IMG/VR virus record: IMGVR_UViG_3300032296_004087
Span: 53,136 to 117,135 of that record
DNA: 64,000 bases
Strand: one strand, 5' to 3'
Source: a virus
Shown here: piece by piece, positions 1 to 64,000 of the stretch
Numbering within the stretch: position 1 is the stretch's first letter
Layout of the letters: the number at the start of each line of letters is the position of its first letter
Position numbers and translations under genes: made by a program
Notes under the pieces: model-generated
The model's input: the letters and a program-made list of their open reading frames with translations, nothing else
Database searches by the model: none
What the model was told of the DNA's origin: nothing

Positions 1-1
1 G

Positions 2-403
2 CAGGTCTCACCGTCTCAGAGAACTCGAAGGTTGTGTTTCGATGCGCTTGATGTATATGATTCTTCAAAGGTTTCAAAGACATTAGAGTGGTTTAGGGAG
101 AACATTGGTTTAATTACTGACTATGTCTTCTCTCGAGGATTATCGGATGACTCCCATCAATTCGCGGAGTATTTGTATTACAAGAATTTCTTGGATGAAG
201 ATAACTCGATGGATAAGGTTTTTAAGATATCTGAATTGGCGGATTTATGTCAACAGAATTCACATAGGGTCGAGTTTGGTCATAGGTATGGGAGAACATC
301 GATTCAGCTTCCGTTTGGTCATGTGCAGATGCATCAAGACACATTGCAATTCCACCATAGTTATTCCAAAATATTGGGGTTGTTTGTTGTTAATAATATT
401 TAA
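2..403 (+). CDS. Partial protein of unknown function, 5' end outside window
   Basis: The reading frame is open from the window edge, so the true start lies upstream; the first in-frame alternative start is a TTG at 32. The C-terminal third is rich in His, Gln and aromatic residues (GHVQMHQDTLQFHH near the end), which loosely recalls nuclease active-site regions but fits no family I can name. It ends 17 nt before a DNA methyltransferase on the same strand. That position would suit a restriction partner, but this is inference from context only. Confidence 0.65.
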   Translation, partial: QVSPSQRTRRLCFDALDVYDSSKVSKTLEWFRENIGLITDYVFSRGLSDDSHQFAEYLYYKNFLDEDNSMDKVFKISELADLCQQNSHRVEFGHRYGRTSIQLPFGHVQMHQDTLQFHHSYSKILGLFVVNNI

Positions 404-420
404 TTTACTATATTTTTATT

Positions 421-1143
421 ATGATTGATTTACGCTTAGGAGACTGTTTAGATGAGATGAAGAAGATAGAGTCTGATTCCATTTCATGTATTGTCACATC
501 GCCACCTTATAACAAAAAAGGTTTATCGGGAAAGTCCAAACCTGGCAATCAGGTGTGGAAGAAATATAACATCGACTATAATTCCTATGGTGATGATTTG
601 ACTGAAGAAGAATATTCACAATGGATGGTGGATGTTCTCAATGAAATGAAAAGAATTATCAAACCTGATGGTTCTATATTTTTCAATCACAAACCCCGTA
701 GACACAATAATAAAGTACATCTCCCAACAGACTTTATCTCAAAGAGTGACCTACAAATATATCAACTAATCATATGGAATAGATTATCTTCTCCTAACAT
801 TAGGAAAGACCTATTACTTCCATGTACTGAACATATCTATTGGCTCACCAAAGGAAAACCTAAAGTATTCAAAGATAATATAGATTCTAAGTTTCATTCA
901 GAGGTATGGACAATTAACCCTGATAAAAATCCTCATCATCCAGCACCATTCCCCCAAATACTTGTGGAGAATTGTATGTTACTAACAACACAAGAAGGTG
1001 ATACCTGTTTGGACCCATACTTAGGTTCAGGTACATCAGCAATTATAGCTCAATATCATAATAGAAACTTTATAGGTATAGAGATAGATGAGAAGTATAT
1101 GAATCTAACTAAAGAGAACCTTAAGAAGTCTACACAAGAGTAA
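421..1143 (+). CDS. DNA methyltransferase, beta-class (N4-cytosine or N6-adenine)
   Basis: A 240-residue SAM-dependent DNA methyltransferase. The catalytic motif TSPPYN lies at residues 26-31. The SAM-binding motif DPYLGSGTS lies near residues 198-206, followed by IGIEID. Catalytic motif before SAM motif is the beta arrangement; SPPY rather than DPPY is most common in N4-cytosine enzymes, though not exclusive to them. The start ATG lies 17 nt after the upstream stop, so the two genes may be co-transcribed. It could belong to a restriction-modification pair or be an orphan phage enzyme protecting its own DNA. The family call is firm; the modified base is uncertain. Confidence 0.93.
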   Translation: MIDLRLGDCLDEMKKIESDSISCIVTSPPYNKKGLSGKSKPGNQVWKKYNIDYNSYGDDLTEEEYSQWMVDVLNEMKRIIKPDGSIFFNHKPRRHNNKVHLPTDFISKSDLQIYQLIIWNRLSSPNIRKDLLLPCTEHIYWLTKGKPKVFKDNIDSKFHSEVWTINPDKNPHHPAPFPQILVENCMLLTTQEGDTCLDPYLGSGTSAIIAQYHNRNFIGIEIDEKYMNLTKENLKKSTQE

Positions 1144-1232
1144 ATGTGTAAATCAGTTCACGCAGTTCGGGGGTGAGGTTAAAACCCTAAAGGGTTTCAC
1201 CCCCTCACTTTGTTCTCTGATTCACACATTCC
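1144..1232 (+). terminator. Large inverted repeat, terminator-like
   Basis: Directly after the methyltransferase stop, nested complementary segments can be paired: TGTGTAAATCAG with CTGATTCACACA, GGGGGTGA with TCACCCCC, and AAACCC with GGGTTT. Together they form one long imperfect stem-loop. A C-run and T-run follow. Confidence 0.6.
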
Positions 1233-1851
1233 CCCCCCTTTAACAAGCCCCCCTTTTTAAGGTGACACAATAGTAGGTGGTAGATTATACCTAACCTTTA
1301 TGATGACAAAGACAAGGGGACTTCGTCCCAAATTCATACATCATAACCCATAGGTATTTTCTATTCTTATAAAGGTAATCCCACTTTTACCCACAGGGTT
1401 TTATTAGGGGATTTTAATGAGATACTATTTGAGGTCACCTGTTAATGTGTCAGTTAAATGGGGGGGATTTATGGTCGATTATAGGGATAAACTATCACCC
1501 TTGAGGTCCTCGTTGAAGGAGATTTCATCTCTCGGGCGGTCTGATACTATAACATCCTTTTTTTGCTGGAGTTTCTAATACCTTAAAAATTACCTCTGAC
1601 GCTATCTACAGGGGGGATTTTTTATGGCTGGTGATACGACCAGCAAGAATATGTGGTAGAAAGTGGGGACTAGTGGAGAGGGGGGAACATAGGTAAAACC
1701 TATCAAAGGGATTGCCCTTTCCTTAACGCTCAACCAAATTCCTGACAAATTGTCAAAAATGGGACATGGGAGTAACCCCCACTTTCCCCCCCTTTATATC
1801 ACCACACGGAAATTAGATTTACAAATCACCATTATTTTATATGTTCCGAGT
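1233..1851 (+). other. Non-coding, hairpin and homopolymer-rich stretch
   Basis: No convincing gene is visible here. The stretch holds runs of six to eight C or G, unusual in this AT-rich window, and several short perfect hairpins: GGGACTTCGTCCC near 1318, GCTGGT/ACCAGC near 1627-1644, ATAGGT/ACCTAT near 1690-1704 and GGGATTGCCC near 1709. It may carry structured RNA or a chain of terminators. I cannot assign it. Confidence 0.45.
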
Positions 1852-2127
1852 ATGGATTTTATCACCCCACATATAGAACACTTAGGGGATAACCGTATTA
1901 GGATTGACCTTTACTCTAAAGAGGGGGGGACATTTTTGGGGATGTTATATTATGAGAGGGCAAAGAACGGGTTTCTAAGGAAACCGATAGGATTAAAGAA
2001 GATGGCTTGCGTGGATGCAAAGATAGAGACCCTCTTTAATTTGTTCCCCCAAGTAGAACCGAAAGATGTATTGGACTACTGTCAGTCACTTCTTATGGGG
2101 GGGGACAAAGATACAACAAATATCTGA
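1852..2127 (+). CDS. Hypothetical protein, 91 residues
   Basis: I chose the internal ATG at 1852 because the in-frame extension upstream to 1750 reads through C-rich non-coding-like DNA with atypical composition. The protein begins MDFITPHIEHLGDNRIRIDLYSKEG and is basic in its middle. No recognised domain. The end is a G-rich stretch (LLMGGDKD), showing that the G-run bias here also enters coding sequence. Confidence 0.6.
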   Translation: MDFITPHIEHLGDNRIRIDLYSKEGGTFLGMLYYERAKNGFLRKPIGLKKMACVDAKIETLFNLFPQVEPKDVLDYCQSLLMGGDKDTTNI

Positions 2128-2281
2128 TTCCACCAAAGAAATATTTATCAACAATTTTTGGTCATCTCAAAAATACTCTGTACCTTTAGGGTGGTTGTGG
2201 GTGGGAACCACATAAGAAAAAAACAATCCCCCCCCTTTCAACGAGACATAAAATATATTTGTCCAATTAAAATATCCGCAG

Positions 2282-2289
2282 TATATTTG
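2282..2289 (+). promoter_or_regulatory. Host-like -7 box TATATTTG
   Basis: Matches the Bacteroidota TAnnTTTG -7 consensus, 7 nt before the ATG at 2297. Confidence 0.7.
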
Positions 2290-2296
2290 TATCATT

Positions 2297-2497
2297 ATGG
2301 AAAACAATATAACAATCACCCTTACCAAGGAGGAGTATGATACCCTCCAAACTATCTTATTCTATTGGGTCGACCAAGTGGAATATGATGTGGAACAAGC
2401 AATGAAAGACAATGACCCCAACGGTGAACTCGAGGAGCTAACCGACAACCTCCTTGTCTCTATGAGTATCAACAAGAAGTTACAACCAAGTGAATAG
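2297..2497 (+). CDS. Small acidic hypothetical protein, 66 residues
   Basis: Begins MENNITITLTKEEYDTLQTILFYW. It is strongly acidic, with a predicted helical character and no transmembrane segment or known motif. The start is supported by the TATATTTG box at 2282-2289, only 7 nt upstream, which would give a nearly leaderless mRNA. Composition is like other small early-type phage proteins; function unknown. Confidence 0.8.
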   Translation: MENNITITLTKEEYDTLQTILFYWVDQVEYDVEQAMKDNDPNGELEELTDNLLVSMSINKKLQPSE

Positions 2498-2598
2498 TCT
2501 ATTACTAATCTACTCCACTATGTTCCTTGTCGGAATGGGGGGAATAATTTTATTACTTATTTTTCCCCCCCATGTTTGGTAGAGTCAAATTAATGTTG

Positions 2599-2606
2599 TA
2601 TATTTG
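2599..2606 (+). promoter_or_regulatory. Host-like -7 box TATATTTG, 4 nt before ATG
   Basis: TATATTTG followed by four bases and the ATG at 2611; implies a leaderless transcript. Confidence 0.7.
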
Positions 2607-2610
2607 AACT

Positions 2611-2703
2611 ATGGTTGACACAGTAATCATTCTCCTTCTTGTTATTGCAGTTCTTGCAATGGTCATCGGGTATTTCATATCCCAAAACATCGAAGACCTA
2701 TGA
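2611..2703 (+). CDS. Tiny single-pass membrane peptide, 30 residues
   Basis: MVDTVIILLLVIAVLAMVIGYF is almost entirely hydrophobic, followed by a short polar tail SQNIEDL. The start is placed by the TATATTTG box 4 nt upstream. The stop overlaps the ATG of the next micro-gene (ATGA), indicating translational coupling of two membrane peptides. It could be a holin-like or membrane-modulating peptide, but size and hydrophobicity are the only evidence. Confidence 0.7.
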   Translation: MVDTVIILLLVIAVLAMVIGYFISQNIEDL

Positions 2704-2780
2704 ATCCAATCTGGCTCATCCCCATTATCGTATTGGTAATCCTCGGAGCACTTGTCATATACGAAAGAGGTCGCGACTGA
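2700..2780 (+). CDS. Tiny single-pass membrane peptide, 26 residues
   Basis: Overlaps the previous micro-gene by 4 nt. It encodes MNPIWLIPIIVLVILGALVIY followed by a charged tail ERGRD, so a single membrane helix with a positive C-terminus is expected. The tandem arrangement suggests the two peptides act together in the membrane. Function unknown. Confidence 0.68.
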   Translation: MNPIWLIPIIVLVILGALVIYERGRD

Positions 2781-3026
2781 ACGGGGGGGAGGACACAGTA
2801 GCACCCTGTGTTAACCTCCCCTCCATATAGGGTCCCCCTATACCCCCTTAGAGGGGGGGGGTCCCCCGTATCCCCCCCTACTACCCCCTATTTTTGGTCA
2901 CAGGGGGGGACAATACCGTCTGTGTAGCAAAAAAATTTTTGGTAAAAAAATTGATATTTTCCATAACTCGACCCTTGTTTTTAAATGGGGGTCAAAATTA
3001 AAAAAAGAATTTTTGGAAAATTTTCC
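2781..3026 (+). other. G/C-run intergenic region
   Basis: Contains alternating C and G runs of five to nine bases near 2825-2910 that can pair with each other in several registers, then A/T-rich DNA leading to the TATTTAT box. No gene seen. Confidence 0.5.
2969..2995 (+). repeat. Intergenic direct repeat, copy 1, with GACCC/GGGTC hairpin
   Basis: The 27-nt element starts CGACCCTTGTTTT and ends GGGGTCAA. It recurs almost unchanged at 3609-3635. Each copy can fold as a GACCC/GGGTC stem and lies upstream of a TATTTAT promoter. Confidence 0.75.
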
Positions 3027-3033
3027 TATTTAT
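3027..3033 (+). promoter_or_regulatory. Phage late-type promoter box TATTTAT
   Basis: TATTTAT ends 4 nt before the ATG at 3038, the spacing repeated before many genes in the window. Confidence 0.65.
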
Positions 3034-3037
3034 TGAT

Positions 3038-3604
3038 ATGATAACTGAAAAGCAAAAAGAAATGTTGTTCAAGTTGTGGAGCAATCTTGGAGTGAGTTTG
3101 CAGTCACCCAAGTATCTTGATATTTCTTTTCCTAATCCTCAAGAGTTCAAATATTTGGTTGCACTATTTTATGGGTTAAAAAGAGATAATCCAACCAATA
3201 CTTTGATTGCTTTGGAACAAGATATCAAACAAAAAAGTAATGAGTTTTTATCCTTACCCGAAAACTCTCCATGTGGGGGGAAACTAAGGATGGTGAAAAA
3301 TAACGCTTTAGCCACTACATCGTATGGGGGAGTTACACAAAGAAATCAATTTGTTTCACTTCAAGGAACATTCGCATTTGAAATTCCTGAAGATTTTGTA
3401 TGTGAGGACTTGGAGGATTATTCTGATATCGATGAGATATACCAAGTTGAGCAATGCTTCACCGAGGAATGTGTTCGTGATAGTATAAATAAGTTGAAAG
3501 TATTTTTGAAGGATAGATACGCACTCATCCTTAACGACATTCGAGCTTATTCAGAGGACAATTTTATTGGTGACATTCAAATTGAAACAACAGTTGATTT
3601 CTAA
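3038..3604 (+). CDS. Hypothetical late protein, 188 residues
   Basis: Starts MITEKQKEMLFKLWSNLG, an amphipathic N-terminus similar in style to the tagged late proteins described elsewhere, but without a clear [LI]-x-E site. The rest is mixed alpha/beta with an acidic stretch DLEDYSDIDEIY near residues 129-140. No family recognised. The start is supported by TATTTAT 4 nt upstream. It is flanked on both sides by copies of the 27-nt GACCC/GGGTC element, so it is a separate transcription unit from the repeat-protein cassette that follows. Confidence 0.82.
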   Translation: MITEKQKEMLFKLWSNLGVSLQSPKYLDISFPNPQEFKYLVALFYGLKRDNPTNTLIALEQDIKQKSNEFLSLPENSPCGGKLRMVKNNALATTSYGGVTQRNQFVSLQGTFAFEIPEDFVCEDLEDYSDIDEIYQVEQCFTEECVRDSINKLKVFLKDRYALILNDIRAYSEDNFIGDIQIETTVDF

Positions 3605-3608
3605 AACA

Positions 3609-3635
3609 CGACCCTTGTTTTAAAAGGGGGGTCAA
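3609..3635 (+). repeat. Intergenic direct repeat, copy 2
   Basis: Near-identical to 2969-2995, again followed by A/T-rich DNA and a TATTTAT box. Probably terminates the upstream gene. Confidence 0.75.
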
Positions 3636-3678
3636 TTTCGATTCCGGAATTTTGGGAAAAAATTCATAAATTTGGGTC

Positions 3679-3685
3679 TATTTAT
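3679..3685 (+). promoter_or_regulatory. Phage late-type promoter box TATTTAT
   Basis: Ends 5 nt before the ATG at 3691, first gene of the repeat-protein cassette. Confidence 0.65.
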
Positions 3686-3690
3686 ATCTT

Positions 3691-4482
3691 ATGAAGATTG
3701 TCATCTCAGAGGGCCAGTACGAAAGGTTGATTGAAACCGAAGAGGAGGAGAAAGTTCTTCGTATACCATCTTTGAAAATTTTCGATGATGATTGGTTTGT
3801 TTTACAAAAGTTTTTGGAGTTAAAGGGTAATCCACCTTATTCTATTGGGGGAGATTTGGACTTATCAGAATTACCAATTCAATCATTGGGAAACCTTCAA
3901 TCAGTTGGTGGGTTTTTGGATTTGAATGAAACACCAATTAAATCCCTTGGAAATCTTCAAACAGTTGGTGGAGATTTGGACTTGGAAGGAACACCAATTC
4001 AATCATTGGGAAACCTTGTATCAGTTGGTGGGACTTTGGATTTAAAAGGAACACCAATCAAATCTTTGGGAAACCTTAAATCCGTTGGCGGGGATTTATC
4101 TTTGGTAGGAAGAGCAATTGAATCTTTGGGAAACCTTGTATCAGTTGGTGGGGATTTATATTTGCAAGAAACACAAATCGAATCTTTAGAGAACCTACAA
4201 TCAGTTGGGGGAAAGTTGGATTTGAATTGGTCAAAAATCCGTTCTTTGGGAAACCTTCAATCTGTTGGTGGGGGTTTGGATTTGGAAAAAACACCAATTC
4301 AATCTCTTGGAAACCTAACATCCGTTGGTGGGTATTTGGATTTGAGATATTCACGAATTAAATCCTTGGGAAACCTTCAATCAGTTGGTGAGTTTTTGGA
4401 TTTGAGAAAAACACCACTATCTAAGATGTACACTAGAGAACAAATCCGAGAAACGGTAAATGTTGCGTATATCTATTTATAA
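3691..4482 (+). CDS. LRR-like repeat protein with nine 20-residue repeats
   Basis: 263 residues. The N-terminal tag MKIVISEGQYERLIETEEE carries an L-I-E site like a capsid-targeting tag. A conserved linker KVLRIPSLKIFDDDWFVLQKF follows, then nine complete copies of a 20-residue unit (GGxLxLxxTPIxSLGNLxSV) and a half repeat ending near TPLS. The C-terminal cap is YTREQIRETVNV. Repeat DNA is exactly 60 bp per unit. The unit resembles leucine-rich solenoid repeats, so a curved beta-solenoid binding surface is expected. The end of the gene encodes I-Y-L with codons that form the next TATTTAT promoter. Ligand unknown. Confidence 0.9.
   Translation: MKIVISEGQYERLIETEEEEKVLRIPSLKIFDDDWFVLQKFLELKGNPPYSIGGDLDLSELPIQSLGNLQSVGGFLDLNETPIKSLGNLQTVGGDLDLEGTPIQSLGNLVSVGGTLDLKGTPIKSLGNLKSVGGDLSLVGRAIESLGNLVSVGGDLYLQETQIESLENLQSVGGKLDLNWSKIRSLGNLQSVGGGLDLEKTPIQSLGNLTSVGGYLDLRYSRIKSLGNLQSVGEFLDLRKTPLSKMYTREQIRETVNVAYIYL
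4474..4480 (+). promoter_or_regulatory. TATTTAT promoter box inside the upstream gene's last codons
   Basis: The bases encode the C-terminal I-Y-L and run into the stop; the next ATG (4486) is 5 nt away. Confidence 0.6.
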
Positions 4483-4485
4483 GTT

Positions 4486-4917
4486 ATGAAGATTGTCATC
4501 TCAGAGAGCCAATATAACAAGTTGATTGAATCCGAAGAGGAGCAGAAAGTTCTTCGTATACCATCTTTGAAAATTTTCGATGATAATTGGTTTGTTTTAC
4601 AAAAGTTTTTGGAGTTAAAAGGTAATCCAACTTATTCAGTTGGTGGGGATTTGGATTTGCAAGGAACTCCAATCAAATCTCTTGGAAACCTTCAATTTGT
4701 TGGTGGGTATTTGTCTTTGCAAGACACATCAATTGAATCTCTCGGAAACCTAAAATCAGTTGGTGGGTATTTGAATTTGGCATATACATCAATCGAATCT
4801 CTTGGGAACCTTCAATATGTTGGTGGGGATTTGAGTTTGCATGGTACACCCTTATCGATTTACACTAGAGAACAAATCCGAGAAATGATAAATGTCGAAG
4901 GTAGAATTTATAAATAA
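4486..4917 (+). CDS. LRR-like repeat protein with three 20-residue repeats
   Basis: 143 residues, paralogue of its neighbours. The tag MKIVISESQYNKLIESEEE is followed by the same linker, three full GGxLxLxxTxIxSLGNLxxV units, a half repeat and the cap YTREQIREMINV. It starts 3 nt after the previous stop. Linker and cap are nearly identical to the 263-residue copy, so size differences are confined to the repeat block. Probably virion-associated by tag and promoter; function inferred only as ligand binding. Confidence 0.9.
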   Translation: MKIVISESQYNKLIESEEEQKVLRIPSLKIFDDNWFVLQKFLELKGNPTYSVGGDLDLQGTPIKSLGNLQFVGGYLSLQDTSIESLGNLKSVGGYLNLAYTSIESLGNLQYVGGDLSLHGTPLSIYTREQIREMINVEGRIYK

Positions 4918-4920
4918 ACC

Positions 4921-5475
4921 ATGAAGATTGTTATCTCAGAGAGCCAATACCAAAGGTTGATTGAATCCGAAGAAGAACAGAAAGTTCTTCGTATACCATC
5001 TTTGAAAATTTTCGATGATGATTGGTATGCTTTACAAAAGTTTTTGGAGTTGAAAGGTAATCCAACTTATTCAGTTGGTGGGGATTTGGATTTGCGTGAT
5101 TTACCAATTAAATCCTTGGGAAATCTTAAATCCGTTGGTGGAGATTTATATTTGGAAAGAACACCAATTAAATCATTGGGAAACCTTCAATCCATTAATG
5201 GAGATTTGTATTTGGGAGGAACAATAATAAAATCTCTTGGAAACTTAACATATGTCGGTGGGTTTTTGGATTTGAGAAGAACACCAATTGAATCCTTGGG
5301 AAACCTTCAATCCGTTGGTGGAGATTTGGATTTGTTTGGGGCTCAAATTAAATCATTGGGAAACCTTCAATCCGTTGGCGGGTATTTGGATTTTAGAAGT
5401 ACACCCTTATCTGATATGTACACTAAAGAACAAATCCTACAAATGGTAAATGTTGGTGATGATATCTATTATTAA
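4921..5475 (+). CDS. LRR-like repeat protein with five 20-residue repeats
   Basis: 184 residues with tag MKIVISESQYQRLIESEEE, shared linker, five full 20-residue units plus half repeat, and cap YTKEQILQMVNV. It is exactly 41 residues (two repeats plus one) longer than the preceding paralogue. The upstream stop region carries TTTATAAATA rather than a clean TATTTAT, so it may be read from the upstream promoter. Confidence 0.9.
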   Translation: MKIVISESQYQRLIESEEEQKVLRIPSLKIFDDDWYALQKFLELKGNPTYSVGGDLDLRDLPIKSLGNLKSVGGDLYLERTPIKSLGNLQSINGDLYLGGTIIKSLGNLTYVGGFLDLRRTPIESLGNLQSVGGDLDLFGAQIKSLGNLQSVGGYLDFRSTPLSDMYTKEQILQMVNVGDDIYY

Positions 5476-5478
5476 ATC

Positions 5479-6153
5479 ATGAAGATTGTTATCTCAGAGA
5501 GCCAATTTAACAGGTTGATTGAAACCGAAGAAGAGCAGAAAGTTCTTCGTATACCATCTTTGAAAATTTTCGATGATGATTGGGATGTTTTGCAAAAGTT
5601 TTTGGAGTTGAAAGGTAATCCACCTTATTCCTTGGGTGGGGATTTGTTTTTGATGGGAACACCGGTTAAATCCTTGGGAAACCTTGTATCCGTTGATGGG
5701 TATTTATACTTGGAAGAAACACCAATTAAATCATTGGGGAACCTTCAATCTGTTGGTGGGTATTTGGATTTGAGAGGAACTCCAATCAAATCCTTGGGAA
5801 ACTTAATATCAGTTGGTGGGGATTTGGTTATGGATGATACGCCAATTAAATCCTTGGGAAACCTTCAATTCGTTGGTAACAGGTTGTATATGCCAGGAAC
5901 AAAAATAGATTCTTTGGGAAACCTTAAATCTGTTGGTGGGGATTTGTCCTTACAAGGAAGTGAAATACAATCTTTAGGAAACTTAACAACAGTTGGTGGT
6001 GAGTTAAATTTAATCTCAACAAAAATCAATTCTCTTGGTAAATTAAATTTTGTTGGTAAAAATTTATATTTACAACGAACACCTTTATCTAATGAGTACA
6101 CTGAAGAACAAATCCGTAAAATGGTGGATGTTAAGGGTGAAATCTATTTATAA
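5479..6153 (+). CDS. LRR-like repeat protein with seven 20-residue repeats
   Basis: 224 residues: tag MKIVISESQFNRLIETEEE, shared linker, seven full units plus half repeat and the cap YTEEQIRKMVDV. Later repeats are more diverged (GNRLYMPGTKIDSLGNLKSV, GGELNLISTKINSLGKLNFV) than those of the other paralogues, suggesting an older copy. It is 40 residues longer than the five-repeat copy. Its last codons encode I-Y-L and form the promoter of the next gene. Confidence 0.9.
   Translation: MKIVISESQFNRLIETEEEQKVLRIPSLKIFDDDWDVLQKFLELKGNPPYSLGGDLFLMGTPVKSLGNLVSVDGYLYLEETPIKSLGNLQSVGGYLDLRGTPIKSLGNLISVGGDLVMDDTPIKSLGNLQFVGNRLYMPGTKIDSLGNLKSVGGDLSLQGSEIQSLGNLTTVGGELNLISTKINSLGKLNFVGKNLYLQRTPLSNEYTEEQIRKMVDVKGEIYL
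6145..6151 (+). promoter_or_regulatory. TATTTAT promoter box inside the upstream gene's last codons
   Basis: Overlaps the I-Y-L codons of the seven-repeat gene; ends 5 nt before the ATG at 6157. Confidence 0.6.
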
Positions 6154-6156
6154 GTT

Positions 6157-6432
6157 ATGAAAATAGTAATAACTAAACCACAACTTTCCATTTTTTTGAG
6201 AAGAAGATTTTCTGCAGAGGACCTTTTATGGATTGTTAATGATGTTAAGGAAATGATTGACGAGGGTTATGGTGTGGAATCTGCGGTGTATGATGGAATT
6301 AGGGAATTTATTAAAAGTAAAAATTTTATTGACATAGATGAATTCGGTGATGAACAATCCTATTGGAATTCTTATTTGAAGTATGAGATTGCACTTGTTT
6401 CTTATGTGAAATCTGAGTTGGGTTTGGATTAA
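6157..6432 (+). CDS. Small tagged protein of the FLRRR type, 91 residues
   Basis: Begins MKIVITKPQLSIFLRRRFSAEDL, keeping the MKIVI start of the repeat proteins but then diverging. It shares an FLRRR motif and overall size with the 105-residue protein at 8902. Mostly helical, acidic C-terminus, no known domain. It sits inside the repeat-protein cassette and is followed by a relic of a repeat-protein tail, so it seems to have replaced the body of a former paralogue. Confidence 0.82.
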   Translation: MKIVITKPQLSIFLRRRFSAEDLLWIVNDVKEMIDEGYGVESAVYDGIREFIKSKNFIDIDEFGDEQSYWNSYLKYEIALVSYVKSELGLD

Positions 6433-6435
6433 AAA

Positions 6436-6492
6436 ACATCTGCTAAGAATTACACTAAAGAGGACATGTTGGAAGTGATATCTATTTATAAG
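6436..6492 (+). pseudogene. Relic of an LRR-like gene 3' end
   Basis: Between the FLRRR gene and the last repeat gene, the DNA still translates as TSAKNYTKEDMLEVISIYK. This matches the C-terminal cap of the repeat proteins (LSxxYTxEQIxxxVxxxxIYL) without any repeats or start. It is followed by the same TATTTATAAGTTATGAAG junction, so it is a decayed end of a lost paralogue. Confidence 0.7.
6483..6489 (+). promoter_or_regulatory. Phage late-type promoter box TATTTAT
   Basis: Preserved within the relic tail, 5 nt before the ATG at 6495. Confidence 0.6.
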
Positions 6493-6494
6493 TT

Positions 6495-6929
6495 ATGAAG
6501 ATTGTTATCTCAGAAAGCCAATACCAAAGGTTGATTGAAGTCGAACAAGAGCAAAAAGTTCTTCATATTCCTTCATTGAAAGTTTTTGGTTTGGATAGAT
6601 TGGAAGCTTGGAACAACCTGCAAGAATTTCTGGAAAGAAAAGGTAATCCACCTTATTCTATTGGTGGTAATTTGGTCTTAGCAGAATTACCAATTGAATC
6701 TCTTGGAAACCTAAAATCAGTTGGTCAGGCTTTGGTTTTGTCAAATTCACTAATCAAATCTTTGGGTAATCTCGAATCCGTTGGTGATGATTTGTATTTA
6801 AACAGAACACCAATTCAATCTCTCGGAAATTTGAAATTCGTTGGTGGAGATTTGTATTTGAGAGGAACACCAATTTCCCAAAGTCCAATTACGGGTGTTA
6901 AAGTTGGGGGAGGAATTATGAGAGGGTAA
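6495..6929 (+). CDS. LRR-like repeat protein with three repeats, diverged C-terminus
   Basis: 144 residues. The tag MKIVISESQYQRLIEVEQE and a variant linker (SLKVFGLDRLEAWNNLQEF) precede three full 20-residue units and a half repeat ending RGTPIS. The usual YTxEQI cap is replaced by a short unrelated tail QSPITGVKVGGGIMRG. This suggests a recombination or deletion at the 3' end. It closes the cassette; the downstream intergenic DNA contains a C-run and no promoter box of either clear type. Confidence 0.88.
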   Translation: MKIVISESQYQRLIEVEQEQKVLHIPSLKVFGLDRLEAWNNLQEFLERKGNPPYSIGGNLVLAELPIESLGNLKSVGQALVLSNSLIKSLGNLESVGDDLYLNRTPIQSLGNLKFVGGDLYLRGTPISQSPITGVKVGGGIMRG

Positions 6930-6995
6930 ATTGATTACTCCCCCCTTTAGACTATCTCCCAACGAAAAAACAATTTATGGAAACTATTTAAGATT

Positions 6996-7613
6996 ATGGA
7001 CTTTGACAAGATGAATAGGATACTCGATATGTTTATGAGGAGCATGTATGGTGTGGATGCCTATTTGACCCCTATTAGGAGTTTTCCTCCGATAGTTTAT
7101 AGGGCAAACATCTTATTTTTTCCGTCCAAGTTTTTAAAAGGGAGTTCAGAGTATTCTGAAAAATATTATAAATTTTTCAACAGAGATGAGAAGGAAATCG
7201 AAGATGATATTTTCAGAGCGTTTAAGTATTTGGGTGTCAATTCTGGAAATATTGATAGGGGTTCGACATTAATACATATTTCTTCAGATATCCCTGAATA
7301 TCTTAAAAACTATCAGAGGGAGTTGATAGTTCACATCAATGATTTTATCGAATCTGATACAATTAAAGATTATCGGTTATCCGAGGCAGTTTCTAATTTC
7401 AGGGTGGATAGTATTGACCCTGTGGTCGTTCTCACTGGTAGGGGAGATAGTCCATATATTAATTTTAAAATAATCTACGATTCGAAGAGTTTTTATAATT
7501 TGGCATCATTACTCAATAGTTGGGAAGTTAGAAATCCTTTGATGGATTATTTAAAAACAAAAATGAAGGTTGACCCACAAATTGATTTTTGGTTTGATGG
7601 TCGAGGAAGATAA
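6996..7613 (+). CDS. Hypothetical protein, 205 residues
   Basis: Starts MDFDKMNRILDMFMRSMYGVDAYL. A fragment of a paralogue of this N-terminus lies at 11516-11605 (IDKILNSWMRKLYGVEVNFT). The body alternates charged helices and beta-rich stretches; no catalytic motif found. The upstream DNA has CTATTTAAGATT rather than TATTTAT, a possible weak promoter. Function unknown. Confidence 0.82.
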   Translation: MDFDKMNRILDMFMRSMYGVDAYLTPIRSFPPIVYRANILFFPSKFLKGSSEYSEKYYKFFNRDEKEIEDDIFRAFKYLGVNSGNIDRGSTLIHISSDIPEYLKNYQRELIVHINDFIESDTIKDYRLSEAVSNFRVDSIDPVVVLTGRGDSPYINFKIIYDSKSFYNLASLLNSWEVRNPLMDYLKTKMKVDPQIDFWFDGRGR

Positions 7614-7638
7614 TGTAATTTTCACCCCCCCTTTTTAT

Positions 7639-8280
7639 ATGGACAATAAATACTTAGAACTACTTGAGGACCAATATGGGTTTATTATGCCAAACCTTTT
7701 GTTGGATAAGATTGACAATGTTGAATTAAGGGAAGTTTCTAACGGATTAAGGTTGTTTGTTGATAATCAATCTTGGATGGGTATTAATTTAAAAGACTAC
7801 CGTGAGGTGTATCAGTTTTTTTCCCATTATTTTTTGGCTGAGGGTAATGTCTTGTGCTCGGGTATGGGACTTCTCATTCGTGAATCTTGGTTGTTATCGA
7901 AGGGTATTAACATTACTTTGGTTGAGGTTAATGATTCCATCATCGAATACCATAGAAAATATAACTCCCCCCTTTTGGATTCGCTCACTTTAATTCATGG
8001 GGATATTCATAATCACCATGGGAGATACGATGTTGTTTTATTGGACCATTATGAGCATGAGAAAGAAGAGTGGATTATTGAAGATGTTAAGATGGTGATG
8101 AATAATATTGACTGTGATGTGGTATGGTTTTGGCCCTTAGAGAGGATATGTCATAATAATGGGGGGTGGGATTTTTACTGTAACTTAAGGAAGGAAATTC
8201 CTAAGTTACCTGATTTAAACAAGGAAGTTTTTGATTTATTCGTAAAATATTATTTCGTTGAATTAGAAAATTTGAAATGA
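7639..8280 (+). CDS. SAM-dependent methyltransferase-like protein
   Basis: I take the ATG at 7639 (MDNKYLELLEDQYGF) because the longer frame from 7570 only overlaps the previous gene. Residues near 70-90 (NVLCSGMGLLIRESWLLSKG) resemble the glycine-rich SAM loop. They are followed by an acidic strand end (LVEVND) and later YDVVLLDHYEHE, the motif II/III region of class I methyltransferases. Substrate unknown. The frame extends across a C-run where polymerase slippage or sequencing error could matter. Confidence 0.72.
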   Translation: MDNKYLELLEDQYGFIMPNLLLDKIDNVELREVSNGLRLFVDNQSWMGINLKDYREVYQFFSHYFLAEGNVLCSGMGLLIRESWLLSKGINITLVEVNDSIIEYHRKYNSPLLDSLTLIHGDIHNHHGRYDVVLLDHYEHEKEEWIIEDVKMVMNNIDCDVVWFWPLERICHNNGGWDFYCNLRKEIPKLPDLNKEVFDLFVKYYFVELENLK

Positions 8281-8300
8281 ATTTAATGTTGTTTTTTTTA

Positions 8301-8328
8301 CCCCCCTTTTTATAGTGGGGGTTTTTTG
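8301..8328 (+). terminator. Rho-independent terminator
   Basis: ACCCCCC and GGGGGT stem separated by TTTTTATAG, then a T-run. Confidence 0.75.
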
Positions 8329-8341
8329 TTATAATTGTTTT

Positions 8342-8884
8342 ATGAAAACATTTCTTGAAATTGGTTCTTGTGATTTCGATACATTGGAATACTTGGCTGA
8401 TTTGGGATGGAATGGTGTTATGATTGAACCCATCCCCAAATATTATAATCGGTTAAGGGGGGGGAATCCTCGTTCTAATATTCATTATCTAAATGTTGCG
8501 GTTGATTGGACCGAGGGTGAGCGGGTTATGTATATGGCATCTAAGGAAAAAGTTAGTGAAATTGGTTATACATCAGGGATGTCTTCATTTTTTCCTAACC
8601 CTGAGGTTTTATCCGAAGAGGTTATTGTTAAGACATTAACCATTGAAAGGATTTTTGAGATATGTGGAGTAGAACATGTTGATTTCTTGAAAATAGATAC
8701 TGAAGGGTACGACGCTGAGATTGTTAAGATGTTTCCTTTTGAGAGATGTAAACCTGACTTTGTTAAAGTTGAGAAGGAACATCTATCACATAAGGATTTG
8801 AATGACACCATTTCTCGTTTGTCGAGCAACGGATATCATTGTGAATGGACCGAAAGGGATATTTTTGCTTTTCGGGTGATGTAA
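8342..8884 (+). CDS. FkbM-family methyltransferase
   Basis: 180 residues from the ATG at 8342 (MKTFLEIGSCDFDTLEYLADLGW). The SAM loop is LEIGSCDFDT and the acidic residue follows in VMIEPIPKYY. HVDFLKIDTEGYDAEIVK matches the FkbM signature (DFLKIDVEGxExxVL). FkbM enzymes O-methylate sugars and small molecules; in phages they usually accompany glycan-modifying genes, as here. A second FkbM domain occurs at 57943. The in-frame extension to 8315 lies in the terminator and is unlikely to be translated. Confidence 0.88.
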   Translation: MKTFLEIGSCDFDTLEYLADLGWNGVMIEPIPKYYNRLRGGNPRSNIHYLNVAVDWTEGERVMYMASKEKVSEIGYTSGMSSFFPNPEVLSEEVIVKTLTIERIFEICGVEHVDFLKIDTEGYDAEIVKMFPFERCKPDFVKVEKEHLSHKDLNDTISRLSSNGYHCEWTERDIFAFRVM

Positions 8885-8888
8885 ATGG

Positions 8889-8895
8889 TATTTAT
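8889..8895 (+). promoter_or_regulatory. Phage late-type promoter box TATTTAT
   Basis: 6 nt before the ATG at 8902. Confidence 0.6.
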
Positions 8896-8901
8896 TGACA
8901 T

Positions 8902-9219
8902 ATGAAATACAAAATTTCAGAGAGTCAGTTTTTTAATATGTTTCTTCGTCGTAGGTTGGAGACATTTGGAAAATATGTTAGTTCGACATATAATTGGTTG
9001 GACGCTAAAGGGTATGATAATTATGATGATTTTTTCACAAGGGTTGTCTTCAGTAGTGTAAGGGATTTCTTATCTGAGGAAGGGAATTTAGATTACGATA
9101 CTTACCTTAAACTCATGGACCAAGTATTACCTTTTATGGAAAAATATGTCGAAAAAGAATATGGTGATGAAATCCGTAAGCATTTCTATAATGAAAATCG
9201 AGTTTTTCCATTTAATTAA
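8902..9219 (+). CDS. Small tagged protein of the FLRRR type, 105 residues
   Basis: MKYKISESQFFNMFLRRRLETFG combines the ISESQ tag of the repeat proteins with the FLRRR motif of the 6157 gene. Both proteins are helical, acidic and of similar length, so they appear to be paralogues. TATTTAT precedes the start. Probably a late virion-associated protein; biochemical role unknown. Confidence 0.83.
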   Translation: MKYKISESQFFNMFLRRRLETFGKYVSSTYNWLDAKGYDNYDDFFTRVVFSSVRDFLSEEGNLDYDTYLKLMDQVLPFMEKYVEKEYGDEIRKHFYNENRVFPFN

Positions 9220-9282
9220 ATAAGGTGGGTTGATTAAATTTAAACCAAACATTTAGTTATTTTATAATTCACTGTGATTTTA

Positions 9283-9289
9283 TATTTAT
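9283..9289 (+). promoter_or_regulatory. Phage late-type promoter box TATTTAT
   Basis: 4 nt before the ATG at 9294. Confidence 0.65.
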
Positions 9290-9293
9290 CTAC

Positions 9294-9659
9294 ATGAAAA
9301 AGACTTACTTGGTTACTCGGGAGCAATTAGATAGAATCGTTACGAAATATTTGGATGGTATGATGAAAGGTGGTAGAGTTGTCGAATCAAACCCTTACGA
9401 TTATTTAAAGACCATCGAGTTTATTAATGCTGACGATGAGGTTATGTTAACTCTTTTACAATACAATTTAGAGGACGAGGAGTCAGATAGTGTTTTTTTT
9501 GATGAAACCGCAAAATTATCTATATCTGAGAAATTGGTTTCATTCTTTATCAGAAACTTGGGAATCAGAGAATACAAAGTGGTTGATTTAATTAGTGATT
9601 GGTTTGAGAACACCTATGACTATGACTTTGATGAGATAGAGGTGTTACCGAAAATATAA
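9294..9659 (+). CDS. Tagged late protein of the C-terminal DW family, 121 residues
   Basis: N-terminus MKKTYLVTREQLDRIVTKYLDGM has the tag layout (short basic start, then EQLDRIVxxYL). The C-terminus VVDLISDWFENTYDYDFDEIEVL matches the ends of the proteins at 22221 (ADIFGDWLKRNYSIENIDVL) and 24621 (LEEIFKDWVNEKYDLPVRFV). The three seem to be distant paralogues sharing a hydrophobic-DW-xxxY module. Function unknown. Confidence 0.82.
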   Translation: MKKTYLVTREQLDRIVTKYLDGMMKGGRVVESNPYDYLKTIEFINADDEVMLTLLQYNLEDEESDSVFFDETAKLSISEKLVSFFIRNLGIREYKVVDLISDWFENTYDYDFDEIEVLPKI

Positions 9660-9675
9660 TTAGTTTTTTTTCATA

Positions 9676-9805
9676 CGCCGGAAACGGTTCCGACTCCCCC
9701 TACCCCCTCTTTTTTTCGGTTGTACCGCGGTTTCCGACCTTCGGTCGGTGTTACACCTCTGACGCCGGTAACCCGAACCCCTTCGGGGTTATTGTCCCTT
9801 ATTTA
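9676..9805 (+). other. GC-rich intergenic region with UUCG-type hairpins
   Basis: Contains perfect stems CCGACC-TTCG-GTCGG and AACCCC-TTCG-GGGTT plus CCGGAAACGG, all GC-rich in an AT-rich surrounding. It may be a tandem terminator or part of a structured RNA. No gene present. Confidence 0.55.
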
Positions 9806-9847
9806 ATAACTTATAATGAAAGGGTCTCTCAGATAAAGGGGTCGTGA

Positions 9848-9854
9848 TATTTAT
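9848..9854 (+). promoter_or_regulatory. Phage late-type promoter box TATTTAT
   Basis: 6 nt before the ATG at 9861; first of a three-gene tagged operon. Confidence 0.65.
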
Positions 9855-9860
9855 TTGTAT

Positions 9861-10400
9861 ATGAACCTGCAAGAGAACATTATTAGAATCAAACAAGTGA
9901 TGGGTTTGAATGAGCAATACCCAGAAGGGATTGACCCTAAAGATTTGGAAGCCCAAGAAGTTCCCATCGATAATGTGGAACCCGAGGAAACCCCCAATCA
10001 GGAGGAACCAAAGAATTCTGATGATTTTTCAAATAGTGTGGTTCCACAGATTGTTTGGAGAGCTGGACGAGTTGGTAGCAGTCCCAAAGGTGGTGGTATA
10101 TGGTTTGGTGAAACAAAAAAAGATGTTGAAAACTTTGCCTGGTCCGTTAGGGATGAAAGAAGGGAAGGTTTGCCATACTATATCAACCTTCAAAACCCAA
10201 GGTATTATAAAAACTTCTGGAATGATTATTTGATTAAAGCTAAAGGAGCTGGACGAGATGTTCTTATGAATGCTTTAATGAATGCTGGTTATGATGGTAT
10301 TATCATTGATACTGATACTTGGAACGATACTGCAGATGAGTATGCCGTTACCTCAAAGCAATTTATTGTATTTGACCCCAAAAATGTGAAACCAGCATGA
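9861..10400 (+). CDS. Tagged ADP-ribosyltransferase-like protein
   Basis: 179 residues. Tag MNLQENIIRIKQVMGLNEQ ends in L-N-E followed by Q, a T4 prohead-protease-like site. After an acidic Pro-rich linker (to about residue 55) comes a domain with VWRAGR, GGGIWFGE, YYINLQNPR, and GYDGIIID...EYAV...FDPKNVK. This succession resembles the ADP-ribosyltransferase domain found in phage polyvalent proteins. T4 Alt is a packaged, injected ADP-ribosyltransferase, so tag plus domain suggests the same strategy. Family call is moderate; the exact catalytic Glu is not pinned down. Confidence 0.75.
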   Translation: MNLQENIIRIKQVMGLNEQYPEGIDPKDLEAQEVPIDNVEPEETPNQEEPKNSDDFSNSVVPQIVWRAGRVGSSPKGGGIWFGETKKDVENFAWSVRDERREGLPYYINLQNPRYYKNFWNDYLIKAKGAGRDVLMNALMNAGYDGIIIDTDTWNDTADEYAVTSKQFIVFDPKNVKPA

Positions 10401-10918
10401 AAATGAACCTGCAAGAGAACATTATTAGGATTAAGGAAGTAATGGGGATTCTTATCGAAACAAGGGAAGGTCTTTTGAATTATTTGAGACGACAACTCCC
10501 AAATTTTCCTGATTATGTAATAAAAGATTGGGTCTATAAATTTAATAAAGAAGGGTCTGCTGAAGGTATTCAAGATTGGATTGATAGTCAACTTAAAGAC
10601 ATGGAATGGGAATTACAAAAAGATTTCCCAATATCAATGAATATATTTACCGATAAAACAAAAAAAGAGTTAAAAAGTAGGATTAGGGGTAAAATAAGAC
10701 AAGATGTTGGTAAAGATATCGAAAGACACGAAATACAAAAATCATTATTAAAAAGTAAGGGGATTTCCGAAGAACCAATTATTTTATTTAAAACCAAAGA
10801 TGGTAAATATGAATTAGGTGAAGGGTGGCATAGAACAACACAAACATTTATTGAATTCCCTGACGGATTTATACAACCTAATGTGTATATCGGACTAAAC
10901 GCTAAATGGTTGGATTAA
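10397..10918 (+). CDS. Tagged protein with ParB-like nuclease fold motif
   Basis: 173 residues, overlapping the previous gene by 4 nt (ATGA). Tag MKMNLQENIIRIKEVMGILIE is nearly identical to its neighbour's and ends in L-I-E. The C-terminal part (EEPIILFKTKDGKYELGEGWHRT) resembles the ParB-type motif yxLxDGxHRxxA, where GxHR binds nucleotide. The middle is highly basic (residues 85-125). It may act on nucleic acid or nucleotides after injection; this is inference from the motif and tag. Confidence 0.68.
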   Translation: MKMNLQENIIRIKEVMGILIETREGLLNYLRRQLPNFPDYVIKDWVYKFNKEGSAEGIQDWIDSQLKDMEWELQKDFPISMNIFTDKTKKELKSRIRGKIRQDVGKDIERHEIQKSLLKSKGISEEPIILFKTKDGKYELGEGWHRTTQTFIEFPDGFIQPNVYIGLNAKWLD

Positions 10919-10919
10919 T

Positions 10920-11513
10920 ATGAACCTCAAAGAAACAATCAAAAGAATTTTAAGGGAGGAGCTTGAAGAATATTCCAGAACACTGAAAAATGCCAGGAAA
11001 CAAGGCAGCGGATTAAGGTTTCCAAAAACCGCAATCAAATATAATCCTTTAAGATTTCGACCCTACAGTAGAGAAACGGTTGAAGATACGGACCCAAAGG
11101 TTGGAACCGGAAAAAAGCCTGAAGGGTCAGGTAGAAGATTGTACACCGACGAAAATCCAAGTGATACAGTGTCGGTTAAGTTCAGAACAAAAGAAGATAT
11201 TGTTGACACTTTAAACAAAGAAAGTTTCAAATCAAAATCACACAAAAGACAATCCCAAATTATTAATTTAATTCACCAAAGAGTTAGAGCTGCATATCAA
11301 AACACTAAGGACCCCGAAACAAAGAAAAGATTAAAAAGGGGTCTTGATTATATTGAGAATGAAAAAGAAAAGTCAAAACAAAAAACAATACAACTACAAA
11401 GACAAGAACAAAACGAAGGTGAGTTAACAGAAAAATGTTGGGCAGGATATGAAAAAAAAGGTATGAAGACAATGTTTGGAAAAAGATATCCTAATTGTGT
11501 TAAAAAAACTTAA
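10920..11513 (+). CDS. Tagged basic protein with C-terminal Cys motif
   Basis: 197 residues, tag MNLKETIKRILREELEEY (L-R-E site). Strongly basic throughout, with a coiled-coil-like Lys/Gln-rich stretch near residues 150-175 and a C-terminal module CWAGYEKKGMKTMFGKRYPNCVKK. I recall similar CWxGYxxxGxKxMFGKxxPNCVxK ends in structural or unknown proteins of large marine phages. It is third in the 9861 operon, starting 1 nt after the previous stop. Possibly a DNA-associated internal head protein. Confidence 0.75.
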   Translation: MNLKETIKRILREELEEYSRTLKNARKQGSGLRFPKTAIKYNPLRFRPYSRETVEDTDPKVGTGKKPEGSGRRLYTDENPSDTVSVKFRTKEDIVDTLNKESFKSKSHKRQSQIINLIHQRVRAAYQNTKDPETKKRLKRGLDYIENEKEKSKQKTIQLQRQEQNEGELTEKCWAGYEKKGMKTMFGKRYPNCVKKT

Positions 11514-11515
11514 TA

Positions 11516-11605
11516 ATGACCGCAAGTCAAATAGATAAAATTCTTAACTCTTGGATGAGAAAGCTCTATGGTGTTGAAGTTAATTTTACTTACTTATATT
11601 TTTAA
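11516..11605 (+). pseudogene. Truncated paralogue fragment of the 6996 protein
   Basis: A 29-codon frame MTASQIDKILNSWMRKLYGVEVNFT matches the N-terminus of the 6996 gene product (MNRILDMFMRSMYGVDAYLT) and then stops. It looks like a duplicated and truncated gene start, although a translated micro-protein cannot be excluded. Confidence 0.55.
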
Positions 11606-11708
11606 TTTGGTAGTTTGATTTTTTTGTTATACCTTTGGATAAGTAATTAAAAAAATTGAAATACGAAGTAACATTAAACTTTGACACCGTCTATCAATGT
11701 GTTGATGG

Positions 11709-11715
11709 TATTTAT
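11709..11715 (+). promoter_or_regulatory. Phage late-type promoter box TATTTAT
   Basis: Lies 20 nt before the ATG at 11736; a second ATG at 11723 opens only a very short frame. Confidence 0.5.
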
Positions 11716-11735
11716 AGCCATAATGAAAAAATTAT

Positions 11736-12455
11736 ATGAGCCACAGTGAATTTTTAGAGATTTCTCAATTAAAGTGGGGACCCGTTCAGTATCGATTTGT
11801 TGGATTGTGGGATGACAGTAATCCAGGATATGTCCGCTCCCACAATATGAACATGATTGGACACAACTTTCCAGTTTCAATCCGACAAAGAGAGTTTGAA
11901 TTTTTAAAAGAAACAATCATTAAGTATAATTTGAAAAATGGTTTTGAATTAGCGACAGCCTTTGGGGTGAGTGCCACTGCCTTGGGTTTGGGATTCAAAC
12001 AAACGGGAGGAAAGTTGATTACCATGGACGCATACATTGAAGAAAATCTTCAAGACCATAGGTATGATGGGGCTAACTACCAAACTTATTATGAAATGAA
12101 TGGTTGGAAGTCTGTCAATTATCTGATTGAACATTTTAGATTACAAAAAGTCGTGACTCCGACTGTTGGTTGGAGCCCTGATGATACGGGTTCGGTTATT
12201 GCTCAACACACCACAGAAAAGATTGATTTTGTTTTCTTGGACGCCGGACATTTTTCCGAACAAGTAATGAAAGACCTTTACGCCTTAAAACCATTCTTGG
12301 ATAAAGAATATGTTATTGCTCTTCATGATTACTTCGAAACGGTTTATCCTGACTATCTAAAAGAGTGGCTCAATAAAGAATTTGGCACACCAGTAATTGG
12401 TGTTCCATTACCTCATGGTGACAATTTAACTTTGATTGTCAATAAAAAAATCTGA
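11736..12455 (+). CDS. Class I SAM methyltransferase, sugar/small-molecule type
   Basis: 239 residues. GFELATAFGVSATALGLGF near residues 68-86 is the SAM loop with GKLITMDAYIEE as the acidic strand 2. KIDFVFLDAGHFSEQVMKDL (about 160-180) matches the DxxHxxxxxxxDL signature of the Methyltransf_24-like group, and YVIALHDYF is the following strand. Such enzymes often act on glycans or small molecules. The N-terminus lacks the [LI]-x-E tag despite the upstream TATTTAT. Confidence 0.85.
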   Translation: MSHSEFLEISQLKWGPVQYRFVGLWDDSNPGYVRSHNMNMIGHNFPVSIRQREFEFLKETIIKYNLKNGFELATAFGVSATALGLGFKQTGGKLITMDAYIEENLQDHRYDGANYQTYYEMNGWKSVNYLIEHFRLQKVVTPTVGWSPDDTGSVIAQHTTEKIDFVFLDAGHFSEQVMKDLYALKPFLDKEYVIALHDYFETVYPDYLKEWLNKEFGTPVIGVPLPHGDNLTLIVNKKI

Positions 12456-12556
12456 TGAAGTATCAATTGACAATTAAAAGTTTTGACTGAAAGAGGGAGA
12501 TTTCCCACCTCGGAGGGTTTTAGTGTTTTAAAATGGTCGATTTTTACCACTTTAAC

Positions 12557-12563
12557 TATTTAT
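12557..12563 (+). promoter_or_regulatory. Phage late-type promoter box TATTTAT
   Basis: 4 nt before the ATG at 12568. Confidence 0.65.
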
Positions 12564-12567
12564 CCTT

Positions 12568-12861
12568 ATGGACTTACATCAATCAATTAAAAAAATATTG
12601 AGAGAGGAGTCCAATGTCTCACTGAGTGTAAGAAGAAGGTTACCCCTTATCGATAAAATATTCGATTCAGTTGCCGAAAATGTCAGTCCTTGTTATGCTG
12701 ACTCCATAGACCATTACATGGAATGGGTTTGGGAAGAATTTGTTTCAGGATTAGAATCAGTTGGAATCGATGGAAATAATTACGCAATTTTCTCTACTGT
12801 TTTACAAGACAAATTGGAAAATTTTAGAAAAATTTATGAAGAGACAATCAACGATTGTTAA
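12568..12861 (+). CDS. Small tagged late protein, 97 residues
   Basis: MDLHQSIKKILREESNVSL is a textbook example of the window's N-terminal tag: amphipathic helix then L-R-E. The remaining 80 residues are helical and acidic with aromatic patches (YMEWVWEEF). No known domain. Monocistronic, with TATTTAT 4 nt upstream and a long A/T-rich 3' region before the next terminator. Likely a packaged internal protein. Confidence 0.82.
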   Translation: MDLHQSIKKILREESNVSLSVRRRLPLIDKIFDSVAENVSPCYADSIDHYMEWVWEEFVSGLESVGIDGNNYAIFSTVLQDKLENFRKIYEETINDC

Positions 12862-12971
12862 ACATTACTTTAGATTCTCTCATTCTTGTTGGACTCAGTG
12901 ATGATAAATCTAATATTGAAAGTAAAGATGACTCTATGGAGATTTAAAAAAATTTATGAATAACTTTTAAT

Positions 12972-13000
12972 CCCCCCTCTTTTTTAAGTGGGGGTTTTTT
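12972..13000 (+). terminator. Rho-independent terminator
   Basis: CCCCCC and GTGGGGG pair across a TTTTTTAA loop, then a T-run. Confidence 0.75.
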
Positions 13001-13014
13001 ATTATCTTTAGGGT

Positions 13015-13368
13015 ATGAAAACTTATCTTTGGTTAGACGACCTTCGTGACCCAAACCAAAGCGTTTGGTATGACCATTATATTTCTGAGTTAGACAAATC
13101 TGTGGATACTCTTATTTGGGTAAAAGAATTTCCGATGTTTGTTGATTACATCAATGAGTTTGGTTTACCTGATAAGATTTTCTTTGACCATGACTTGGGT
13201 GAGGATAAAAATGGAACGGGTTATGATGCCGCTAAATGGTTGGTTAATTACTGCATGGAAAATGGTGAAATTGATGTACCTGATTGGGATATTCAATCTG
13301 CCAATCCTGTCGGGAGAGATAACATTAATTCATTATTAAAAAATTACAGAAAACATTTAAACTTATGA
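13015..13368 (+). CDS. cREC: cyclic-phosphate-processing receiver-like protein
   Basis: 117 residues with LWLDDLRDP at the start, FFDHDLGEDKNGTGYDAAKWLV in the middle and DIQSANPVGRDNI near the end. These are the hallmark segments of the atypical receiver family linked with RNA 2',3'-cyclic phosphate processing (LDDxRxP, DHDLG, HSxNPxGxxNI). Here the usual H of HSxNP is Q (IQSANP), a possible change in activity. Start follows TATCTTTA with a 4-nt gap. May take part in RNA repair or tRNA end healing; this is inferred from the family. Confidence 0.82.
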   Translation: MKTYLWLDDLRDPNQSVWYDHYISELDKSVDTLIWVKEFPMFVDYINEFGLPDKIFFDHDLGEDKNGTGYDAAKWLVNYCMENGEIDVPDWDIQSANPVGRDNINSLLKNYRKHLNL

Positions 13369-13751
13369 AAAACATTTTTATACTATTAATGGTTTTATCC
13401 ATTTCACTTTTTTCCCAAAACAAAGAACAGGCTTTACACATAATGTTTGCTGGTACTGACTCCACTTTTTTCGATGACGAAGGGTTAAGGTGGAATGAAT
13501 TTTCTTTAACCCCCCGTAAAATGTATAAGGTTATGGACCTAATGGAATCAGATACCACATCTAAGTGTATTGTTTTCAAAGGAAACAAACCTTACATGAA
13601 TTTTTTGAAAGAGGAAGGTAGTGAACCAAAAATGAATAAATTCAACAGGAGTGTTAAGGGGTATTTGGAATGTTATATTGATGGGTATTTTATTAATATG
13701 TGGCTATTCAAAAATGAATCCTTTGGATTTATTGTTACCGGTCAGAGTTAA
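13365..13751 (+). CDS. Secreted hypothetical protein with signal peptide
   Basis: 128 residues; MKNIFILLMVLSISLFSQNKEQ is a typical Bacteroidota signal peptide with cleavage near SLFSQ. The mature part shows no known domain and no lipobox. It overlaps the cREC gene by 4 nt, so the two are co-translated although one product is cytosolic and the other exported. Unknown role at the cell envelope. Confidence 0.78.
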   Translation: MKNIFILLMVLSISLFSQNKEQALHIMFAGTDSTFFDDEGLRWNEFSLTPRKMYKVMDLMESDTTSKCIVFKGNKPYMNFLKEEGSEPKMNKFNRSVKGYLECYIDGYFINMWLFKNESFGFIVTGQS

Positions 13752-13796
13752 AGTAGTTGGTATTTAGAATAAACCCTTTTAGTTTATTTTTATTCC

Positions 13797-14699
13797 ATGC
13801 AGACAAAAATTTTAATGTGTCCTTTAGTTAGTGAAGACCTTTGGAGGGCGATAAGAGCAATTCGTAGTTCATTCCATCAACTAAATCATAATTTACTCTA
13901 TGGGGTTCATGTTGTAATTAATAGTTTGGACCAAGAATTTATTGATGGAATTGTTGAATTTTGTGAATCTAACAATATTCAGTACTCTGTGACTGAATCC
14001 GATGGTACACCTTCGACGGGTAAAAATGCTGTGTTTGATGTTTTCAAAAAATCAGATTTTACTCACTTGGCACAACTTGATGGCGATGATTTGTTTTATC
14101 CCACTTTTTTAACTCAAGTTGAAAGACATTTGAAAAAATATCCTAACACCGATGTTCTATCAACAATTCCATTAGATGTTATTGTTGAAAATTACGAGGA
14201 TGGTATGCACAAATTAAATAATGGTCTTTATACTCAACTATGGGGTACTAATTATGCTGATATGCATTCGTGGGTTGGTCAATTAGGTAGAGACCCTATT
14301 GTAGATGGTATTTCTATTGCCAATTATGCTAGGTTTGTACTTTTTTCTAAAAAAATTACCGAGATAGATTTTCGTTATGATAAAGAAATGATTATCGGGG
14401 AAGACAAAAAATTACATTTTGATTTTTTGGCGGCTCATCAAAATGATAAAATTTCTTATTGGTTAACCATGGCATCGGATATGTGGATATGTGATAGAAT
14501 TTCTATTGGTATTCAAAAAAAACACTCAAGTCGTGAAAATTTTATTGAGGAAGATAATGTTGTCACCCAAAATTTACAAAAATATGTTTCATCTATATTG
14601 AATCCCGATAGGAGTGGACCTGGAGAAATTCCGATTGACTATCCTCCTATGATTTTTTATCATAATGATAAAGTTAGGTTTCTGAACGAATTTTTTTAA
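13797..14699 (+). CDS. Glycosyltransferase family 2-like
   Basis: 300 residues, GT-A fold. The DXD-type metal site DGDD sits near residues 95-98 after THLAQL, the typical position in GT2 enzymes. No transmembrane segment, so probably a soluble enzyme. It is followed directly (no gap) by another glycan-synthesis gene. Acceptor and donor sugars cannot be predicted. Confidence 0.82.
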   Translation: MQTKILMCPLVSEDLWRAIRAIRSSFHQLNHNLLYGVHVVINSLDQEFIDGIVEFCESNNIQYSVTESDGTPSTGKNAVFDVFKKSDFTHLAQLDGDDLFYPTFLTQVERHLKKYPNTDVLSTIPLDVIVENYEDGMHKLNNGLYTQLWGTNYADMHSWVGQLGRDPIVDGISIANYARFVLFSKKITEIDFRYDKEMIIGEDKKLHFDFLAAHQNDKISYWLTMASDMWICDRISIGIQKKHSSRENFIEEDNVVTQNLQKYVSSILNPDRSGPGEIPIDYPPMIFYHNDKVRFLNEFF

Positions 14700-15416
14700 A
14701 TGGATGATGTAACCATAATTTTACAAGGAAGAATCAATCCTGCGTGTTTAAAACGGTGGGTTGACACCTATTTTGATTGGAATGTTGTTGTTTCTACTTG
14801 GACAAAAGTGGATGGACATGACAACCAAATTAATATTTCATCTATCCCAAAAAAATGGTCTTTTTTAATTTTACCTCAACCACAAAAAACAATTGACATA
14901 TCGTCACTTCAATTTCAAATCCAATCTACCACTAATGCATTTCCATATGTTAATACTGAATATTTGATTAAAGCTCGTGGTGATGAGTTTTATTCCAATC
15001 TTCACAGATTTGTAAGGGAAATGAAATATAAAAAAGAACAGATTATCTGTAGTGACATTTATTATAGAGGGTATCAAGGTAATTATTTTCATATTTCGGA
15101 CCATCTAATTGGTGGGACAACAAATAATGTGAAAGCCATGTTCGAAAAAACTTTCGAGCAAATTAGTGATGGTTGGAAAATGACTAGTAACTTTCACGGT
15201 AGTAGTAATCCTGAAACATATTTAGGATTTGGGTTTGTTAGTTATAAGGAAAAAATACTGAAAGAAGACCACGAACATTACCTATCTCAGGGGATTTCAG
15301 AACCTTTATTTGAAAAATGGTTTGACAATTACGATTTACAAAAATTAAGTCCTTATTTAGTGTCTTGTCAGGGGAATTCTTTTGATGTAAAATACAACTG
15401 TAATGCTAATTTTTAA
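14700..15416 (+). CDS. WavE-like glycosyltransferase
   Basis: 238 residues. VTIILQGRINP at the N-terminus, VVVSTWTKVDG, then NTEYLIKARGDEFYSNL recall the WavE/LPS-synthesis family pattern (ixGxi..., StW, yxlKxRxD). It starts immediately at the previous stop, so it is co-translated with the GT2-like enzyme. Probably modifies surface glycan or a phage glycoconjugate. Moderate confidence in family. Confidence 0.72.
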   Translation: MDDVTIILQGRINPACLKRWVDTYFDWNVVVSTWTKVDGHDNQINISSIPKKWSFLILPQPQKTIDISSLQFQIQSTTNAFPYVNTEYLIKARGDEFYSNLHRFVREMKYKKEQIICSDIYYRGYQGNYFHISDHLIGGTTNNVKAMFEKTFEQISDGWKMTSNFHGSSNPETYLGFGFVSYKEKILKEDHEHYLSQGISEPLFEKWFDNYDLQKLSPYLVSCQGNSFDVKYNCNANF

Positions 15417-15445
15417 ATTTTTTTGTAATTGTAAATTAAAAAGAG

Positions 15446-15453
15446 TATCTTTG
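15446..15453 (+). promoter_or_regulatory. Host-like -7 box TATCTTTG, 4 nt before ATG
   Basis: TATCTTTG then four A residues and the ATG at 15458. Confidence 0.7.
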
Positions 15454-15457
15454 AAAA

Positions 15458-15706
15458 ATGGAAGAAACATATAAAGTAGAGGTTATGGTTACTATAACTG
15501 ATGGTTTATCGAAAATTCAAGTAAATCAAAACTCCGAGCAAGATTTGTCGCCCGACATATTAGCAATGGTATTGGCCTCAGGCACTGCTTTAGCAATTAG
15601 ATTATCTGATAATGAAGTGGAAACCATGCAAGATGTAATTGATTATCTTAATAATGAATTCATAGATACAGGTTCTTTCAAAGATGCAAGAATTGTCAAA
15701 TCTTAA
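15458..15706 (+). CDS. Small hypothetical protein, 82 residues
   Basis: MEETYKVEVMVTITDGLSKIQVNQ, beta-rich start, then a helical acidic end. No known motif. Start is fixed by the TATCTTTG box. Likely an early/host-RNA-polymerase gene by promoter type. Confidence 0.75.
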   Translation: MEETYKVEVMVTITDGLSKIQVNQNSEQDLSPDILAMVLASGTALAIRLSDNEVETMQDVIDYLNNEFIDTGSFKDARIVKS

Positions 15707-15712
15707 TTTTTT

Positions 15713-16381
15713 ATGAAGGCAAACAATCTTAAACATAGTCGAGTTAAAAAAATACTCACGAGACTCTTAAGAGACAAAGCTCGGGAAATTCTACCCCCAA
15801 GTGCTTATTACAAATTAAAAGATACTATTATAATTAAATTACATCCACAAAATAAGATATTCACCTTAACAGAATCTGAACAAAATTGTGTTAGAATATA
15901 TTATAGTGCAAATATCAAAGTAGATTGGGTCAAAATTTTTTCTAACAATCATAAAAGTGCTCTTATTGCACACACTAATATAGAGAGGTTTAAAAAAAGT
16001 TTTAATGATGAGGTGAGTAAAATTTTAAAGTATATGGGTATGAAAAAACCTACTTACGAATGGAGAGAAAAGAATCCACCATTTATTTCGGTTTCATCTA
16101 TTATTATTCAATGTGAAAATCCGTTATATCGGGAAAAATCAGAAATTTTGAACCCTAAAATTGCGGAAATCAAAACCAATATTAGAAGTCTAACAATAAC
16201 TCACCAAGAAAAAGAGGTCACTGTTAAAGATTTAATTCATGCAATTCGTGTCAAACCCCTTGTAACTAATTTTAGTTACGAAATTAGTTACAAAAAGTCC
16301 CCCACCTTTAAAATTTTGGATATCAACCTCAGGGGAAAATTGCATAAAAAAAATCCAAAGCTATCAAAATTTATTAAGTAG
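15713..16381 (+). CDS. Basic hypothetical protein, 222 residues
   Basis: MKANNLKHSRVKKILTRLLRDKAREIL is a very basic amphipathic N-terminus, somewhat tag-like but without [LI]-x-E. The protein is Lys-rich overall and ends KKNPKLSKFIK. No domain recognised. It starts 6 nt after the previous stop. A nucleic-acid-binding role is possible from charge alone. Confidence 0.72.
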   Translation: MKANNLKHSRVKKILTRLLRDKAREILPPSAYYKLKDTIIIKLHPQNKIFTLTESEQNCVRIYYSANIKVDWVKIFSNNHKSALIAHTNIERFKKSFNDEVSKILKYMGMKKPTYEWREKNPPFISVSSIIIQCENPLYREKSEILNPKIAEIKTNIRSLTITHQEKEVTVKDLIHAIRVKPLVTNFSYEISYKKSPTFKILDINLRGKLHKKNPKLSKFIK

Positions 16382-16383
16382 TT

Positions 16384-17163
16384 CTAAATTGAATCTTTTA
16401 ATTTATAGTATCTAAGATAAGATGATTTCATACTCAGCCAAGGTCCATCACCCAAGGGACCTTGATAGTGAGTCCCACCACCCAACCAAATAAGTTTGTT
16501 ATTTGGGGTGTATCCTCTAACACTTTCCCAAACTTTAATGTTGTTGATGTAATATATTGTTTTGTTCGGATAAAATTCACAAACAAATTTGATTGGTTTT
16601 TTGTAAGATTCTGATGGTATTTTATATTTTGAAGGTGAATCAAATTTCCATTTTTTTGATTTATACGAAGTACCATAGTGTACATTACCAGCAATTGTCT
16701 CCTCTCCACCTACACCCCACATATATTCGAACACATCGAATTCGGGCATTGTAGCTTCTTTATCTGTTGTCCAAAATGCGGTCCACTGACCCTCGAATCT
16801 CGGGATATAAACTTTGGTTTCTATTCTTCCAAATGTTGGTATTGAAGTTGGGTTTCTTGAAATAATGGTACCTGCGTTGTATGGGGTTTGAGGGTCAGAG
16901 TTTCTTGTGTTCCAAAACTCGATTCCTTCTGATGTTAACTTTATATTATTAACATCGAACCTACAAGTATGGTTTTTGTTCACCTTTTCACCCCATGGGG
17001 GTTGAAATCTAAAATCTTGGGACAAAGTAGGTAAATCTAATTTGGTAAAATCCCATTCTTTTACCATTTCAAATTTATCAATAGTTTTATCTTGGTGTGA
17101 GATAGCAAATTTTAATAAAAACCAAAGTCTAATGCCTCTAACATTATTTAAAAATCTTTCCAT
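16384..17163 (-). CDS. Glycoside hydrolase family 16
   Basis: 259 residues. The GH16 catalytic signature E-F-D-V-F-E lies at residues 141-146 (nucleophile E141, D143, acid/base E146), preceded by FGRIETKVYIPRFEGQWTAFW, the conserved strand of this family. GH16 enzymes cleave beta-1,3/1,4-glucans, agars or carrageenans. No signal peptide is evident, so a virion-bound depolymerase is more likely than a secreted enzyme. Reverse-complement TATTTAT at 17175-17181 is 11 nt upstream of its ATG, consistent with late expression. Confidence 0.9.
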   Translation of the reverse strand: MERFLNNVRGIRLWFLLKFAISHQDKTIDKFEMVKEWDFTKLDLPTLSQDFRFQPPWGEKVNKNHTCRFDVNNIKLTSEGIEFWNTRNSDPQTPYNAGTIISRNPTSIPTFGRIETKVYIPRFEGQWTAFWTTDKEATMPEFDVFEYMWGVGGEETIAGNVHYGTSYKSKKWKFDSPSKYKIPSESYKKPIKFVCEFYPNKTIYYINNIKVWESVRGYTPNNKLIWLGGGTHYQGPLGDGPWLSMKSSYLRYYKLKDSI

Positions 17164-17174
17164 ATTCCTTTAAG

Positions 17175-17181
17175 ATAAATA
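17175..17181 (-). promoter_or_regulatory. Phage late-type promoter box on minus strand
   Basis: ATAAATA on the plus strand, i.e. TATTTAT upstream of the GH16 gene. Confidence 0.55.
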
Positions 17182-17205
17182 TTTGTTTGTTTGGTTAGTT
17201 TAGTT

Positions 17206-17213
17206 TATATTTG
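17206..17213 (+). promoter_or_regulatory. Host-like -7 box TATATTTG, 4 nt before ATG
   Basis: Followed by ATGT and the ATG at 17218; divergent from the GH16 promoter. Confidence 0.7.
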
Positions 17214-17217
17214 ATGT

Positions 17218-17526
17218 ATGTTGAACTATCTAATCGTATTTGTCTTTCAGTTTCTTTTTAATATTTTCAAAACTTTGGAGATAAAGTTCACCTTTGAAGA
17301 TAAATTGGCACCACTACTGATGAATTCGGTATGGATTAATTTGGTGAGTTTAGCTTCGGTATTTTATTCGATTGAGGGATTACTTTCAGGTGATTTTTTG
17401 ATTATACCATTCTATATTTTAGGTAGTGTGATTGGGAAGTGGTTTGCGATGAAGAAAATGGAAAATGTGAGAGGTAAGATTTTTCAATTTTTATTTTTTA
17501 AGAAAAAAGATGAAACATCTAACTGA
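17218..17526 (+). CDS. Small integral membrane protein, 102 residues
   Basis: Three hydrophobic segments (residues about 3-20, 33-52, 58-78), a conserved-looking FNIFKTLEIKFT after the first helix and GSVIGKW after the third. The pattern is familiar from small Bacteroidota and phage membrane proteins of unknown function. C-terminus is basic and polar, probably cytoplasmic. Starts a run of overlapping small genes. Confidence 0.78.
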   Translation: MLNYLIVFVFQFLFNIFKTLEIKFTFEDKLAPLLMNSVWINLVSLASVFYSIEGLLSGDFLIIPFYILGSVIGKWFAMKKMENVRGKIFQFLFFKKKDETSN

Positions 17527-17650
17527 CGATGAGCTTATCGAATCTTATCGCGAATTACTTTCGCGAGGGATTACTAGTTGGTCATCTTCGGTTGGGAAAC
17601 AATTAATGGAACAAGAATTAAAAAAAAGAAATTTAAATTATGAATTTTAG
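17510..17650 (+). CDS. Small hypothetical protein, 46 residues
   Basis: MKHLTDDELIESYRELLSRG, then SWSSSVGKQLMEQELKKRN. It overlaps the upstream membrane gene by 17 nt and the downstream gene by 11 nt, a chain typical of translational coupling. Acidic helical peptide; no known motif. Confidence 0.62.
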   Translation: MKHLTDDELIESYRELLSRGITSWSSSVGKQLMEQELKKRNLNYEF

Positions 17651-17915
17651 TGCTGCCCCTTTTACCACTGTTCTTAGTTGGTGTGAAAAACATGGTTGTA
17701 ACCGTATTGAGATGATTAGTTCAGATAATAATAAAGTTAATGTAAATGTAATTTGGAAAGGTTTCAATATTAATATGGTTATCGATACTCAGACAACTAT
17801 AACCGAGACAAAAGTGAAAAAACCTATAGATGATGGACATGAGACAATAGTTTCAATTAATTCTAACTTATCTTTGGTTGATACATTGAATTATTTTGAA
17901 TCGTTAGTTAAGTAA
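17640..17915 (+). CDS. Small hypothetical protein, 91 residues
   Basis: MNFSAAPFTTVLSWCEKHGCN, then a beta-strand-rich body and polar end. Two Cys close together near the N-terminus. No recognised family. Its stop abuts the ATG of the next gene (TAATG). Confidence 0.72.
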   Translation: MNFSAAPFTTVLSWCEKHGCNRIEMISSDNNKVNVNVIWKGFNINMVIDTQTTITETKVKKPIDDGHETIVSINSNLSLVDTLNYFESLVK

Positions 17916-18190
17916 TGAGAAAAGAAGTTGTTTTTACATATTTGGATTTAAAATTTATCCCTAATTATCCTGTTGATAGGTCTATTTTGCCTGGTTTTTC
18001 AACTAATCCTAATGATATATTGGAGGAGTTTATCAAAACCGAACACATTTTGTGGATTCCAAAATCTCAAAAAGATTTACCCAAGTATCTCGATTTAAGT
18101 TGGGAAAATTTTAAACCTTTGATGTGTGAGTGGTTCAATGAGAGGTTTTCCCAAGAACATGGTAAAATTGAAGATTTATTTCAAATTTAA
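17915..18190 (+). CDS. Small hypothetical protein, 91 residues
   Basis: MRKEVVFTYLDLKFIPNYPVDRSI; aromatic and acidic, no known motif. Starts within the stop of the preceding gene, so it is translated with it. Confidence 0.72.
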   Translation: MRKEVVFTYLDLKFIPNYPVDRSILPGFSTNPNDILEEFIKTEHILWIPKSQKDLPKYLDLSWENFKPLMCEWFNERFSQEHGKIEDLFQI

Positions 18191-18195
18191 TCGAT

Positions 18196-18282
18196 ATGTA
18201 TGAAGATTACCTTGACGATGATGAAGATATCTACATCAAAAATGAAAACACTTTTAGTGATTCTTTAGAAGATGAGGATTGA
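18196..18282 (+). CDS. Highly acidic micro-protein, 28 residues
   Basis: MYEDYLDDDEDIYIKNENTF..., more than half acidic residues. It sits 5 nt after the previous stop and overlaps the next gene, supporting translation. Small acidic phage proteins are often inhibitors or DNA mimics, but there is no direct evidence here. Confidence 0.5.
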   Translation: MYEDYLDDDEDIYIKNENTFSDSLEDED

Positions 18283-18427
18283 GATTAATAATAACTTTTT
18301 AATGTTATTGGGAACAATTTTTGCAATTTTTAATTTATTATATCCCAGTCTTATCCTGTCTTTTCTTTTCGGGTGTTGCTTTGGACAAATCTTTGCCAAT
18401 TTGATTCGGGCAAAACAACAAAAATGA
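18272..18427 (+). CDS. Small two-helix membrane protein, 51 residues
   Basis: MRIEINNNFLMLLGTIFAIFN and a second hydrophobic segment LILSFLFGCCFGQIFANL, ending in a short basic tail. Overlaps the upstream acidic micro-gene by 11 nt. Last gene before the next TATTTAT promoter. Confidence 0.6.
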   Translation: MRIEINNNFLMLLGTIFAIFNLLYPSLILSFLFGCCFGQIFANLIRAKQQK

Positions 18428-18430
18428 TGG

Positions 18431-18437
18431 TATTTAT
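18431..18437 (+). promoter_or_regulatory. Phage late-type promoter box TATTTAT
   Basis: 5 nt before the ATG at 18443. Confidence 0.65.
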
Positions 18438-18442
18438 ATCAT

Positions 18443-18973
18443 ATGAGTGACCCCGATTTATTAAAATTACGACAAATAAGTTTTTTGATAAAAAAATTCC
18501 CTGACCAATGGCAAAACCTTACAGGAGATTTTGATGATTTAGAATTGTCAGACTTATCTGATTGGTTGGACAAGTATGCCAAATATATCTCTTTAGATAC
18601 GAGTGAAATTTTTGATATCTATGAGTTAATTAAAGCAAACCTTGATAATCTGAACAATGGAGTTCCGATAACGGGTGAGAATGTAAAATACCCAAAATAC
18701 AATCAGTATAAAGTAGAATGGAGTCAAAATTTTCAAGAAACGGGTACTGAATGGGGGACGAAAAGATATTCGGGTTCAGATGAAAAATCCGTTCATAAAC
18801 AATTCAAATTTGATAGGTATACCGGAAATTTCGACTACGACACTGATGACACAGAATATGATGATAAAGAAACTTATAATTTCGACTATAAAATAGTTGA
18901 GGAACAGTTAAAAAAAACAATACACAATGTTCTAAAGGAACACTATAAACTATTTATAAATAAAAAAAACTAA
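18443..18973 (+). CDS. Hypothetical late protein, 176 residues
   Basis: MSDPDLLKLRQISFLIKKFPDQW start, acidic centre with YDTDDTEYDDKETYNFDY and a basic C-terminal end VLKEHYKLFINKKN. No known domain. It begins a tagged gene cluster (18443-20327) and its 3' end contains TATTTAT at 18951 driving the next gene. Confidence 0.78.
   Translation: MSDPDLLKLRQISFLIKKFPDQWQNLTGDFDDLELSDLSDWLDKYAKYISLDTSEIFDIYELIKANLDNLNNGVPITGENVKYPKYNQYKVEWSQNFQETGTEWGTKRYSGSDEKSVHKQFKFDRYTGNFDYDTDDTEYDDKETYNFDYKIVEEQLKKTIHNVLKEHYKLFINKKN
18951..18957 (+). promoter_or_regulatory. TATTTAT box in the 3' end of the upstream gene
   Basis: Overlaps codons of the 18443 gene; 17 nt before the ATG at 18975. Confidence 0.5.
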
Positions 18974-18974
18974 T

Positions 18975-19172
18975 ATGGGACAGAGACTAATCATTACCGA
19001 AGAAGAAAAAAATAGAATCCAATCTCTTTATGAAAACATGGGTGTTGCCTTTGGAAATGAAATGAACGGACTTAAAGTTAAAAAAGAAGAATCCACCGAG
19101 GAAGTTGAAGAGACTATGGATGATGTTTCAGAAGAGGTTGAGACCGATGAAGAAGAAGAAGATGAAGAGTAA
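18975..19172 (+). CDS. Small tagged acidic protein, 65 residues
   Basis: MGQRLIITEEEKNRIQSLYENMGVAFG is shared with the proteins at 29872 and 30165; L-Y-E is the putative processing site. After the shared GVAFGxEMNG segment the protein is an acidic low-complexity tail ending in a Glu/Asp run. Probably a small internal or scaffold-type protein whose acidic tail balances charge; that part is inference. Confidence 0.78.
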   Translation: MGQRLIITEEEKNRIQSLYENMGVAFGNEMNGLKVKKEESTEEVEETMDDVSEEVETDEEEEDEE

Positions 19173-19449
19173 AAATTTAAAAGTCACTGAAGAACAACTT
19201 TCCAAGATTGTAGAATCTTTGAAGGATGAAAATCATAATCTGAAAGAACAATCTCGTTTGGGAGCAATTGGAAATGCTGCTTTAAAACAAATGAATATTG
19301 AACCAAAAAATAAAGTTGTGGACCCTAAACCTGGTGTGTATAAAACGACGGTTCAAATTACAAACGATAAAAAACTCAAAGTAACTCTTCCTGAAGGAAC
19401 ATTTGAATATTCTTCTTATAAACATTTACCATCAACAAAAAAGTTGTAA
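19162..19449 (+). CDS. Small tagged late protein, 95 residues
   Basis: Start chosen at the ATG at 19162 (MKSKNLKVTEEQLSKIVESLK), which gives the tag and overlaps the upstream gene by 11 nt; the longer frame only reads the Glu-rich tail out of frame. Candidate sites are I-V-E and L-K-E-Q. The C-terminal half is beta-rich (VYKTTVQITNDKKLKVTL). No known family. Confidence 0.75.
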   Translation: MKSKNLKVTEEQLSKIVESLKDENHNLKEQSRLGAIGNAALKQMNIEPKNKVVDPKPGVYKTTVQITNDKKLKVTLPEGTFEYSSYKHLPSTKKL

Positions 19450-20327
19450 TGTCTAAAATTATAAAACTCACAGAATCGGATTTGATAAGAATTGTAAAAA
19501 AAGTTTTACAAGAGCAACTTACCGTGGACAGTGGGCAAAATTTCAAGACATTTGAGAAAAATATGATGGGTGTTAACCCTCAACCAAGAAAGTTTAATTA
19601 CAAAATTGAGGACACCGTAGTAACCTCTTTGAATTGGGGTTCGGCAGATAAGCGAAATAAAACCGCATCATACTCCGTTTCAACAGATTCAAGAGACCCA
19701 GAGTTGAAAATTGTCCCAACAAACCCAGCTTCAGAACTTTCAAGGTATAACACTCAACTTCTTGCTAATATTAATAAGTTTTTCAAGGATAAAGGATATT
19801 CAATAAAACCAAGTAGTAAACTTACCACAGTCACAATTGATTATTCGAAGGGTGAGAAAGTTAAAAATGACCTCAATGAACTTTTCAAGTTATATCCATT
19901 ACCTTCAAGTGGAACCAAACAACCATTTCAATGGAAACCATCACCTACCGAAGAGGAAGTTAGAGATGGAAAAAGAATTCTAAGATTTGGGATGCAGGGT
20001 GAGTTTGTAAAAAAAGTTCAAGAAAAATTAAAATCTGAGGGATTTAAAGTTGGTCCGATTGACTCAAAATTTGGTGGACAAACTTTAAAAGCTGTCAAAG
20101 AATTTCAGACTAAAGTTGGTTTGAAAGTTGATGGTTTAGTTGGTAAAGATACCTATGCTGCTATGTTCAGAAAGCCTGCAGAAAAAACTCAAAGTGCTCA
20201 GCCGAAAGGTTCACAAAGTGTATTACCACAAAAACCAACATCAGGAGTTCGAAGAACTGCAAACATTCCTACTTCTATCACAACATCTAACACAATCGTA
20301 GCTGACACAGGATTAGATTTTAGTTAA
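19449..20327 (+). CDS. Tagged peptidoglycan-binding protein
   Basis: 292 residues. Tag MSKIIKLTESDLIRIVKKVLQEQ ends in L-Q-E-Q. A central unknown region follows, then a peptidoglycan-binding type 1 domain at roughly residues 178-240 (GMQGEFVKKVQEKL...GPIDSKFGGQTLKAVKEFQ...VDGLVGKDTYAAM). The low-complexity Ser/Thr/Pro tail may be flexible. In a virion this would contact the host wall during entry, or be carried for lysis. Its start overlaps the stop of the preceding gene. Confidence 0.88.
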   Translation: MSKIIKLTESDLIRIVKKVLQEQLTVDSGQNFKTFEKNMMGVNPQPRKFNYKIEDTVVTSLNWGSADKRNKTASYSVSTDSRDPELKIVPTNPASELSRYNTQLLANINKFFKDKGYSIKPSSKLTTVTIDYSKGEKVKNDLNELFKLYPLPSSGTKQPFQWKPSPTEEEVRDGKRILRFGMQGEFVKKVQEKLKSEGFKVGPIDSKFGGQTLKAVKEFQTKVGLKVDGLVGKDTYAAMFRKPAEKTQSAQPKGSQSVLPQKPTSGVRRTANIPTSITTSNTIVADTGLDFS

Positions 20328-20335
20328 TAAAAAAC

Positions 20336-20342
20336 TATTTAT
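20336..20342 (+). promoter_or_regulatory. Phage late-type promoter box TATTTAT
   Basis: 15 nt before the ATG at 20358. Confidence 0.5.
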
Positions 20343-20357
20343 AAAAAAAGATTAGAA

Positions 20358-20747
20358 ATGGAAGAAATTTGGGGAATTAATTTAAGAATTGAGAACAACA
20401 CTGATTTTGTTGTTCAAATTGCAAACGCGGAATTTGACCCATTTGTGGTTGAATCATTATCTGTTTTAGAGTGGACAGAAATTATCAAGACATTATCTTT
20501 GACTCTTACATTCAAAGATGAAAATGACAACAATGTAATGGTTGGAACTTTGGTTTATAACTCAACAGATGGGGTCATAGTAAATCGTGGAGATTTGAAT
20601 AACCAAACAATTAGTATGGATATTTTCGTAAATGGAGAAAATGAGTTTAACCAAACTCAAATTTCTAATGGAGCGGTAACCGTTTGTACTTGGGATGATA
20701 TTATCCGTGGTGGTAATATTGGATTGTCATTTAATAATGTAGTATAA
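20358..20747 (+). CDS. Hypothetical beta-rich protein, 129 residues
   Basis: MEEIWGINLRIENNTDFVVQIANAEFD. Alternating hydrophobic strands, many Asn and Thr, no helix-rich tag. Composition suggests a beta-sandwich such as a decoration or fibre-associated protein, but no motif confirms this. Followed by a strong terminator. Confidence 0.75.
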   Translation: MEEIWGINLRIENNTDFVVQIANAEFDPFVVESLSVLEWTEIIKTLSLTLTFKDENDNNVMVGTLVYNSTDGVIVNRGDLNNQTISMDIFVNGENEFNQTQISNGAVTVCTWDDIIRGGNIGLSFNNVV

Positions 20748-20764
20748 TAACATGATGTTGATTA

Positions 20765-20797
20765 AAAAAAACCCCCTACACCAAGGGGGTTTTTTTA
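20765..20797 (+). terminator. Rho-independent terminator
   Basis: AAAAACCCCCT and AGGGGGTTTTTTT with ACACCA loop. Confidence 0.85.
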
Positions 20798-20810
20798 TTT
20801 GATGACGGAA

Positions 20811-20817
20811 TATTTAT
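20811..20817 (+). promoter_or_regulatory. Phage late-type promoter box TATTTAT
   Basis: 4 nt before the ATG at 20822, directly after a terminator. Confidence 0.65.
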
Positions 20818-20821
20818 TGAT

Positions 20822-20938
20822 ATGGCAAAATCTAAAAAGTCTATACCAAAACCAACAAGCCGTAAAACAGTTTTGAAGAGAAATAAAAGAAATAACGAAA
20901 ACTTGGAGTTATTAAAAAAATTAGAATCTGATAAATGA
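20822..20938 (+). CDS. Small basic protein, 38 residues
   Basis: MAKSKKSIPKPTSRKTVLKRNKRN, then an acidic helix ENLELLKKLESDK. Placed exactly between a terminator-promoter pair and the next gene, overlapping it by ATGA. Possibly a nucleic-acid-binding micro-protein; not recognised. Confidence 0.65.
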   Translation: MAKSKKSIPKPTSRKTVLKRNKRNNENLELLKKLESDK

Positions 20939-22215
20939 ATTTTAGTGAGTATATCAAATTAATTTTTGAAGGGAGACAACCTAGTCAAAATGTCAAAGTT
21001 GCCATGGAAATGTCGGACGACGAACTTGCCGATTATTTGGAAGAGTTATTCCCAGATATCAAAACAATTATCTCATCTCAACCAGGACTTTATCAATACC
21101 TTCTCAGAAGTAGGAAAGATGTACTTGAAAAACTAAAAGCTAAAAGAGCTAAAGGGATTGATTACTACCAAAACATAATTTCTAAGTTTAAAACTTTACC
21201 GGAACTTAAATCTGAATATCCAAGTTTATACGCAACATTATATTCGAAATTTGGTAAAGAAGTTACAAACGAATTGTTATCAGGTTTAGAAAGAGGCACA
21301 AGGGGTAGAAAAATTTCTCAATCTACGACCAAAGATACCGAACCTGAAACAATACAACAAACTGAAAATCCATATTTGAAACTTCAAGACCTTGAAAGTA
21401 TTTTATCAAACTATTCATCGTTCAATGAGTTTAGAATGAAAAATGTTAAATTACTATCTGATTTAAGTATGGAATTAGGTGGTGAACAATTTACCGATTT
21501 TATGAACGATATTGAAAATAAGTTTTTAAAATTAGAACCTCTTTCACTCGAAAAAGCCAAGAAAATAATTTCTAATTACGAATATCTTGGTGACTTCAGA
21601 AAAGAAAATCCAAAACTTCTCATCGATATTAAAAAAACATTTGATAAGGATGTTGTTAGAGATTTGTTGAGTGGATTGAAGAGAGGTGTCGCTGAAAGAA
21701 AAAATGAGAAATTTAGTGTAACAAATGCTAGAGAAATTATCTCAAAATACACAGATTTGGATATTTTTATTACTCAAAGGTCTGATGTTGCACAAAACAT
21801 TAGAAAATATTTTGGCAGTCATGGTTTCTACGAACTAACAAAAGGTTTGAATAGAAAAAAACAAGTATCTGAACCAAAAGAGGAATTACCTACAGGTAAA
21901 ATTAGAGAAATTGCAACAAAATATAAGGATTGGGATAGTTTATTGGCAAACGAAAAAGATTTTGTGAAATTAGGGTTAAAAATTTATGGAACTCAAGGTT
22001 TTAAAATATTAGTTAATAATGTTTACGGAGTCACTGAACCAGTCAAAACTACCAAATCAATTCTAACAAAAGGGAGTATTGGTAAAATACCTACTTCTAA
22101 AATCAAAGATTTTTTGAGTAAGTTCCCAACTAAAGAGAGTCTCAAGTCCAAAAGACCTGAAGTCTATGATACATTAGAGGAGCTTGGGATAATAAACAGT
22201 TATTATGGTAGTTAA
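20935..22215 (+). CDS. Tagged helical-repeat protein, 426 residues
   Basis: Tag MNFSEYIKLIFEGRQ (I-F-E). The body contains about five or six degenerate repeats of roughly 55-60 residues with the pattern ixsKYxxLxxFrxxxpxLxxxlxxxfGxxxxxeLlxGLxRG, e.g. starting near QNIISKFKTLPEL, KKIISNYEYLGDF, REIISKYTDLDIF and REIATKYKDWDSL. Such alpha-helical repeats commonly build elongated scaffolds. Starts 4 nt inside the previous gene. Family unknown to me; likely structural or packaged. Confidence 0.8.
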   Translation: MNFSEYIKLIFEGRQPSQNVKVAMEMSDDELADYLEELFPDIKTIISSQPGLYQYLLRSRKDVLEKLKAKRAKGIDYYQNIISKFKTLPELKSEYPSLYATLYSKFGKEVTNELLSGLERGTRGRKISQSTTKDTEPETIQQTENPYLKLQDLESILSNYSSFNEFRMKNVKLLSDLSMELGGEQFTDFMNDIENKFLKLEPLSLEKAKKIISNYEYLGDFRKENPKLLIDIKKTFDKDVVRDLLSGLKRGVAERKNEKFSVTNAREIISKYTDLDIFITQRSDVAQNIRKYFGSHGFYELTKGLNRKKQVSEPKEELPTGKIREIATKYKDWDSLLANEKDFVKLGLKIYGTQGFKILVNNVYGVTEPVKTTKSILTKGSIGKIPTSKIKDFLSKFPTKESLKSKRPEVYDTLEELGIINSYYGS

Positions 22216-22220
22216 GTATT

Positions 22221-22583
22221 ATGCAAGTTGTAATTGATTTGGACCAAGCTAGAAGAATAGGATTCAATGTCTTGGATAAGATATATGGACCTTTAAGAAA
22301 AAGGTGGGGAGAGATTTACAACGATGTTTATATCGACGAAAATTGGAAACCAAGGATTGGTGTTCACAATTCCATTTTAAGCCCTAAAGGGGTTTTCATA
22401 CTTAAAGAAGACTTTTTGAAGTTTAGAACTGTTATACCGATAAGTGAAACACAATTTGCCGATATTTTTGGTGATTGGTTGAAGAGAAATTACAGTATTG
22501 AAAACATTGATGTCTTAACCACCACAGGGGAGGACAAGTTGAAATTCATAGCTAATACTGACCGTTCGAAAGTCAGAGCTTAG
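22221..22583 (+). CDS. Late protein of the C-terminal DW family, 120 residues
   Basis: MQVVIDLDQARRIGFNVLDKIYGPL start, C-terminal ISETQFADIFGDWLKRNYSIENIDVL shared in pattern with the 9294 and 24621 proteins. Follows the helical-repeat gene by 5 nt in the same operon. Overlaps by 11 nt the 3' end of a convergent gene. Function unknown. Confidence 0.78.
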   Translation: MQVVIDLDQARRIGFNVLDKIYGPLRKRWGEIYNDVYIDENWKPRIGVHNSILSPKGVFILKEDFLKFRTVIPISETQFADIFGDWLKRNYSIENIDVLTTTGEDKLKFIANTDRSKVRA

Positions 22584-23412
22584 TAGAATTAATTATATTG
22601 TCCAAATAGGTGGGGTGATTATCCACCCTTCTCCAATTTGTTTCTTTGATTCCCCCCCTTATAACCTCGTTTACTATCATCTGAGATTGTTTCTCATAAC
22701 CCCAAGTTTCCTTGATACCATCTCTGATGATATGGTCGGCCCTCATTAATGAATGTAACTCACAATATTTAGTTTCTTTAATACCCCCCTCTAAAACAAT
22801 ATTAACCTCATTCATTCGTTTCATTTCTTTTGTAACAGGTTCAAAATTCATTGGGTTAAGTATTTCCAAAAAGTGTGGATTGGTTTCTTTTACACGATTA
22901 TTAATTATCCCTTCTACTCTTCCTTTATGATGGTATGAGTCATCGTGAGTTTCATTGATACCATTTTTGATGATATTACCAAGAAGAATCGGATTCATCT
23001 TTTGTCCAAAAGTTTTTTTCACCCCATTTTGAATGGTGTCTTCAATTGGGTTTTTCCGTTGGTTTGTTCCCCACTGGGTTTGTTTCACCCCATTTTGAAT
23101 GGTATCGTCAACCATTACCTTTGGCATAAATTCAGTATCATAAGTGTCTTTTACCCCATTTTTAATAAAATTCTCAACCCACTCGGTGATATAATTCTGA
23201 TTTTTGACCGTATCTTCAAACCCCATCAATCCTGCAAGAATCGACTGAAAGAAATAAAAATTATACCAAAGAGTTCCATCTTTAGTTAATTCTATGACCC
23301 ACTGTTTTTTGTCGGTCAAAATAATCCAAGTGGACCCATTGTTATAATAAGTGTCGGCACCCTTGAGTTTGAATTCCATAATCTTATGGAACATTTTTTT
23401 ATATCCGTTCAT
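22573..23412 (-). CDS. Protein with 22-residue NG[IV]KET repeats
   Basis: 279 residues. After an N-terminal WxxxL-rich domain of about 90 residues come at least seven tandem units of 21-23 residues, each with (I/V)IxxG(I/V)KET: NGVKDT, NGVKQT, NGVKKT, NGINET, NRVKET, GGIKET, DGIKET, GGIKET. Units differ in the variable stretch between motifs. I know no named family with this repeat. Host-like TATATTTG at 23418-23425 precedes the ATG by 5 nt, unlike most repeat proteins here. Confidence 0.82.
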   Translation of the reverse strand: MNGYKKMFHKIMEFKLKGADTYYNNGSTWIILTDKKQWVIELTKDGTLWYNFYFFQSILAGLMGFEDTVKNQNYITEWVENFIKNGVKDTYDTEFMPKVMVDDTIQNGVKQTQWGTNQRKNPIEDTIQNGVKKTFGQKMNPILLGNIIKNGINETHDDSYHHKGRVEGIINNRVKETNPHFLEILNPMNFEPVTKEMKRMNEVNIVLEGGIKETKYCELHSLMRADHIIRDGIKETWGYEKQSQMIVNEVIRGGIKETNWRRVDNHPTYLDNIINSTKL

Positions 23413-23417
23413 AGTAT

Positions 23418-23425
23418 CAAATATA
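23418..23425 (-). promoter_or_regulatory. Host-like -7 box TATATTTG, minus strand
   Basis: 5 nt before the start at 23412. Confidence 0.7.
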
Positions 23426-23429
23426 ATAA

Positions 23430-23458
23430 AAAACCCCCTTCGTGAAAAGGGGGGGGTT
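23430..23458 (-). terminator. Rho-independent terminator of the 45-residue basic gene
   Basis: CCCCCTT and AAGGGGG stem with T-run on the minus strand, directly followed by the promoter of the NGIKET gene. Confidence 0.75.
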
Positions 23459-23466
23459 GAGAGAAG

Positions 23467-23604
23467 TTATCGTCCTTGACCTCTATAAGCCTTTTTATAG
23501 AGTTTAGAACGCTTGCTCTTTGAGGTTTTGGTCTTAGCGTGAATGCCAGGACGAGAAACATTTGGTTTTTCTAACTTACCACTCGAGGATGAGATTTTTG
23601 CCAT
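23467..23604 (-). CDS. Small very basic protein, 45 residues
   Basis: MAKISSSSGKLEKPNVSRPG, then a Lys/Ser-rich body SKSKRSKLYKKAYRGQGR. Extremely basic, no hydrophobic core, so probably disordered and nucleic-acid- or ribosome-associated. Its TATATTTG promoter lies at 23632-23639 and a terminator follows, so it is an independent transcription unit, suggesting it matters. Similar small basic proteins exist in Bacteroidota phages to my recollection, without a name. Confidence 0.75.
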   Translation of the reverse strand: MAKISSSSGKLEKPNVSRPGIHAKTKTSKSKRSKLYKKAYRGQGR

Positions 23605-23681
23605 TTTTAATTTTAATTAGAATTTGTTCTACAAATATAAAACAACTTTTACTTTTCACCAAATGGTTTTATTATTTCAAT

Positions 23682-23840
23682 ATGGAAAATATAAAAGGTA
23701 CTATAGAACTAACAGATAAAAAAATCACTTTGAAACCATATGATGGTTCTAAAGAAATTTGGATTCGTAAATTAAATCCTGAGTTTGAGGTTGGTTTGGT
23801 TTTCATCAAACATATGGGTGAATATTTTTTTAAAAAATAA
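23682..23840 (+). CDS. Small hypothetical protein, 52 residues
   Basis: MENIKGTIELTDKKITLKPYDGSKEIW; beta-rich. I chose the ATG at 23682; the longer frame from 23562 runs over the divergent promoter region. Unknown function. Confidence 0.62.
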   Translation: MENIKGTIELTDKKITLKPYDGSKEIWIRKLNPEFEVGLVFIKHMGEYFFKK

Positions 23841-23861
23841 TTTCCATCAAGATTTTTGTTT

Positions 23862-23869
23862 TATCTTTG
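23862..23869 (+). promoter_or_regulatory. Host-like -7 box TATCTTTG, 4 nt before ATG
   Basis: Spacer GGGT then the ATG at 23874. Confidence 0.7.
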
Positions 23870-23873
23870 GGGT

Positions 23874-24383
23874 ATGGAAAACTTTTACAAGAAGGTTTAT
23901 AACCCTGAAGACAAGACCATCGATGCATATTATTATGTAAAGAGTGAAACATCGACTCAGATTGTTATTTTGAATGTTCAAGAAAAAGAAAAGTCAGGTA
24001 ATGAATGGGCCAATGGTGCTTTGGATTACTTTATAAGAGTCAAAGAAATAAAATTACCTAAAAGTCAAATAAAGGTTTTATCACACGATGAAAATCGTTC
24101 AGGTTATTTTTTAATTAGGATACCTTATTGGTTGTTTAAAAAAAATGATGACTTGGAAATTATTCGGCTCTCTGTGTCCAAAAAATTTAGTATCAAACCC
24201 GATGACCCTTTGATTGATAATTTTTTTATTAAGGAATATCGTGAGGCATTGCAAGGTTGTGGAACTGATATGAACCACATTGACATTGTCTATAACAATC
24301 TCCAAAATTCAAGAAAACCTAAAGTAACACCATCGAAACCCCTACAAACTAAAATCGAAATTTTCAAAACTTACGGGAGATAG
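23874..24383 (+). CDS. Hypothetical protein, 169 residues
   Basis: MENFYKKVYNPEDKTIDAYYYVKSETST; mixed alpha/beta, basic Lys-rich end. Start fixed by the promoter 4 nt upstream. No domain recognised; likely an early gene by promoter class. Confidence 0.78.
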   Translation: MENFYKKVYNPEDKTIDAYYYVKSETSTQIVILNVQEKEKSGNEWANGALDYFIRVKEIKLPKSQIKVLSHDENRSGYFLIRIPYWLFKKNDDLEIIRLSVSKKFSIKPDDPLIDNFFIKEYREALQGCGTDMNHIDIVYNNLQNSRKPKVTPSKPLQTKIEIFKTYGR

Positions 24384-24408
24384 AAAAGAATATTAAATTT
24401 TTTACAAC

Positions 24409-24415
24409 TATTTAT
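24409..24415 (+). promoter_or_regulatory. Phage late-type promoter box TATTTAT
   Basis: 4 nt before the ATG at 24420. Confidence 0.65.
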
Positions 24416-24419
24416 CTAT

Positions 24420-24512
24420 ATGAAAAAATGGTTGGAAAATTTAATCGGTTGGATTGGAGTTTTCATAATTATTTTTGGTTTACTCTATTTGGGTTACTTA
24501 GCAAGACATTGA
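24420..24512 (+). CDS. Tiny membrane peptide, 30 residues
   Basis: MKKWLENLIGWIGVFIIIFG followed by LLYLGYLARH: one membrane helix with basic ends. Its own TATTTAT promoter (4 nt) and a following terminator argue that it is a real late gene. Could be a holin-like or lysis-modulating peptide, by size and topology only. Confidence 0.65.
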   Translation: MKKWLENLIGWIGVFIIIFGLLYLGYLARH

Positions 24513-24552
24513 CCCTTAAGTGGGACTAGGACCGTTTCTGTTATGGGAACGA

Positions 24553-24590
24553 AAAAGGGGGAATTCGCTACTCCCCCTTTTATTTTTTTG
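24553..24590 (+). terminator. Rho-independent terminator
   Basis: AAAAAGGGGGA and TCCCCCTTTT stem, then a T-run. Confidence 0.85.
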
Positions 24591-24595
24591 TTAAA

Positions 24596-24602
24596 TATTT
24601 AT
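24596..24602 (+). promoter_or_regulatory. Phage late-type promoter box TATTTAT
   Basis: Immediately after a terminator, 18 nt before the proposed TTG start at 24621. Confidence 0.5.
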
Positions 24603-24620
24603 TGTTAAGATATTACTAAC

Positions 24621-24977
24621 TTGGATAACGGTATAATAGAACAGAATAGACTAATTAACACCCTGAAAAGGGTGATGGGCGACTATACTTCAAAACCCAA
24701 CATGTCTTATTCTAACAAAGTAAAAGAGTACCTTAACATAAAATTTGGTAAACTCACTATGGTAGCTAATCAAGAAAGTATGATTTATTTTGTTAATTCT
24801 GCTGGAAAAACACCAATGACATATCTTAAAAAAAGAGACATAATTAAGGTCCCCTCATCTGTTATGATAGGTGTGATGGAAATGTTTGGAATTGACGAAG
24901 ATTTTTTAGAAGAAATTTTTAAAGATTGGGTAAATGAAAAATACGATTTACCCGTTCGGTTTGTTGATTATTATTAA
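24621..24977 (+). CDS. Late protein of the C-terminal DW family, probable TTG start
   Basis: 118 residues. Read from TTG at 24621 the N-terminus is MDNGIIEQNRLINTLKRVMGDY, which resembles the tag NLQENIIRIKQVMG of the 9861 gene, favouring this non-ATG start. C-terminal LEEIFKDWVNEKYDLPVRFV aligns with the 9294 and 22221 proteins. No known domain. Confidence 0.72.
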   Translation: MDNGIIEQNRLINTLKRVMGDYTSKPNMSYSNKVKEYLNIKFGKLTMVANQESMIYFVNSAGKTPMTYLKKRDIIKVPSSVMIGVMEMFGIDEDFLEEIFKDWVNEKYDLPVRFVDYY

Positions 24978-24987
24978 ATAAAAAAAT

Positions 24988-25722
24988 ATGTTAAGTAATA
25001 AGACTTATCGGAACATCGAAGAATACTCTCGGGCTTTTAAAACTGATATTCCATTTAACCACATTGTGATGGATGATTTTTTCCGTGAAGATGTTATTGA
25101 CAGATTAATGAATGAAGTTGAGTTTATTTCTTCGAATCCAAGTGAATTATGGAGGTTTGTTGGCGGTGGAAATTATGATGAACACAATGACCAAGTAAAT
25201 AAAAAACAAATTTATGACTTTGGTAATATGTTACCAACAATGAGAGAAGTTATTAAATATTTAAACTCTCCTGAGTTTCTTCAAATTGTTAGTAAAATTT
25301 CTGGTTTAAATAACTTAACACATGAGTCCGAAGGTTTTGCAAATGCCGCTTATCACCAAACTGGAAGGGGTGGTAGATTAGAAGTACACCACGATTTTAA
25401 TGATAGCCAAGTACGACCTGACCTATATCGTCATCTTAATCTTTTAGTTTATTTAAATGCTTATTGGGATAAATCTTGGAACGGTGACTTAGAACTTTGG
25501 TGGAAAAACATGTCGGGTCCCGCAAAATTTATTTCCCCAATATCCAACCGTGTGGTTATGTTTAATATTGATAAAGCACCTCACGGTCACCCACATCCAC
25601 TTCAATGTCCAGAAGAAATTAATAGAAAAAGTTTAGCATTATATTACTACAACAATCAAAAACCAAAATATAATTTGGTACAAAGAGCTATTTGGAAAAG
25701 TGAAATACCAACTTTAGAATAA
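24988..25722 (+). CDS. 2-oxoglutarate/Fe(II)-dependent oxygenase
   Basis: 244 residues. The iron facial triad is visible as H-H-D in LEVHHDFND near residues 134-136 and a distal His in HGHPHPL near 195. The segment LNLLVYLNAYWDKSWNGDLELW is the typical strand/loop of prolyl-hydroxylase-like (P4H) enzymes. About half of its landmark segments recur in the minus-strand gene at 39495, so the two are paralogues. Such phage enzymes may hydroxylate proteins, sugars or nucleobases. Starts 10 nt after the previous gene. Confidence 0.9.
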   Translation: MLSNKTYRNIEEYSRAFKTDIPFNHIVMDDFFREDVIDRLMNEVEFISSNPSELWRFVGGGNYDEHNDQVNKKQIYDFGNMLPTMREVIKYLNSPEFLQIVSKISGLNNLTHESEGFANAAYHQTGRGGRLEVHHDFNDSQVRPDLYRHLNLLVYLNAYWDKSWNGDLELWWKNMSGPAKFISPISNRVVMFNIDKAPHGHPHPLQCPEEINRKSLALYYYNNQKPKYNLVQRAIWKSEIPTLE

Positions 25723-26013
25723 CTATTGTTTGGGTTTTAAAACTTGTAGTATTCTTTCTATTTCTTTCTCTGCTTTGTTGATGTATCCACCTCGGTAGTA
25801 AAGTTCCATAATATATTCAGCAAGTTCTTGGGCAAAGTCTTTCTTAGTTAAAGTTTCTCTGTGAATTATACTCCATATTAAATTGTAAGTTGGAATCTCC
25901 ATACCGAGTTTTTCGGATTCTGACATAATTAAATTTGAAAGATTTTTTGAGTACTCGGGAGAAAATCTACCTTCGTACACCAAAACCTCTTCAATTGCCT
26001 CTTTAAAGTCCAT
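25723..26013 (-). CDS. Small tagged helical protein, 96 residues
   Basis: MDFKEAIEEVLVYEGRF is tag-like, with V-Y-E as possible site. All-helical, acidic; no known motif. Minus-strand TATTTAT at 26020-26026 lies 6 nt upstream. Its stop abuts the convergent oxygenase stop. Confidence 0.75.
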   Translation of the reverse strand: MDFKEAIEEVLVYEGRFSPEYSKNLSNLIMSESEKLGMEIPTYNLIWSIIHRETLTKKDFAQELAEYIMELYYRGGYINKAEKEIERILQVLKPKQ

Positions 26014-26019
26014 ATTTAA

Positions 26020-26026
26020 ATAAATA
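26020..26026 (-). promoter_or_regulatory. Phage late-type promoter box on minus strand
   Basis: Divergent partner of the TATTTAT at 26032-26038 on the plus strand. Confidence 0.6.
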
Positions 26027-26031
26027 TAAAG

Positions 26032-26038
26032 TATTTAT
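26032..26038 (+). promoter_or_regulatory. Phage late-type promoter box TATTTAT
   Basis: 8 nt before the ATG at 26047. Confidence 0.6.
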
Positions 26039-26046
26039 AGAATAGT

Positions 26047-26472
26047 ATGACACGCAGTGAGGTAGAAAATAGTCTTGAAATGAGAGTTGTGTTTAGGGAG
26101 ATGGTAAAAAAATACCCCTTTATCCTTGATATAAAAATGACAGATGATTTCGAAGAAGACAAAATTAAATATGATTGGGTATATTTTTCCGAAATTACAA
26201 TATCAAATTCTAAGGTGATGGAACAATATCCTAATTGGAGTGTCAGGCCTTGGATGGATGGCCGTTTAAAAAAAGAAGGTAAAATTAATAATTTAATTTA
26301 CTTGTCAGAATTATATCAATCGACGGAGGTTCCTACCCCTTCTGAAGTTCAAGATGAAATGGGTGAAGTAACAGAAAAAATTCATCGGATGATTCAAAAA
26401 CAAGCAACAATTCCTGATGAATTTAAGTTGAAAAAGCAAATTGCGTTTTCCGAATTTAAAGTTGTGGAATGA
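26047..26472 (+). CDS. Hypothetical late protein, 141 residues
   Basis: MTRSEVENSLEMRVVFREMVKKYPF start; charged, with WVYFSEITIS and a helical C-terminus. No recognised family. Overlaps the next gene by 4 nt (ATGA), so the two are coupled. Confidence 0.75.
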   Translation: MTRSEVENSLEMRVVFREMVKKYPFILDIKMTDDFEEDKIKYDWVYFSEITISNSKVMEQYPNWSVRPWMDGRLKKEGKINNLIYLSELYQSTEVPTPSEVQDEMGEVTEKIHRMIQKQATIPDEFKLKKQIAFSEFKVVE

Positions 26473-27416
26473 AAAGTTTAAGATTGTATAGTATATTATT
26501 AGAAGAATCATCTGAGAGAGCATTTTCTATCGATGAAATTAAAATTTTCAACCTTTTAAACAGAGAAAAACAAAATCTTAAAAGCAAAGGGGAAATCACT
26601 GAATATCTGAAAAAGGTATTAGGTTATTTAGGTTACGATAAGGGTGATTCGATGTATTACTATTATCTTTATTCTTTAAATTATCGTCCCGATGGAAGAT
26701 ATGAGGAAATAAAAAAGGGCGAAGAAAAATCATTATCAGACATTAAAGCCGGCAAAATTGCCAATTACACAATGTCAACATTTGCAAAAGGTAAAATACC
26801 TTTTAAAGGAAATAATGTCGAAGGGTTTTGGGAAACTGACCCAAAGGGTGTAAAACAATTTGTGATAACATCATACGGATGGTATCCAATTTATATTTTT
26901 AAGGACAAATTTTGGTACCAAGTTTCAGAACCATTTTCTAAAAGCACCAGTAAACAAATGGGTCAGACTCGTATTTGGGGTGATAATCGATATGTTTTGG
27001 AACCACAACAGATGAACCAACTCAGAAATGGTGTTGACATCAATAAAATTCAAGATTCAATTTTTGATGGTTTTTATGATTTTTTAAAATCTTCATATGA
27101 AGGTCGTAATTACATTTTTATAACAGGTTCGAATCCTTTGAGACAATTTGGATATCCAACTGATAAAGTGAGATTCAAAATTCGTTTGGATTCTATAGAA
27201 AAAAACGATAAAATAATTTTTAATTTGGATGTTTTGGAAGTTGCTTTCTTAGATATTGATGGAAAAATTGTGACCAAGCAAAAGCCGAATGTACAGGATT
27301 TTGAAGAAAGAATGGGTAAAACTTTAGAGGAGGTACTCATCCGTAATTTACCTTATAAATTCGCAAAAACCGCAAAAGAAAAATTGGAAATAAATGTCAA
27401 TTTTGTGACTGAATAA
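26469..27416 (+). CDS. Tagged late protein, 315 residues
   Basis: MKSLRLYSILLEESSERAF carries an L-L-E site at residue 12, very like a cleavable head-targeting tag. The N-terminal third is helical with many Tyr (MYYYYLYSLNY), the rest is mixed. No domain recognised. Encoded with the 141-residue protein from one TATTTAT promoter; probably an internal virion protein. Confidence 0.78.
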   Translation: MKSLRLYSILLEESSERAFSIDEIKIFNLLNREKQNLKSKGEITEYLKKVLGYLGYDKGDSMYYYYLYSLNYRPDGRYEEIKKGEEKSLSDIKAGKIANYTMSTFAKGKIPFKGNNVEGFWETDPKGVKQFVITSYGWYPIYIFKDKFWYQVSEPFSKSTSKQMGQTRIWGDNRYVLEPQQMNQLRNGVDINKIQDSIFDGFYDFLKSSYEGRNYIFITGSNPLRQFGYPTDKVRFKIRLDSIEKNDKIIFNLDVLEVAFLDIDGKIVTKQKPNVQDFEERMGKTLEEVLIRNLPYKFAKTAKEKLEINVNFVTE

Positions 27417-27729
27417 ATTCCGATTCCATTTTATACCAAATTTTGAAAATTGAGTAGATATTCATTCTACGAGACAATCCCTTTTCAATTAGTTGTCCCA
27501 TTTTGATTAAATGTTCTTTATTTCTGTAATCTATTTTTATAATATACCCCCCTTTTTTATTTTTTTCTTGTTCGGTGTGAAAAACCCATTTACCTTCTTC
27601 TTCCAATTTTAGAGCGGTTATCATATCCTTGACAATCATTTTACATTGGATATCTCTATCTTCACAAAGTTTTTTTAAATCCGCAACTTTCATTTTGTTA
27701 TATTCTAAGATTTTTGGGACTCGTGGCAT
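27397..27729 (-). CDS. SAP-domain protein, 110 residues
   Basis: MKVADLKKLCEDRDIQC then VKDMITALKLEEEGKW (residues about 12-48) fits the SAP fold (two helices with LKxLCxxRxIxxxGxKxxLIxxL), a DNA/RNA-binding module. The C-terminal half is basic. Convergent with the tagged 315-residue gene, overlapping it by 20 nt. Could target other phage factors to nucleic acid. Confidence 0.75.
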   Translation of the reverse strand: MPRVPKILEYNKMKVADLKKLCEDRDIQCKMIVKDMITALKLEEEGKWVFHTEQEKNKKGGYIIKIDYRNKEHLIKMGQLIEKGLSRRMNIYSIFKIWYKMESEFIQSQN

Positions 27730-27761
27730 TTTTTAAGATATTTATGGTAAAATTATACACT

Positions 27762-28373
27762 ATGAGTTTAAAAAATCTACAAACAAAAATCGGAGTAACT
27801 GCGGACGGAGCTTTCGGTCCAGGAACTTTAAAAGCTGCAATGGCTTATTATAAAATGACACCTGAAAGAGCCGCACATTTCTTCGCTCAAACAGCACATG
27901 AAACAGGAGGTTTTAAAGCATTCTCAGAAAACTTGAATTATTCTGGTGATGGTTTGAAAAAAATCTTTGGAAAGTATTTTCCTGGTACCTTGAATGAGTC
28001 TTACCAAAGGAACCCTGAGAAAATTGCTAATCGGGTTTATGCATCAAGAATGGGTAATGGTGATGAAACATCGGGTGAGGGATGGAAGTATCGTGGTAGA
28101 GGCGCTCTTCAATTGACAGGTAAAGCAAACTACAAAGCATTTGCTGATTACCTGAAGAATCCATTGATTATGGAACAACCTGACTTGGTTGCTGGTGAAT
28201 TGTCATTTGAATCTGCAATGTTTTTCTTTGAGAAAAATAAGTTATGGGACATCTGTGACAAAGGTGTTACAAAAGAAACTATTTTAGCACTTACTAAGAG
28301 AATCAATGGTGGTACTCACGGATTGGCTGATAGAGAAGAAAAAACATTCAAATACTACGGATTATTGAAATAA
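27762..28373 (+). CDS. GH19 endolysin (chitinase-like muramidase)
   Basis: 203 residues from ATG at 27762 (MSLKNLQTKIGVTADGAFG). A short peptidoglycan-binding-like start is followed by the GH19 fold. FFAQTAHETGGFKAFSENLNYS carries the catalytic Glu in HETGGF; YRGRGALQLTGKANY and RINGGTHGL are further signature segments. GH19 phage enzymes cleave the bacterial cell-wall glycan at lysis. TATTTAT at 27739-27745 lies 16 nt upstream. No signal peptide, so a holin is expected; candidates lie at 28614-28961, 31248 and 31896. Confidence 0.93.
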   Translation: MSLKNLQTKIGVTADGAFGPGTLKAAMAYYKMTPERAAHFFAQTAHETGGFKAFSENLNYSGDGLKKIFGKYFPGTLNESYQRNPEKIANRVYASRMGNGDETSGEGWKYRGRGALQLTGKANYKAFADYLKNPLIMEQPDLVAGELSFESAMFFFEKNKLWDICDKGVTKETILALTKRINGGTHGLADREEKTFKYYGLLK

Positions 28374-28399
28374 GTTAAACTTATGTTTATCTTGTGAAT

Positions 28400-28621
28400 A
28401 TGACACTAAAAAGATTATATTACAAGTTGACATCAAAGGTTCCGACTGAAGAACTTAATTATTCCGTAAAAGACTTTAAAAAAGGGATGAGGTGGGCAAA
28501 ATCGCTCCATCATCCCTTTATTGATAGTAGAAGTCTTGATGAATATTTTCACAGATGGGATTCTGTTGAAATTTTAGCCTATCTTAATGAATTGATTAGG
28601 AAACACCAAAAAAATGTTTGA
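28400..28621 (+). CDS. Small hypothetical protein, 73 residues
   Basis: MTLKRLYYKLTSKVPTEELN, helical, His/Trp-rich centre. Start placed at ATG 28400 rather than the GTG two codons earlier. Overlaps the next gene by 8 nt. Unknown function, possibly in the lysis region. Confidence 0.68.
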   Translation: MTLKRLYYKLTSKVPTEELNYSVKDFKKGMRWAKSLHHPFIDSRSLDEYFHRWDSVEILAYLNELIRKHQKNV

Positions 28622-28808
28622 TTTGACGAAGTTTTTTATTCGTTGGGTTGCAAATAATCTATCGATACCATTTTGGGTTGTGGGTCATGTACATTTGACA
28701 ATGAATGTGTACGAAGATTTATACGAAATAATAATGTCTTTTGGTATGAACATTATTGTTGGAATCGGTTTTTGGTTAGATTGGAGAGAAAATAAAAGAA
28801 ATATTTGA
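28614..28808 (+). CDS. Small membrane protein, 64 residues
   Basis: MFDLTKFFIRWVANNLSIPF with two hydrophobic stretches (residues 15-30 and 41-56) and a charged C-terminus WRENKRNI. Located 240 nt after the endolysin, so it is a holin candidate by topology and position. Confidence 0.65.
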   Translation: MFDLTKFFIRWVANNLSIPFWVVGHVHLTMNVYEDLYEIIMSFGMNIIVGIGFWLDWRENKRNI

Positions 28809-28832
28809 TATTTATTATTCAAACAATCATTT

Positions 28833-28961
28833 ATGTGGGTAATACTTGTCTCAGCTGTTGTTGGAGTTTCTTATTTTAGTGGGTGTCTTATTGGACACAA
28901 ACTTTTTTTAAGAAAATTCGGTAAAAAAATGTCTTGTAGGTTTAATCCTTTAAATTTTTGA
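28833..28961 (+). CDS. Small membrane protein, 42 residues
   Basis: MWVILVSAVVGVSYFSGCLI then a basic tail. TATTTAT at 28809-28815 upstream. One membrane helix; perhaps an antiholin- or spanin-like peptide, unproven. Confidence 0.58.
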   Translation: MWVILVSAVVGVSYFSGCLIGHKLFLRKFGKKMSCRFNPLNF

Positions 28962-28990
28962 GATTTTTACGATAATATAAAAAAAAAGAT

Positions 28991-29182
28991 ATGAATTTAA
29001 ATTCAGACACAAGAAAAGCCGAACAATACAGTAAATTGATGTTTCAGTTTCAAAGGACTCAAGAGAGAATTAAGGATATTGAGACCGAAAATACTGTCAT
29101 TGACAAAAATACTCCTCGTGAACTTGCTCACCTTAAGGTTCAACTCCGTCAAATTTCAGAACAAATAAGAAGCTTGTATTAA
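28991..29182 (+). CDS. Small coiled-coil protein, 63 residues
   Basis: MNLNSDTRKAEQYSKLMFQF, then heptad-like RTQERIKDIETEN and LAHLKVQLRQISEQIRSLY. Entirely helical and charged, consistent with a coiled coil. Unknown role. Confidence 0.7.
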   Translation: MNLNSDTRKAEQYSKLMFQFQRTQERIKDIETENTVIDKNTPRELAHLKVQLRQISEQIRSLY

Positions 29183-29196
29183 TTTTTTTTGTATTC

Positions 29197-29856
29197 ATGA
29201 ATTTATCTCATGAACATAAAGTTATATGGTGGACCAAACCCGAAATGGGGGAAAAATTGGTGGCATCCGCTTTTGAGGTGTTAAATTTCGTAACATTATC
29301 GTATGACGGGACTGAAATACCCACATCGAAACGAAAAATATCTTTTATTGACAAAATTCCCCCTTTATGTGAGGATTATTCACTGATAATGTCAGTTAGA
29401 AATCCATATTATCATATAATAAATTATTATTTACGAATTTCCGAGACGAATTGGAAATTGAAGATTAATACAAAGGAAAATTTCATTAAAAGTATGAATA
29501 ATTGGGTTTCAGAGATTTTTTCCGTTGATGAAAAAATATTACTAGGTACCGATAGTGGATTACAGCATATTTTCCCATACAATATTAATAAAAGACAACC
29601 TGATTTTGTTCTGAAATTCGAAAACATAAAGGAAAGTCTCACCGAGTTATTTTTTCTGATGAATATAAACTTCCAATTCAATGAACACCTTTTAAAAAAC
29701 AACGAGGAATTCGAAGTTAACACATTAAGTTATGAAAACGCTTCGAAAATATACAAAGTATTCAAAAAACACTTCGATAATTTTAATTACGACCCTTTTT
29801 CATTTACCGATAAAGAATTATCCCTTAAAGATAAAGTCAATTTTATTCATAACTAA
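29197..29856 (+). CDS. Sulfotransferase-like protein
   Basis: 219 residues. VIWWTKPEMGEKLVASAF takes the place of the 5'-PSB loop, YSLIMSVRNPYYHIINYYLR matches the vRnPxxRxxSxY 3'-phosphate loop of carbohydrate sulfotransferases, and YENASKIYKVFKKHFDNFNYDPFSF fits their C-terminal end. The family would transfer sulfate from PAPS to a glycan; the loop is non-canonical so activity is uncertain. It fits with the other glycan-modifying enzymes of the window. Confidence 0.68.
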   Translation: MNLSHEHKVIWWTKPEMGEKLVASAFEVLNFVTLSYDGTEIPTSKRKISFIDKIPPLCEDYSLIMSVRNPYYHIINYYLRISETNWKLKINTKENFIKSMNNWVSEIFSVDEKILLGTDSGLQHIFPYNINKRQPDFVLKFENIKESLTELFFLMNINFQFNEHLLKNNEEFEVNTLSYENASKIYKVFKKHFDNFNYDPFSFTDKELSLKDKVNFIHN

Positions 29857-29860
29857 TAGA

Positions 29861-29867
29861 TATTTAT
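29861..29867 (+). promoter_or_regulatory. Phage late-type promoter box TATTTAT
   Basis: 4 nt before the ATG at 29872. Confidence 0.65.
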
Positions 29868-29871
29868 TGTT

Positions 29872-30162
29872 ATGGGACAAAGACTTATTGTAAATCAAGA
29901 AGAAAAAGAAAACATACAAAAGATGTATGAACAAATGACCGGTGTCGCTTTCGGTGGTGAAATGAATGGTTTCAAAAAAAAGGTTGAAACTCCCTCTGAA
30001 GAAGTAAAAGATATTAAATCGCTCAATCAAGATTTGATACTAAAAAATGTGGATTTTTTCTATGACGATGTAACTAAGTCTTTCGAAGTTGTTTCGCGTA
30101 ATGATAGATACTTCGGCCAAGGTGGAAAACCAATAAGATATACAGCATCAATTAAGAAATAA
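29872..30162 (+). CDS. Tagged late protein, paralogue of 18975
   Basis: 96 residues. MGQRLIVNQEEKENIQKMYEQM followed by GVAFGGEMNGFKKKVE, closely matching the 18975 protein; the acidic tail of the latter is replaced here by a folded basic end (FFYDDVTKSFEVVSRNDRYF). Possible site M-Y-E. The pair shows a reusable N-terminal module on different bodies. Confidence 0.78.
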   Translation: MGQRLIVNQEEKENIQKMYEQMTGVAFGGEMNGFKKKVETPSEEVKDIKSLNQDLILKNVDFFYDDVTKSFEVVSRNDRYFGQGGKPIRYTASIKK

Positions 30163-30164
30163 TC

Positions 30165-30701
30165 ATGGGAAAAAGATTCATTTTATCAGAATCTGAAAAA
30201 TCAGAAATTCGTCGTTTATACGACATTTCTGAGCAAATGGATATGGAGGTTACACAAGAAAGAGAAAGTGAGCCTAAAGAAGGAAAAAGACTATTCTGTA
30301 ACGCACAAAACACCAAATCAATTCACGATTTAGCCGGCAACGAAGAATTTGACGATTATATCGAAGGAATAAAACTAAGAAAAGGTGGTGTTCGTGGTTT
30401 AGTGGATATGATTGAGGTCTTAAAAACGATGAGATTGTTCCCACAAATCACCGATGGTGGTGTTGACCTCGCATCTCGAATTCACGGCACTCTACAAGAG
30501 TTCAAGCCTTATAACTATTTCGAGGAACAAACCAAACAGTGTAACAATGCTATGGATAAAATTATCGAACTCTATAAAGAGAACGAACATGGTGAGGAAT
30601 TAGTTAAAGATATTGAAAAAGTCTACGCATTGTCCTATCTTGACCCCCGAGCGAAGGAGTTTCTCAAACATGGGTTGACAATTGTAAAGGGGGGAGAATA
30701 G
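30165..30701 (+). CDS. Tagged late protein, 178 residues
   Basis: MGKRFILSESEKSEIRRLYDISEQM: same layout as its neighbour with I-S-E-Q site. The rest is a helical domain with RLFCNAQNTKSIHDLAGNEEF and a later GGVDLASRIHGTLQEF; no known family. Starts 2 nt after the previous stop, same operon. Confidence 0.78.
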   Translation: MGKRFILSESEKSEIRRLYDISEQMDMEVTQERESEPKEGKRLFCNAQNTKSIHDLAGNEEFDDYIEGIKLRKGGVRGLVDMIEVLKTMRLFPQITDGGVDLASRIHGTLQEFKPYNYFEEQTKQCNNAMDKIIELYKENEHGEELVKDIEKVYALSYLDPRAKEFLKHGLTIVKGGE

Positions 30702-30720
30702 ATTCTTCCCTTTTTTTTTG

Positions 30721-30728
30721 TATACTTG
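30721..30728 (+). promoter_or_regulatory. Host-like -7 box TATACTTG, 4 nt before ATG
   Basis: Variant of TAnnTTTG; spacer GTAC then the ATG at 30733. Confidence 0.6.
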
Positions 30729-30732
30729 GTAC

Positions 30733-31110
30733 ATGTCTAATAAAAGATTATCACTTTACGAATATCCCACATCACTATCTTCACCAAAAATAGAACCCGT
30801 AGACCTCACATCTTTTAAAAGATATGGTGTAACCAAGGCAAACGACTTTTTTAGTGGGAAATGGGAGGATTTGGTGGTTGAGGCTCAAATATTACAAGAG
30901 ACTATTGAACTAAACGAAAGGATTTATAATTGCAAATATAATTTCGAGCCAAAAATTGGTAATACTTACCACATTTATAAGGGTCGAGATGGAAAAGAAT
31001 TTTTATCAATTATCTCCCCCGAGGAATGGAATATGGAACACATTATTTCAGTTAGACTTAATTCTGATTCTGTTTGGAAAAAAATCACTAGAACTACTAT
31101 AAAGAATTAA
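30733..31110 (+). CDS. DUF2452-like protein
   Basis: 125 residues from ATG 30733 (MSNKRLSLYEYPTSLSSPKI). PVDLTSFKRYGVTKANDFF, LNERIYNCKYNFEPKIGNTYHIY and FLSIISPEEW match my memory of the DUF2452 family, widespread in Bacteroidota and proteobacteria and of unknown biochemical role. Such a host-type gene here suggests acquisition from a host. Start set by the promoter. Confidence 0.8.
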   Translation: MSNKRLSLYEYPTSLSSPKIEPVDLTSFKRYGVTKANDFFSGKWEDLVVEAQILQETIELNERIYNCKYNFEPKIGNTYHIYKGRDGKEFLSIISPEEWNMEHIISVRLNSDSVWKKITRTTIKN

Positions 31111-31171
31111 TTAAAAAAATTATATTAATAATATAATATATTATAATACTAGAATTAATACTTAGTACCAA

Positions 31172-31188
31172 ACCGAACGAAGTTCGGT
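31172..31188 (+). terminator. Hairpin, terminator-like
   Basis: ACCGAACGAAGTTCGGT forms a perfect GC-rich stem in A/T-rich DNA. Confidence 0.6.
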
Positions 31189-31232
31189 GGTTCAACAAAA
31201 AATTTAATTCATAGTTTTACCCAAGTTAATAG

Positions 31233-31239
31233 TATTTAT
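31233..31239 (+). promoter_or_regulatory. Phage late-type promoter box TATTTAT
   Basis: 8 nt before the ATG at 31248. Confidence 0.6.
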
Positions 31240-31247
31240 ACTATTAG

Positions 31248-31535
31248 ATGATGGAATCGATGGATATGAATTCTATATGGACGGTTTTAATAACCGCAAT
31301 TACAGTTTTAGGTTCCACAAGTGCTTGGAAATTTTATGAGCGTAGGGCCGAATTAAAAAGAGATGAGGATAATTTTATCAAACAAGATTGTAGGGATAGA
31401 ATTGCCAAACTCGAGGCATTATTGAGGGAAAGTTCTGAAGAAAAAGAAAAAATGAGAGAAACCATTTTAGCTCTTACGGAAAAAGTTGCCGCACTTACCG
31501 TAAAAGTAGAATTTCTTCAAAAAGATAACAATTAA
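31248..31535 (+). CDS. Membrane-anchored coiled-coil protein, 95 residues
   Basis: One N-terminal membrane helix (SIWTVLITAITVLGSTSAW) followed by a long charged coiled coil to the end. This layout is common in phage lysis-cassette proteins (i-spanin or holin-accessory types). It lies 2.9 kb from the endolysin, near the holin-like gene at 31896. Role inferred from topology. Confidence 0.72.
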   Translation: MMESMDMNSIWTVLITAITVLGSTSAWKFYERRAELKRDEDNFIKQDCRDRIAKLEALLRESSEEKEKMRETILALTEKVAALTVKVEFLQKDNN

Positions 31536-31547
31536 TTGAAGAAGTAA

Positions 31548-31835
31548 TCAGGCGTCGTAAGACACCATTACATTCACAACCATATCGACATATAATTTGT
31601 CCATAATGTTATAGACCAACATTCTTGTCATATCATCGTCTAACATTGTGGTTTCTATGTCCTTCCCCAAGATAACGACACAATCCACCAAACAATTGTT
31701 TTGGACATGACTAAAGATTACATCTCTGATTTTGAGATAGGTTCCCTCTCCATAGAATTGTTCGATATTCTTTCTTTCTAAAGCATTAATAAGTTTTTCT
31801 ACCACATAAGCCATGTTTGAGGAACTTCCACCCAT
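31548..31835 (-). CDS. Hypothetical protein, 95 residues
   Basis: The start at 31835 (MGGSSSNMAYVVEKLINALE) is chosen because TATATTTG lies exactly 4 nt upstream (31840-31847), like other host-type promoters here; the frame could otherwise extend to 31886. The protein is alpha/beta with VDCVVILGKDIETTMLDDD. No known family. Confidence 0.68.
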   Translation of the reverse strand: MGGSSSNMAYVVEKLINALERKNIEQFYGEGTYLKIRDVIFSHVQNNCLVDCVVILGKDIETTMLDDDMTRMLVYNIMDKLYVDMVVNVMVSYDA

Positions 31836-31839
31836 ACAC

Positions 31840-31847
31840 CAAATATA
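31840..31847 (-). promoter_or_regulatory. Host-like -7 box TATATTTG, minus strand, 4 nt before ATG
   Basis: Spacer GTGT and ATG at 31835. Confidence 0.65.
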
Positions 31848-31865
31848 ACAACTTTTAGGACTTTG

Positions 31866-31877
31866 ATAAATATTTAT
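31866..31877. promoter_or_regulatory. Palindromic late promoter ATAAATATTTAT
   Basis: Perfect palindrome giving a TATTTAT box on each strand, between the divergent genes at 31548-31835 and 31896. Confidence 0.55.
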
Positions 31878-31895
31878 TGGAAACACTAATCTATT

Positions 31896-32135
31896 ATGGC
31901 ATTCAAAGACATTTTTAAAGATGAAAACGACTACAACGAAAAAACAATCGTTGGATTTATGTCCTTTTCAGTTATGAGTTTAGCTGCAGTTGCGGATATC
32001 GTTACCGGTATCTTTGGGCAAGAGTTGGTAATCTCAGACACAGTATTTAATTCATTTGTTATCATTACCTTAGGTGCGTTCGGTATTGCCGAGGCGGGTA
32101 AAATCTTTGGTAAAAAGGGTAACGACCAAGAGTAA
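31896..32135 (+). CDS. Holin-like membrane protein, 79 residues
   Basis: Two hydrophobic helices (residues about 20-41 and 48-68, IVGFMSFSVMSLAAVADIVTG and FNSFVIITLGAFGIAEAG) with charged ends. Size and topology fit class II holins, the partners of soluble endolysins. Its TATTTAT promoter is 18 nt upstream. Confidence 0.72.
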   Translation: MAFKDIFKDENDYNEKTIVGFMSFSVMSLAAVADIVTGIFGQELVISDTVFNSFVIITLGAFGIAEAGKIFGKKGNDQE

Positions 32136-32143
32136 AATAAATA

Positions 32144-32168
32144 AGGGGGTTAATGACCCCCTTTTTTA
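32144..32168. terminator. Bidirectional terminator
   Basis: AAGGGGGT-TAATG-ACCCCCTT flanked by A and T runs between convergent genes. Confidence 0.85.
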
Positions 32169-32867
32169 TTCTACAAAATTCAATTCATTTGTTTTGGGGT
32201 TCCATTTCACGCTCAGTGGTTTTTGGGTGAAATTATACCTTTCATCTAAGACCGCTGCGTTAAAGAAATGAGTTGTTCCGTCAAATTTATATCCATAACT
32301 TGAGTGAATGTGTCCAAAGACATGAATTTTTGGTTTGATAAGGTCAATTCTGTCTCGCAGTAATTCACAACCTACATTTTGTTTAGAATAGGTGACATAA
32401 TCTAAGTGTCCATAAGGCGGACCGTGAGTTATTAGGATATCAACATCTGAGGGAATCATATTCCAAACTTCTTTGAGTTCGGCACCTTGTCTTGGTAGAT
32501 TAAACGCCCAATTGTAAAACTCGGGTTGCCAAGGACTACCCCAAACTTTTACCATATCATCGTAATCGGCACTTTTATCACCAATTAAAAACATATCATC
32601 ATAGAGGTATTCTGAACCAGGATTAAGACGAAGTAATTCTTGGACGGCCAATACTTCATCCTGACAACTAAAGTCATGGTTTCCAGCAATAAAAATCTTG
32701 TGGGTATAGTTTTCGATAGTTGAGAACCATTTAATAAAATCTTGGATTTCTGTACGATAGCCTTTGTTGGAAATATCACCTGCGTGTATAAGCACATCAC
32801 CACCTGGTAGACTTGAAGTTACCTGATTGTGTTTTGCGTGCGTATCGGATATAAAAGTGATTTTCAT
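32166..32867 (-). CDS. Calcineurin-like metallophosphoesterase
   Basis: 233 residues from ATG at 32867 (MKITFISDTHAKH). All metal motifs are present: DTH near residue 7, HAGD, GNHD, DILITHGPP, and VFGHIH. Such phage enzymes hydrolyse phosphodiesters or nucleotides. The start overlaps the upstream gene's stop (TAATG), so it is translated with the 190-residue protein. Confidence 0.93.
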   Translation of the reverse strand: MKITFISDTHAKHNQVTSSLPGGDVLIHAGDISNKGYRTEIQDFIKWFSTIENYTHKIFIAGNHDFSCQDEVLAVQELLRLNPGSEYLYDDMFLIGDKSADYDDMVKVWGSPWQPEFYNWAFNLPRQGAELKEVWNMIPSDVDILITHGPPYGHLDYVTYSKQNVGCELLRDRIDLIKPKIHVFGHIHSSYGYKFDGTTHFFNAAVLDERYNFTQKPLSVKWNPKTNELNFVE

Positions 32868-33439
32868 TATTCCCACCATTTTTCTACATTACGATTTAGA
32901 AGTTCAAAAATAAGGCGTTTCGCCCTTTCGTGTTGTACCTCCCCCATTGAAATTCCCAAACTAAATGCACTTGGATTTTTTCGATAATACAGATGATTCG
33001 TGGCACGGTTTTTCAAAAGAGGGTATTTGGTGAAATATTCGTCCAAATCATCACGAAGATTTTTTCTTTTCATCTCGAAAGACTCTGTTCCTTCGATTTT
33101 TACAAATGTGTACTCGTTATCAACATAATCAAGGTGTTCGTGCAAATAGTATTCAGTTTGAATTTTATCAATCAATCGAACAATTGTGTTCATAATCTCT
33201 ACATTGCGCTGCGAACCCACATGAGGCATCGTTTTACCATGTGACTCCGACATATTTGAGATTTTGAATTTGATAATTTCAAACAAAAAACTATCATCCC
33301 AATCACGGTCTTTCCAAATTATTGGACCCCATTTAATTAAGTTTTTAACTCCACAGACAAAGTTTCGTGGATAGTAACGATATTTGAATTTCCAATACAG
33401 AAGAAATCTCTGCCATGGATTCGGCTTTTTGTATTCCAT
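32867..33439 (-). CDS. Hypothetical protein, 190 residues
   Basis: MEYKKPNPWQRFLLYWKFKYRYYPRN; basic aromatic N-terminus, then a helical body with HERAKRLIFELLNRNVEKWWE at the end. Similar proteins occur in phage genomes as far as I recall (segments WKDRDWDDSFLFEI and MPHVGSQRNVEIM) but without function. Translationally coupled to the phosphoesterase. Confidence 0.78.
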   Translation of the reverse strand: MEYKKPNPWQRFLLYWKFKYRYYPRNFVCGVKNLIKWGPIIWKDRDWDDSFLFEIIKFKISNMSESHGKTMPHVGSQRNVEIMNTIVRLIDKIQTEYYLHEHLDYVDNEYTFVKIEGTESFEMKRKNLRDDLDEYFTKYPLLKNRATNHLYYRKNPSAFSLGISMGEVQHERAKRLIFELLNRNVEKWWE

Positions 33440-33448
33440 AATTGGAAG

Positions 33449-33814
33449 TTACTTCTCGATGTTACGGAATCTTAGGTGGATAGCCACCAAAACAAATGCC
33501 AATACTGAAAATCCAAGTCCACCGATTAAAATTACAGGGTTTTCACTACGCTGAAACCACACACTCAAAGCCCCCAAATAACCGAACCAAGATGCCATCC
33601 AAACATACATAGATACTTTACGAGTTTTATTGGTAATCTTTTTCACCTTTTCGTCATGAACAATCCGAGACAATGCGTCTTGGAGGTCCTTACCATAAGC
33701 AGGAATGACTTCCGTGGTTCCGTCTTCGTTTAATACGGTGACCTCATATTTCAAATACTCGGGGAAGGACTCCGAGGTCTTACGATATTTCACATCAATA
33801 GCTTTTCTTTTCAT
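33449..33814 (-). CDS. Membrane protein, 121 residues
   Basis: A basic soluble N-terminal two-thirds and two hydrophobic helices near the C-terminus (SMYVWMASWFGYLGALSVWF and NPVILIGGLGFSVLAFVLVA). No known family. Nine nt upstream of the 190-residue gene in the same minus-strand run. Confidence 0.75.
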   Translation of the reverse strand: MKRKAIDVKYRKTSESFPEYLKYEVTVLNEDGTTEVIPAYGKDLQDALSRIVHDEKVKKITNKTRKVSMYVWMASWFGYLGALSVWFQRSENPVILIGGLGFSVLAFVLVAIHLRFRNIEK

Positions 33815-33855
33815 AACTTTTTGTTTTTCTTTGGTGTTTAAGGTTATTGGTAATC

Positions 33856-34179
33856 CTAAGATACCGAATAAATGGCTGTTGGGCGTTCATATTCCTTTAT
33901 GCCGGTTTCACTTTGAGCCTCAGTTGTCCAATCGATAACATTACCATTGTGTATGGTTTCACATTCTACAATATACATTACTTGACAGCCCATAACAATC
34001 ATTTCACCAATTTCTATGAACCAGTTAGCGTGAGCTCGGTTGGGAATAAATCCAAGTGTTTTACCCGCTTCGTGAATGGCTTTTAATGTTCCATGAACCC
34101 CCTTATATGAGCGTCCATCTTTACCATAGAACCAACCTTGGGTGGTTACTAATACTTTTTTATTAATAAAATTTTGCAT
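33856..34179 (-). CDS. Hypothetical protein, 107 residues
   Basis: Start placed at 34179 (MQNFINKKVLVTTQGWFYGKDG); the longer frame to 34248 overlaps the upstream gene. Contains KVLVTTQGWFY and AHANWFIEIGEMIVMGCQV. Beta-rich; unknown. Confidence 0.68.
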   Translation of the reverse strand: MQNFINKKVLVTTQGWFYGKDGRSYKGVHGTLKAIHEAGKTLGFIPNRAHANWFIEIGEMIVMGCQVMYIVECETIHNGNVIDWTTEAQSETGIKEYERPTAIYSVS

Positions 34180-34186
34180 AACTATT

Positions 34187-34486
34187 TTATTTTTTTTCGA
34201 TGTCAGTGTCGGGTTTACGCTCCAAATCGTAGGTGTTGAGATGTTCATCGATGTTATAAAAGAACTCTATAATCGGGTCCGTTGGTGTTGTAAATTTTAA
34301 TTCTCTGAATTCTTTCAAAATAGATTTACCGTCTTCACTTAAATTCGTATAGTAGTTGACCCATTCCCAAGCATCTTGTTGCCTAACAATAAACTCTAAT
34401 CCCTCATTAGTCACCAAATGGTATTCTTTGGTCTCGATAGTCCAAATTACCACCTCTTGTTCTTTTTCTTTGTCTAGTTTAAACAT
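34187..34486 (-). CDS. Hypothetical protein, 99 residues
   Basis: MFKLDKEKEQEVVIWTIETKEYHLV; the ATG at 34486 is preferred because TATATTTG at 34509-34516 lies just upstream and would be inside the longer frame. Charged alpha/beta protein, no known family. Confidence 0.7.
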   Translation of the reverse strand: MFKLDKEKEQEVVIWTIETKEYHLVTNEGLEFIVRQQDAWEWVNYYTNLSEDGKSILKEFRELKFTTPTDPIIEFFYNIDEHLNTYDLERKPDTDIEKK

Positions 34487-34526
34487 AACTTTTTGATTTT
34501 GTTTAATACAAATATACAAAAAATTT

Positions 34527-34733
34527 TTACAAACTCAAAAACTTTTTATAATAAAGTTCGTTGAAGTCCTCTGAAAGACTTTGATATAGTTGAGGGTTCT
34601 TGTCAAGTTTGGGTTTGTGTTTGTTCAGAAAATTAGTGAAACAATTCCTCGAACAATCCAATTGTTGGTGATTTTGTGAGGAGTCCACAATTTTTTCTAC
34701 CCACTGATATTCTTTGTCAAAAGTATTTTCCAT
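34527..34733 (-). CDS. Small hypothetical protein, 68 residues
   Basis: MENTFDKEYQWVEKIVDSSQN, Cys pair in DCSRNCF, helical. First gene of the minus-strand run 34733-32166. Function unknown. Confidence 0.65.
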   Translation of the reverse strand: MENTFDKEYQWVEKIVDSSQNHQQLDCSRNCFTNFLNKHKPKLDKNPQLYQSLSEDFNELYYKKFLSL

Positions 34734-34781
34734 AAATCAAAAGTAGTGAATGAATATCTACCCTACAAATAAATATGAAAG

Positions 34782-34788
34782 TATTTAT
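34782..34788 (+). promoter_or_regulatory. Phage late-type promoter box TATTTAT
   Basis: 15 nt before the ATG at 34804. Confidence 0.5.
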
Positions 34789-34803
34789 CATTAAAATATT
34801 ATT

Positions 34804-35412
34804 ATGAACATCAAGGATATACTTTTGGAATATGTTGAAAACTTGGAGCAACCAACTTTAGTCTTAAAGGAGGATGTTGACATCTCAGACCATTTACAAT
34901 ATCATATTGATAACAAGTTGTCTTTAACCGACAATGTCTTTAGAGTTTATTCAGAAGGGTATTTTAAACTTGTTAATGAAGTTCGTGGTCTTTGGCAAGA
35001 GGGTCTTATCACCCTTAATGAAGAGGATACCCTAATGGTGGAATCAGACTTGGGTAAAACCGCCGAGTTCGAGGGTGAATATGTTTATCTTGATGCCCCT
35101 GTTTATACTGAGGAGGGAATTAACGAAGCGGAATATCGCGGAAAAAAAGTTGACCTTAACAAACCATTCAGAACATCAGGTGGTCCGAAGAAATTTGCCG
35201 TATATGTAAAATCAGATAAGGGTAATGTGAAAAAAGTAACCTTCGGTGACCCAAATCTTAGAGTGAGAAATAATAACAAAAAAGCTTCCAAGTCATTTAG
35301 AGCCCGTCATAAGTGTGACCAAAAGAAAGACAGAACAACGGCTGGTTATTGGAGCTGTAATGTTGGACGTTATGCGAAACAACTTGGACTCTCTTCATCG
35401 AACTCTTGGTGA
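34804..35412 (+). CDS. Tagged late protein with C-terminal HxC...C motif
   Basis: 202 residues. MNIKDILLEYVENLEQPTL is tag-like (L-L-E, then L-E-Q). Near residues 125-155, KKFAVYVKSDKGNVKKVTFGDPNL, and at the end SFRARHKCDQKKDRTTAGYW followed by SC. I recall this FGDP...RHxCxxKxDxxTxGYWSC pattern from uncharacterised proteins of T4-like and other large marine phages. A metal-binding Cys/His site is plausible. Likely virion-associated. Confidence 0.82.
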   Translation: MNIKDILLEYVENLEQPTLVLKEDVDISDHLQYHIDNKLSLTDNVFRVYSEGYFKLVNEVRGLWQEGLITLNEEDTLMVESDLGKTAEFEGEYVYLDAPVYTEEGINEAEYRGKKVDLNKPFRTSGGPKKFAVYVKSDKGNVKKVTFGDPNLRVRNNNKKASKSFRARHKCDQKKDRTTAGYWSCNVGRYAKQLGLSSSNSW

Positions 35413-35677
35413 TTTTCCATTCTCCCAAAAAGAGAATGAAGGAAAGTTAGAAAGAGTGTTCTCATTTGATGTAGATAAGGAAGAACTCAAATGGCACACC
35501 GATGAAAAAGACAGGTTGGTAACAATACTCGAAAGTAATGGTTGGGGATTTCAAATGGAGGATTCATTGCCAATCAAAATGCGAAACGGACAGGAAATAT
35601 TTATTCCCAAATTTGTTTGGCATAGAGTAATCAAAGGAGAAGGAAGTTTAAAAATTTCCATTCTCGAATTTGATTAA
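35372..35677 (+). CDS. Cupin-like small protein, 101 residues
   Basis: Start at the ATG at 35372 (MRNNLDSLHRTLGDF); it overlaps the preceding gene by 41 nt in another frame. ELKWHTDEKDRLVTILESNGWGFQ, then NGQEIFIPKFVWHRVIKGEG, has the two His-bearing cupin motifs (WHxDxxxR and IPxxxxHRV). Cupins bind metal and act as sugar isomerases or oxygenases. Substrate unknown. Confidence 0.72.
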   Translation: MRNNLDSLHRTLGDFPFSQKENEGKLERVFSFDVDKEELKWHTDEKDRLVTILESNGWGFQMEDSLPIKMRNGQEIFIPKFVWHRVIKGEGSLKISILEFD

Positions 35678-35706
35678 TCCCCTATTTTGGTTTATCATTT
35701 CTCTCG

Positions 35707-36135
35707 ATGAAACGACTACTAATTCTTCTTTCTATTCTATCAACCCCCCTTTTAGCTCAAAAGGGTAATGACATTATGTACATCCCAACCGATAACTCCG
35801 TTATTGTCAGTCAGATAGTAAATAAGGTCGGTTTCTATGTGGGGGGACAATACTTTACCAGTTATCCTTATCCATACGCCTATACTACCCCCTTTACCTT
35901 AGTGAATCGTTTTGGGGGAGAAGTCAAACTACTCAACGATACTGGTTTAATGGTCGGTGGATACCAAAAAAACATGGGGATGAGTTATCCCCCCAATCAG
36001 ATAAAACCCGAAATGTGGATTAAGACCCGTATTGCAAATACACTGTCTAACAGAACTAACGATTTTGATGTGGTAGGCATCTTAAGAATATCAGAAGAGT
36101 TTTATTATGGAATTGGAATTTATGTAAAATGGTAG
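35707..36135 (+). CDS. Secreted beta-rich protein with signal peptide
   Basis: 142 residues; MKRLLILLSILSTPLLAQKG is a clear signal peptide with cleavage after LLA. The mature part alternates aromatic/Gly-rich strands (FYVGGQYFTSYPYPYAYTTP), as in small outer-membrane barrels. It may alter the host envelope. Overlaps the next gene by 7 nt. Confidence 0.75.
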   Translation: MKRLLILLSILSTPLLAQKGNDIMYIPTDNSVIVSQIVNKVGFYVGGQYFTSYPYPYAYTTPFTLVNRFGGEVKLLNDTGLMVGGYQKNMGMSYPPNQIKPEMWIKTRIANTLSNRTNDFDVVGILRISEEFYYGIGIYVKW

Positions 36136-36701
36136 ACAAACAAAAACTTTTTGGTATTACTAAACAAATCTTGGATGACATCGAACTTGTCATCCATTTC
36201 AACTCTTCAGGGTCATTTTTTCTTCCTGAAGATTCAGGTGGCGATATGACTTACAGATTTTCCGGTCAAGACCTAATTGTTGAGTTTGAATGGGAAGAAA
36301 CACAGACCCTTCAGGACAATATTGTTTTGGGTGATTACTACAATGATGAGAATACCATAAAGATTAAACTTCTGAGTTCAAAACCTGTTGATTTCTTTAC
36401 CATTTCTAATATCGGTGAAGTCCTTACCCATGAACTAACACATTGGTTCCAAGAAATGGGGGGTATGGAATTTGGGGATGCTGAAAATGTAGATACTGAA
36501 GACTACTATTTCCAACCTCATGAAATTGAGGCTCAATACTACGGTTTTATGTTTGAGTCAGAATATTGTGGTTCTGAATTAGTTGAAGTTATGGGGCGTT
36601 GGTTTACCAAGTACGGCAAATTCCACGAATTTGATAATGAAAATGAGTTAAAGACTCGTCTTTTGGAAACTCTTGAAGAGTTCGGTCAAAAGATTGGCTA
36701 G
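36129..36701 (+). CDS. HExxH zinc metalloprotease-like protein
   Basis: 190 residues; HELTH at residues 101-105 is the zinc site, followed by HEIEAQYY about 35 residues later, which supplies a plausible third ligand. No signal peptide. Could process phage or host proteins, though other HExxH hydrolases are possible. Its last 54 nt overlap a convergent gene. Confidence 0.78.
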   Translation: MVDKQKLFGITKQILDDIELVIHFNSSGSFFLPEDSGGDMTYRFSGQDLIVEFEWEETQTLQDNIVLGDYYNDENTIKIKLLSSKPVDFFTISNIGEVLTHELTHWFQEMGGMEFGDAENVDTEDYYFQPHEIEAQYYGFMFESEYCGSELVEVMGRWFTKYGKFHEFDNENELKTRLLETLEEFGQKIG

Positions 36702-37277
36702 TGCGACACCACTTATCAAAACTACTCCTGAGGCTAAAATACGGGTTGTGATTAGTTGTATATTTTCTTCGAAATCACCTTCGTTTACCATATTTACCAA
36801 ATCAGAAAGAATTGGAAGGATAAAGGCATAACTTACAATTGAAGACATATTAATTGTAAAATTTTTAAGTCCAAATAAAAGTTCTTCCAACGACTTTTTG
36901 AGGTCTTTAGTTTTTTTGAATACTTTTTTAAATGTGTCCACTAACCCTTCTTGGTGAATTTTTTTCAAAACTTTTTTAATAAACACTTCATTATCGTAAA
37001 AGAAGTTAGATGCAATACCTAACAATAAAAGTATGACCTGTTCGTAGGAAAGTTCAGGATGATTTGTTTCTATCCAATTTTTCAGAGGTAGAATTAGTCC
37101 ACCCAACGAGGCTCCCCATGTTACCAAGAACTTCGCGTTAAGTTTCCAAACTTGATAGCAATCTTCTAAAATTTTTGACATTTGGTCGTGTATTTCAATT
37201 AAGTCTTTACCCAAACTTGATGTTTGTGATTCCAAAAGTAATACACTTTCATTTATCTTGGTGCGTTTATACCTCAT
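36648..37277 (-). CDS. Tagged membrane protein, 209 residues
   Basis: Start at 37277 (MRYKRTKINESVLLLESQ), fixed by TATTTAT 6 nt upstream; this reveals a tag with I-N-E and L-L-E-S sites that the longer frame hides. Helical with several hydrophobic segments (e.g. FLVTWGASLGGLILPL, VILLLLGIASNFF, ILASGVVLISGVALANLL). Possibly a membrane-active virion protein. Confidence 0.76.
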   Translation of the reverse strand: MRYKRTKINESVLLLESQTSSLGKDLIEIHDQMSKILEDCYQVWKLNAKFLVTWGASLGGLILPLKNWIETNHPELSYEQVILLLLGIASNFFYDNEVFIKKVLKKIHQEGLVDTFKKVFKKTKDLKKSLEELLFGLKNFTINMSSIVSYAFILPILSDLVNMVNEGDFEENIQLITTRILASGVVLISGVALANLLTELFKSFQKTSL

Positions 37278-37283
37278 ATTTCC

Positions 37284-37290
37284 ATAAATA
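37284..37290 (-). promoter_or_regulatory. Phage late-type promoter box on minus strand
   Basis: 6 nt upstream of the ATG at 37277; divergent with 37301-37307. Confidence 0.6.
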
Positions 37291-37300
37291 CATTCTAAAG

Positions 37301-37307
37301 TATTTAT
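37301..37307 (+). promoter_or_regulatory. Phage late-type promoter box TATTTAT
   Basis: 6 nt before the ATG at 37314. Confidence 0.6.
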
Positions 37308-37313
37308 AATCAT

Positions 37314-37922
37314 ATGAAAGAAAAACTAAACCCTGGAGACAGAATCATGCTCTATCATATGGAGAATGAATTTCTATCACCCGGTACTAAGGGTATCGTT
37401 CAGAGTATAACAAGAGACCCATTCGAAGATGATGGGTTACTTATTAGTGTTATGTGGGATAATGGAAGCCAATTATCTCTATTATCTAATGTAGATGCGT
37501 GGAAAAAATTAAAATCCCCGTCTTTGAACGAATCAACTAGCAATAATCAACAGTTTGCCTACATTCAAGATAATGAATACATTCTTAGAAATTTTGACAT
37601 CTCGTTCATTCGTCAATTTCTTTTAGATGTAAGAGATAGTGGGATTACCAATATGTTTGGTGCGTCCCCTCTTTTGTATTCAGGTTCAGATTATATTACC
37701 ACAAAGTTTGGTTCTCCGTATGATATTGAATTCACTTCAGATGAACAACTCAAGGCATTTGAGAGAGTTGTTGAGAATGCTGATGAAGTAAAACTTAAAA
37801 TCATCAATGGCGTTATGAAAGTAATGGAAAAAAGGGGTGAAGACTTTGATATTGATAAAGTCAAAAGGGAAATTCAAAATGCTTCGAGGAAACTCTTAGC
37901 AATGTATATGGTATTTTTCTGA
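37314..37922 (+). CDS. SH3-like hypothetical protein, 202 residues
   Basis: N-terminal part MKEKLNPGDRIMLYHMENEF followed by LSPGTKGIVQSITRDP and LLISVMWDNGSQLSLL resembles small SH3-like barrels (GDRV...GTxGxVxxI...VxWDxGxxL). The C-terminal 130 residues are unrelated and helical. Unknown function; late by promoter. Confidence 0.72.
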   Translation: MKEKLNPGDRIMLYHMENEFLSPGTKGIVQSITRDPFEDDGLLISVMWDNGSQLSLLSNVDAWKKLKSPSLNESTSNNQQFAYIQDNEYILRNFDISFIRQFLLDVRDSGITNMFGASPLLYSGSDYITTKFGSPYDIEFTSDEQLKAFERVVENADEVKLKIINGVMKVMEKRGEDFDIDKVKREIQNASRKLLAMYMVFF

Positions 37923-38435
37923 TACCAAATCATCCCACAAAAAACCATTTTCATCTTTTTCTGAAATAATAGGAGAATCCGTAAATTGATTAACTATGTG
38001 CTTTATTTCAGAGTGACTATCCCACTTTAGGGATTGGTCGTGTTCCTTTGAGAACGAATTATCCACGAAATATTGAATGATTGTGTTCGGTTCTAAGGTC
38101 AAAACACCATTGGCAAACCCTCTTGGGATAAGAACTGCGTGATTTACATCAATATTGAATGAGTAAACCTTACCAAAATCAGGTCTTTTTTTGTCCACAC
38201 AGATAACAAAATTTAAAATTGAACCCCATATAGGTTTCATATATTTGGTTTGCTGAAATGGGTGATTTTGAAAGTGGAGACCCCGAAGTGTAAGGGGGTC
38301 AACACTTATACTTGTGTTTACCTGTACCCAGTTTTTATCAAGTCGTTTGTCACTCATCATAGAGATTGGTGACGCACAAAAATTACCACGATGGTCCCCA
38401 AAAGTGAGGTGTTCTACTAAGATTGGAAAATCCAT
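37896..38435 (-). CDS. dTDP-4-dehydrorhamnose 3,5-epimerase-like protein
   Basis: 179 residues. Landmarks of the RmlC/RfbC family: DHRGNF near residue 14, VSVDPLTLRGLHFQ-type segment (TLRGLHFQNHPF), KYMKPIWGSILNFVICV, and LIPRGFANGVLTL. RmlC epimerises a nucleotide-sugar in deoxysugar synthesis; the catalytic His of RGLHFQ is present. It ends a minus-strand operon with thyA and an oxygenase. It may supply a sugar for the glycosyltransferases. Confidence 0.88.
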   Translation of the reverse strand: MDFPILVEHLTFGDHRGNFCASPISMMSDKRLDKNWVQVNTSISVDPLTLRGLHFQNHPFQQTKYMKPIWGSILNFVICVDKKRPDFGKVYSFNIDVNHAVLIPRGFANGVLTLEPNTIIQYFVDNSFSKEHDQSLKWDSHSEIKHIVNQFTDSPIISEKDENGFLWDDLVSEKYHIHC

Positions 38436-38437
38436 AA

Positions 38438-39493
38438 TTAATTACTCAGGGGCGCTTCAATTTTAGGGTGAAATGTGTAATGCAAAAGTTCATATTCAAA
38501 CTCACCATTTTGAATATCACAATTTTTAATTTCCATTTTGGGTAGTGAAAATGGTTCTCTTTTGATTTGTTCCTTAGCTTGGGTCAGGTGATTCAAATAC
38601 AAATGAGTATCACCCAAGTTACCAATTAGTTCATCAGGAACCATGTTAACCTCTTTAGCTATAATCAACAACAACAGACCATATGACGCAACATTGAACG
38701 GCAGACCAAGTAAAGTATCCACACTTCTTTGATTCCACATCAAAGATATCTTTCTTTTAGGTATACCCATAGAATCAAGGTGTGCTGGAAAGTAGTCCAT
38801 ACTTCTTGACAAAGGGTCAGTGTTTTGATAGTTCCATTCAAGTCTCTCTTCCAAAGTCATTTCTTTTGTGTAAACTTGAAATCCATAGTGACAAGGTGGG
38901 AGAACCATATTGTCTAACTCAGATACATTCCAAGCATTTACCATTAATCGTCTTGAGTCTGGATTTGTTTTAAGGTCGTTGATTAGGTTTTGAATTTGGT
39001 CTATTGGTTGGCTACTTACTAAACCAGGTTCAACTCTATATTTATTCCAACTTCTCCACTGCTTACCATAAATTGGTCCTAATTCACCCCACTTCTTAGC
39101 AAACTCATCGTCTGTTTTGATTTTGTTGATGAATTCTTCTTGGGTAAAAAATTTATATGTTCTTCTTTTTGTTTTAAACATTTCATCATTTGCCAGATAA
39201 TCAGGATTTGTACTTTTATATCGCTTATAAGCATCACCATCCCAAATATGACAACCATTATCAACCAAATATTTGATGTTAGTATCTCCTTTTAAAAACC
39301 ATTTTAGTTCGGTTATCATCGCTTTGACCGCCATTTTTTTAGTGGTGAGAAGTGGATACCCCTCGGACATATTATGTCGAATCTGACGACCAAATACTGA
39401 TAGGGTACCCGTACCTGTACGGTCCTCTTTGATAATACCATTATCAAGAATGTCTTTTAATAATACTTGATAGTTTTTATCTAAGTTATTCAT
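38438..39493 (-). CDS. thyA: Thymidylate synthase
   Basis: 351 residues, longer than the 264-residue E. coli enzyme because of an insertion of about 80 residues around 95-165, as in other long-form TS. Conserved: DRTGTGTLSVFG, LLTTKK, WFLKGDTNIKYL, GPIYGKQWRSW, catalytic Cys in LPPCHYGFQVY, SRRLMVNAWN, GLPFNVASY (the Asn that selects dUMP), GDTHLYLNH. It methylates dUMP to dTMP for phage DNA synthesis. No evidence for a dCMP- or dUMP-hydroxymethylase switch. Confidence 0.97.
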   Translation of the reverse strand: MNNLDKNYQVLLKDILDNGIIKEDRTGTGTLSVFGRQIRHNMSEGYPLLTTKKMAVKAMITELKWFLKGDTNIKYLVDNGCHIWDGDAYKRYKSTNPDYLANDEMFKTKRRTYKFFTQEEFINKIKTDDEFAKKWGELGPIYGKQWRSWNKYRVEPGLVSSQPIDQIQNLINDLKTNPDSRRLMVNAWNVSELDNMVLPPCHYGFQVYTKEMTLEERLEWNYQNTDPLSRSMDYFPAHLDSMGIPKRKISLMWNQRSVDTLLGLPFNVASYGLLLLIIAKEVNMVPDELIGNLGDTHLYLNHLTQAKEQIKREPFSLPKMEIKNCDIQNGEFEYELLHYTFHPKIEAPLSN

Positions 39494-39494
39494 A

Positions 39495-40238
39495 TTAAAA
39501 CTTCGCGTAGTTTCTCACACTGTGGTCGTGCTCTTGCCATATTGCCGCATGTTTTTCACTAATTTCATTTTCAGGTCGTGTCTCAGTAAAATAGTATAGA
39601 GCTAAAGAGTAACGAGAAACATCCTCGGGACATTTAAGTGGGTGAGGATGTCCATGGAACGCATCATCAGTAATATTGAAAATTACTGCCCGATTGAAAA
39701 CAGGTTCAATAGAGTGTGTAACTTTAGACATATCTTTTTCCCACAATTCTAAATTTCCTCCCCACTCAGATTTCCAATCTTTATTCAAATAAAGGAGTAA
39801 ATTGATTCTTCGATGAAGTTCATTTTCAGGGTGGACATTGTAATCCGCATGTACGGCTAATCTTCCACCTGTGTTAATTTTATGCATCCCACCACCAACA
39901 AATTTGTTATCGGGAAGAATATTATCAATACCGGTTAAGGTTTCCAAGAATAAAGTTGCCTCTTTAGAGTTAAGGTAAGATAAAACCTGCCAAGTTTTTG
40001 GTGCGGTTTGTTGAATATCATTCAAGTTTTCATCACACCAGGGACTAAAAAATTTATTTACTTGATGTTTTACAGAGTAGGCTGAAGGGTCATATCCCCA
40101 CATTTCATATTTTTTTACTTCCTCGGCAACCTCATTTACAATATCTTCTTGAATAAAATTATCAATTACAATGTGTGGAAATGGAAATGCGGATTGGTAG
40201 CTGGTTTTAAGCAGATTTGATAGTTCAGTATTAATCAT
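39495..40238 (-). CDS. 2-oxoglutarate/Fe(II)-dependent oxygenase, paralogue of 24988
   Basis: 247 residues. HADYNVHPEN supplies H-x-D; FHGHPHPLKCPEDVSRYSLALYYF is the distal His region, nearly identical in pattern to the 24988 gene (GHPHPLQCPEEINRKSLALYYY). Both share INLLLYLNxxW and GNLELW. It starts 5 nt downstream of a 70-residue gene and ends 1 nt before thyA, so it is part of that operon. Substrate unknown. Confidence 0.9.
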   Translation of the reverse strand: MINTELSNLLKTSYQSAFPFPHIVIDNFIQEDIVNEVAEEVKKYEMWGYDPSAYSVKHQVNKFFSPWCDENLNDIQQTAPKTWQVLSYLNSKEATLFLETLTGIDNILPDNKFVGGGMHKINTGGRLAVHADYNVHPENELHRRINLLLYLNKDWKSEWGGNLELWEKDMSKVTHSIEPVFNRAVIFNITDDAFHGHPHPLKCPEDVSRYSLALYYFTETRPENEISEKHAAIWQEHDHSVRNYAKF

Positions 40239-40243
40239 TTTTT

Positions 40244-40456
40244 TTATTTAGTAATAAACATTATGGTTTGTGAGATAGGAAGACGACAAATTGGGATTTG
40301 AATTTCTTCTGTAAGAGATGCCTCTTTTTGCATTACCTCATAGAATCCCTCCCGAACTTTGACAGTTGGGATATTTGAGTATTCGTATATGTTTTTATCT
40401 GCTGTGTTTGAGATTTTCACAGTTTTGGTGGTGGTATTAAAAGTAAGTGTTACCAT
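40244..40456 (-). CDS. Small hypothetical protein, 70 residues
   Basis: MVTLTFNTTTKTVKISNTAD, beta-rich, about 70 residues. Unknown; lies within the thyA operon with 5-nt spacings. Confidence 0.7.
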   Translation of the reverse strand: MVTLTFNTTTKTVKISNTADKNIYEYSNIPTVKVREGFYEVMQKEASLTEEIQIPICRLPISQTIMFITK

Positions 40457-40461
40457 AGTTA

Positions 40462-40719
40462 TTATTTGTTTAAGGTTTCATAAAGGATTAGTGGATTTTG
40501 TTCTCCGACATACATACCAAGAATGTTAAAATCATAGAAATCCAACGCATCGTCAAAATTCATTTCATCTCTTTCTTGGAGTATTTGTAATATTTTTTCT
40601 CTTGAGTATAGTATTCTAGGTCCATTACCAAATTCTTCAACAAGTCCAATTATTGCCTCATCAAATCCAGTGAGAACAACGGCTCCTTCAGCTGTTTCAA
40701 AAAGTTCGTCTAAATCCAT
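40462..40719 (-). CDS. Conserved small phage/plasmid protein, 85 residues
   Basis: GAVVLTGFDEAIIGLVEEFG, ILQILQERDEMNFDDALDFYD and FNILGMYVGEQNPLI form a pattern I recognise as a common small protein of phages and plasmids (TGFDDAIIG...RDGMxxEEAxExFxFNxxGxYVGExTP). Its biochemical role is unknown. First gene of the thyA operon. Confidence 0.8.
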   Translation of the reverse strand: MDLDELFETAEGAVVLTGFDEAIIGLVEEFGNGPRILYSREKILQILQERDEMNFDDALDFYDFNILGMYVGEQNPLILYETLNK

Positions 40720-40767
40720 GAATCAATTATAGTAAAAGTGAAAAACAAAAAAAGAGGTTTGAGGAAC

Positions 40768-40774
40768 TATTTAT
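40768..40774 (+). promoter_or_regulatory. Phage late-type promoter box TATTTAT
   Basis: 16 nt before the ATG at 40791. Confidence 0.5.
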
Positions 40775-40790
40775 AACAAAACATCTGATT

Positions 40791-41528
40791 ATGTCATACA
40801 TGACTATATGGAATCCAAGTGATTCTGAAAAAGAAAATATTCTAAAACAACATCAAACACAATATGATGGATATGCCACTTTAAATACAACAAATAATCT
40901 CACACCACTAACAGTACAAGACTTTGCTAAGGACAAGTTAGGTATGACAGTGGGTAATAACGGCAAAGTTCAGGGATTTTCAAATATGGGTATTAACGAA
41001 CAAATGTACGGTCAAAAACTTGATGTTACCCAAGATTTGGACCCAAAAGCTGGGTTTGATTATGTTCAAGGTTCATCCAATGATATTGATACTTTTGAGG
41101 GTATTCACAAGAAACTCTACAAAGAAGACGACATGGAAGAACAATACGATGAAATGGAATCCGCATACAACTTCGGAACAGATGGTCCTGAAGAATTTAA
41201 TTCAAAGACTGATTTTGATACTATCAATCAAGAATATCAGGACCAACAAGATGTTTTAGATTACGAATCACAACATGATACTGATTCTGATGCTCGTGAG
41301 ATGGTTGCACGAATGAATAAAATGATGAATAAAGAGTATGATGGTCAAGAAATGATGGGTGGTGAGGATAAAGCCTATAACTTTGTTTCTGATGGACCTG
41401 AGGCTGGCGATTCATATGGTGACACAGCAGATGGCGACATTTACGAAGAAGATGAAATCTTGGATGAAAGCACCGTAGAACAGAAAGAGGTTATTTTAGA
41501 AATGTTCAAACGAATGTCAAAATTCTAA
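40791..41528 (+). CDS. Late acidic protein with internal INEQ site, 245 residues
   Basis: MSYMTIWNPSDSEKENILKQHQ starts a tag-like helix; at residue 70 GINEQMYGQK provides an I-N-E-Q site. Very acidic and Met/Gln-rich downstream, largely disordered, with two related YNFxxDGPExxxS segments. Resembles a core/scaffold protein by composition; inference only. Confidence 0.74.
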   Translation: MSYMTIWNPSDSEKENILKQHQTQYDGYATLNTTNNLTPLTVQDFAKDKLGMTVGNNGKVQGFSNMGINEQMYGQKLDVTQDLDPKAGFDYVQGSSNDIDTFEGIHKKLYKEDDMEEQYDEMESAYNFGTDGPEEFNSKTDFDTINQEYQDQQDVLDYESQHDTDSDAREMVARMNKMMNKEYDGQEMMGGEDKAYNFVSDGPEAGDSYGDTADGDIYEEDEILDESTVEQKEVILEMFKRMSKF

Positions 41529-42523
41529 AGTAACTCACTCGGGACTGAATTAATAATTTCCTCCATATTAAAAACCACAGTTTCTGTGGTTTTTTTTATT
41601 TCAATATGTTTGATATTTTCTGTGGGTAATTTTTTCAAAATTCTTAGTATTTCATTTTTTTTAAAATCACTTTGGAAATCTTCATAATTTTTATCGGAAT
41701 ATAAAACCCTTGATGGATAATTGATTATTTCAATATTTTGTTGTCCGTTAAAATTGTAATGAATTTCATTATCGGATACCGCTAAATCCAAGAATAATAT
41801 AGATTTTTCCGTATTTTTTACTTCGTGAGACAAACTATGAAAATGTATGGGTACCAAAGTATTTTCAACTAAAGTATGGTGAATAATTTTTTCATCATAA
41901 TTGATTGAATTATGTTGGTCTAATAAATTCGAAAGATTTGTTTGATTATGAGGTGATTCATCATACCAAAAATTTTTTGATAACTCCAAGGTCTCCAAAG
42001 AACCAAACCCAAATAATCTAAATCCGTTATCAATAATTTGTGCGTTCCACAAAAGGGGATTATTATTGTATAATGAATGGTGTAAATGAGTATTTTGTAA
42101 AAAGTTAGTGTATTGAAATATTCTTGAACCAAAATATGTTTCTTTGGATTGTAATAGGTGTGACCATGCGTAGTTAGTGTGGTTTAAAACCAATGGGATA
42201 AAACTTTTGGGGTTGATTTCACTAAAGAGAGACTCAAGGTCAGGAAGTTCATCTACTTTGGAAAAAATAAAAAAATCATCATATTTGAAATCATCAAAAT
42301 CAAATAGATAAAAAAGATATTCTAAAAAATTATTTCTAAAAAAAGGTGCTTTTCTAAAAGACATCTTGTAAACCTGAATATTATCTTGGTAGGTGTTTAA
42401 ATGAATTGGTCCAAAATTTAAAATTATAAATTTTGTAACATGATTTCCCATGTACTCAATTCTTTTATCAAGAAGGTTAAGTTCGTTGTAAAAAAAAATA
42501 ACATCAAAGATTTTCTGTTTCAT
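41525..42523 (-). CDS. Glycosyltransferase family 17-like
   Basis: 332 residues. KIFDVIFFYNELNLLDKRIEY and DDFFIFSKVDELPDLESL match GT17 landmarks (FFNELDLLExRL and DDxxixSDxDEIP). GT17 in animals adds bisecting GlcNAc, but bacterial/viral members are of unknown specificity. Here the usual SDxDE is SKVDE, so the metal site is altered. Overlaps by 4 nt the preceding convergent gene. Confidence 0.78.
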   Translation of the reverse strand: MKQKIFDVIFFYNELNLLDKRIEYMGNHVTKFIILNFGPIHLNTYQDNIQVYKMSFRKAPFFRNNFLEYLFYLFDFDDFKYDDFFIFSKVDELPDLESLFSEINPKSFIPLVLNHTNYAWSHLLQSKETYFGSRIFQYTNFLQNTHLHHSLYNNNPLLWNAQIIDNGFRLFGFGSLETLELSKNFWYDESPHNQTNLSNLLDQHNSINYDEKIIHHTLVENTLVPIHFHSLSHEVKNTEKSILFLDLAVSDNEIHYNFNGQQNIEIINYPSRVLYSDKNYEDFQSDFKKNEILRILKKLPTENIKHIEIKKTTETVVFNMEEIINSVPSELL

Positions 42524-42580
42524 AGATAGTAATAGTTGAATATTAGTTCAAGGTGTGTTATTTTTGAAGAAAAAATTAAA

Positions 42581-43174
42581 ATGAATTTATCATATCCTTT
42601 TGTTGCCCAACACAGAACCGACCTCAATCACATGAACTATTACTATTATGTAAATGCATTTACCGATGATGAGTTAGATACTTTGATTAAGACTGCCAAC
42701 AAACTTCCTAAACAATTAGGGTTAGTAGGTGCTGGTGACACCTCAACACAATCTGACCATAGGAAAAGTGAAATTTCATGGATTCCTCAAAATGATGATT
42801 TTCTTTGGGTTTATGAAAGAATCACTGAATTATCAATTGCGGCAAATGCCCAAATGTGGAATTTTGACCTTTGGGGTTATCAAGATGACCTACAGTATAC
42901 TGTCTATAACGGTGGTGGTGGACATTACGATTGGCATACAGATGTTGGTCCGGGAATGTCTAACAGAAAACTTTCTTGTGTTATTCAGTTATCGGACCCA
43001 AAGGACTACGAGGGTGGTGTTTTAGAAATAAACAATGGTAATATTATTCAAATCCCCAAAGAAAGAGGATTAGTTTGTTTCTTCGCATCATTTACACTCC
43101 ATAGGGTTACACCAGTAACATCTGGTAAAAGAATTTCTCTTGTTTCATGGCTATCGGGACCAAATTTCAAATAA
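42581..43174 (+). CDS. 2OG-Fe(II) oxygenase of the PKHD/PiuC type
   Basis: 197 residues from ATG 42581 (MNLSYPFVAQHRTDLN). YNGGGGHYDWHTDVGPG holds the HxD pair, and LVCFFASFTLHRVTPVTSGKRISLVSW the distal His and Arg. Organisation YxxGxxYxxHxD...HxVxPVTxGxRxS is typical of PKHD-type hydroxylases common in marine phages. The third oxygenase in the window. Overlaps the next gene by 28 nt. Confidence 0.92.
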   Translation: MNLSYPFVAQHRTDLNHMNYYYYVNAFTDDELDTLIKTANKLPKQLGLVGAGDTSTQSDHRKSEISWIPQNDDFLWVYERITELSIAANAQMWNFDLWGYQDDLQYTVYNGGGGHYDWHTDVGPGMSNRKLSCVIQLSDPKDYEGGVLEINNGNIIQIPKERGLVCFFASFTLHRVTPVTSGKRISLVSWLSGPNFK

Positions 43175-43575
43175 TTGACATTTCAGAGTTTAATAAAATT
43201 GCTAAAGAAGAAGAAGTTTTTTTTTGGCATTTTGTTAACCGAAATGTGAATGATGGGGGTTGTACAAAGGGTTTGGCTATTAGACCCTTGTCCCCAATTA
43301 ATGGGGAAAAATGTACATCACCCCTTGATATCTTAGTTGAAGAATTGGGTATAAAAGTTTACGAGTCTATTATTGAAGATTCACTACCATTTTTATACAG
43401 ATTTAGATATGTAGGTACGCAACTTTATAATCCTACTTGTGGTTGTTATGGACCCAAATTTATCGGTTTTAAAAACGGTCAAAAAATTGCTGGCACCAGC
43501 CAAGAAGTAAAATGTTATTGTTTAGAAGGACTTACTGAGGTAATTTATTTAACTGACCCCACAATTTTCGAATAA
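43147..43575 (+). CDS. Cys-rich hypothetical protein, 142 residues
   Basis: Beta-rich with Cys at GGCTKG, KCTSP, PTCGCYGP and VKCYCLEG, a pattern compatible with metal binding. The start inside the preceding gene is uncertain; a later start would remove only the first 10-20 residues. Unknown family. Confidence 0.68.
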   Translation: MAIGTKFQIIDISEFNKIAKEEEVFFWHFVNRNVNDGGCTKGLAIRPLSPINGEKCTSPLDILVEELGIKVYESIIEDSLPFLYRFRYVGTQLYNPTCGCYGPKFIGFKNGQKIAGTSQEVKCYCLEGLTEVIYLTDPTIFE

Positions 43576-43577
43576 TA

Positions 43578-44156
43578 CTATCGTTCAGTATTCAAAAAGA
43601 AAACTTGAAATAATCTACCATTTTCTTTGCTATTACCAAAGTAGTCTAAAGACATATGGTAATTGTCTGCTCGGTACATTATCATTCTATTGAAAAGATT
43701 ACCAAATCTATCAACCATGTCCCACTTTGTCATATCTTGAAAATCGTCTCCTGGAGGTGCGGATTTAAGATATTCAGGACTTTTGTTTCTATAATCCCAA
43801 GTCATCAAATCAGTCTCTTTGTGTTTGAAAATACCTGTACCAGCGGTTATGGGTGCGTCAGGGGTTAAATAAACCAAACAAGCCCAATCGGTGGTTGAGT
43901 CGGAATGTATCCATGAACGGTCTTTGGCTACTGTATACTGAAAGGACCCAGTGTATTCACCACCCCAAAAGGTGACAGTGCCAGCAATGGGGTATAAAAT
44001 TTCTTGAATTTTGGCTTTTATTGCATCATTTAAAAATGATTCGGTTCTTTGCCCTGGATAGTTTCCTCTGACTTTAAATTCTTGTTTTAATGCAAATTCT
44101 CTAACTTCCGTAGGGTTAGAATAAAAATCATCGATTACTAAAGAGTTGATTCTCAT
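43578..44156 (-). CDS. DUF6445-like 2OG oxygenase-fold protein
   Basis: 192 residues. VIDDFYSNPTEVREFAL, FKVRGNYPGQRTESFL, then WIHSDSTTDWACLVYLTPDAP follow the pattern of DUF6445 (FYxxPxxVRxxAL...YPGxRT...xHxD...xVYL), related to prolyl-hydroxylase-like oxygenases. The HSD and a late YHMSLDYFG give the metal ligands. A fourth member of this chemistry in the window. Confidence 0.8.
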   Translation of the reverse strand: MRINSLVIDDFYSNPTEVREFALKQEFKVRGNYPGQRTESFLNDAIKAKIQEILYPIAGTVTFWGGEYTGSFQYTVAKDRSWIHSDSTTDWACLVYLTPDAPITAGTGIFKHKETDLMTWDYRNKSPEYLKSAPPGDDFQDMTKWDMVDRFGNLFNRMIMYRADNYHMSLDYFGNSKENGRLFQVFFLNTER

Positions 44157-44218
44157 ATAATTTTTTTAGAAAAATAATCATTTTGTTTAAATAAGAAAAG
44201 TATTTTCTATGGATTTAA

Positions 44219-44226
44219 TATATTTG
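44219..44226 (+). promoter_or_regulatory. Host-like -7 box TATATTTG
   Basis: 17 nt before the ATG at 44244. Confidence 0.6.
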
Positions 44227-44243
44227 TTTAATAAAGTTTTATT

Positions 44244-44564
44244 ATGGAAATTTTAGAGATACTAAATTACAATATCAACTTAAAATCTAATATTCTTGAT
44301 GTTTCATTCAGGACTATAGAAGATGCTGAGGATGAACAAAGAACCGATAAAATAGATTATTCTTTAGTTGAAGAATATGGTTATGACATCACCACCGAAG
44401 ATTTTGATTTTTTCGAAGACATTGATGATGACGACGATTATGAAGACGAAAGTGATTATGATTTTGAAGAGGACATTACCGTTGATGAAGAGGAACTCAT
44501 ATCTTTTCTAAACGAGTATTACCTTGTTAACCCTGAAAATCTACCAAAACCAACAATCTATTAA
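44244..44564 (+). CDS. Acidic hypothetical protein, 106 residues
   Basis: MEILEILNYNINLKSNILDVSF, then an Asp/Glu-rich low-complexity centre (DDDDDYEDESDYDFEED-type) and ends SFLNEYYLVNPENLPKPTIY. DNA-mimic or partner-binding roles are conceivable from charge; nothing specific seen. Confidence 0.7.
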   Translation: MEILEILNYNINLKSNILDVSFRTIEDAEDEQRTDKIDYSLVEEYGYDITTEDFDFFEDIDDDDDYEDESDYDFEEDITVDEEELISFLNEYYLVNPENLPKPTIY

Positions 44565-45085
44565 GGTCCGACTCTTGTTAGAGTAAATGTGGTGTGTAAA
44601 TTTTCGCCCATCTCAACATTGGGCCAATATCCTTTGGTCTGAATAATCAAATGTTCGTACCCATCATCAATAATGGTAAATGTTGAGGTAATCCAATGTG
44701 TGTTACCCCCCTTTGTATAATCATATCTAAACTGTAAGTCACCTGTGTAAAAGGGTGTCCCGTTTCTAATATAATACGGTTTGGGTCCAATCTCCCATAT
44801 ATCCCGACCACCAAAGTCCACACCCATTCTTTTCATCATTACCATCGAATAGTCAAAGTGTAGGAAAAAATTGCCGATGACTAAGGTATCAAAAGGATAA
44901 GGGAGCTCAGAGATAAAAGTATCTGCAGGATAGTAAGTTTTATTTGGGGATACATCTTGGTCTGTAGGATACATCTGAATGAGGTTAATCACATACTTAC
45001 CACTTAAGGTGGGTGTTTTGGTTTCAGTGGTGTAAACCTCACAACCTACAACAAAAAAGACAATAAATACCCATAGTTTCTTCAT
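44561..45085 (-). CDS. Lipoprotein, 174 residues
   Basis: MKKLWVFIVFFVVGCEVYTTE has a lipobox-like VVGC with Cys at residue 15. Mature part is beta-rich, Tyr/Thr-rich, possibly an outer-membrane lipoprotein of lipocalin-like size (TLSGKYVINLI... HTTFTLTRV). Phage-encoded lipoproteins may block superinfection; that is inference. Confidence 0.76.
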   Translation of the reverse strand: MKKLWVFIVFFVVGCEVYTTETKTPTLSGKYVINLIQMYPTDQDVSPNKTYYPADTFISELPYPFDTLVIGNFFLHFDYSMVMMKRMGVDFGGRDIWEIGPKPYYIRNGTPFYTGDLQFRYDYTKGGNTHWITSTFTIIDDGYEHLIIQTKGYWPNVEMGENLHTTFTLTRVGP

Positions 45086-45122
45086 AAAACAAAATATAAC
45101 ACTATTTTATGGATAATCAAAA

Positions 45123-45129
45123 TATTTAT
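45123..45129 (+). promoter_or_regulatory. Phage late-type promoter box TATTTAT
   Basis: 4 nt before the ATG at 45134. Confidence 0.65.
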
Positions 45130-45133
45130 CTTT

Positions 45134-45412
45134 ATGGATTTGAATGTTGATAATATAATAAAGACCATATCTAAGGTTTTATCATCCAAAAATGAGATGG
45201 TAGAACAAGAGGACTCTGCTGAAACGGGGGGTTCTGCTGGTTCAACATCAAGTGCCAAATCATGGGAGTCGGGAAGAAAGATGGGTAAAACCTATGGTGG
45301 ACATGGATATGTGTGGAAAAGTGACAGGTCTATGGGTAAAACTTATATGGGTGACCCCAAATATAAGTGGGACTCTGGTGTTTCAAGAGGTAAAGCCAAT
45401 CCACTGACATGA
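45134..45412 (+). CDS. Small tagged protein with Gly/Lys repeats, 92 residues
   Basis: MDLNVDNIIKTISKVLSSKNEMVEQED (stated here as the tag region, residues 1-26) contains M-V-E-Q. It is followed by a Ser/Gly linker and three imperfect 17-18-residue units with W(E/K/D)SxxxxGK(T/A): WESGRKMGKTYGG, WKSDRSMGKTYMG and WDSGVSRGKAN. The basic repeats could bind DNA. Overlaps the next gene by 4 nt. Confidence 0.76.
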   Translation: MDLNVDNIIKTISKVLSSKNEMVEQEDSAETGGSAGSTSSAKSWESGRKMGKTYGGHGYVWKSDRSMGKTYMGDPKYKWDSGVSRGKANPLT

Positions 45413-46218
45413 ATCAAAAACAATTAAAACTGCTCAATGAAATTAAGGTCAAAATGTTTTATGACCCAAGTAAGACTTTGTCCGAACAAACTGCCCTTGA
45501 AAGACAACTCGATAGAACTTTTTCAACACCAGAAGGTGCTGAAAATTTTTTGAAAACATTTCAACCTTATAGACATGAAATAATCCAACTTGCCGCTTTC
45601 GGGTTAATGTTTATACCATATGTAGGACCGGTAATCTCAACTAGTTTAGAGCTCGCAGACGCTGCTTTGTATGCTTCCGAAGGTGACAAATATATGGCTG
45701 GTCTTTCAGCTGCATTAGCCATGATAGGCTTACCTCTTTGGCCTGGAGCAAAAAAATACACCAAAGATTTTATTCTCAAGACTATAAAAAAAAGTAGAGT
45801 GAATTCAAGGCTAACCAAAGAAGAGTCTGAATTTTTAATTGGTTTAGCGAAAAATTCTAGGTATATCAAAATTAAGTCACTTAATAATTTATTAGTAAAA
45901 ATATTCGTGAAATTACCACTATCGAAAAAGGTTTTGTTTTTAGCTAAATTATCAAAAAAATATCCTAATACGTTTAATTTATCTTCTTTGATTTTCAAAA
46001 TAGGTGGTGTTTATATTTCATACAACACCTTGGCAAAATATTTTGGTATTTTACCGGGAACTGTAAATAATGAGGAAAAAAATGTAATTAAAAACAGTGA
46101 TTCGGAGGACTACAATAAAGTTGGTGCTGACTTTATTATTTCTGGAACTAAACCAATGACAGATGAGCAACTAGACAGCGCTGCTCAATATTTATCAAAA
46201 CTCCCTAATTTAAAATAA
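45409..46218 (+). CDS. Tagged membrane-active protein, 269 residues
   Basis: MNQKQLKLLNEIKVKMFYDP, then TLSEQTAL: L-N-E and L-S-E-Q sites at about residues 11 and 27. A long hydrophobic hairpin (residues about 58-110: IIQLAAFGLMFIPYVGPVIS...GLSAALAMIGLPLW) and a second hydrophobic stretch near 185-205 suggest membrane insertion. Tag plus hydrophobic hairpin fits an ejected protein that forms or crosses a membrane channel; inferred. Confidence 0.76.
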   Translation: MNQKQLKLLNEIKVKMFYDPSKTLSEQTALERQLDRTFSTPEGAENFLKTFQPYRHEIIQLAAFGLMFIPYVGPVISTSLELADAALYASEGDKYMAGLSAALAMIGLPLWPGAKKYTKDFILKTIKKSRVNSRLTKEESEFLIGLAKNSRYIKIKSLNNLLVKIFVKLPLSKKVLFLAKLSKKYPNTFNLSSLIFKIGGVYISYNTLAKYFGILPGTVNNEEKNVIKNSDSEDYNKVGADFIISGTKPMTDEQLDSAAQYLSKLPNLK

Positions 46219-46230
46219 TCAATAGCATCA

Positions 46231-46237
46231 TATTTAT
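46231..46237 (+). promoter_or_regulatory. Phage late-type promoter box TATTTAT
   Basis: 5 nt before the ATG at 46243. Confidence 0.65.
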
Positions 46238-46242
46238 TACAA

Positions 46243-48768
46243 ATGGATATTGTGAATTCTCAAATTCTTCAAGAAAATATTAGTAGAATCCTTTCTATTA
46301 TAGGTGTAAAACCATCCCCTATAAACGAATCAGCACCAATTATAACCTTTTTATTAAAGAAGAGTGATGATTTAATAAATTTTTTTACTAGAGATGGTGC
46401 TAAAAAAGTTGGGAAAGATTTGTTGAATAAAATCAAAAGTGGCGCTTCTGATTTTACGGATTCTGAACTCAGAATTATATTAAAAAACATAGATTCTGAA
46501 AGGGTTGCTAGACAATTAATAACATCAGAGGATGGGTTACCTATTGTTAAAAGTTTTCCAGGAACTTTTGAAAATACTGTCATAGAAATTCAGAAAAAAG
46601 TTGATGAAGCAATTGCTTTAGCTAAAAAAGAAAACAAATCAGCAACAGAAACTGATGAAATAATTAATAAAACTGTAAACGATTATTTACAAAAATATAG
46701 TAATACTTGGTTAAACGCTATTCTACCTAACTCGGAGGGTAAAGCTTTTTTTAACACTTTTAATGACGCTGGACCTGAAATCAATGATATTGCGGAGTCC
46801 TTTCACCAAAAAATGATGCAACAATTTTATGATTACATCAAAATAAAGAAACCTGAATGGGAAAAAATTTCCTTGCCAAAAAATGCTTCTTTGGATTCTT
46901 TACGAAAAATGGTTTCTAGATGGACACCCAATGATATTGAAACAATTAGAAGATTTGTTTTTCGAAGAACTTATCCATTTATAAAAAAACAAGAACAACT
47001 TCAACAAGAGTTCATTGATGTTGCTAACGAAATGGGTAAACAAATGGGTCCAGGTGGAATTGGAGGTAAAGTGGATTACTATGAAAAAAAACTTGCAGAT
47101 ATTTTATCAGTGGCCAGTTCTGAAAGAAATTCCCTTACAGGAGATGGAAAAGACATGGAAATTCTTTACGATGTTTTAGCACCAAAAATTCCGGCAGTTG
47201 TCAAACAAAGATTATCTAGAGAGCAAATAATTAGCGAAATTATTGATAGTCTTAAAAAAGATAATAGACTCAAAAATTTTGATAAAATCGGTAATGATTT
47301 AAAAGGTGTTTTAAATCAGTGGAAAGAACTATTACCTTTTAATTTTAAGGATAGAAAAAGTTCATTCTGGAATAGATGGTTTCAATTTGTTTTAAAAGGT
47401 ACTCCTGAAACTTTTGAAGAAATTACTGCAACTTTGAGAAAGAAAGGACTGGCAGAAACACTAGCACGTAAAGTTGCTGCCGGTATTCTTGCAAAATATA
47501 CTGTTGGTCCGTTGTTGGTTGGAACTATGAGAACATTATATTACATTGGTCAAGAACTTTATCAAGGACTTGATAATTTGGTTCCCCAAGATTTATGGGG
47601 TGGTGAAGGAGCTCCAATAGATGAAAAACTTATAGAAGATAATAGTTGGTTCTATGCCCTTTTCAATGAATCATTTAAAGAGTGGACCCAAACTCAACCA
47701 GGTTTAGCTAAAGCATGGCCTTGGAGAACCTATATCGATAATATTATTGATTTTGCAAAACCTTTCTTTTATAAAGTATCTTCAGATGAGGCTCACGATA
47801 ATGCCTCAGAAAGACTTACAACTCCAGAAGAAAGAAGACTAATTGATGATAATGAAAATCGACGTACAAGTGTTTCACCAACACCTTCAGAAGAAACTAT
47901 ACCTCAAGATTTGTTAGATTCTTTTGATGGAGAACTAGAATATTTGAAAAAAAGAATTTATAGAACGGAAAGCGGTTCATACGCTTTGAGGTTTGAACCA
48001 GAAGGGAGAGATGTTATTTTGATAAATCCTGGCACTGGCTGGTCGGCAATTGGTGAAACAGCAGATGGAATACGAAAAAATTTCAAATTAACTGCCCCCG
48101 CAACAATTAGTGGATTTACAACTAGCTATCCACCAACTCAATTTGAATCTGTTATAAAAAAAATGAAAAATACTTTAATTGAGCAACTTGTAGTCCCCGA
48201 TGAACCAAATCCTTCACCAAAAAATTCTGCTGAGAAGTTAGACAAAAAAGTTGAAGAACTTAAAAAAGAAGTTCAAAGTGTAAAAGACAGCGAAACTTTC
48301 AGAAAGGCATTAGAAGAACTTAATAAATTTGCGGAAGATGTTAAAAATACCTCTGTAGATTTAGCTGAAAAGGCGAAAGTTCAATATGAATTATGGTTAC
48401 TTAGAAAAAAATTAGAAGAAAAAAAACCCACAAGTGACCCTCAAAAAGTTCGGGATAATCTTACAAATCAATTTTCCACCTGCAAAGGTTTTAACCAGTT
48501 AGGTTGTAACTCAGAGTCTATCAAACAAATTCAACAATGTTTAAATTTACCCAATACAGGAAATTTTGACAAACAACTTTATAATGAATTAGGTAATTAT
48601 GGATGGCAGAATGGATTCAATGACTCAGATGTTACTCGAATTTGTGATTTAATCAAAAAAACTATAGAAACAAATATCCAAATTCAGAAAGAAAAAAAAG
48701 AAGCCGAAGATTTCTATCGCAAATTTCCGAAGACATCAAAGGGTTCTGAGATTTTAGACCTATCATAA
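46243..48768 (+). CDS. Large tagged protein, 841 residues
   Basis: The largest protein of the window. N-terminus contains ILQENISRILSIIGV and SPINESAP, giving L-Q-E and I-N-E-S sites. Mostly helical; a hydrophobic segment at about 405-430 (ARKVAAGILAKYTVGPLLVG), a coiled-coil stretch at about 660-720, and a Cys-containing end CKGFNQLGCNSESIKQIQQC resembling a peptidoglycan-binding fold (numbered repeat, TGNFDKQLYNELGNYGW). Probably a virion protein acting at the cell wall or membrane during DNA entry. Confidence 0.82.
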   Translation: MDIVNSQILQENISRILSIIGVKPSPINESAPIITFLLKKSDDLINFFTRDGAKKVGKDLLNKIKSGASDFTDSELRIILKNIDSERVARQLITSEDGLPIVKSFPGTFENTVIEIQKKVDEAIALAKKENKSATETDEIINKTVNDYLQKYSNTWLNAILPNSEGKAFFNTFNDAGPEINDIAESFHQKMMQQFYDYIKIKKPEWEKISLPKNASLDSLRKMVSRWTPNDIETIRRFVFRRTYPFIKKQEQLQQEFIDVANEMGKQMGPGGIGGKVDYYEKKLADILSVASSERNSLTGDGKDMEILYDVLAPKIPAVVKQRLSREQIISEIIDSLKKDNRLKNFDKIGNDLKGVLNQWKELLPFNFKDRKSSFWNRWFQFVLKGTPETFEEITATLRKKGLAETLARKVAAGILAKYTVGPLLVGTMRTLYYIGQELYQGLDNLVPQDLWGGEGAPIDEKLIEDNSWFYALFNESFKEWTQTQPGLAKAWPWRTYIDNIIDFAKPFFYKVSSDEAHDNASERLTTPEERRLIDDNENRRTSVSPTPSEETIPQDLLDSFDGELEYLKKRIYRTESGSYALRFEPEGRDVILINPGTGWSAIGETADGIRKNFKLTAPATISGFTTSYPPTQFESVIKKMKNTLIEQLVVPDEPNPSPKNSAEKLDKKVEELKKEVQSVKDSETFRKALEELNKFAEDVKNTSVDLAEKAKVQYELWLLRKKLEEKKPTSDPQKVRDNLTNQFSTCKGFNQLGCNSESIKQIQQCLNLPNTGNFDKQLYNELGNYGWQNGFNDSDVTRICDLIKKTIETNIQIQKEKKEAEDFYRKFPKTSKGSEILDLS

Positions 48769-48771
48769 GTG

Positions 48772-48778
48772 TATTTAT
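48772..48778 (+). promoter_or_regulatory. Phage late-type promoter box TATTTAT
   Basis: 10 nt before the ATG at 48789. Confidence 0.6.
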
Positions 48779-48788
48779 CATATAAGAT

Positions 48789-49970
48789 ATGAAACGAATT
48801 AAAATTACTACAGAAGAGAGAAACTCAATACTTGAAAATCACAACAAGTATAGAGATGTTCTAATGGGTCATCTTTTTGACAAATCTTTGGTTTCCGAGC
48901 AAATTGAAGATGTTACCGACCCGAAACAATTTTTAGCATTAGCACAACAAAAGTGTACCAATGAAGCTATCAGACAAGCCAAACCAGCAACCAAAGATGG
49001 TAAAAACGCATTGTTATACCGTCCAACAGAACAAAAAATGTCAGGTGACAGAGTTATTTGGGATAGAGGTGATGAGGTATATTTCTTTGGAGATGGAACT
49101 TTCTTAGTAACAGTTAGTCAAGGAGGGAAAACAGGTATAAGAAGCGCTGACAAATGGTCCTGTAAAGGATTGAATGTTAAAGAAGACAGATTAAATAATC
49201 TAATTGCAACCCTTACAAAGGATATCAAGCAAGGTGGTTACGGATACTTCACTTATGATAATCTACCAGCAGGATACGAAGTACCTGCAAACCAAGGAGA
49301 CCAAACTGTTCTTGAAATCATTCAAGTTGGAACAACCAAACTTTATAGACCCAAAGCGGCTACAATGCAACCTGGTGCGACGACTTCAAAAGAAACTGAA
49401 ATCATTGATTCTTATTTAAATTCATTCGGAATTGAAAAACCTGAAGAGGGAAGAGGTCCTTGGAAGTACGAAAATGAAATGACCGAGCAAGAAAGGCAAA
49501 CTTGGTGGAGTGGACGATTAGTCATCCCGAAAAGCGCTGGTCTCACTAAAAATATTGTAATTTATCTTAATCCAAGTAAAATTGATAGAAAACAATTACT
49601 TAAGATTACTCGGGACCAACAAAAAGAAGGTGAAAAAATATACAATGAAAAGTATTGTGGTAGAGTTATTTTAGCTTACTACAACTCTTGGAGAAAACCG
49701 CCACCTGAAGAACCAGACTTCGGTACTTTAGAAGCGATGAAAAAAGAAGTTAATGCTTGTTTGAAACGAGACCACAAATTTGGTACTATGGGAATTGGAG
49801 GAAAGAATGTTGAAAAGGCAATCTTGGCTCTTCGTGAGAAATACACAGGAGACCCCAAGTTTCCAACACTACCGAAATCAGGTCGTGATGTTAATAGACC
49901 CGTCGTAAAACAACAGTTCACACCAACAGGTGAGGTTGAATACCAATTCGATTTCAGATTGAATCGTTAA
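48789..49970 (+). CDS. Tagged late protein, 393 residues
   Basis: MKRIKITTEERNSILENHNKY begins the tag (I-L-E) and SLVSEQIEDV near residue 38 offers a V-S-E-Q site. The body includes RVIWDRGDEVYFFGDGTFLV, a Trp/Cys region and KYCGRVILAYYNSWRKPPPEEPD. No known family. Ends the 45-50 kb tagged gene block; probably virion-associated. Confidence 0.78.
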   Translation: MKRIKITTEERNSILENHNKYRDVLMGHLFDKSLVSEQIEDVTDPKQFLALAQQKCTNEAIRQAKPATKDGKNALLYRPTEQKMSGDRVIWDRGDEVYFFGDGTFLVTVSQGGKTGIRSADKWSCKGLNVKEDRLNNLIATLTKDIKQGGYGYFTYDNLPAGYEVPANQGDQTVLEIIQVGTTKLYRPKAATMQPGATTSKETEIIDSYLNSFGIEKPEEGRGPWKYENEMTEQERQTWWSGRLVIPKSAGLTKNIVIYLNPSKIDRKQLLKITRDQQKEGEKIYNEKYCGRVILAYYNSWRKPPPEEPDFGTLEAMKKEVNACLKRDHKFGTMGIGGKNVEKAILALREKYTGDPKFPTLPKSGRDVNRPVVKQQFTPTGEVEYQFDFRLNR

Positions 49971-50034
49971 AGCATCTTCCGAGGAAACTCGTGTTGATAT
50001 AAACACGTTAAAAGAAAGGGGTGTGTTTATCTAT

Positions 50035-50062
50035 TAAAGGGGGTCAGTGACCCCCTTTTTTT
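50035..50062. terminator. Bidirectional terminator
   Basis: AAAGGGGGTCA-GTGACCCCCTTT with T-runs at both ends; overlaps the last codons of clpP. Confidence 0.85.
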
Positions 50063-50721
50063 GTCACTATTTCATCGATAATACCATAATCTAAGGCTTC
50101 CTGTGAATCGAGCCATAAATCGCGTTGTGCGTCTTGTTTGACCTGTTCAGAGTCTTTTCCACAATAGTCACCAAGAAGAATAAATAGAGTGTCGTTAATT
50201 TTTTTCCATTCTTTAAATGTAATCTCAGCATCCTGAATATTTCCGCCAGCACCACCAGATGATTGGTGTAGCATTGTACGGGAGAATCGAAGTGAACTTC
50301 GTTTTCCTTTCGTTCCCGCTCCCAACAATATCGAACCCATAGAAGCCGCAAGTCCTGTATTAACGGTACGGATGTCACATGAGATATAATCCATAACATC
50401 TACAATTGAAAGTCCTGATTTTACACTTCCACCTGGAGAATCTATGTGCATTGTAATATCTGTTTTATCGGCAGAATCCAAGAACATTAGTTGTGCCTGA
50501 ACAATTGTGGACATATTATCATTAACTGGTCCTGCAACCCACAAAAGTCTATCTCTCATCAATCGAGAAAAAATATCTATTTGAGTTGCTCGAAGTTCAC
50601 GCTCTTCCAAAATATAAGGGGTTAACGAGTTTTCGATTTGTTTCTCGAAGTTATACATTGTAAGTGAAGACACATTGTAATCACTCATTGCGTACTTTTT
50701 GAATTCTTGGGAAATGTTCAT
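50044..50721 (-). CDS. ClpP-like serine protease
   Basis: 225 residues. Catalytic triad visible as Ser127 in GLAASMGSILL, His152 in RTMLHQSSGG, and Asp201 in QRDLWLDSQEALDYGIID, matching E. coli Ser111/His136/Asp185 order. IDSPGGSV is the oxyanion segment. Phage ClpP homologues either pair with host ClpX/A or process capsid proteins. Host-like TATCTTTG at 50750-50757 lies upstream inside the preceding small gene. Whether this enzyme cuts the [LI]-x-E tags is an open question; ClpP specificity makes that unlikely. Confidence 0.95.
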   Translation of the reverse strand: MNISQEFKKYAMSDYNVSSLTMYNFEKQIENSLTPYILEERELRATQIDIFSRLMRDRLLWVAGPVNDNMSTIVQAQLMFLDSADKTDITMHIDSPGGSVKSGLSIVDVMDYISCDIRTVNTGLAASMGSILLGAGTKGKRSSLRFSRTMLHQSSGGAGGNIQDAEITFKEWKKINDTLFILLGDYCGKDSEQVKQDAQRDLWLDSQEALDYGIIDEIVTKKGGH

Positions 50722-50861
50722 CCGTTGTAATTTAAATTATTTGAGTTAACAAAGATAAGGTATAAGTTTATAACTGCCAAACCAATTGTTAAAAGTTGTT
50801 GTAAGAAATAATTTGTCCCGTTTATAGTTTTTGTGAATTCGAAGTATTTCTTAATATTCAT
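50718..50861 (-). CDS. Small membrane peptide, 47 residues
   Basis: MNIKKYFEFTKTINGTNYFL, then hydrophobic LLTIGLAVINLYLIFV and a polar end. Its stop overlaps the clpP ATG by 4 nt, so it is translationally coupled to clpP. It sits just after the TTGAGA/TCTCAA stem upstream. Function unknown. Confidence 0.65.
   Translation of the reverse strand: MNIKKYFEFTKTINGTNYFLQQLLTIGLAVINLYLIFVNSNNLNYNG
50750..50757 (-). promoter_or_regulatory. Host-like -7 box TATCTTTG, minus strand
   Basis: Inside the 47-residue gene, 28 nt upstream of clpP. Confidence 0.5.
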
Positions 50862-50887
50862 ATTTGAGAGTTAATTCTCAAAAAATA

Positions 50888-51538
50888 CTAAAATCCGAGG
50901 ATATCATCAACTATTTCCTCGGAGGTTAACAATTTCCATTCACGAGGATGTTCGTAAGACCAGAATTTTTTCCATAAACCAAACCAAGTTGTGTTTTCAA
51001 CTCTTTGGTCTCCAATACTACGGAAATCCTGACTAGTTTTTGGATAACGCCCTATGCTATAGACTTTGTAAAATTCGAAAACATCTGTAGAGAAATAATT
51101 TTTATTACGATGGTTCAATTCATCGAAATGAGTTCTTATTACAGGCTTGCAACCGTGTAAATCGGTGTACAACAAACATTTTTCATACCACAAAGTAGCC
51201 TCTTTTAAATCATGACTATCGATGTTGAATAAAACTAATTTTTCTCTATCATCGAATCTATGGTGAAAGATTTGTACTAATCCGTGGTTTACATCTAACT
51301 TATAAACTAAAAGTTCGAAGTCATAATAAAATTTCACATCATACTGAAATACTTGAACTCCATAACAAGAAGAAGGTTCTTTAATTAGATGATATCCCTC
51401 TAAATAATATGATTCAGTAGAATTTTTGGGATACTCTCTTATTTCTACATAGTAATAATTATCAGGACCTTCTACTCGAACCCTAACTCCATTTTCTAAA
51501 AAATAATGAATTCCAATGTTATTTATTTTCGTATACAT
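50888..51538 (-). CDS. Hypothetical protein, 216 residues
   Basis: I take the ATG at 51538 (MYTKINNIGIHYF), overlapping the end of the carbamoyltransferase gene by 20 nt; ATG 51547 is an alternative three codons upstream. Beta-rich, aromatic, His-containing protein with FHHRFDDREKLVLFN. No family recognised. Position at the end of the carbamoyltransferase operon suggests a linked role. Confidence 0.72.
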   Translation of the reverse strand: MYTKINNIGIHYFLENGVRVRVEGPDNYYYVEIREYPKNSTESYYLEGYHLIKEPSSCYGVQVFQYDVKFYYDFELLVYKLDVNHGLVQIFHHRFDDREKLVLFNIDSHDLKEATLWYEKCLLYTDLHGCKPVIRTHFDELNHRNKNYFSTDVFEFYKVYSIGRYPKTSQDFRSIGDQRVENTTWFGLWKKFWSYEHPREWKLLTSEEIVDDILGF

Positions 51539-53111
51539 AATCTCCAATAACTAATTTATCAATCACTTTATTTTTAAGGTGAACAAAAGCATTTTCGGGG
51601 TGCTCAATAATGGGTTCGTTATGAGCATTGAATGAGGTGTTAAGTAGTAATGGGATACCTGAGAGTTCATAGTACGAATTCATAAGTTCCCAAACTTTGG
51701 GAAGATTTTCTTTTTCCACTACCTGAGGTCTGGCAGTTTTATCCGATTTCTGAATTACTGCGGGAATTTTATAAATCCATGGTTCATGGGTTGGAAATGT
51801 TAAAGTCATAAACTGAGCGGCATACTTGGATTTTGCGGTCGGGAAAACCGTTTCAAAAAACTCACCCATTATCATTGGCGCAAAAGGCATTGTATCATAT
51901 CTTTTCAATCTTCGATTTAACTCTGCGTGGGTATTGTAATCTGTAGGTCTTACCAAAATACTCCTCGCACCCAAGGAACGTGGTCCAAGTTCCATTTTAC
52001 CTTGAAACCATCCAATAATCAAACCTTTATTTAAATCCGTCGCAATTTCATCAACAATATATTTTTTTACTAAAAAGTCATGTTTTGTTGCCAAATTTAT
52101 AACTTCTTCATCTGAATAATCGAAACCAAAATAAACATTTTTAAGTTTTATTGGTTTTGTAATTTCACCTAATTCAACTGCTTTATGAATTGCAGCACCT
52201 AAAGAAAGTCCTTCATCACCCATTGGAGGAAGAATGTATATTTCTTCAACCCACGGTAATTCATTTATTTTTTGATTCAGTTTAACATTCGCAAAAAGAC
52301 CACCTGAAAAACAAAGTTTCTTGTAGTCGGGCATTTTCTTGTGTAGGTCGTCGATAAATCTCAACATCAATTCCTCAGTAAAGTATTGTAAATTGAAACT
52401 GAAAACTTCTCGTTTTTTAAGAGTGTCAAAAAAACCTTCTTCGAGTAATCGTTCCATGACAAACTTAGTTTTTTGGTCAGTTCCCGAAGGATAAAATTTC
52501 AAATCATTATATGATAGGATACTATGTAGAATTTTTTGGATTCTTTCATCGTAATAACCATCAGGTGCCATTCCCATGACCTTACCTTCATCCTTACACA
52601 TTATCCATTGAAACCTACAATTTGAATTACGACCCATCATCCAATTTGTTATAAATCCCCAAAGTTGTGAAAGACTTCCAGAGTTAGTTCCCGATAATCG
52701 GTGAACTTCATTCATCTTACCGTCCTCACATGCATATACTCTCATAAAAGAAGATTCTCCACCACCATCGTATGAAATTGAAAGTACTTTTCCTTCCATT
52801 CCACTTGTAAAATAAGCTGCGGTATTATGTGCACGGTGGTGAGACACTTTAGAATAATTATCATTAGTTAGTCTCCTAGCATATACCGGTGGTGCGGGCT
52901 CAGCAAAAACTACATAATCAGCATCTTTGAGTTTTATATTAGTTTTATCTTCGACAGCCTTTAGTGATAAATCGGGGTACGCACCATAGTCTTCTCCCGA
53001 TTTAATTCGTTTGATTCTCTCTTCTTCTACAGCATGTATTATTTCACCGTCAACAATCAAAGTTGTTGATGGACTATGTCCTGCTGCGTAAAGTCCATAG
53101 ATTACACTCAT
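51519..53111 (-). CDS. Carbamoyltransferase, NodU/CmcH family
   Basis: 530 residues. N-terminal Kae1-like domain: GLYAAGHSPSTTLIVDGEII, HHRAHNTAAYF (metal His pair), SYDGGGESSF and SGGLFANVKLN. C-terminal YrdC-like/NodU domain: GWFQGKMELGPRSLGARSIL and NTSFNAHNEPI. The family transfers a carbamoyl group from carbamoyl phosphate, via carbamoyl-AMP, to hydroxyls of sugars or antibiotics. Seven nt from a second, divergent homologue. Acceptor could be a surface glycan or nucleotide-linked sugar. Confidence 0.95.
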   Translation of the reverse strand: MSVIYGLYAAGHSPSTTLIVDGEIIHAVEEERIKRIKSGEDYGAYPDLSLKAVEDKTNIKLKDADYVVFAEPAPPVYARRLTNDNYSKVSHHRAHNTAAYFTSGMEGKVLSISYDGGGESSFMRVYACEDGKMNEVHRLSGTNSGSLSQLWGFITNWMMGRNSNCRFQWIMCKDEGKVMGMAPDGYYDERIQKILHSILSYNDLKFYPSGTDQKTKFVMERLLEEGFFDTLKKREVFSFNLQYFTEELMLRFIDDLHKKMPDYKKLCFSGGLFANVKLNQKINELPWVEEIYILPPMGDEGLSLGAAIHKAVELGEITKPIKLKNVYFGFDYSDEEVINLATKHDFLVKKYIVDEIATDLNKGLIIGWFQGKMELGPRSLGARSILVRPTDYNTHAELNRRLKRYDTMPFAPMIMGEFFETVFPTAKSKYAAQFMTLTFPTHEPWIYKIPAVIQKSDKTARPQVVEKENLPKVWELMNSYYELSGIPLLLNTSFNAHNEPIIEHPENAFVHLKNKVIDKLVIGDYVYENK

Positions 53112-53118
53112 AATAAAA

Positions 53119-54786
53119 TTAATTTTTACTAATAATATAATTTTCAGCTATTAGAAAATCTAAATTACAATCTAAAAAAGATTTAATAGCATCAAAGGGT
53201 GTTTCAATCATTGGTTCGTGACCACCATTGTAGCTAGTGTTCAACAAAACAGGGATTCCAGTTTTTTCGTAAAATTTATTTATAAGTTTAAAAAACTTTT
53301 CATTGCTTTTTGGTGTGACAGATTGAAATCTTGCGGACCCATCGATATGGACTACCGCAGGGATTCTTTCTTTCCATTCATCTGCAACAGTTGCTGTAAC
53401 TAACATAAATGGAGAAAAATAATCAGTTTGGAATATTTCTTTCTGTAAATCAAAAATTACTGCAGGTGCAAAAGGACGATACCATTCTCTATGTTTATGG
53501 TCATGGTTAACTCTGTCTTTCATCCATTTTGATGTGGGTGATGCAATAATTGAACGATTTCCCAAAGCTCTAGGTCCAATTTCGGAACCTCCTTGGAACC
53601 ATCCAATAACTTTATTTTCAACAAGTCTGTCAGTTATGGTTTCAACAATATCATCAAAATTATCCCAATATTCTACTCGGAGGTTTGGAAATTTACTCGT
53701 AGCTTCTTCAACATCTCTGTTTGAATACTTTTTACCAAAGTAGGGCCACAATGGAAATGTTTGTTGAATTTCAGCAACTTGTTGATATGCGTACCACGCA
53801 CATCCAAGAGGGATACCACTGTCATCAGCTGGAGGAACAAAAAATGTATTTTCGAATAGTCCTGAATTTATGATAATTTCATTAGAATTACAATTCAAAA
53901 AAGAACCCCCTGCAGTACAAACATTATTTGAGTTTGTGCGTTTTTTAATCATATCTGCCAATATCAGGGATGCCTTTTCTTGTTCTCTTTGATAAACCCC
54001 TGCAACATTAGCTTTAGTTTGAAAATCATTTCTCCAAGTAATATGTGGAAGAATCCCACCGTTTGGTATATGAATGTCATCGTTTTCATATTTTATGTAT
54101 TCAGGGAAATTCTTTACAAATTCTGAATTTGCATATGAAGCCAATCCCATAAGTTTACCTGCCGGCCAAACATTACTGTTGGGTTCATATATCAATTGTA
54201 AACATCCCTGTGAATACATAGTGCCTAAGGACACTCCATCATTACTTTCAAGGGGTACGGGATATTTTATCCATTTCTTATAAACTTCACTATGACCACT
54301 TCTGGTAAAATGATACAAAGAAATACCTTCAGTCCAATCTTCACCCTCATTGAGTCCTTCATGTGATTTTTCAGGATACCATTCACCAAGTTTAGTTTTA
54401 TGATTTAAAATTGAACCCGATGCATCTGCGACAATAACTGCAGCTTCATCGAAACCTGAAGAAAAGAAAGAAGAATATGCGTGAGCCAAATGATGAGGCA
54501 TGAACACAAGTTTCTTTTTTGGTACTTGGAAGATTTTATTGAAAAGTTCGTATGTGTTATCGACCAATTCAGTTGAACTGTAAACAATGAGGTCTAAATC
54601 ATCTACGGTAATATCCAATACGGAAAGACAATACATAATAGACTCCACAGGAATTGCACCACCTGTGAATGCTCCATCATGTTTCCTTCTTGTAAGTCTT
54701 TCTTGTGTTATTCCAACAATTACTTGACCATTTTTGATTATTACAGCACCTTTATCGTGCCCAACGGAGAAACCTAAGACTGTCAT
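53119..54786 (-). CDS. Carbamoyltransferase, NodU/CmcH family, second copy
   Basis: 555 residues from ATG 54786 (MTVLGFSVGHDKGAVIIKNG); the in-frame extension to 54819 is poor coding sequence. HHLAHAYSSFFSSG is the metal site, CTAGGSFLNCNSNEI and GWFQGGSEIGPRALGNRSII the conserved C-terminal segments, NTSYNGGHEPM near the end. Only the family core is shared with its neighbour, so the pair is not a recent duplication and may act on two substrates or as a heteromer. Confidence 0.95.
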   Translation of the reverse strand: MTVLGFSVGHDKGAVIIKNGQVIVGITQERLTRRKHDGAFTGGAIPVESIMYCLSVLDITVDDLDLIVYSSTELVDNTYELFNKIFQVPKKKLVFMPHHLAHAYSSFFSSGFDEAAVIVADASGSILNHKTKLGEWYPEKSHEGLNEGEDWTEGISLYHFTRSGHSEVYKKWIKYPVPLESNDGVSLGTMYSQGCLQLIYEPNSNVWPAGKLMGLASYANSEFVKNFPEYIKYENDDIHIPNGGILPHITWRNDFQTKANVAGVYQREQEKASLILADMIKKRTNSNNVCTAGGSFLNCNSNEIIINSGLFENTFFVPPADDSGIPLGCAWYAYQQVAEIQQTFPLWPYFGKKYSNRDVEEATSKFPNLRVEYWDNFDDIVETITDRLVENKVIGWFQGGSEIGPRALGNRSIIASPTSKWMKDRVNHDHKHREWYRPFAPAVIFDLQKEIFQTDYFSPFMLVTATVADEWKERIPAVVHIDGSARFQSVTPKSNEKFFKLINKFYEKTGIPVLLNTSYNGGHEPMIETPFDAIKSFLDCNLDFLIAENYIISKN

Positions 54787-54793
54787 ATTTTTA

Positions 54794-55054
54794 TTAATTT
54801 TCAGTTTTATCTTTATCACTAAGAGCTACTATAGTTCCTTCAACAATATCCATTTCTAAATTTTGCACGTGAATTTGATTTTCCAAACGGTAAATAACAA
54901 CTTTGGTTGTGTTTTCTCCCATGTCAACACCCGAATCGGGGACAATATCAACAACAATACCTTGTTTGTCATCTAAAATTAAGGAAAGTGCTTTGGAAAA
55001 CAAAAGTGAGGCGTTCATCAAATCTTGATGACTGAGTGGGTTATTTGTATTCAT
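54794..55054 (-). CDS. Small hypothetical protein, 86 residues
   Basis: MNTNNPLSHQDLMNASLLFS, then beta-rich acidic body with GIVVDIVPDSGVDMGENTTK. Seven nt before the start of the second carbamoyltransferase, so probably co-transcribed. Unknown function. Confidence 0.72.
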   Translation of the reverse strand: MNTNNPLSHQDLMNASLLFSKALSLILDDKQGIVVDIVPDSGVDMGENTTKVVIYRLENQIHVQNLEMDIVEGTIVALSDKDKTEN

Positions 55055-55087
55055 GTATATTTTTTTCTTTAATATTAGAAAAAATCT

Positions 55088-55576
55088 TTAAGAAAAAAAG
55101 GTTTCTTTGAAACTGTCCCAAACATCATTCAAAGTTGTTTCTTCGTCCACAAAATTAGGTTGATATGGTTTCCGTCTTAACGGCATTCGTGCCTCATCAG
55201 GAGTCTTATTTCCCTTTTTTAGATTACACTTTTGGCAACAAGTGACTAAATTGTCCCATGTATTTTTTCCACCTTTTGAGCGTGGTATAACATGGTCAAT
55301 TGTCAATTCTTTTTTGGAACCACAATAAACACATTCATTATTATCTCTTCTAAAAACTCGGTGTCGGTTTACTCTGATTCCTGAACCTCTGTAGTTTATG
55401 TATTTTAAAAGACGAATTATTAAAGGTCGTACATATGTGTGGGTAAAAGTGGTAATAGGATTTTCGGCTGATTTGATAATTTCAGCTTTTCCATTTACGA
55501 CCAAAATAAACCCCCTCTGAACTGATGTGACATTCAGTGGTGAGTAGTCAAAGTTCAAAACAAGTACTTTTTGCAT
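55088..55576 (-). CDS. HNH endonuclease
   Basis: 162 residues. Zinc Cys pairs C82xxC85 and C114xxC117 flank the DH (94-95), SKGG and NTWDNLV segments of the ββα-metal HNH motif, the Bacteroidota-type HNH protein with VLNxDYxPLxVxxxxRG at the start. Probably a free-standing nuclease, either homing or host-like. TATATTTG at 55581-55588, 4 nt upstream of ATG. Confidence 0.93.
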   Translation of the reverse strand: MQKVLVLNFDYSPLNVTSVQRGFILVVNGKAEIIKSAENPITTFTHTYVRPLIIRLLKYINYRGSGIRVNRHRVFRRDNNECVYCGSKKELTIDHVIPRSKGGKNTWDNLVTCCQKCNLKKGNKTPDEARMPLRRKPYQPNFVDEETTLNDVWDSFKETFFS

Positions 55577-55580
55577 GTGA

Positions 55581-55588
55581 CAAATATA
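55581..55588 (-). promoter_or_regulatory. Host-like -7 box TATATTTG, minus strand, 4 nt before ATG
   Basis: Spacer TCAC then the ATG at 55576. Confidence 0.7.
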
Positions 55589-55608
55589 TTAAAAAAAACA
55601 AGAATAAA

Positions 55609-55630
55609 AAAGGGGCCCGAGGACCCCTTT
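55609..55630. terminator. Rho-independent terminator
   Basis: AAAGGGG-CCCGAGGA-CCCCTTT stem; orientation ambiguous. Confidence 0.65.
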
Positions 55631-55816
55631 GATATTTTGATGTTGTTTCAGGTCTCGCAAGACACATCGTTTAAATTTAATTTGAAAACGAGCGAGTTTA
55701 TTAAATAATTTAGATGATAATGTGTTCCAAAAACTGTACATAAACCATAAATATTCATAATTTAGTGTATTAATTTTTAGAATTTTATTATATTTAATAT
55801 AAACAGGGTAATTGAA

Positions 55817-56017
55817 ATGACAACTGAGAAAATGTACGAATCTTATGGTTTTGACGCCCACCAAAAAGGTTTTTTTGAGGAATGGAGAATGGAGACTTCC
55901 TCGATTATACAGAAAGACCCCAAAATGAATCGTGCCGATGCCGCAAGTAAGGCATATGAACGACTTCACGAACAGAAAGTTGCTGAAAGAAAGGCACAAC
56001 AAAAGTTGTCTCTTTAG
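55817..56017 (+). CDS. Small hypothetical protein, 66 residues
   Basis: MTTEKMYESYGFDAHQKGFF, helical and basic, with SKAYERLHEQKVAERKAQQK at the end. No known domain. A short minus-strand ORF covering the same DNA has signal-like but low-quality sequence and is rejected. Precedes the tRNA-like RNA at 56045. Confidence 0.7.
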   Translation: MTTEKMYESYGFDAHQKGFFEEWRMETSSIIQKDPKMNRADAASKAYERLHEQKVAERKAQQKLSL

Positions 56018-56027
56018 TTTTTCTTTC

Positions 56028-56035
56028 TATATTTG
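56028..56035 (+). promoter_or_regulatory. Host-like -7 box TATATTTG before an RNA gene
   Basis: Ends 9 nt before the tRNA-like RNA at 56045. Confidence 0.7.
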
Positions 56036-56044
56036 TGGGTAATT

Positions 56045-56104
56045 AGGGGTGTATCTCAGGTTTAGGACCGCGAGGATTCACAAGTTCGAGACCTGTCACC
56101 CCTA
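56045..56104 (+). tRNA. Truncated tRNA-like RNA, 60 nt
   Basis: Perfect 7-bp acceptor stem AGGGGTG/CACCCCT, T-arm ACAAG-TTCGAGA-CCTGT with canonical TTCGA, and a TA at positions 8-9. Between acceptor and T-arm only 26 nt remain (about 35-40 expected), so one arm is missing or merged. No unambiguous anticodon. Its own TATATTTG box just upstream suggests it is transcribed. Not a standard tRNA; could be a minimised tRNA or decayed copy. Confidence 0.55.
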
Positions 56105-56120
56105 CAAAATTTTTAAAACT

Positions 56121-56213
56121 ATGAAAAAATTTATCAACGAATTGTTTTTTGCCTTCAGTCAAGATTTAAAAGTTGAGATTATGATTCATTGTAACACCGT
56201 AACAAGCATCTAA
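56121..56213 (+). CDS. Micro-protein, 30 residues
   Basis: MKKFINELFFAFSQDLKVEI then MIHCNTVTSI. Follows the tRNA-like RNA by 16 nt and precedes another small gene. Weak evidence of coding. Confidence 0.4.
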   Translation: MKKFINELFFAFSQDLKVEIMIHCNTVTSI

Positions 56214-56217
56214 ATTT

Positions 56218-56397
56218 ATGTCTTATATTATTCTGAAAGAAACTTCGGTTATGAGCCAAAAAATAACAATTTTGGTAAACGACAGTGAGGGTATACCCAT
56301 TGAATTCGAGACTTTCGAGTCTGCGGATAAAATTGCAAAATTGTTTGAGTCCAACTCTTTGAGTGGAAACAAATACACCGTGAAACAATTATCTTAA
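56218..56397 (+). CDS. Small hypothetical protein, 59 residues
   Basis: MSYIILKETSVMSQKITILV, acidic, ending SGNKYTVKQLS. Its stop shares an A with the next gene's start, supporting translation. Unknown function. Confidence 0.6.
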   Translation: MSYIILKETSVMSQKITILVNDSEGIPIEFETFESADKIAKLFESNSLSGNKYTVKQLS

Positions 56398-56750
56398 TGG
56401 CTCACCCATTTGAACATTCAAAATCATCTGCGAGAAAATTTGGTGGTAAACCCGAGGATTATCATCATCTACATCAGTGGATGGATGAAACTAAAGGTTG
56501 GTTCGGAGATTCTTTACATAGAATCTTTCGTCACCATAGTGAAGGTATTTTTGAGATGGAAAGAGTATTTGGAGTATCTTTTGTCAACTCTGATAGTCGT
56601 ACCGTGTACACTCGATATGTTGGTGAACAACATGTCAAGGAAGACTGTAACAACTATATTCCAACAGCAAAGGAATGGATTATTGGGTTGCAGACTAATC
56701 CTAAACCAATTTGGATGACACGGACATTAAAAATTGAGTCGGCTGATTGA
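56397..56750 (+). CDS. DUF6915-like protein
   Basis: 117 residues. MAHPFEHSKSSARKFGGKPE, then HLHQWMDETKGW, LHRIFRHHSEGIF and VGEQHVKEDCNNYIPT follow the pattern of a small family of His-rich phage and bacterial proteins of unknown activity (DUF6915 by memory). Multiple conserved His suggest metal binding. Confidence 0.78.
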   Translation: MAHPFEHSKSSARKFGGKPEDYHHLHQWMDETKGWFGDSLHRIFRHHSEGIFEMERVFGVSFVNSDSRTVYTRYVGEQHVKEDCNNYIPTAKEWIIGLQTNPKPIWMTRTLKIESAD

Positions 56751-56757
56751 TATTTAT
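56751..56757 (+). promoter_or_regulatory. Phage late-type promoter box TATTTAT
   Basis: 5 nt before the ATG at 56763. Confidence 0.6.
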
Positions 56758-56762
56758 AATTT

Positions 56763-57467
56763 ATGTGGACAACTGAAGAACAAAGAATGTTAAACTTTCT
56801 GTGGAAATATGGAAAATCTGTGGGAAGAAAATATTTAAGATGGGACTTTAACTTTGATGATAACCCTTGGGACGAGCTGAATATTTCTGAAGAAGATTTT
56901 GACACTGATATGAATTTTATGGGGGAAAGTTTGACTATTCCAACAAAAATCAGAGATTTTCTTTTTAAATTCTATGAAGAAAAAATTGAACCTGAAGTTT
57001 TAGTAAGTTTTAATAAAATACTAAATACCATTGATTCTGATGAGGCATCAAATTATGAATTATCTATTATAATGGACCTACGGCAACGGAAAATTTCAGT
57101 AAATACGCAATTAGACTATTGGACTCAGAGTGATGAACAAATATTCGAGTTAGAACTCCCTGATGAGGTTTATGAATCTTTGATTGGTGTTATGGGTGAT
57201 AAAAAAATTCAACAAGTCGAGGTTTCATATGAAGGTAGTGGTGATAGTGGCGCAGTTTCGGATACTTTTATGGTTGAAGGTCAATATTTTGATACACCAC
57301 CCATAGTTGAAAGATTAATTGACCAAAATCTTCCTGGTGGTTGGGAAAATAACGAAGGTGCACAGGGTTTTGTTGTTTTTGATTTGGGAGACAAGTCTGT
57401 AACAATCAATCATGTTGAAAATATTTATGAAAGTGCTTCAGATACGATTTTGGAGTTTGATTTCTAA
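56763..57467 (+). CDS. Acidic hypothetical protein, 234 residues
   Basis: MWTTEEQRMLNFLWKYGKSVG with helical N-terminus, then a long acidic beta-rich region and late SDTFMVEGQYFDTPPIVERL. No family. Late promoter by sequence, but no [LI]-x-E tag at the start. Confidence 0.75.
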   Translation: MWTTEEQRMLNFLWKYGKSVGRKYLRWDFNFDDNPWDELNISEEDFDTDMNFMGESLTIPTKIRDFLFKFYEEKIEPEVLVSFNKILNTIDSDEASNYELSIIMDLRQRKISVNTQLDYWTQSDEQIFELELPDEVYESLIGVMGDKKIQQVEVSYEGSGDSGAVSDTFMVEGQYFDTPPIVERLIDQNLPGGWENNEGAQGFVVFDLGDKSVTINHVENIYESASDTILEFDF

Positions 57468-57479
57468 AAATTTCTTCCT

Positions 57480-57487
57480 TATATTTG
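57480..57487 (+). promoter_or_regulatory. Host-like -7 box TATATTTG before tRNA genes
   Basis: Ends 11 nt before tRNA-Leu at 57499. Confidence 0.7.
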
Positions 57488-57498
57488 TGGTATTATTA

Positions 57499-57584
57499 GC
57501 CTCGGTGGCGAAACAGGTAGACGCAAGGGACTTAAAATCCCTCGGACAGTAATGTCTGTGCGGGTTCGATTCCCGCCCGAGGTA
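57499..57584 (+). tRNA. tRNA-Leu (anticodon TAA)
   Basis: Acceptor GCCTCGG/CCGAGGT, D-arm, anticodon stem AGGGA/TCCCT with loop CTTAAAA, long variable arm, T-arm GGGTTCGATTCCC. Complete type II tRNA; CCA not encoded. Confidence 0.93.
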
Positions 57585-57590
57585 CAAATT

Positions 57591-57663
57591 TGTGTGGTAG
57601 CTCAGTGGTGAGAGTAGAATGCTTATACCATTCAGGTCATGGGTTCGAATCCCATTCACACAA
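57591..57663 (+). tRNA. tRNA-Ile (anticodon TAT)
   Basis: Acceptor TGTGTGG/TCACACA, anticodon stem GAATG/CATTC with loop CTTATAC, T-arm ATGGG-TTCGAAT-CCCAT. UAU reads AUA, a codon common in this AT-rich DNA. The D-stem has one wobble. Six nt after tRNA-Leu. Confidence 0.88.
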
Positions 57664-57665
57664 CT

Positions 57666-57935
57666 ATGACAAAAGGTTCATTTTTTAAACCACCATTTCA
57701 AACAATGTTTGATAAATTTCTACCTGAAGCCAAGTATCGTGGATACAGAAAAATGGCATATTTTGAGTACAACGAAGAAAAATCTATCTTCGAAAGCAAA
57801 TCAGGTTTCTACCTAACAATTGATAACCCTCATGATTTGACAAAAACAAAGGTGGAAGACTTTTATGAGGTTTGTGAAAAATATTTGGGAATCAAAGTTT
57901 TACTTGAATCTGACGACGCGGCATCTATATTTTAA
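57666..57935 (+). CDS. Small hypothetical protein, 89 residues
   Basis: Starts 2 nt after the tRNA (MTKGSFFKPPFQTMFDKFLP); the longer frame into the tRNA is not credible. Charged alpha/beta protein, no known family. Probably expressed from the tRNA promoter after processing. Confidence 0.65.
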   Translation: MTKGSFFKPPFQTMFDKFLPEAKYRGYRKMAYFEYNEEKSIFESKSGFYLTIDNPHDLTKTKVEDFYEVCEKYLGIKVLLESDDAASIF

Positions 57936-57942
57936 ATAAAAA

Positions 57943-59406
57943 ATGTTACCACCAAAAAAAATTATTTTTGATGTCGGCGCCAACGATTGTTCAAATTTCA
58001 TCCAAGAAGTCAAAGACAACTCGACTACTCATTTACATGCGTTTGAACCTACCTCTCGTTTTTTCGAACATATAAGAAAAACGTATTCACACCTTAAAAA
58101 TTTTCACTACACCCCTTTTGCTGTTGGTGATGAAGAAAAATTCACGCTTTTAAATGTTGCAGGTCAAGCGGATTGGGGTTGTAGTTCAATTTTACAATTT
58201 TCCGATAAATCTCAAACTGATTGGGATGGCCGTGAAGATTTTGTGGTTACAAACCAAGAGGAAGTTAAGGTGATAAGATTAGATAATTACATTGAAAAAA
58301 ATAAAATACCCAAAATCGATTTTTTACATGTCGATACTCAAGGTTTTGATTTGAAAGTCTTGAAGGGAATGGGGAATTTTCTTTCTATTGTCAAAGAAGG
58401 AATGGTTGAAGCCGCAGCAAAACCAAATATTCTTTACTATGGTCAAAATACATTAGAAGAGACACAACAATTTTTAATTGATAATGGATTCAAAATAGTT
58501 GCTGTCACTAACAACGACCACTTAGGTAATGAAGTTAATATTCATTTTGTTAGGGAGAAAAAAATCAAAATTTTTATTGTAACCTATAACAACCCTGTAT
58601 TGTTAAACGAATGTTTAGACTCTATTTTTTTTAATGTTAATCAACAAGAATTATCTAATTTACAAATTTTTATAATCAACAATCACTCAAATTTTGTTCT
58701 TAATGAAAACTACGTCGATAAAGTCACCATTTTAAATAACGAACTCAGACCTGATTTTTCAACGGGACATTTATCTCGGAATTGGAATCAAGCAATCCTC
58801 AATGGATTTACAGATTTAAATGACCCTCATTGTGATATTTTAATTACTTGTCAAGATGATACAATTTTTTCAAATCATTTTATAAATAAAACAATCAAAT
58901 TACACGAACAATACGATTTAGTAACTTGTGGTTCTGGCGATAATTTTGTTAGTTACACTCCAAATGCCATCCGTAGGATTGGTCTATGGGATGAAAGATT
59001 TTGTGGGATTGGATATCAGGAAAGGGATTATTTTTTTAGGGCGGTGAAATACCACACAGAAAAAGTTTCAATTAATGATTATTGGCACAATTTTTTACAT
59101 AATGCAATCGATAAAAATGATAATCCCATAAAAGAAACATTGACAGGATATCAAAGATTGGACGAAAATCATTTTGCCTCTTATGATTATCATGTCGTAA
59201 GCAGTCAGATTCTTTTCTTAAAGTGGGGTAATGTACAACATTTAAATTTAGAGGTAATCTTATCTAAAGAACCTAAGTTACCTTCATTTATAATGTATCC
59301 TTACTTTGAAAAAGATGTCGAAACCCTTTGGGAACAAAAATTTTTATACAAATTACCCGATGGATACAGAGGTTATGGAGATTATTATTTGTACAATGAA
59401 GAATAA
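57943..59406 (+). CDS. Bifunctional FkbM methyltransferase - glycosyltransferase
   Basis: 487 residues with two domains. Residues 1-205: FkbM methyltransferase (IIFDVGANDCSNF SAM loop, HAFEPTSRFF, PKIDFLHVDTQGFDLKVLKG). Residues about 207-430: GT2-like (KIFIVTYNNPVLLNECLDSI, ITCQDDTIFSNHF as metal site, CGIGYQERDYFFR). Such fusions methylate and build the same glycan. The DQD-type QDD motif replaces DXD. Starts 7 nt after the previous gene. Confidence 0.88.
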   Translation: MLPPKKIIFDVGANDCSNFIQEVKDNSTTHLHAFEPTSRFFEHIRKTYSHLKNFHYTPFAVGDEEKFTLLNVAGQADWGCSSILQFSDKSQTDWDGREDFVVTNQEEVKVIRLDNYIEKNKIPKIDFLHVDTQGFDLKVLKGMGNFLSIVKEGMVEAAAKPNILYYGQNTLEETQQFLIDNGFKIVAVTNNDHLGNEVNIHFVREKKIKIFIVTYNNPVLLNECLDSIFFNVNQQELSNLQIFIINNHSNFVLNENYVDKVTILNNELRPDFSTGHLSRNWNQAILNGFTDLNDPHCDILITCQDDTIFSNHFINKTIKLHEQYDLVTCGSGDNFVSYTPNAIRRIGLWDERFCGIGYQERDYFFRAVKYHTEKVSINDYWHNFLHNAIDKNDNPIKETLTGYQRLDENHFASYDYHVVSSQILFLKWGNVQHLNLEVILSKEPKLPSFIMYPYFEKDVETLWEQKFLYKLPDGYRGYGDYYLYNEE

Positions 59407-59431
59407 ATTTTGTCTTTAAAAAAATTTTTAG

Positions 59432-59439
59432 TATCTTTG
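59432..59439 (+). promoter_or_regulatory. Host-like -7 box TATCTTTG
   Basis: 23 nt before the ATG at 59463. Confidence 0.65.
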
Positions 59440-59462
59440 TGGTTAAGATAAAATTTTAAATT

Positions 59463-60107
59463 ATGGCAAAATACAAATTATTAGTGAACGGATACGGAAT
59501 GGACGGCTCCGCCCACACTCTAACAGACGAAGAAGTCCAAGCAATTCTGTCTTTCAAAGAAAAAGAAGGACATAAAACTTTGGATGAAATGTATATGGAC
59601 CTTCCTGAAATTTTGGAAGACTACGACCATTACATGACCAATTATTGGGTTACCACAACTGCTCTTGCTAATGACAGTTGTCATTTTGTTTTGGTGAACG
59701 AAAAGGACGAGGTGATTTGGGATGTTAAGTTCGCAGATTTAGACCGAACAATGGAAAATTTTGAATATCCTGAAAACGCCGATGACCACGCTAAAGAAAT
59801 CGATGCATATCCTCATGAAGGTAAAGAAAACATTCTTTTGGTTTATGAGACAGTTAAAGGAACAATGTTTAATCTTGAAATTGAGTCCGAAGAAGAACCA
59901 AAACCAACAGATTTTGCGGTGACCGTTCAATCTATGGAAACACCCGAATACGAAGAAGAACTTGTTTCAAAAGTATTTTTCAAGGGAATTGAACTCGAGC
60001 GAAGTTTTGATGAAGAATACTTTAGGGGTAAGAGTCTGACTGTAGAACTCTTTACAATGGATGACCTTGACAACGACGATGATTGGGATGAGGACGAAGA
60101 AGAATAA
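59463..60107 (+). CDS. Acidic hypothetical protein, 214 residues
   Basis: MAKYKLLVNGYGMDGSAHTL, then predominantly acidic beta-rich sequence with NYWVTTTALANDSCHFVLVN and an Asp/Glu tail. No recognised family. Own host-like promoter; probably early. Confidence 0.75.
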   Translation: MAKYKLLVNGYGMDGSAHTLTDEEVQAILSFKEKEGHKTLDEMYMDLPEILEDYDHYMTNYWVTTTALANDSCHFVLVNEKDEVIWDVKFADLDRTMENFEYPENADDHAKEIDAYPHEGKENILLVYETVKGTMFNLEIESEEEPKPTDFAVTVQSMETPEYEEELVSKVFFKGIELERSFDEEYFRGKSLTVELFTMDDLDNDDDWDEDEEE

Positions 60108-60135
60108 TTTGTTAACTTTGTAAAAAAAATAAACT

Positions 60136-60624
60136 ATGGGAACTAACTATTACAGAGTACCGAAAGGTGATGAAATGATAAAGCGAGAGCAAAAACTGAG
60201 ACGGCGTATCAATGAGATGGATTCAATCAATCCGTCTCAAATCGAACGAGGATTTCGTTCAATATCAGTTGGTGAGTGGGATTACATGTCACCTTGGGAA
60301 GAATTTTTGGATGGAACCAATATTCATTTGGGTAAACGAAGTTCGGGTTGGAAGTTCCTGTGGAATTGGAATGATTCAAAACACTATAAGACCAAAGAAG
60401 AACTCTTTGAGTTTATCCGAAATGGTCGTGTGGTTGATGAATACGGAGAACTTATGGGTCAAGAAGAATTTATCCAAATGGCTCTTCAATGGGGTCAGGA
60501 AAACGGATGGGACATTGAAACTTACCATAAGGAAAATCCTGACCGTGGTGGTTTTATTTTGAATCGTAAACACGAGGAATACCTTGATGGTCTTCGGGTT
60601 TCTACATCAACTGAATTCTCATAG
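60136..60624 (+). CDS. MGTNYY-family hypothetical protein, 162 residues
   Basis: MGTNYYRVPKGDEM at the start and TNIHLGKRSSGWKFLWNWND in the middle match a small family of phage and bacterial proteins (MGTNYY...HIGKxSxGWxF). Biochemical role unknown. Preceded by TAACTTTG at 60113-60120. Confidence 0.8.
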   Translation: MGTNYYRVPKGDEMIKREQKLRRRINEMDSINPSQIERGFRSISVGEWDYMSPWEEFLDGTNIHLGKRSSGWKFLWNWNDSKHYKTKEELFEFIRNGRVVDEYGELMGQEEFIQMALQWGQENGWDIETYHKENPDRGGFILNRKHEEYLDGLRVSTSTEFS

Positions 60625-60626
60625 TA

Positions 60627-60667
60627 TGGCGTAGTAGCTCAATGGTTTAAATCCACTCGACGCTACA
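60627..60667 (+). tRNA. Degenerate tRNA remnant, about 41 nt
   Basis: TGGCGT pairs with ACGCTA (one G-U). Between them are GTAGCTCA (D-arm start) and GGTTTAAATCC (T-arm-like). The rest of the D-arm and the entire anticodon arm are absent. It follows the preceding stop by 2 nt. Most likely a collapsed tRNA copy. Confidence 0.4.
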
Positions 60668-60679
60668 AATACCTTTATC

Positions 60680-61618
60680 ATGAAAGTATATCACACATAT
60701 ATCATTCATAATGACCCCCCCTCTTATTTGGAACTTTTGGTTCAACTTATCTCGGTGTGTAATCACAAATATGTGAACCCTGATGTTCCGTTTGTCTTTG
60801 CCACGGATAAGAAGTCTTTAGGTTTTTACGAAAAATTGGGGATGTTAGATTTCTACGATGAGGTGGTTACCGATTTTTTTGATGATTATCCATATGAAAG
60901 GGTTAGTGATGCTTTTTGGGCAACGCCAAAACTATGGGTTATGTCTAAGGTAAAAACCCCTTTTTTGGTTATTGACACCGATTTGATTTTAAACACACCC
61001 ATTAGTAAGTTCAATGACAATCAAATGGTATATCTTCACAGGGAGTTACAATCGGGTTATTTAAGACCCTCAGAGGTAAGTGTTTCTCCTTCTTGGAAAT
61101 GGGGTAAAGACAAGAAATACTTCAAACAGTCACTTCCGATTAATGTATCGGTTTTATATTTTAATCATCAAGAGTTTAAGGATTTTTACATTAAGTCATA
61201 TTTTGATTTTGTGTTGGATAACTCAGGTGAATTCGATTACAAGGATGATGATTATGTTGACAAGACTGCGATGCAGACTTTTGCTGAGCAGTATTTGTTG
61301 TCTGCGATGGTTTTAAAATACCATAAAGAAATCGATGGTAAATTCAAATCAAGGTCTTTGTCTGACACTGTTCATTCTTTTGGACATTATTACGATAACG
61401 GAGATTTCGATTTACCTGTGGATTCTCCTTTGGGGAAATATATCTATCATTTGTGGGGTGCTAAGAATTTCATCGAAAATCCCTCTCATTTTTTTTATGT
61501 GAACGCTTATGAGACGGTGACACTAAGGGGTGAAGAATACCTCAGGGAAATTGGTAGTTGGGAAAAGGTTGGTAAAATATTCACCTATTTCAAGGACCAG
61601 CTACCTAAACCCTATTAA
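60680..61618 (+). CDS. GT-A-like protein (DUF6734 type)
   Basis: 312 residues. MKVYHTYIIHNDPPSYLEL then FWATPKLWVMSKVKTPFLVI followed by DTDLI: a DXD-like metal site in GT-A context. HVSFGHYYDN- and PLGKYIYHLWGAKNF-type segments follow. I recall DUF6734 glycosyltransferase-like proteins with this order. Donor unknown. Confidence 0.72.
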   Translation: MKVYHTYIIHNDPPSYLELLVQLISVCNHKYVNPDVPFVFATDKKSLGFYEKLGMLDFYDEVVTDFFDDYPYERVSDAFWATPKLWVMSKVKTPFLVIDTDLILNTPISKFNDNQMVYLHRELQSGYLRPSEVSVSPSWKWGKDKKYFKQSLPINVSVLYFNHQEFKDFYIKSYFDFVLDNSGEFDYKDDDYVDKTAMQTFAEQYLLSAMVLKYHKEIDGKFKSRSLSDTVHSFGHYYDNGDFDLPVDSPLGKYIYHLWGAKNFIENPSHFFYVNAYETVTLRGEEYLREIGSWEKVGKIFTYFKDQLPKPY

Positions 61619-61625
61619 AAATTAC

Positions 61626-61633
61626 TATATTTG
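61626..61633 (+). promoter_or_regulatory. Host-like -7 box TATATTTG, 5 nt before ATG
   Basis: Spacer CAATT then the ATG at 61639; transcription from here could continue into the RNase P RNA. Confidence 0.7.
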
Positions 61634-61638
61634 CAATT

Positions 61639-62229
61639 ATGAAAATAGATAGAAAGAAACTTGCTTGGTTTTTAACAAATATCCGTCACGATGCTGAGAA
61701 GGATAATATTAAACTCACCGATACGGACATTGCCAATCATCTTGGAACTTGGATAGAAAAAAACCCAAGGTGTATTGATATTCATGGAGTCAGTGACCCT
61801 GGTAGGTTTCATTATTCAACCGTCGGGTATGGAGTGTTCTCCTTGTTTGGGGAAAAATACCGAATGGGGAGAATTGAAATCTTTGACAGTCAAGATGAAT
61901 CGGGATATGCTGTTGATGAGGGTATCTACACGATGCCGTTCATTGCCGCAAATCAGTTTGAGGACTTCATGGATTCACTTGAAACCGATTTACCAATCCA
62001 CATTCAAATCGGTTCACATGAATGGTGTGAAAAAGAGTGTACTAAATCTCTTGGGTTTGAAACACCCGATGAGATGAGAGACCCCGAAAAGATTAAAGCA
62101 TTTCAAAAAAAGAAAAACGATGATTATGCCCGTTCAAAGGGATTCAAGGATTTTGATGATTTGTATAACAACAGTAAATTTGGCGGTAAAGCCCAAGAAA
62201 CATTTTCTAAACCTGACAACAATGAGTGA
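61639..62229 (+). CDS. Hypothetical protein, 196 residues
   Basis: MKIDRKKLAWFLTNIRHDAE, then HFGxxFxY-like beta region (RFHYSTVGYGVFSLFGEKY), HEWCEKECTKSLGFETPDEM and a basic helix at the end. No known family. Shares its 3' end with a 30-residue ORF leading into the RNase P RNA. Confidence 0.78.
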   Translation: MKIDRKKLAWFLTNIRHDAEKDNIKLTDTDIANHLGTWIEKNPRCIDIHGVSDPGRFHYSTVGYGVFSLFGEKYRMGRIEIFDSQDESGYAVDEGIYTMPFIAANQFEDFMDSLETDLPIHIQIGSHEWCEKECTKSLGFETPDEMRDPEKIKAFQKKKNDDYARSKGFKDFDDLYNNSKFGGKAQETFSKPDNNE

Positions 62230-62314
62230 ATACACCTTTTGGGATGAAATGTGGAATGTTCCACCGAAACCCGAAGAACCTGAAACTAAACCTGAAAAAG
62301 AAAAAGAAATTTAA
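62222..62314 (+). CDS. Micro-protein, 30 residues
   Basis: MSEYTFWDEMWNVPPKPEEP then a Lys/Glu tail. Overlaps the upstream gene by 8 nt. Its stop TAA (62312-62314) lies inside the first strand of the RNase P P1 helix, so it and the RNA share DNA. Modest evidence of coding. Confidence 0.5.
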   Translation: MSEYTFWDEMWNVPPKPEEPETKPEKEKEI

Positions 62315-62542
62315 CAAAGTTCTATCGCTCTTAGGAGAGGAAACTCAGGACATCACACGCTTAAGGTGGGAGATATAAGGAAACAAACTTATAATGGTCA
62401 GTTATAAGTCCACATCCTTATATCGTTATTACCACCGAGGATGCAACCCAAAACAACCCACGACGGTGAGCTGGTCGGGTAAGGTGGGGGCAAATAGACT
62501 AATGATAGATTAAATACAGAATCCTGGTTATACTTTGTTAAA
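62310..62542 (+). ncRNA. rnpB: RNase P RNA, compact bacterial type
   Basis: About 233 nt. P1: TTTAACAAAGT (62310-62320) with ACTTTGTTAAA (62532-62542), 11 bp. P2: TCTATC (62321-62326) with GATAGA (62505-62510). P4: AAC-U-CAGGA (62342-62350) with TCCTG-GTT (62522-62529), including the universally conserved bulged U at 62345. The 5' core GAGGAAAC, J15/2-like GCAAATAG (62490-62497), and 3' ACAGAATCCTGGTTA match the bacterial consensus GAGGAAAGUCC, CAAAUAGG and ACAGAACCCGGCUUA. The specificity domain is a long AGATATAAGG/CCTTATATCG stem with an inner ACTTATAA/TTATAAGT hairpin. P3 is reduced. Catalyses 5' maturation of tRNAs, which surround it. Confidence 0.93.
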
Positions 62543-62545
62543 TTT

Positions 62546-62618
62546 TTCGGTCATTTTGATTTGTTTTATCGTTCATTTTTTAAGATTTTGGACTTTAAAC
62601 AGTTCAGTTTTGACCGAA
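62546..62618 (+). other. Long-range stem TTCGGTCA/TGACCGAA
   Basis: 8-bp perfect inverted repeat (62546-62553 and 62611-62618) between RNase P RNA and tRNA-Lys, loop of 57 nt. May separate or process the transcripts. Confidence 0.5.
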
Positions 62619-62624
62619 TAATCT

Positions 62625-62696
62625 GACCCCGTAGCTCAGATGGTAGAGCAGTGTGTCTTAACATACGAGTCGGGCGTTCGAATCGCCTCGGGGTCA
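62625..62696 (+). tRNA. tRNA-Lys (CTT) with 6-nt anticodon loop
   Basis: Acceptor GACCCCG/CGGGGTC, D-arm GCTC-AGATGGTA-GAGC, T-arm GGGCG-TTCGAAT-CGCCT all canonical. The anticodon stem GTGTG/CATAC encloses only TCTTAA, one base short; CTT is read as the anticodon by comparison with lysine tRNAs (TCTTAA is positions 33-38). Variable loop GAGTC is normal, so the shortfall is confined to the loop. Confidence 0.75.
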
Positions 62697-62715
62697 CAAT
62701 AAACTAAAAATTGCT

Positions 62716-62738
62716 CAATAAACTAATGAGGTTTATTG
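62716..62738 (+). terminator. Perfect hairpin CAATAAAC/GTTTATTG
   Basis: 8-bp stem, 7-nt loop, downstream of tRNA-Lys; may be a processing or termination signal. Confidence 0.5.
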
Positions 62739-62857
62739 TAACAAAAAGAAGTTTACTAAACACTTTTAACTCAGATAAAAAATGTCGAAAATTCAACTCT
62801 TTCAAGGTGAACGATTTGACAATATAAAATTGATTTTCTATTATTGACAAACATCAG

Positions 62858-62934
62858 GGGCCTGTAGCTCAGACGGTTAGAGCGAGAAACTCATAATTTC
62901 GAGGTCGCGGGTTCGATTCCTGCCAGGCCCACCA
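62858..62934 (+). tRNA. tRNA-Met (anticodon CAT), CCA encoded
   Basis: Acceptor GGGCCTG/CAGGCCC, anticodon loop CTCATAA, T-arm CGGG-TTCGATT-CCTG, 3' ACCA encoded, unlike the other tRNAs. The top anticodon-stem pair is mismatched. Cannot tell elongator, initiator or lysidine-type Ile from sequence alone. Confidence 0.9.
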
Positions 62935-62946
62935 ACATATACCCTT

Positions 62947-63435
62947 ATGACCCAAGAAGAATTACTAAATTTAATAAGACAACAGGAAAACCCCCTCCTT
63001 CTACTAGTGGGAACTTTAAACCTGTATAAAAAAGAAAATGGTTTCGAACAAGACTTGTTAACACCAGGATTTATTAAAGAATGGATGGTGTCTGAAATTC
63101 TCGACCATAAATGTCATAAGACAAAACATGGCGCTGATGCATATTCTAAGGACGGTAAAGAAAAGTACGAATACCTCTCTTGTAAAGAGGGGGGGACCTT
63201 TCAACTTGACAGAATCCACGAAGACAACCTTCATAGAGTCGAAAGAAACGATGCATTCTTTTTCGCCTTGTTTGATAAAAAGGATGGTCTAACTTGTAAG
63301 AATATTTGGAAATGTACAACTGACAAGGTTTTGGAAATTGTTAAAACCAAAATAGAGTCATCTAAGAAGAAATCTTCTAAACATGTTTCTATAAGTTTGT
63401 CTTGGGTTGAACAAAATTCAGAAAAAGTTTTTTAG
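62947..63435 (+). CDS. Hypothetical protein, 162 residues
   Basis: MTQEELLNLIRQQENPLLLL, then basic alpha/beta with Cys/His pairs (HKCHKTKH, CKEGG, CKNIWKC) that could bind zinc, ending ISLSWVEQNSEKVF. Located between tRNA-Met and the structured RNA. Could be involved in RNA biology by position, but no domain is recognised. Confidence 0.75.
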   Translation: MTQEELLNLIRQQENPLLLLVGTLNLYKKENGFEQDLLTPGFIKEWMVSEILDHKCHKTKHGADAYSKDGKEKYEYLSCKEGGTFQLDRIHEDNLHRVERNDAFFFALFDKKDGLTCKNIWKCTTDKVLEIVKTKIESSKKKSSKHVSISLSWVEQNSEKVF

Positions 63436-63462
63436 ACATTTGGTTTTATAAAAATGTCGACA

Positions 63463-63470
63463 TATATTTG
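63463..63470 (+). promoter_or_regulatory. Host-like -7 box TATATTTG before RNA cluster
   Basis: Precedes the unassigned structured RNA and downstream tRNAs. Confidence 0.72.
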
Positions 63471-63476
63471 TGGTGT

Positions 63477-63668
63477 TGTTAAGACATAAGGTCTTTGAAA
63501 TGTTAAAAACAAATAACGGTTGGTAGTAACAATGCGTGAGTTGACAGTATGGGAGAGCATATCGCAAGGGTACACACTAAGAATTTACCCTCTCTCTAAT
63601 GGTGTGTGAAGCTGGACTTCTTAAATGGGGTTAGGCGAGATTCCTGATAAAGTCAACTACTACCAACT
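63477..63668 (+). ncRNA. Unassigned structured RNA with pseudoknot
   Basis: No coding frame. After a leading hairpin AAGAC/GTCTT (63481-63495), a closing helix GTTGGTAGTA/TACTACCAAC (63519-63528 and 63658-63667) and GTTGAC/GTCAAC (63540-63545 and 63652-63657) enclose a core. The core has GGGAGAG/CTCTCTC (63551-63557, 63590-63596), GGTA/TACC (63569-63572, 63586-63589), a pseudoknot CACACTA/TGGTGTG (63573-63579, 63600-63606), and hairpin GAAG-CTGGA-CTTC. tRNA-Leu starts 5 nt later, so RNase P cleavage would define its 3' end. Not tmRNA, 6S or SRP RNA by features I know. Confidence 0.72.
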
Positions 63669-63672
63669 AAGT

Positions 63673-63753
63673 GCCGGTGTGGTGGAATGGTAGACACGGA
63701 TGCCTTAGGAGCATCTGCTTTTTAGCGTGGGGGTTCGAGTCCCTCTTCCGGTA
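63673..63753 (+). tRNA. tRNA-Leu (anticodon TAG)
   Basis: Anticodon stem GATGC/GCATC with loop CTTAGGA, long variable arm, T-arm GGGG-TTCGAGT-CCCT. The acceptor GCCGGTG/TTCCGGT has one mismatch and wobbles at its inner end. Confidence 0.85.
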
Positions 63754-63760
63754 CAAAAAT

Positions 63761-63858
63761 GGTGTGGTAGCTCAGGTGGAGTACTCATATGATACTCCCA
63801 TGGTAGAGCAAGTCCGTGAAAAAGACCGTGCCGCGTGGTTCGAATCCCGCTCACACCA
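63761..63858 (+). tRNA. tRNA-Phe-like (GAA) with hairpin inserted in the D-loop
   Basis: Acceptor GGTGTGG/TCACACC, D-stem GCTC/GAGC, anticodon loop GTGAAAA, T-loop TTCGAAT. The D-loop is 32 nt instead of about 8. It contains GGAGTA-CTCATATGA-TACTCC, a self-complementary insert bounded by TGG on both sides. The anticodon stem has two mismatches and the T-stem a bulged T. Either a disrupted tRNA or one that needs insert removal. Confidence 0.6.
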
Positions 63859-63889
63859 CAAAATGGAAAAAGTTTACATTTTATTATAG

Positions 63890-64000
63890 TCAGGTGGCGG
63901 AATGGTAGACGCTTAGATTTATACAAGAACAGGTCGTATGTTATGAATTACGATACTAAATGTATGGGTGTTTTTCACTTACAATACAATACAGGTTCGA
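63890..64000 (+). tRNA. tRNA-like RNA with expanded central region, cut by window edge
   Basis: Starts with a Leu/Ser-type 5' half (GGTGGCGGAATGGTAGACGC) and reaches a T-loop GGTTCGA at the window edge. About 75 nt lie between, more than a normal long variable arm allows. The interval has short stems TCGTA/TACGA and GTG-TTTTT-CAC. The 3' acceptor is outside the window, so completeness cannot be judged. Confidence 0.5.

What the first reader, a model, noticed from the sequence alone, without database searches (positions are those of the whole stretch)
3691..6929. Repeat-protein cassette whose copies have 9, 3, 5, 7 and 3 repeats
Five paralogues share tag, linker and mostly the cap but differ in the number of exactly 60-bp repeats, always odd and changing in steps of two. 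Protein lengths 143, 184, 224 and 263 differ by about 40 residues. This suggests gain and loss of 120-bp double units, perhaps because a two-repeat unit is the structural turn. It could be a fast-evolving binding-surface generator, such as variable receptor or effector binding.
Basis: seen in the sequence. Interest (0 to 1): 0.75.

Follow-up and report, generated by a model that had tools for sequence, protein, structure and literature searches.

The report
Phage leucine-rich-repeat proteins with packaging-like tags
A large virus of bacteria carries five tandem copies of a leucine-rich-repeat protein whose repeat number changes freely from copy to copy and phage to phage, and whose removable-looking first 15 residues suggest it is packed in the virus head and injected into the host, where it could bind host proteins.

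Summary
In detail: five tandem paralogues at 3691-6929 carry 9, 3, 5, 7 and 3 exact 60-bp (20-aa) repeats between a shared N-terminal tag and linker and a mostly shared cap. The "odd only, steps of two" reading fails. In 82 strictly counted relatives from about 100 viral loci, counts run from 1 to 10 (39 even, 43 odd). The p2-like gene of a related phage has 4 repeats. Syntenic loci differ by one or four repeats. Alternate repeats are not more alike (p=0.72). AlphaFold2 gives one solenoid turn per repeat and folds a 4-repeat relative equally well. The proteins are leucine-rich-repeat solenoids. The new element is the tag. It is exchangeable between unrelated proteins, lies outside the confident fold, and in the LRR family usually ends in (L/I)xE at a fixed position. 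That is the cut motif of the T4 head protease gp21. Twelve related records carry gp21 and a T4-type portal, and relatives' capsid proteins keep the cut motif. I infer a T4-internal-protein-like payload: packaged, trimmed, injected, and binding host targets through a surface diversified by repeat recombination. Packaging and target are untested, and the 117-kb window record lacks the head genes.

The parts
3691..4482 (+). LRR paralogue p1, 263 aa, 9 repeats
   Evidence: AF2 pLDDT 93.3
4486..4917 (+). LRR paralogue p2, 143 aa, 3 repeats
4921..5475 (+). LRR paralogue p3, 184 aa, 5 repeats
5479..6153 (+). LRR paralogue p4, 224 aa, 7 repeats
6495..6929 (+). LRR paralogue p5, 144 aa, 3 repeats, divergent cap
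3691..3735 (+). N-terminal tag MKIVISEGQYERLIE of p1: predicted capsid-targeting propeptide, predicted cut after E15 (same tag starts at 4486, 4921, 5479, 6495)
   Evidence: (L/I)xE with E at residue 15; pLDDT about 64 in the tag against >90 in the body
3736..3843 (+). conserved linker / N-cap VLRIPSLKIFDDDW..LQKFLELKGNPPYS
   Evidence: alignments; helices in model
3844..4383 (+). array of nine 60-bp repeats VGGxLxLxxTPIxSLGNLxS in p1
4384..4479 (+). C-terminal half-repeat and cap (TPLS..YTREQIR..VNV..IYL) of p1
6157..6432 (+). unrelated 91-aa gene with a class-A-like tag (MKIVITKPQL) sitting inside the cassette
6433..6494 (+). remnant of a lost repeat-gene cap, in frame with relatives' caps and joined to p5 by sequence shared with other gene junctions
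9861..10400 (+). nearby tagged protein with an ADP-ribosyltransferase domain (ART-PolyVal, E 9e-6, below the curated cut-off)

Best explanation
The cassette encodes leucine-rich-repeat (LRR) solenoid proteins carried as payload by a T4-type large phage. The first 15 residues act as an exchangeable capsid-targeting propeptide. It puts the protein into the prohead core and is cut after (L/I)xE by a gp21-type prohead protease, and the mature LRR body is injected with the DNA to bind host proteins, most plausibly defence or regulatory proteins. Repeat number and the exposed residues of each 20-aa turn diversify by point change, whole-unit gain and loss, and exchange of units between tandem paralogues. 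Shown by computation: the LRR fold, the tag and its motif, tag exchange, free variation of repeat number, signs of unit exchange, and T4-type head genes with gp21 in relatives. Inferred: packaging, cleavage, injection, and the host target.
For: LRR: PDB LRR chain matched at E 4.9e-12; AF2 pLDDT 93.3 with DSSP agreement 97% at lag 20; top fold matches are LRR proteins. Tag: 40 of 49 distinct LRR-family tags carry a hydrophobic-x-E motif, always with L (34) or I (6) although V, M, F were allowed, a variable middle residue, and E only at position 11, 15 or 19. The same linker-LRR-cap body is joined to at least two dissimilar tags, MKIIITESQYxxLxE and MKNLIRKILKE. Proteins unrelated to LRRs in the same phages carry class-A or E tags; of all 51 class-A/E tagged proteins (LRR ones included) 41 have [LIVMF]xE near the N-terminus against 340 of 829 untagged. 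In G002 most tagged genes lie together at 171-194 kb. Tag residues 1-20 have low pLDDT in both models. gp21 substrates are cut after L/I-X-E and internal proteins have 10-19-residue propeptides (PMC9026906); T4 IPII and IPIII start MKTYQEFIAE|A. gp21 (PF03420) and T4 portal (PF07230) co-occur in 12 of 13 records with a portal, and relatives' capsid proteins keep HLINE|A or QLVTE|A where T4 has FLTE|A. A neighbour with tag MNLQENIIRIKQVMGLNE has a weak ART domain, as T4 packages the ADP-ribosyltransferase Alt. Diversification: syntenic genes with 8, 7 and 3 repeats; a unit 59/60 identical in p1 and a relative's gene at a different position; pN/pS 1.5 against 0.19.
Against: No gp21, portal or terminase match in the 117-kb window record, which lacks a head module, so the link rests on relatives. 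Tags are not visibly homologous to T4's. Shuffled tags gave a mean of 29.5 of 49 with the motif and reached 40 in at least one of 1000 trials, so the count alone is weak; the fixed position and the L/I restriction carry the weight. Of 30 class-A tags on any protein in three phages only 16 have E15, and some have no nearby site. A subset of LRR relatives has no such tag (MLNKLSFNNIFIPRK...). No virion proteomics were available.
Confidence: 0.5

Rival explanations
1. The LRR proteins are made inside the infected cell after infection and inhibit or modulate host proteins there. The tag is a common N-terminal element (translation, dimerisation or localisation) that is not cut by a head protease.
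For: Tag-less LRR relatives exist; some tagged proteins lack an (L/I)xE site; the cassette lies outside any head or tail module.
Against: Fixed-position (L/I)xE with a free middle residue in the LRR family, tag low in pLDDT and outside the folded body, exchange of dissimilar tags on one body, presence of gp21 in relatives.
Confidence: 0.32
2. One reading: variable receptor-binding or other virion-surface proteins whose arrays change in double units.
For: High variability of exposed residues; LRRs are binding folds.
Against: Not near tail genes; no double-unit steps; tag motif fits interior head proteins.
Confidence: 0.07
3. Structural filler or core proteins: LRR arrays help form the prohead core or occupy head volume, with length variation nearly neutral.
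For: Tags would target the core; lengths vary without an obvious rule.
Against: Excess of amino-acid changes at exposed positions with a conserved core suggests selection on a binding surface, though the position classes were chosen by variability in the window repeats.
Confidence: 0.08

Closest known systems
T4 internal proteins IPI, IPII, IPIII (and Alt) with capsid-targeting sequences
   Same: Short N-terminal peptide ending in (L/I)xE, variable bodies behind a shared tag, gp21-type protease and T4 head genes in relatives, an ART-domain neighbour.
   Different: Tag sequence not homologous; at least two dissimilar tag types; body is an LRR array in multiple tandem copies; packaging not demonstrated.
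Bacterial LRR effectors such as SspH1, IpaH and YopM
   Same: LRR fold, ranked among the weak PDB fold matches; known to bind host proteins.
   Different: 20-aa unit of a different sequence, no ligase domain, phage-encoded, target unknown; Foldseek E above 0.001.
LRR protein of the polar flagellar motor (PDB 8z5u)
   Same: Best sequence and fold match, E 4.9e-12.
   Different: Part of a flagellar motor assembly, no such tag reported, no multicopy length variation known.
LRR proteins annotated in uncultured Caudovirales and the Edwardsiella phage Edno5 protein gp47
   Same: LRR repeats, phage-encoded.
   Different: Edno5 gp47 lies beside CIII in a lambda-like phage, without tag or tandem paralogues.

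Membership tests
Leucine-rich-repeat proteins | Tandem 20-30 aa units with conserved leucines forming a solenoid | tested here: met
   27 units at exact 20-aa spacing; confident AF2 solenoid; phmmer to PDB LRR chain E 4.9e-12
Leucine-rich-repeat proteins | Match to a Pfam LRR model above its cut-off | tested here: not met
   LRR_4 and Recep_L_domain below cut-off; the 20-aa unit differs from the modelled ones
T4-type internal (CTS) proteins | N-terminal propeptide of 10-19 residues ending in (L/I)xE | tested here: met
   The sequence motif only: LIE at 13-15 in all five; 40 of 49 distinct LRR-family tags. Cleavage itself not tested
T4-type internal (CTS) proteins | Same phage encodes a gp21-type prohead protease | tested here: inconclusive
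   Absent from the 117-kb window record, which lacks head genes; present in 12 related records
T4-type internal (CTS) proteins | Tag homologous to the T4 CTS (MKTYQEFIAE) | tested here: not met
   Only length and cut motif agree, by inspection
T4-type internal (CTS) proteins | Protein present, trimmed, in the virion and injected | not testable with these tools
   No virion proteomics available
   39 even, 43 odd; p=0.72; 4-repeat relative folds with pLDDT 91.5

The most novel reading that the evidence does not exclude
T4-type large phages of aquatic bacteria carry an injected arsenal of dozens of unrelated proteins behind interchangeable capsid-targeting tags. The LRR cassette is its recombining, repertoire-like part: several binders per phage whose length and contact residues are reshuffled to meet changing host defence proteins.
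Probability: 0.28. Interest if true: 0.8.

Novelty: new variant of a known kind. Interest (0 to 1): 0.5.

Why it matters
If right, it links a multicopy, fast-changing LRR family of large phages to the T4 internal-protein route, gives a sequence signature for finding other injected phage proteins in metagenomes, and offers an LRR-based source of candidate anti-defence binders. It also corrects a tempting but wrong rule about repeat parity.

Tried and rejected
Two-unit periodicity within genes, and parity of position between genes: no signal (the first run, mis-registered p2 and was redone). Odd-only counts: rejected on relatives. A first DNA pattern with one base too few found nothing; the corrected one found 101 stretches. 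Pfam and PHROGs gave no clear family for the five proteins. The PDB code 8z5u found no relevant paper; Foldseek showed it belongs to a flagellar motor. No paper on LRR proteins as T4-type internal proteins was found in the held library. A cultured relative by capsid protein, Flavobacterium phage immuto, has few look-alike tags and its annotation marks no virion-proteomics data for them.

Full report
What is there. Five consecutive genes encode proteins with a 15-residue tag (MKIVISExQYxxLIE), a conserved linker, 9, 3, 5, 7 or 3 units of VGGxLxLxxTPIxSLGNLxS at an exact 20-residue spacing, and a C-terminal cap that the fifth lacks. A sixth, unrelated tagged gene (6157-6432) sits between the fourth and fifth and is followed by an in-frame remnant of another repeat-gene cap, so the cassette has been rearranged at the tag and cap sequences. 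The window is part of a 117,135-base viral record.

Parity and double units. In the window all counts are odd, but equal parity among five genes is a 1-in-16 event, and the counts become even if the half-unit at the cap is included. Relatives settle it. Among 82 strictly counted complete genes from viral contigs, 39 are even and 43 odd. A related phage (L009) has a 4-repeat gene whose cap matches that of the 3-repeat p2. Syntenic genes in three related contigs have 8, 7 and 3 repeats behind upstream flanks that are 95-97% identical over about 450 bases. Within genes, repeats an even number of units apart are no more alike than the others (amino acids p=0.72, DNA p=0.32), and position parity does not match between genes (p=0.81 and 0.90). 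The predicted structure repeats every 20 residues (97% agreement at lag 20), and a 4-repeat relative folds as confidently (pLDDT 91.5) as the 9-repeat protein (93.3).

What the proteins are. They are LRR solenoids: one PDB LRR chain matches by sequence (E 4.9e-12) and the best fold matches are LRR proteins, although no Foldseek PDB match reaches E 0.001 and Pfam LRR models stay below cut-off. Over 402 distinct repeats, core positions are nearly fixed and eight positions vary. In close pairs pN/pS is about 1.5 at the variable positions and 0.19 at the others. The classes were chosen from variability in the window repeats and pairs are not independent, so this supports but does not prove diversifying selection. 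That the variable positions are the exposed ones is inferred from the LRR pattern; solvent exposure was not computed. A unit 59/60 identical in DNA occurs in p1 and in a relative's gene at a different array position, which points to exchange of whole units.

The tag. The same LRR body occurs behind at least two dissimilar tags (MKIIITESQYxxLxE and MKNLIRKILKE types), and the tags also occur on proteins unrelated to LRRs. In 40 of 49 distinct LRR-family tags there is an (L/I)xE with E at residue 11, 15 or 19 only; the pattern allowed V, M and F in the first place but only L (34) and I (6) occur, while the middle residue is free. The bare count is not strong evidence (shuffles average 29.5); the fixed position and the L/I restriction are. 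Many of these tags are related to each other, so they are not independent samples. Tag residues have low pLDDT and the body starts confidently just after. T4's prohead protease gp21 cuts after L/I-X-E and its internal proteins carry 10-19-residue propeptides that target them to the head (PMC9026906; T4 sequences read). Twelve related records have gp21 and 13 have a T4-type portal, 12 in common. Their capsid proteins keep an (L/I/V)xE site where T4 is cut. The window record itself shows no head genes. Against the idea, only 16 of 30 class-A tags across three phages have E at residue 15 and some have no nearby site, and a group of LRR relatives has no tag.

Most likely mechanism. I take the LRR proteins to be packaged, trimmed and injected payload, like T4 internal proteins, that bind host proteins. 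An ART-like neighbour behind another tag (below cut-off) fits a payload island, as does the clustering of tagged genes in G002 at 171-194 kb. Shown: fold, repeat statistics, tag exchange, motif, presence of gp21 in relatives. Inferred: packaging, cleavage, injection, target. The family appears largely viral: 101 viral stretches matched the repeat pattern against 4 in bacterial genomes with a slightly longer form of it.

Verdict. Observation confirmed; the parity interpretation is refuted; the binding-surface idea is retained in a changed form. New variant of a known kind, interest 0.5.

Noticed in passing
22573-23412 (- strand); L021 9440-11659 (-); L022 15471-16352 (-): A second repeat family (VEDTIQNGVKxT units) varies greatly in length between phages: 279, 739 and 293 aa.
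   Followed up: no
6157-6494: An unrelated tagged 91-aa gene seems to have replaced the body of a sixth repeat gene, leaving only its cap remnant.
   Followed up: partly
9861-10400: Protein with tag MNLQENIIRIKQVMGLNE and a weak ADP-ribosyltransferase (ART-PolyVal) domain.
   Followed up: partly
L067 2003-3751; L041, L064, L067, L118: Large viral contigs with many tandem LRR genes without the usual tag, one of 583 aa with about 25 repeats.
   Followed up: partly
L010 5013-5756 (Edwardsiella phage Edno5): An LRR protein of related sequence beside CIII in a lambda-like phage.
   Followed up: no
51519-54819 (- strand): Two adjacent similar proteins of 530 and 566 aa that look like carbamoyltransferases; judged by eye only, no family search run.
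   Followed up: no
34804-35412: Protein matching phrog_7595 (E 4e-14, unknown function); G002 has a similar-looking protein behind a class-A tag.
   Followed up: partly

What the first reader, a model, noticed from the sequence alone, without database searches (positions are those of the whole stretch)
63477..63668. Unassigned structured RNA with long closing helix and 7-bp pseudoknot
A promoter-driven, non-coding stretch can be folded by hand into a closed multi-helix RNA with a pseudoknot, ending 5 nt before a tRNA. It does not match tmRNA, 6S, SRP, or group I intron features I know. Co-transcription with tRNAs and a phage RNase P RNA nearby suggests a processed, functional RNA.
Basis: seen in the sequence. 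Interest (0 to 1): 0.8.

Follow-up and report, generated by a model that had tools for sequence, protein, structure and literature searches.

The report
New phage RNA in tRNA arrays
The window carries one member of a previously undescribed family of intricately knotted RNA, found here in about a hundred virus genome fragments and usually wedged between tRNA genes; natural sequence variation shows that its fold is real, but what it does in the infected cell is unknown.

Summary
Window 63519-63667 is one member of a conserved, structured, non-coding RNA family with no Rfam match. I found it in about 100 IMG/VR contigs. Most copies are embedded in phage tRNA arrays, starting a few nt after one tRNA and ending about 5-8 nt before the next. 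It is almost absent from bacterial genomes (1 of 395 Bacteroidota sampled), phage GenBank records and plasmids. Covariation is overwhelming: 95% of cells pair in 40 pairs, 31 pairs have compensatory change, and there are about 130 inferred double changes against 2-15 in slid controls. The fold is a closing helix (P1), a second helix stacked on it (P1b), and three interlocking pseudoknots. One non-canonical A.A/U.U covariation also points to a tertiary contact. Three copies stand alone with their own terminator, and near relatives with about 24 tRNAs lack the RNA. So it is probably an accessory, trans-acting phage RNA processed out of tRNA transcripts, not a cis tRNA-processing element. It occupies the niche of GOLLD and ROOL but is unrelated to them. 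It is not a theta/HDV ribozyme by the tests run, although its strand order resembles HDV's. Biochemical function is unproven.

The parts
63439..63470 (+). Bacteroidota-type promoter, TTTG (63439-63442), 20-nt spacer, TATATTTG (63463-63470)
   Evidence: strict motif 16 times in 64 kb, both strands; a near-identical one precedes the tRNA pair at 57499; the motif is from general knowledge
63477..63518 (+). transcribed leader, with boxA-like TCTTTGAAAT at 63492-63501; not part of the conserved RNA
   Evidence: a similar TCTTTGA element lies in the Dysgonomonas rRNA leader and before tRNAs of a relative
63519..63667 (+). the structured RNA, P1 to P1
   Evidence: model R1 matches at 128 bits, E about 1e-28; the window copy is one of the 52 training sequences, so the score is not an independent test. 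Homologues:
63519..63527 (+). P1 closing helix, 5' strand, pairs with 63659-63667 (9 bp)
63659..63667 (+). P1 closing helix, 3' strand
   Evidence: 62 inferred double changes over P1
63534..63537 (+). PKa 5' strand GCGU, pairs with 63562-63565 (3 bp here, 4 bp in many homologues); crosses P1b
   Evidence: rank 19; 11 double changes; not in the CM structure
63562..63565 (+). PKa 3' strand
   Evidence: as above
63539..63545 (+). P1b 5' strand, pairs with 63652-63658 (7 bp)
   Evidence: 43 double changes
63652..63658 (+). P1b 3' strand, contiguous with P1 3' strand
   Evidence: as above
63548..63561 (+). PB hairpin, 4-bp stem 63548-63551/63558-63561, 6-nt loop GGAGAG
   Evidence: 13 double changes
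63552..63557 (+). PK1 5' strand (the whole PB loop), pairs with 63592-63597
   Evidence: rank 29; 5 double changes; not in the CM structure
63592..63597 (+). PK1 3' strand CUCUCU
   Evidence: as above
63572..63577 (+). PK2 5' strand ACACAC, pairs with 63602-63607; crosses PK1
   Evidence: 99% paired but almost invariant; ACCCAC/GUGGGU in L091
63602..63607 (+). PK2 3' strand GUGUGU
   Evidence: as above
63579..63579 (+). A that covaries with A63598 as AA to UU: probable tertiary contact
   Evidence: rank 18; 6 joint AA to TT changes
63598..63598 (+). partner of A63579
   Evidence: as above
63612..63638 (+). variable hairpin P5
   Evidence: rank 17
63639..63651 (+). highly conserved single strand GAUUCCUGAUAAA
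63673..63754 (+). downstream tRNA-Leu(UAG)

Best explanation
This is a new family of phage-encoded structured non-coding RNA (core about 95-200 nt). It is transcribed with tRNAs from a tRNA-type promoter, and cut out of the array when the flanking tRNAs are matured: the 5' cut of the downstream tRNA by RNase P, the 3' trimming of the upstream one. P1 holds the two ends together, and P1b, PKa, PB/PK1 and PK2 fold the core into a compact triple pseudoknot that displays nearly invariant single-stranded nucleotides (CAAGGGU, CUnAG, UnAUG, GUGAAG, GAUUCCUGAUAAA). Most likely the free RNA then acts in trans in the infected cell, by docking on a conserved host or phage protein or RNP as a modulator or decoy. 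Shown: family, fold, tRNA-array embedding, stand-alone copies, absence from some relatives. Inferred: excision and trans action. Guess: docking/decoy as the mode of action (about 0.35 on its own).
For: About 100 homologous viral loci. Covariation: 40 pairs, 95% paired, 31 with both-sided change, score 0.558 against 0.161 shuffled and at most 0.116 slid; the top 13 of all column pairs are proposed pairs; about 130 inferred double changes against 2-15 when partners are slid. PKa and PK1 were not in the CM, so they are unbiased tests. Placement: 37 of 69 copies begin a few nt after an upstream tRNA and 48 end about 5-8 nt before a downstream one, always on the same strand. Independence from tRNAs: Dysgonomonas L099 and Tannerella L100 copies have no neighbouring tRNA and carry their own intrinsic terminator; L094 also ends in a terminator; L097 has no tRNA nearby. 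Accessory: relatives G926 and G927 with 24 tRNAs each lack it. One copy per record in all 13 records searched that have it. Mobile rather than housekeeping: 1 of 395 Bacteroidota, 1 of 393 of the order and 1 of 101 of the family, the single hit each time being the seed genome.
Against: No expression, processing or phenotype data. No partner identified. Complementarity to Dysgonomonas 16S and part of 23S is at chance. PK2 is supported mainly by conservation, and its 5' strand was in some search patterns, so its invariance is partly ascertainment.
Confidence: 0.6

Rival explanations
1. A self-cleaving (or trans-cleaving) ribozyme with an HDV-like nested pseudoknot, which frees itself or the neighbouring tRNAs.
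For: Strand order PKa5'-P1b5'-PB hairpin-PKa3'-...-P1b3' is the order of HDV P1-P2-P3-P1'-P2', and the PB loop pairs downstream as L3 does in P1.1 (model; HDV anatomy from general knowledge and PMC10879173). Theta ribozymes prove that HDV-like ribozymes sit beside phage tRNAs, about 90% of predicted hosts Bacteroidota. Dense invariant unpaired nucleotides suit an active site.
Against: No HDV-family match in Rfam. PKa is 3-4 bp where HDV P1 is 7 bp (general knowledge). A closing helix of about 9 bp encloses both ends, so a cut before PKa would not release the 5' side. Several copies have no tRNA nearby.
Confidence: 0.15
2. A homo-oligomerising RNA scaffold like GOLLD or ROOL or the phi29 packaging RNA, in which PK1 forms between molecules.
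For: Same genomic niche as GOLLD and ROOL. The PB loop is exactly six nt and wholly paired, as in kissing complexes; covariation cannot tell intra- from intermolecular pairing.
Against: Much smaller; no direct sign of multimers.
Confidence: 0.12
3. A cis element needed for processing or folding of its tRNA transcript.
For: Tight tRNA flanking.
Against: Stand-alone copies in L097, L099, L100; relatives with 24 tRNAs do without it; different tRNAs flank it in different phages.
Confidence: 0.08
4. A diverged member of a known RNA class (tmRNA, 6S, SRP, RNase P, group I intron, riboswitch).
For: None found.
Against: No match in 4227 Rfam families for the window or eight homologues; the window has a separate RNase P RNA.
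Confidence: 0.05

Closest known systems
GOLLD and ROOL RNAs
   Same: Phage and prophage structured ncRNAs of unknown function, often near tRNA islands, with pseudoknots (PMC12286853)
   Different: ROOL 659 nt and GOLLD often over 800 nt in that paper, against about 149 nt here; no Rfam match; different helices
Theta ribozymes (minimal HDV-like)
   Same: Phage tRNA-adjacent, mainly Bacteroidota hosts, nested pseudoknot (PMC10879173)
   Different: Here short PKa, an enclosing closing helix, a third pseudoknot, a large unrelated conserved core, stand-alone copies; no Rfam HDV match
phi29 packaging RNA
   Same: Phage RNA with loop pairing that could be intermolecular (general knowledge)
   Different: Found in tRNA arrays; no sequence or Rfam relation; no packaging context seen
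Bacterial RNase P RNA
   Same: Also has a helix crossing near the closing helix (general knowledge); one is encoded about 1 kb upstream
   Different: No CR I or CR V signatures and no Rfam match

Membership tests
GOLLD / ROOL | Match to the family covariance model | tested here: not met
GOLLD / ROOL | Location in phage or prophage, often near tRNA islands | tested here: met
   definition
GOLLD / ROOL | Homo-oligomeric cage | not testable with these tools
   needs cryo-EM or native mass
Theta / HDV-like ribozyme | Match to an HDV-family Rfam model | tested here: not met
Theta / HDV-like ribozyme | Nested double pseudoknot with P1-P2-P3 strand order | tested here: met
   strand order of PKa, P1b and PB in the covarying model
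Theta / HDV-like ribozyme | Seven-bp P1 starting at the cleavage site | tested here: not met
   PKa has at most 4 bp
Theta / HDV-like ribozyme | Catalytic C at the first position of J4/2 | tested here: inconclusive
   the junction GAUUCCUGAUAAA holds an invariant C, but no P4 that fixes the position
Theta / HDV-like ribozyme | Self-scission | not testable with these tools
   bench assay
tmRNA | tRNA-like domain and tag ORF | tested here: not met
   ARAGORN finds no tmRNA in the window; no Rfam match above cut-off
Group I intron, 6S, SRP, riboswitch classes | Match to the Rfam model | tested here: not met

The most novel reading that the evidence does not exclude
A new class of catalytic or RNA-only effector encoded by phages: a triple-pseudoknot RNA of about 150 nt whose invariant core is an active site (ribozyme) or a self-assembling machine, used against host translation or defence.
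Probability: 0.2. Interest if true: 0.95.

Novelty: categorically new. Interest (0 to 1): 0.77.

Why it matters
It adds a widespread, deeply covarying RNA class to the very few known non-tRNA RNAs of phage tRNA islands. Its core is small enough for crystallography, cryo-EM of scaffolds, SHAPE and simple self-cleavage assays. Because it is an accessory, single-copy element that some near relatives lack, deletion in a phage could test what tRNA-island RNAs do, an open question for GOLLD and ROOL too.

Tried and rejected
Rfam at gathering and permissive thresholds: nothing. MFE z-score alone: uninformative. BLASTN in phage GenBank and plasmids: only short chance matches or none. Housekeeping RNA of Bacteroidota: rejected, about 1 in 100-400 genomes, only the seed genome. 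rRNA pairing: at chance. A look-alike to the 16S decoding region (GUACACAC, GUGAAGUCGU) was considered; words of that length are expected by chance and the second lies in the variable P5. TnpB guide RNA: TnpB near L097 is divergent, 0.7 kb away and absent from the other contexts read. Link to phage RNase P RNA: below cut-off in 3 of 47 records, so not obligatory. Weak CM hits in relatives G926 and G927 look like coding sequence without the core motifs. Thermoplasmata hit L101 and loci L102, L104-L107: chance pattern matches. Papers on prior description: none found, but only open PMC text was searched.

Full report
What is there. The finding lies at the right end of the window, which is bases 53136-117135 of a 117,135-base virus record. 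ARAGORN and Rfam place tRNA-Leu(UAG) at 63673-63754. Between an ORF ending at 63435 and that tRNA there is no ORF of 80 aa or more. A Bacteroidota-type promoter (TTTG, 20 nt, TATATTTG) occupies 63439-63470; a near-identical one precedes the tRNA pair at 57499. A boxA-like TCTTTGAAAT follows at 63492; related TCTTTGA elements stand in the rRNA leader of Dysgonomonas and before tRNAs of a relative.

Homologues. No Rfam family matches. Searches with the neighbouring protein and with exact core words brought about 100 IMG/VR contigs that match a covariance model at E below 1e-8. Contigs range from a few kb to 508 kb. In the window's nearest relatives the RNA keeps its place; in others it stands at other positions of the tRNA array, next to other tRNAs. 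In the two Bacteroidales genome contigs, Dysgonomonas sp. 521 and a Tannerella MAG, it stands alone, after a Bacteroidota-type promoter motif and before an intrinsic terminator. A third genome contig, from a Crocinitomicaceae MAG, holds a copy cut off at the contig end (L098). No GenBank phage or plasmid holds it.

Structure. On the model-based alignment of 69 copies I tested 40 pairs in seven helices, including three sets of crossing pairs. 95.0% of cells pair, against 73.9% in shuffles and 29-51% when slid; 31 pairs change on both sides; the covariation score is 0.558, against 0.161 and at most 0.116. Ranking all column pairs by APC-corrected G statistic on 86 copies, the first 13 are all proposed pairs of P1, P1b and PB; PKa and PK1, which the covariance model does not contain, rank 19 and 29. 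Parsimony on a tree of the same alignment gives 62, 43, 11, 13, 5 and 0 double changes for P1, P1b, PKa, PB, PK1 and PK2, against 2-15 in total for slid controls; this tree was built from the alignment itself, so counts are approximate. PK2 is nearly invariant; L091 carries ACCCAC/GUGGGU. An A.A to U.U joint change between 63579 and 63598 occurs about six times and suggests a tertiary contact. A small stem (P4) inside the PK2 loop is present in many copies and absent from the window's. P5 is variable.

Context and mechanism. Of 69 copies, 37 start a few nt after the end of an upstream tRNA and 48 stop about 5-8 nt before a downstream tRNA, always on the same strand. Transcription with the tRNAs and release by tRNA maturation follows naturally but is inferred. 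That the RNA also stands alone, and that near relatives with 24 tRNAs lack it, argues for an accessory RNA acting in trans and not for a tRNA-processing element. In the Tannerella contig it lies just before a two-gene cassette resembling the candidate defence system PDC-M29, and in Dysgonomonas beside a DUF5053 gene: suggestive of accessory cargo, no more. rRNA complementarity is at chance. My best reading is a docking or decoy RNA for a conserved protein or RNP, with low confidence in that last step.

Comparison. GOLLD and ROOL share the niche (PMC12286853), not the model. Theta ribozymes share the niche and a nested pseudoknot (PMC10879173); the strand order of PKa-P1b-PB copies HDV, but the short PKa, the closing helix and the absent Rfam match speak against membership. 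Self-cleavage was not testable.

Caveats. Conservation of the words used for searching, including the PK2 5' strand, is partly ascertainment; P1, P1b, PKa, PB and PK1 were not in the pattern of the main search, while the first pattern, which also held PB/PK1 letters, contributed five loci. The whole-genome screens score few candidates per genome with strict filters, so rarity in bacteria is an estimate. 'Categorically new' refers to the RNA family; the habit of phages carrying structured RNAs in tRNA islands is known.

Noticed in passing
window 62310-62542 (+): A phage-encoded RNase P RNA: RNaseP_arch 35 bits, E = 8e-9 in a 301-base search, below the gathering score; CR I GAGGAAACUCAGGA and CR V ACAGAAUCCUG pair as P4. 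Similar matches in 3 of 47 related records, e.g. L111, L112, L113.
   Followed up: partly
window 63761-63858 (+): A tRNA (33.7 bits) of 98 nt that appears to carry an extra hairpin in the D loop (GGAGUACUCAUAUGAUACUCC); conserved in L002 and L004. ARAGORN misses it.
   Followed up: no
window 63887-64000 (+): Start of a further tRNA-like gene with a long insertion, cut by the window end.
   Followed up: no
window 62625-62697 (+): tRNA with an odd anticodon loop that ARAGORN cannot assign (two-letter anticodon 'ta'; called 'ctta' in L002).
   Followed up: no
L100:665-2384 (+): Two-gene cassette like candidate defence system PDC-M29 (AAA_15 ATPase plus small protein) directly downstream of the stand-alone RNA copy in a Tannerella MAG.
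   Followed up: partly
L097:2322-3500 (+): TnpB-like (OrfB_IS605) gene 0.7 kb from the RNA, divergent.
   Followed up: partly
L103:7045-7119: ARAGORN calls a tRNA with CUA anticodon (labelled Pyl) in a 22-tRNA array beside the RNA: possible amber suppressor.
   Followed up: no
L092, L096, L097 upstream of the RNA: A shared upstream stretch GGUUUUU...UUUUUUCAAAAAAGAU that could form a further hairpin.
   Followed up: no
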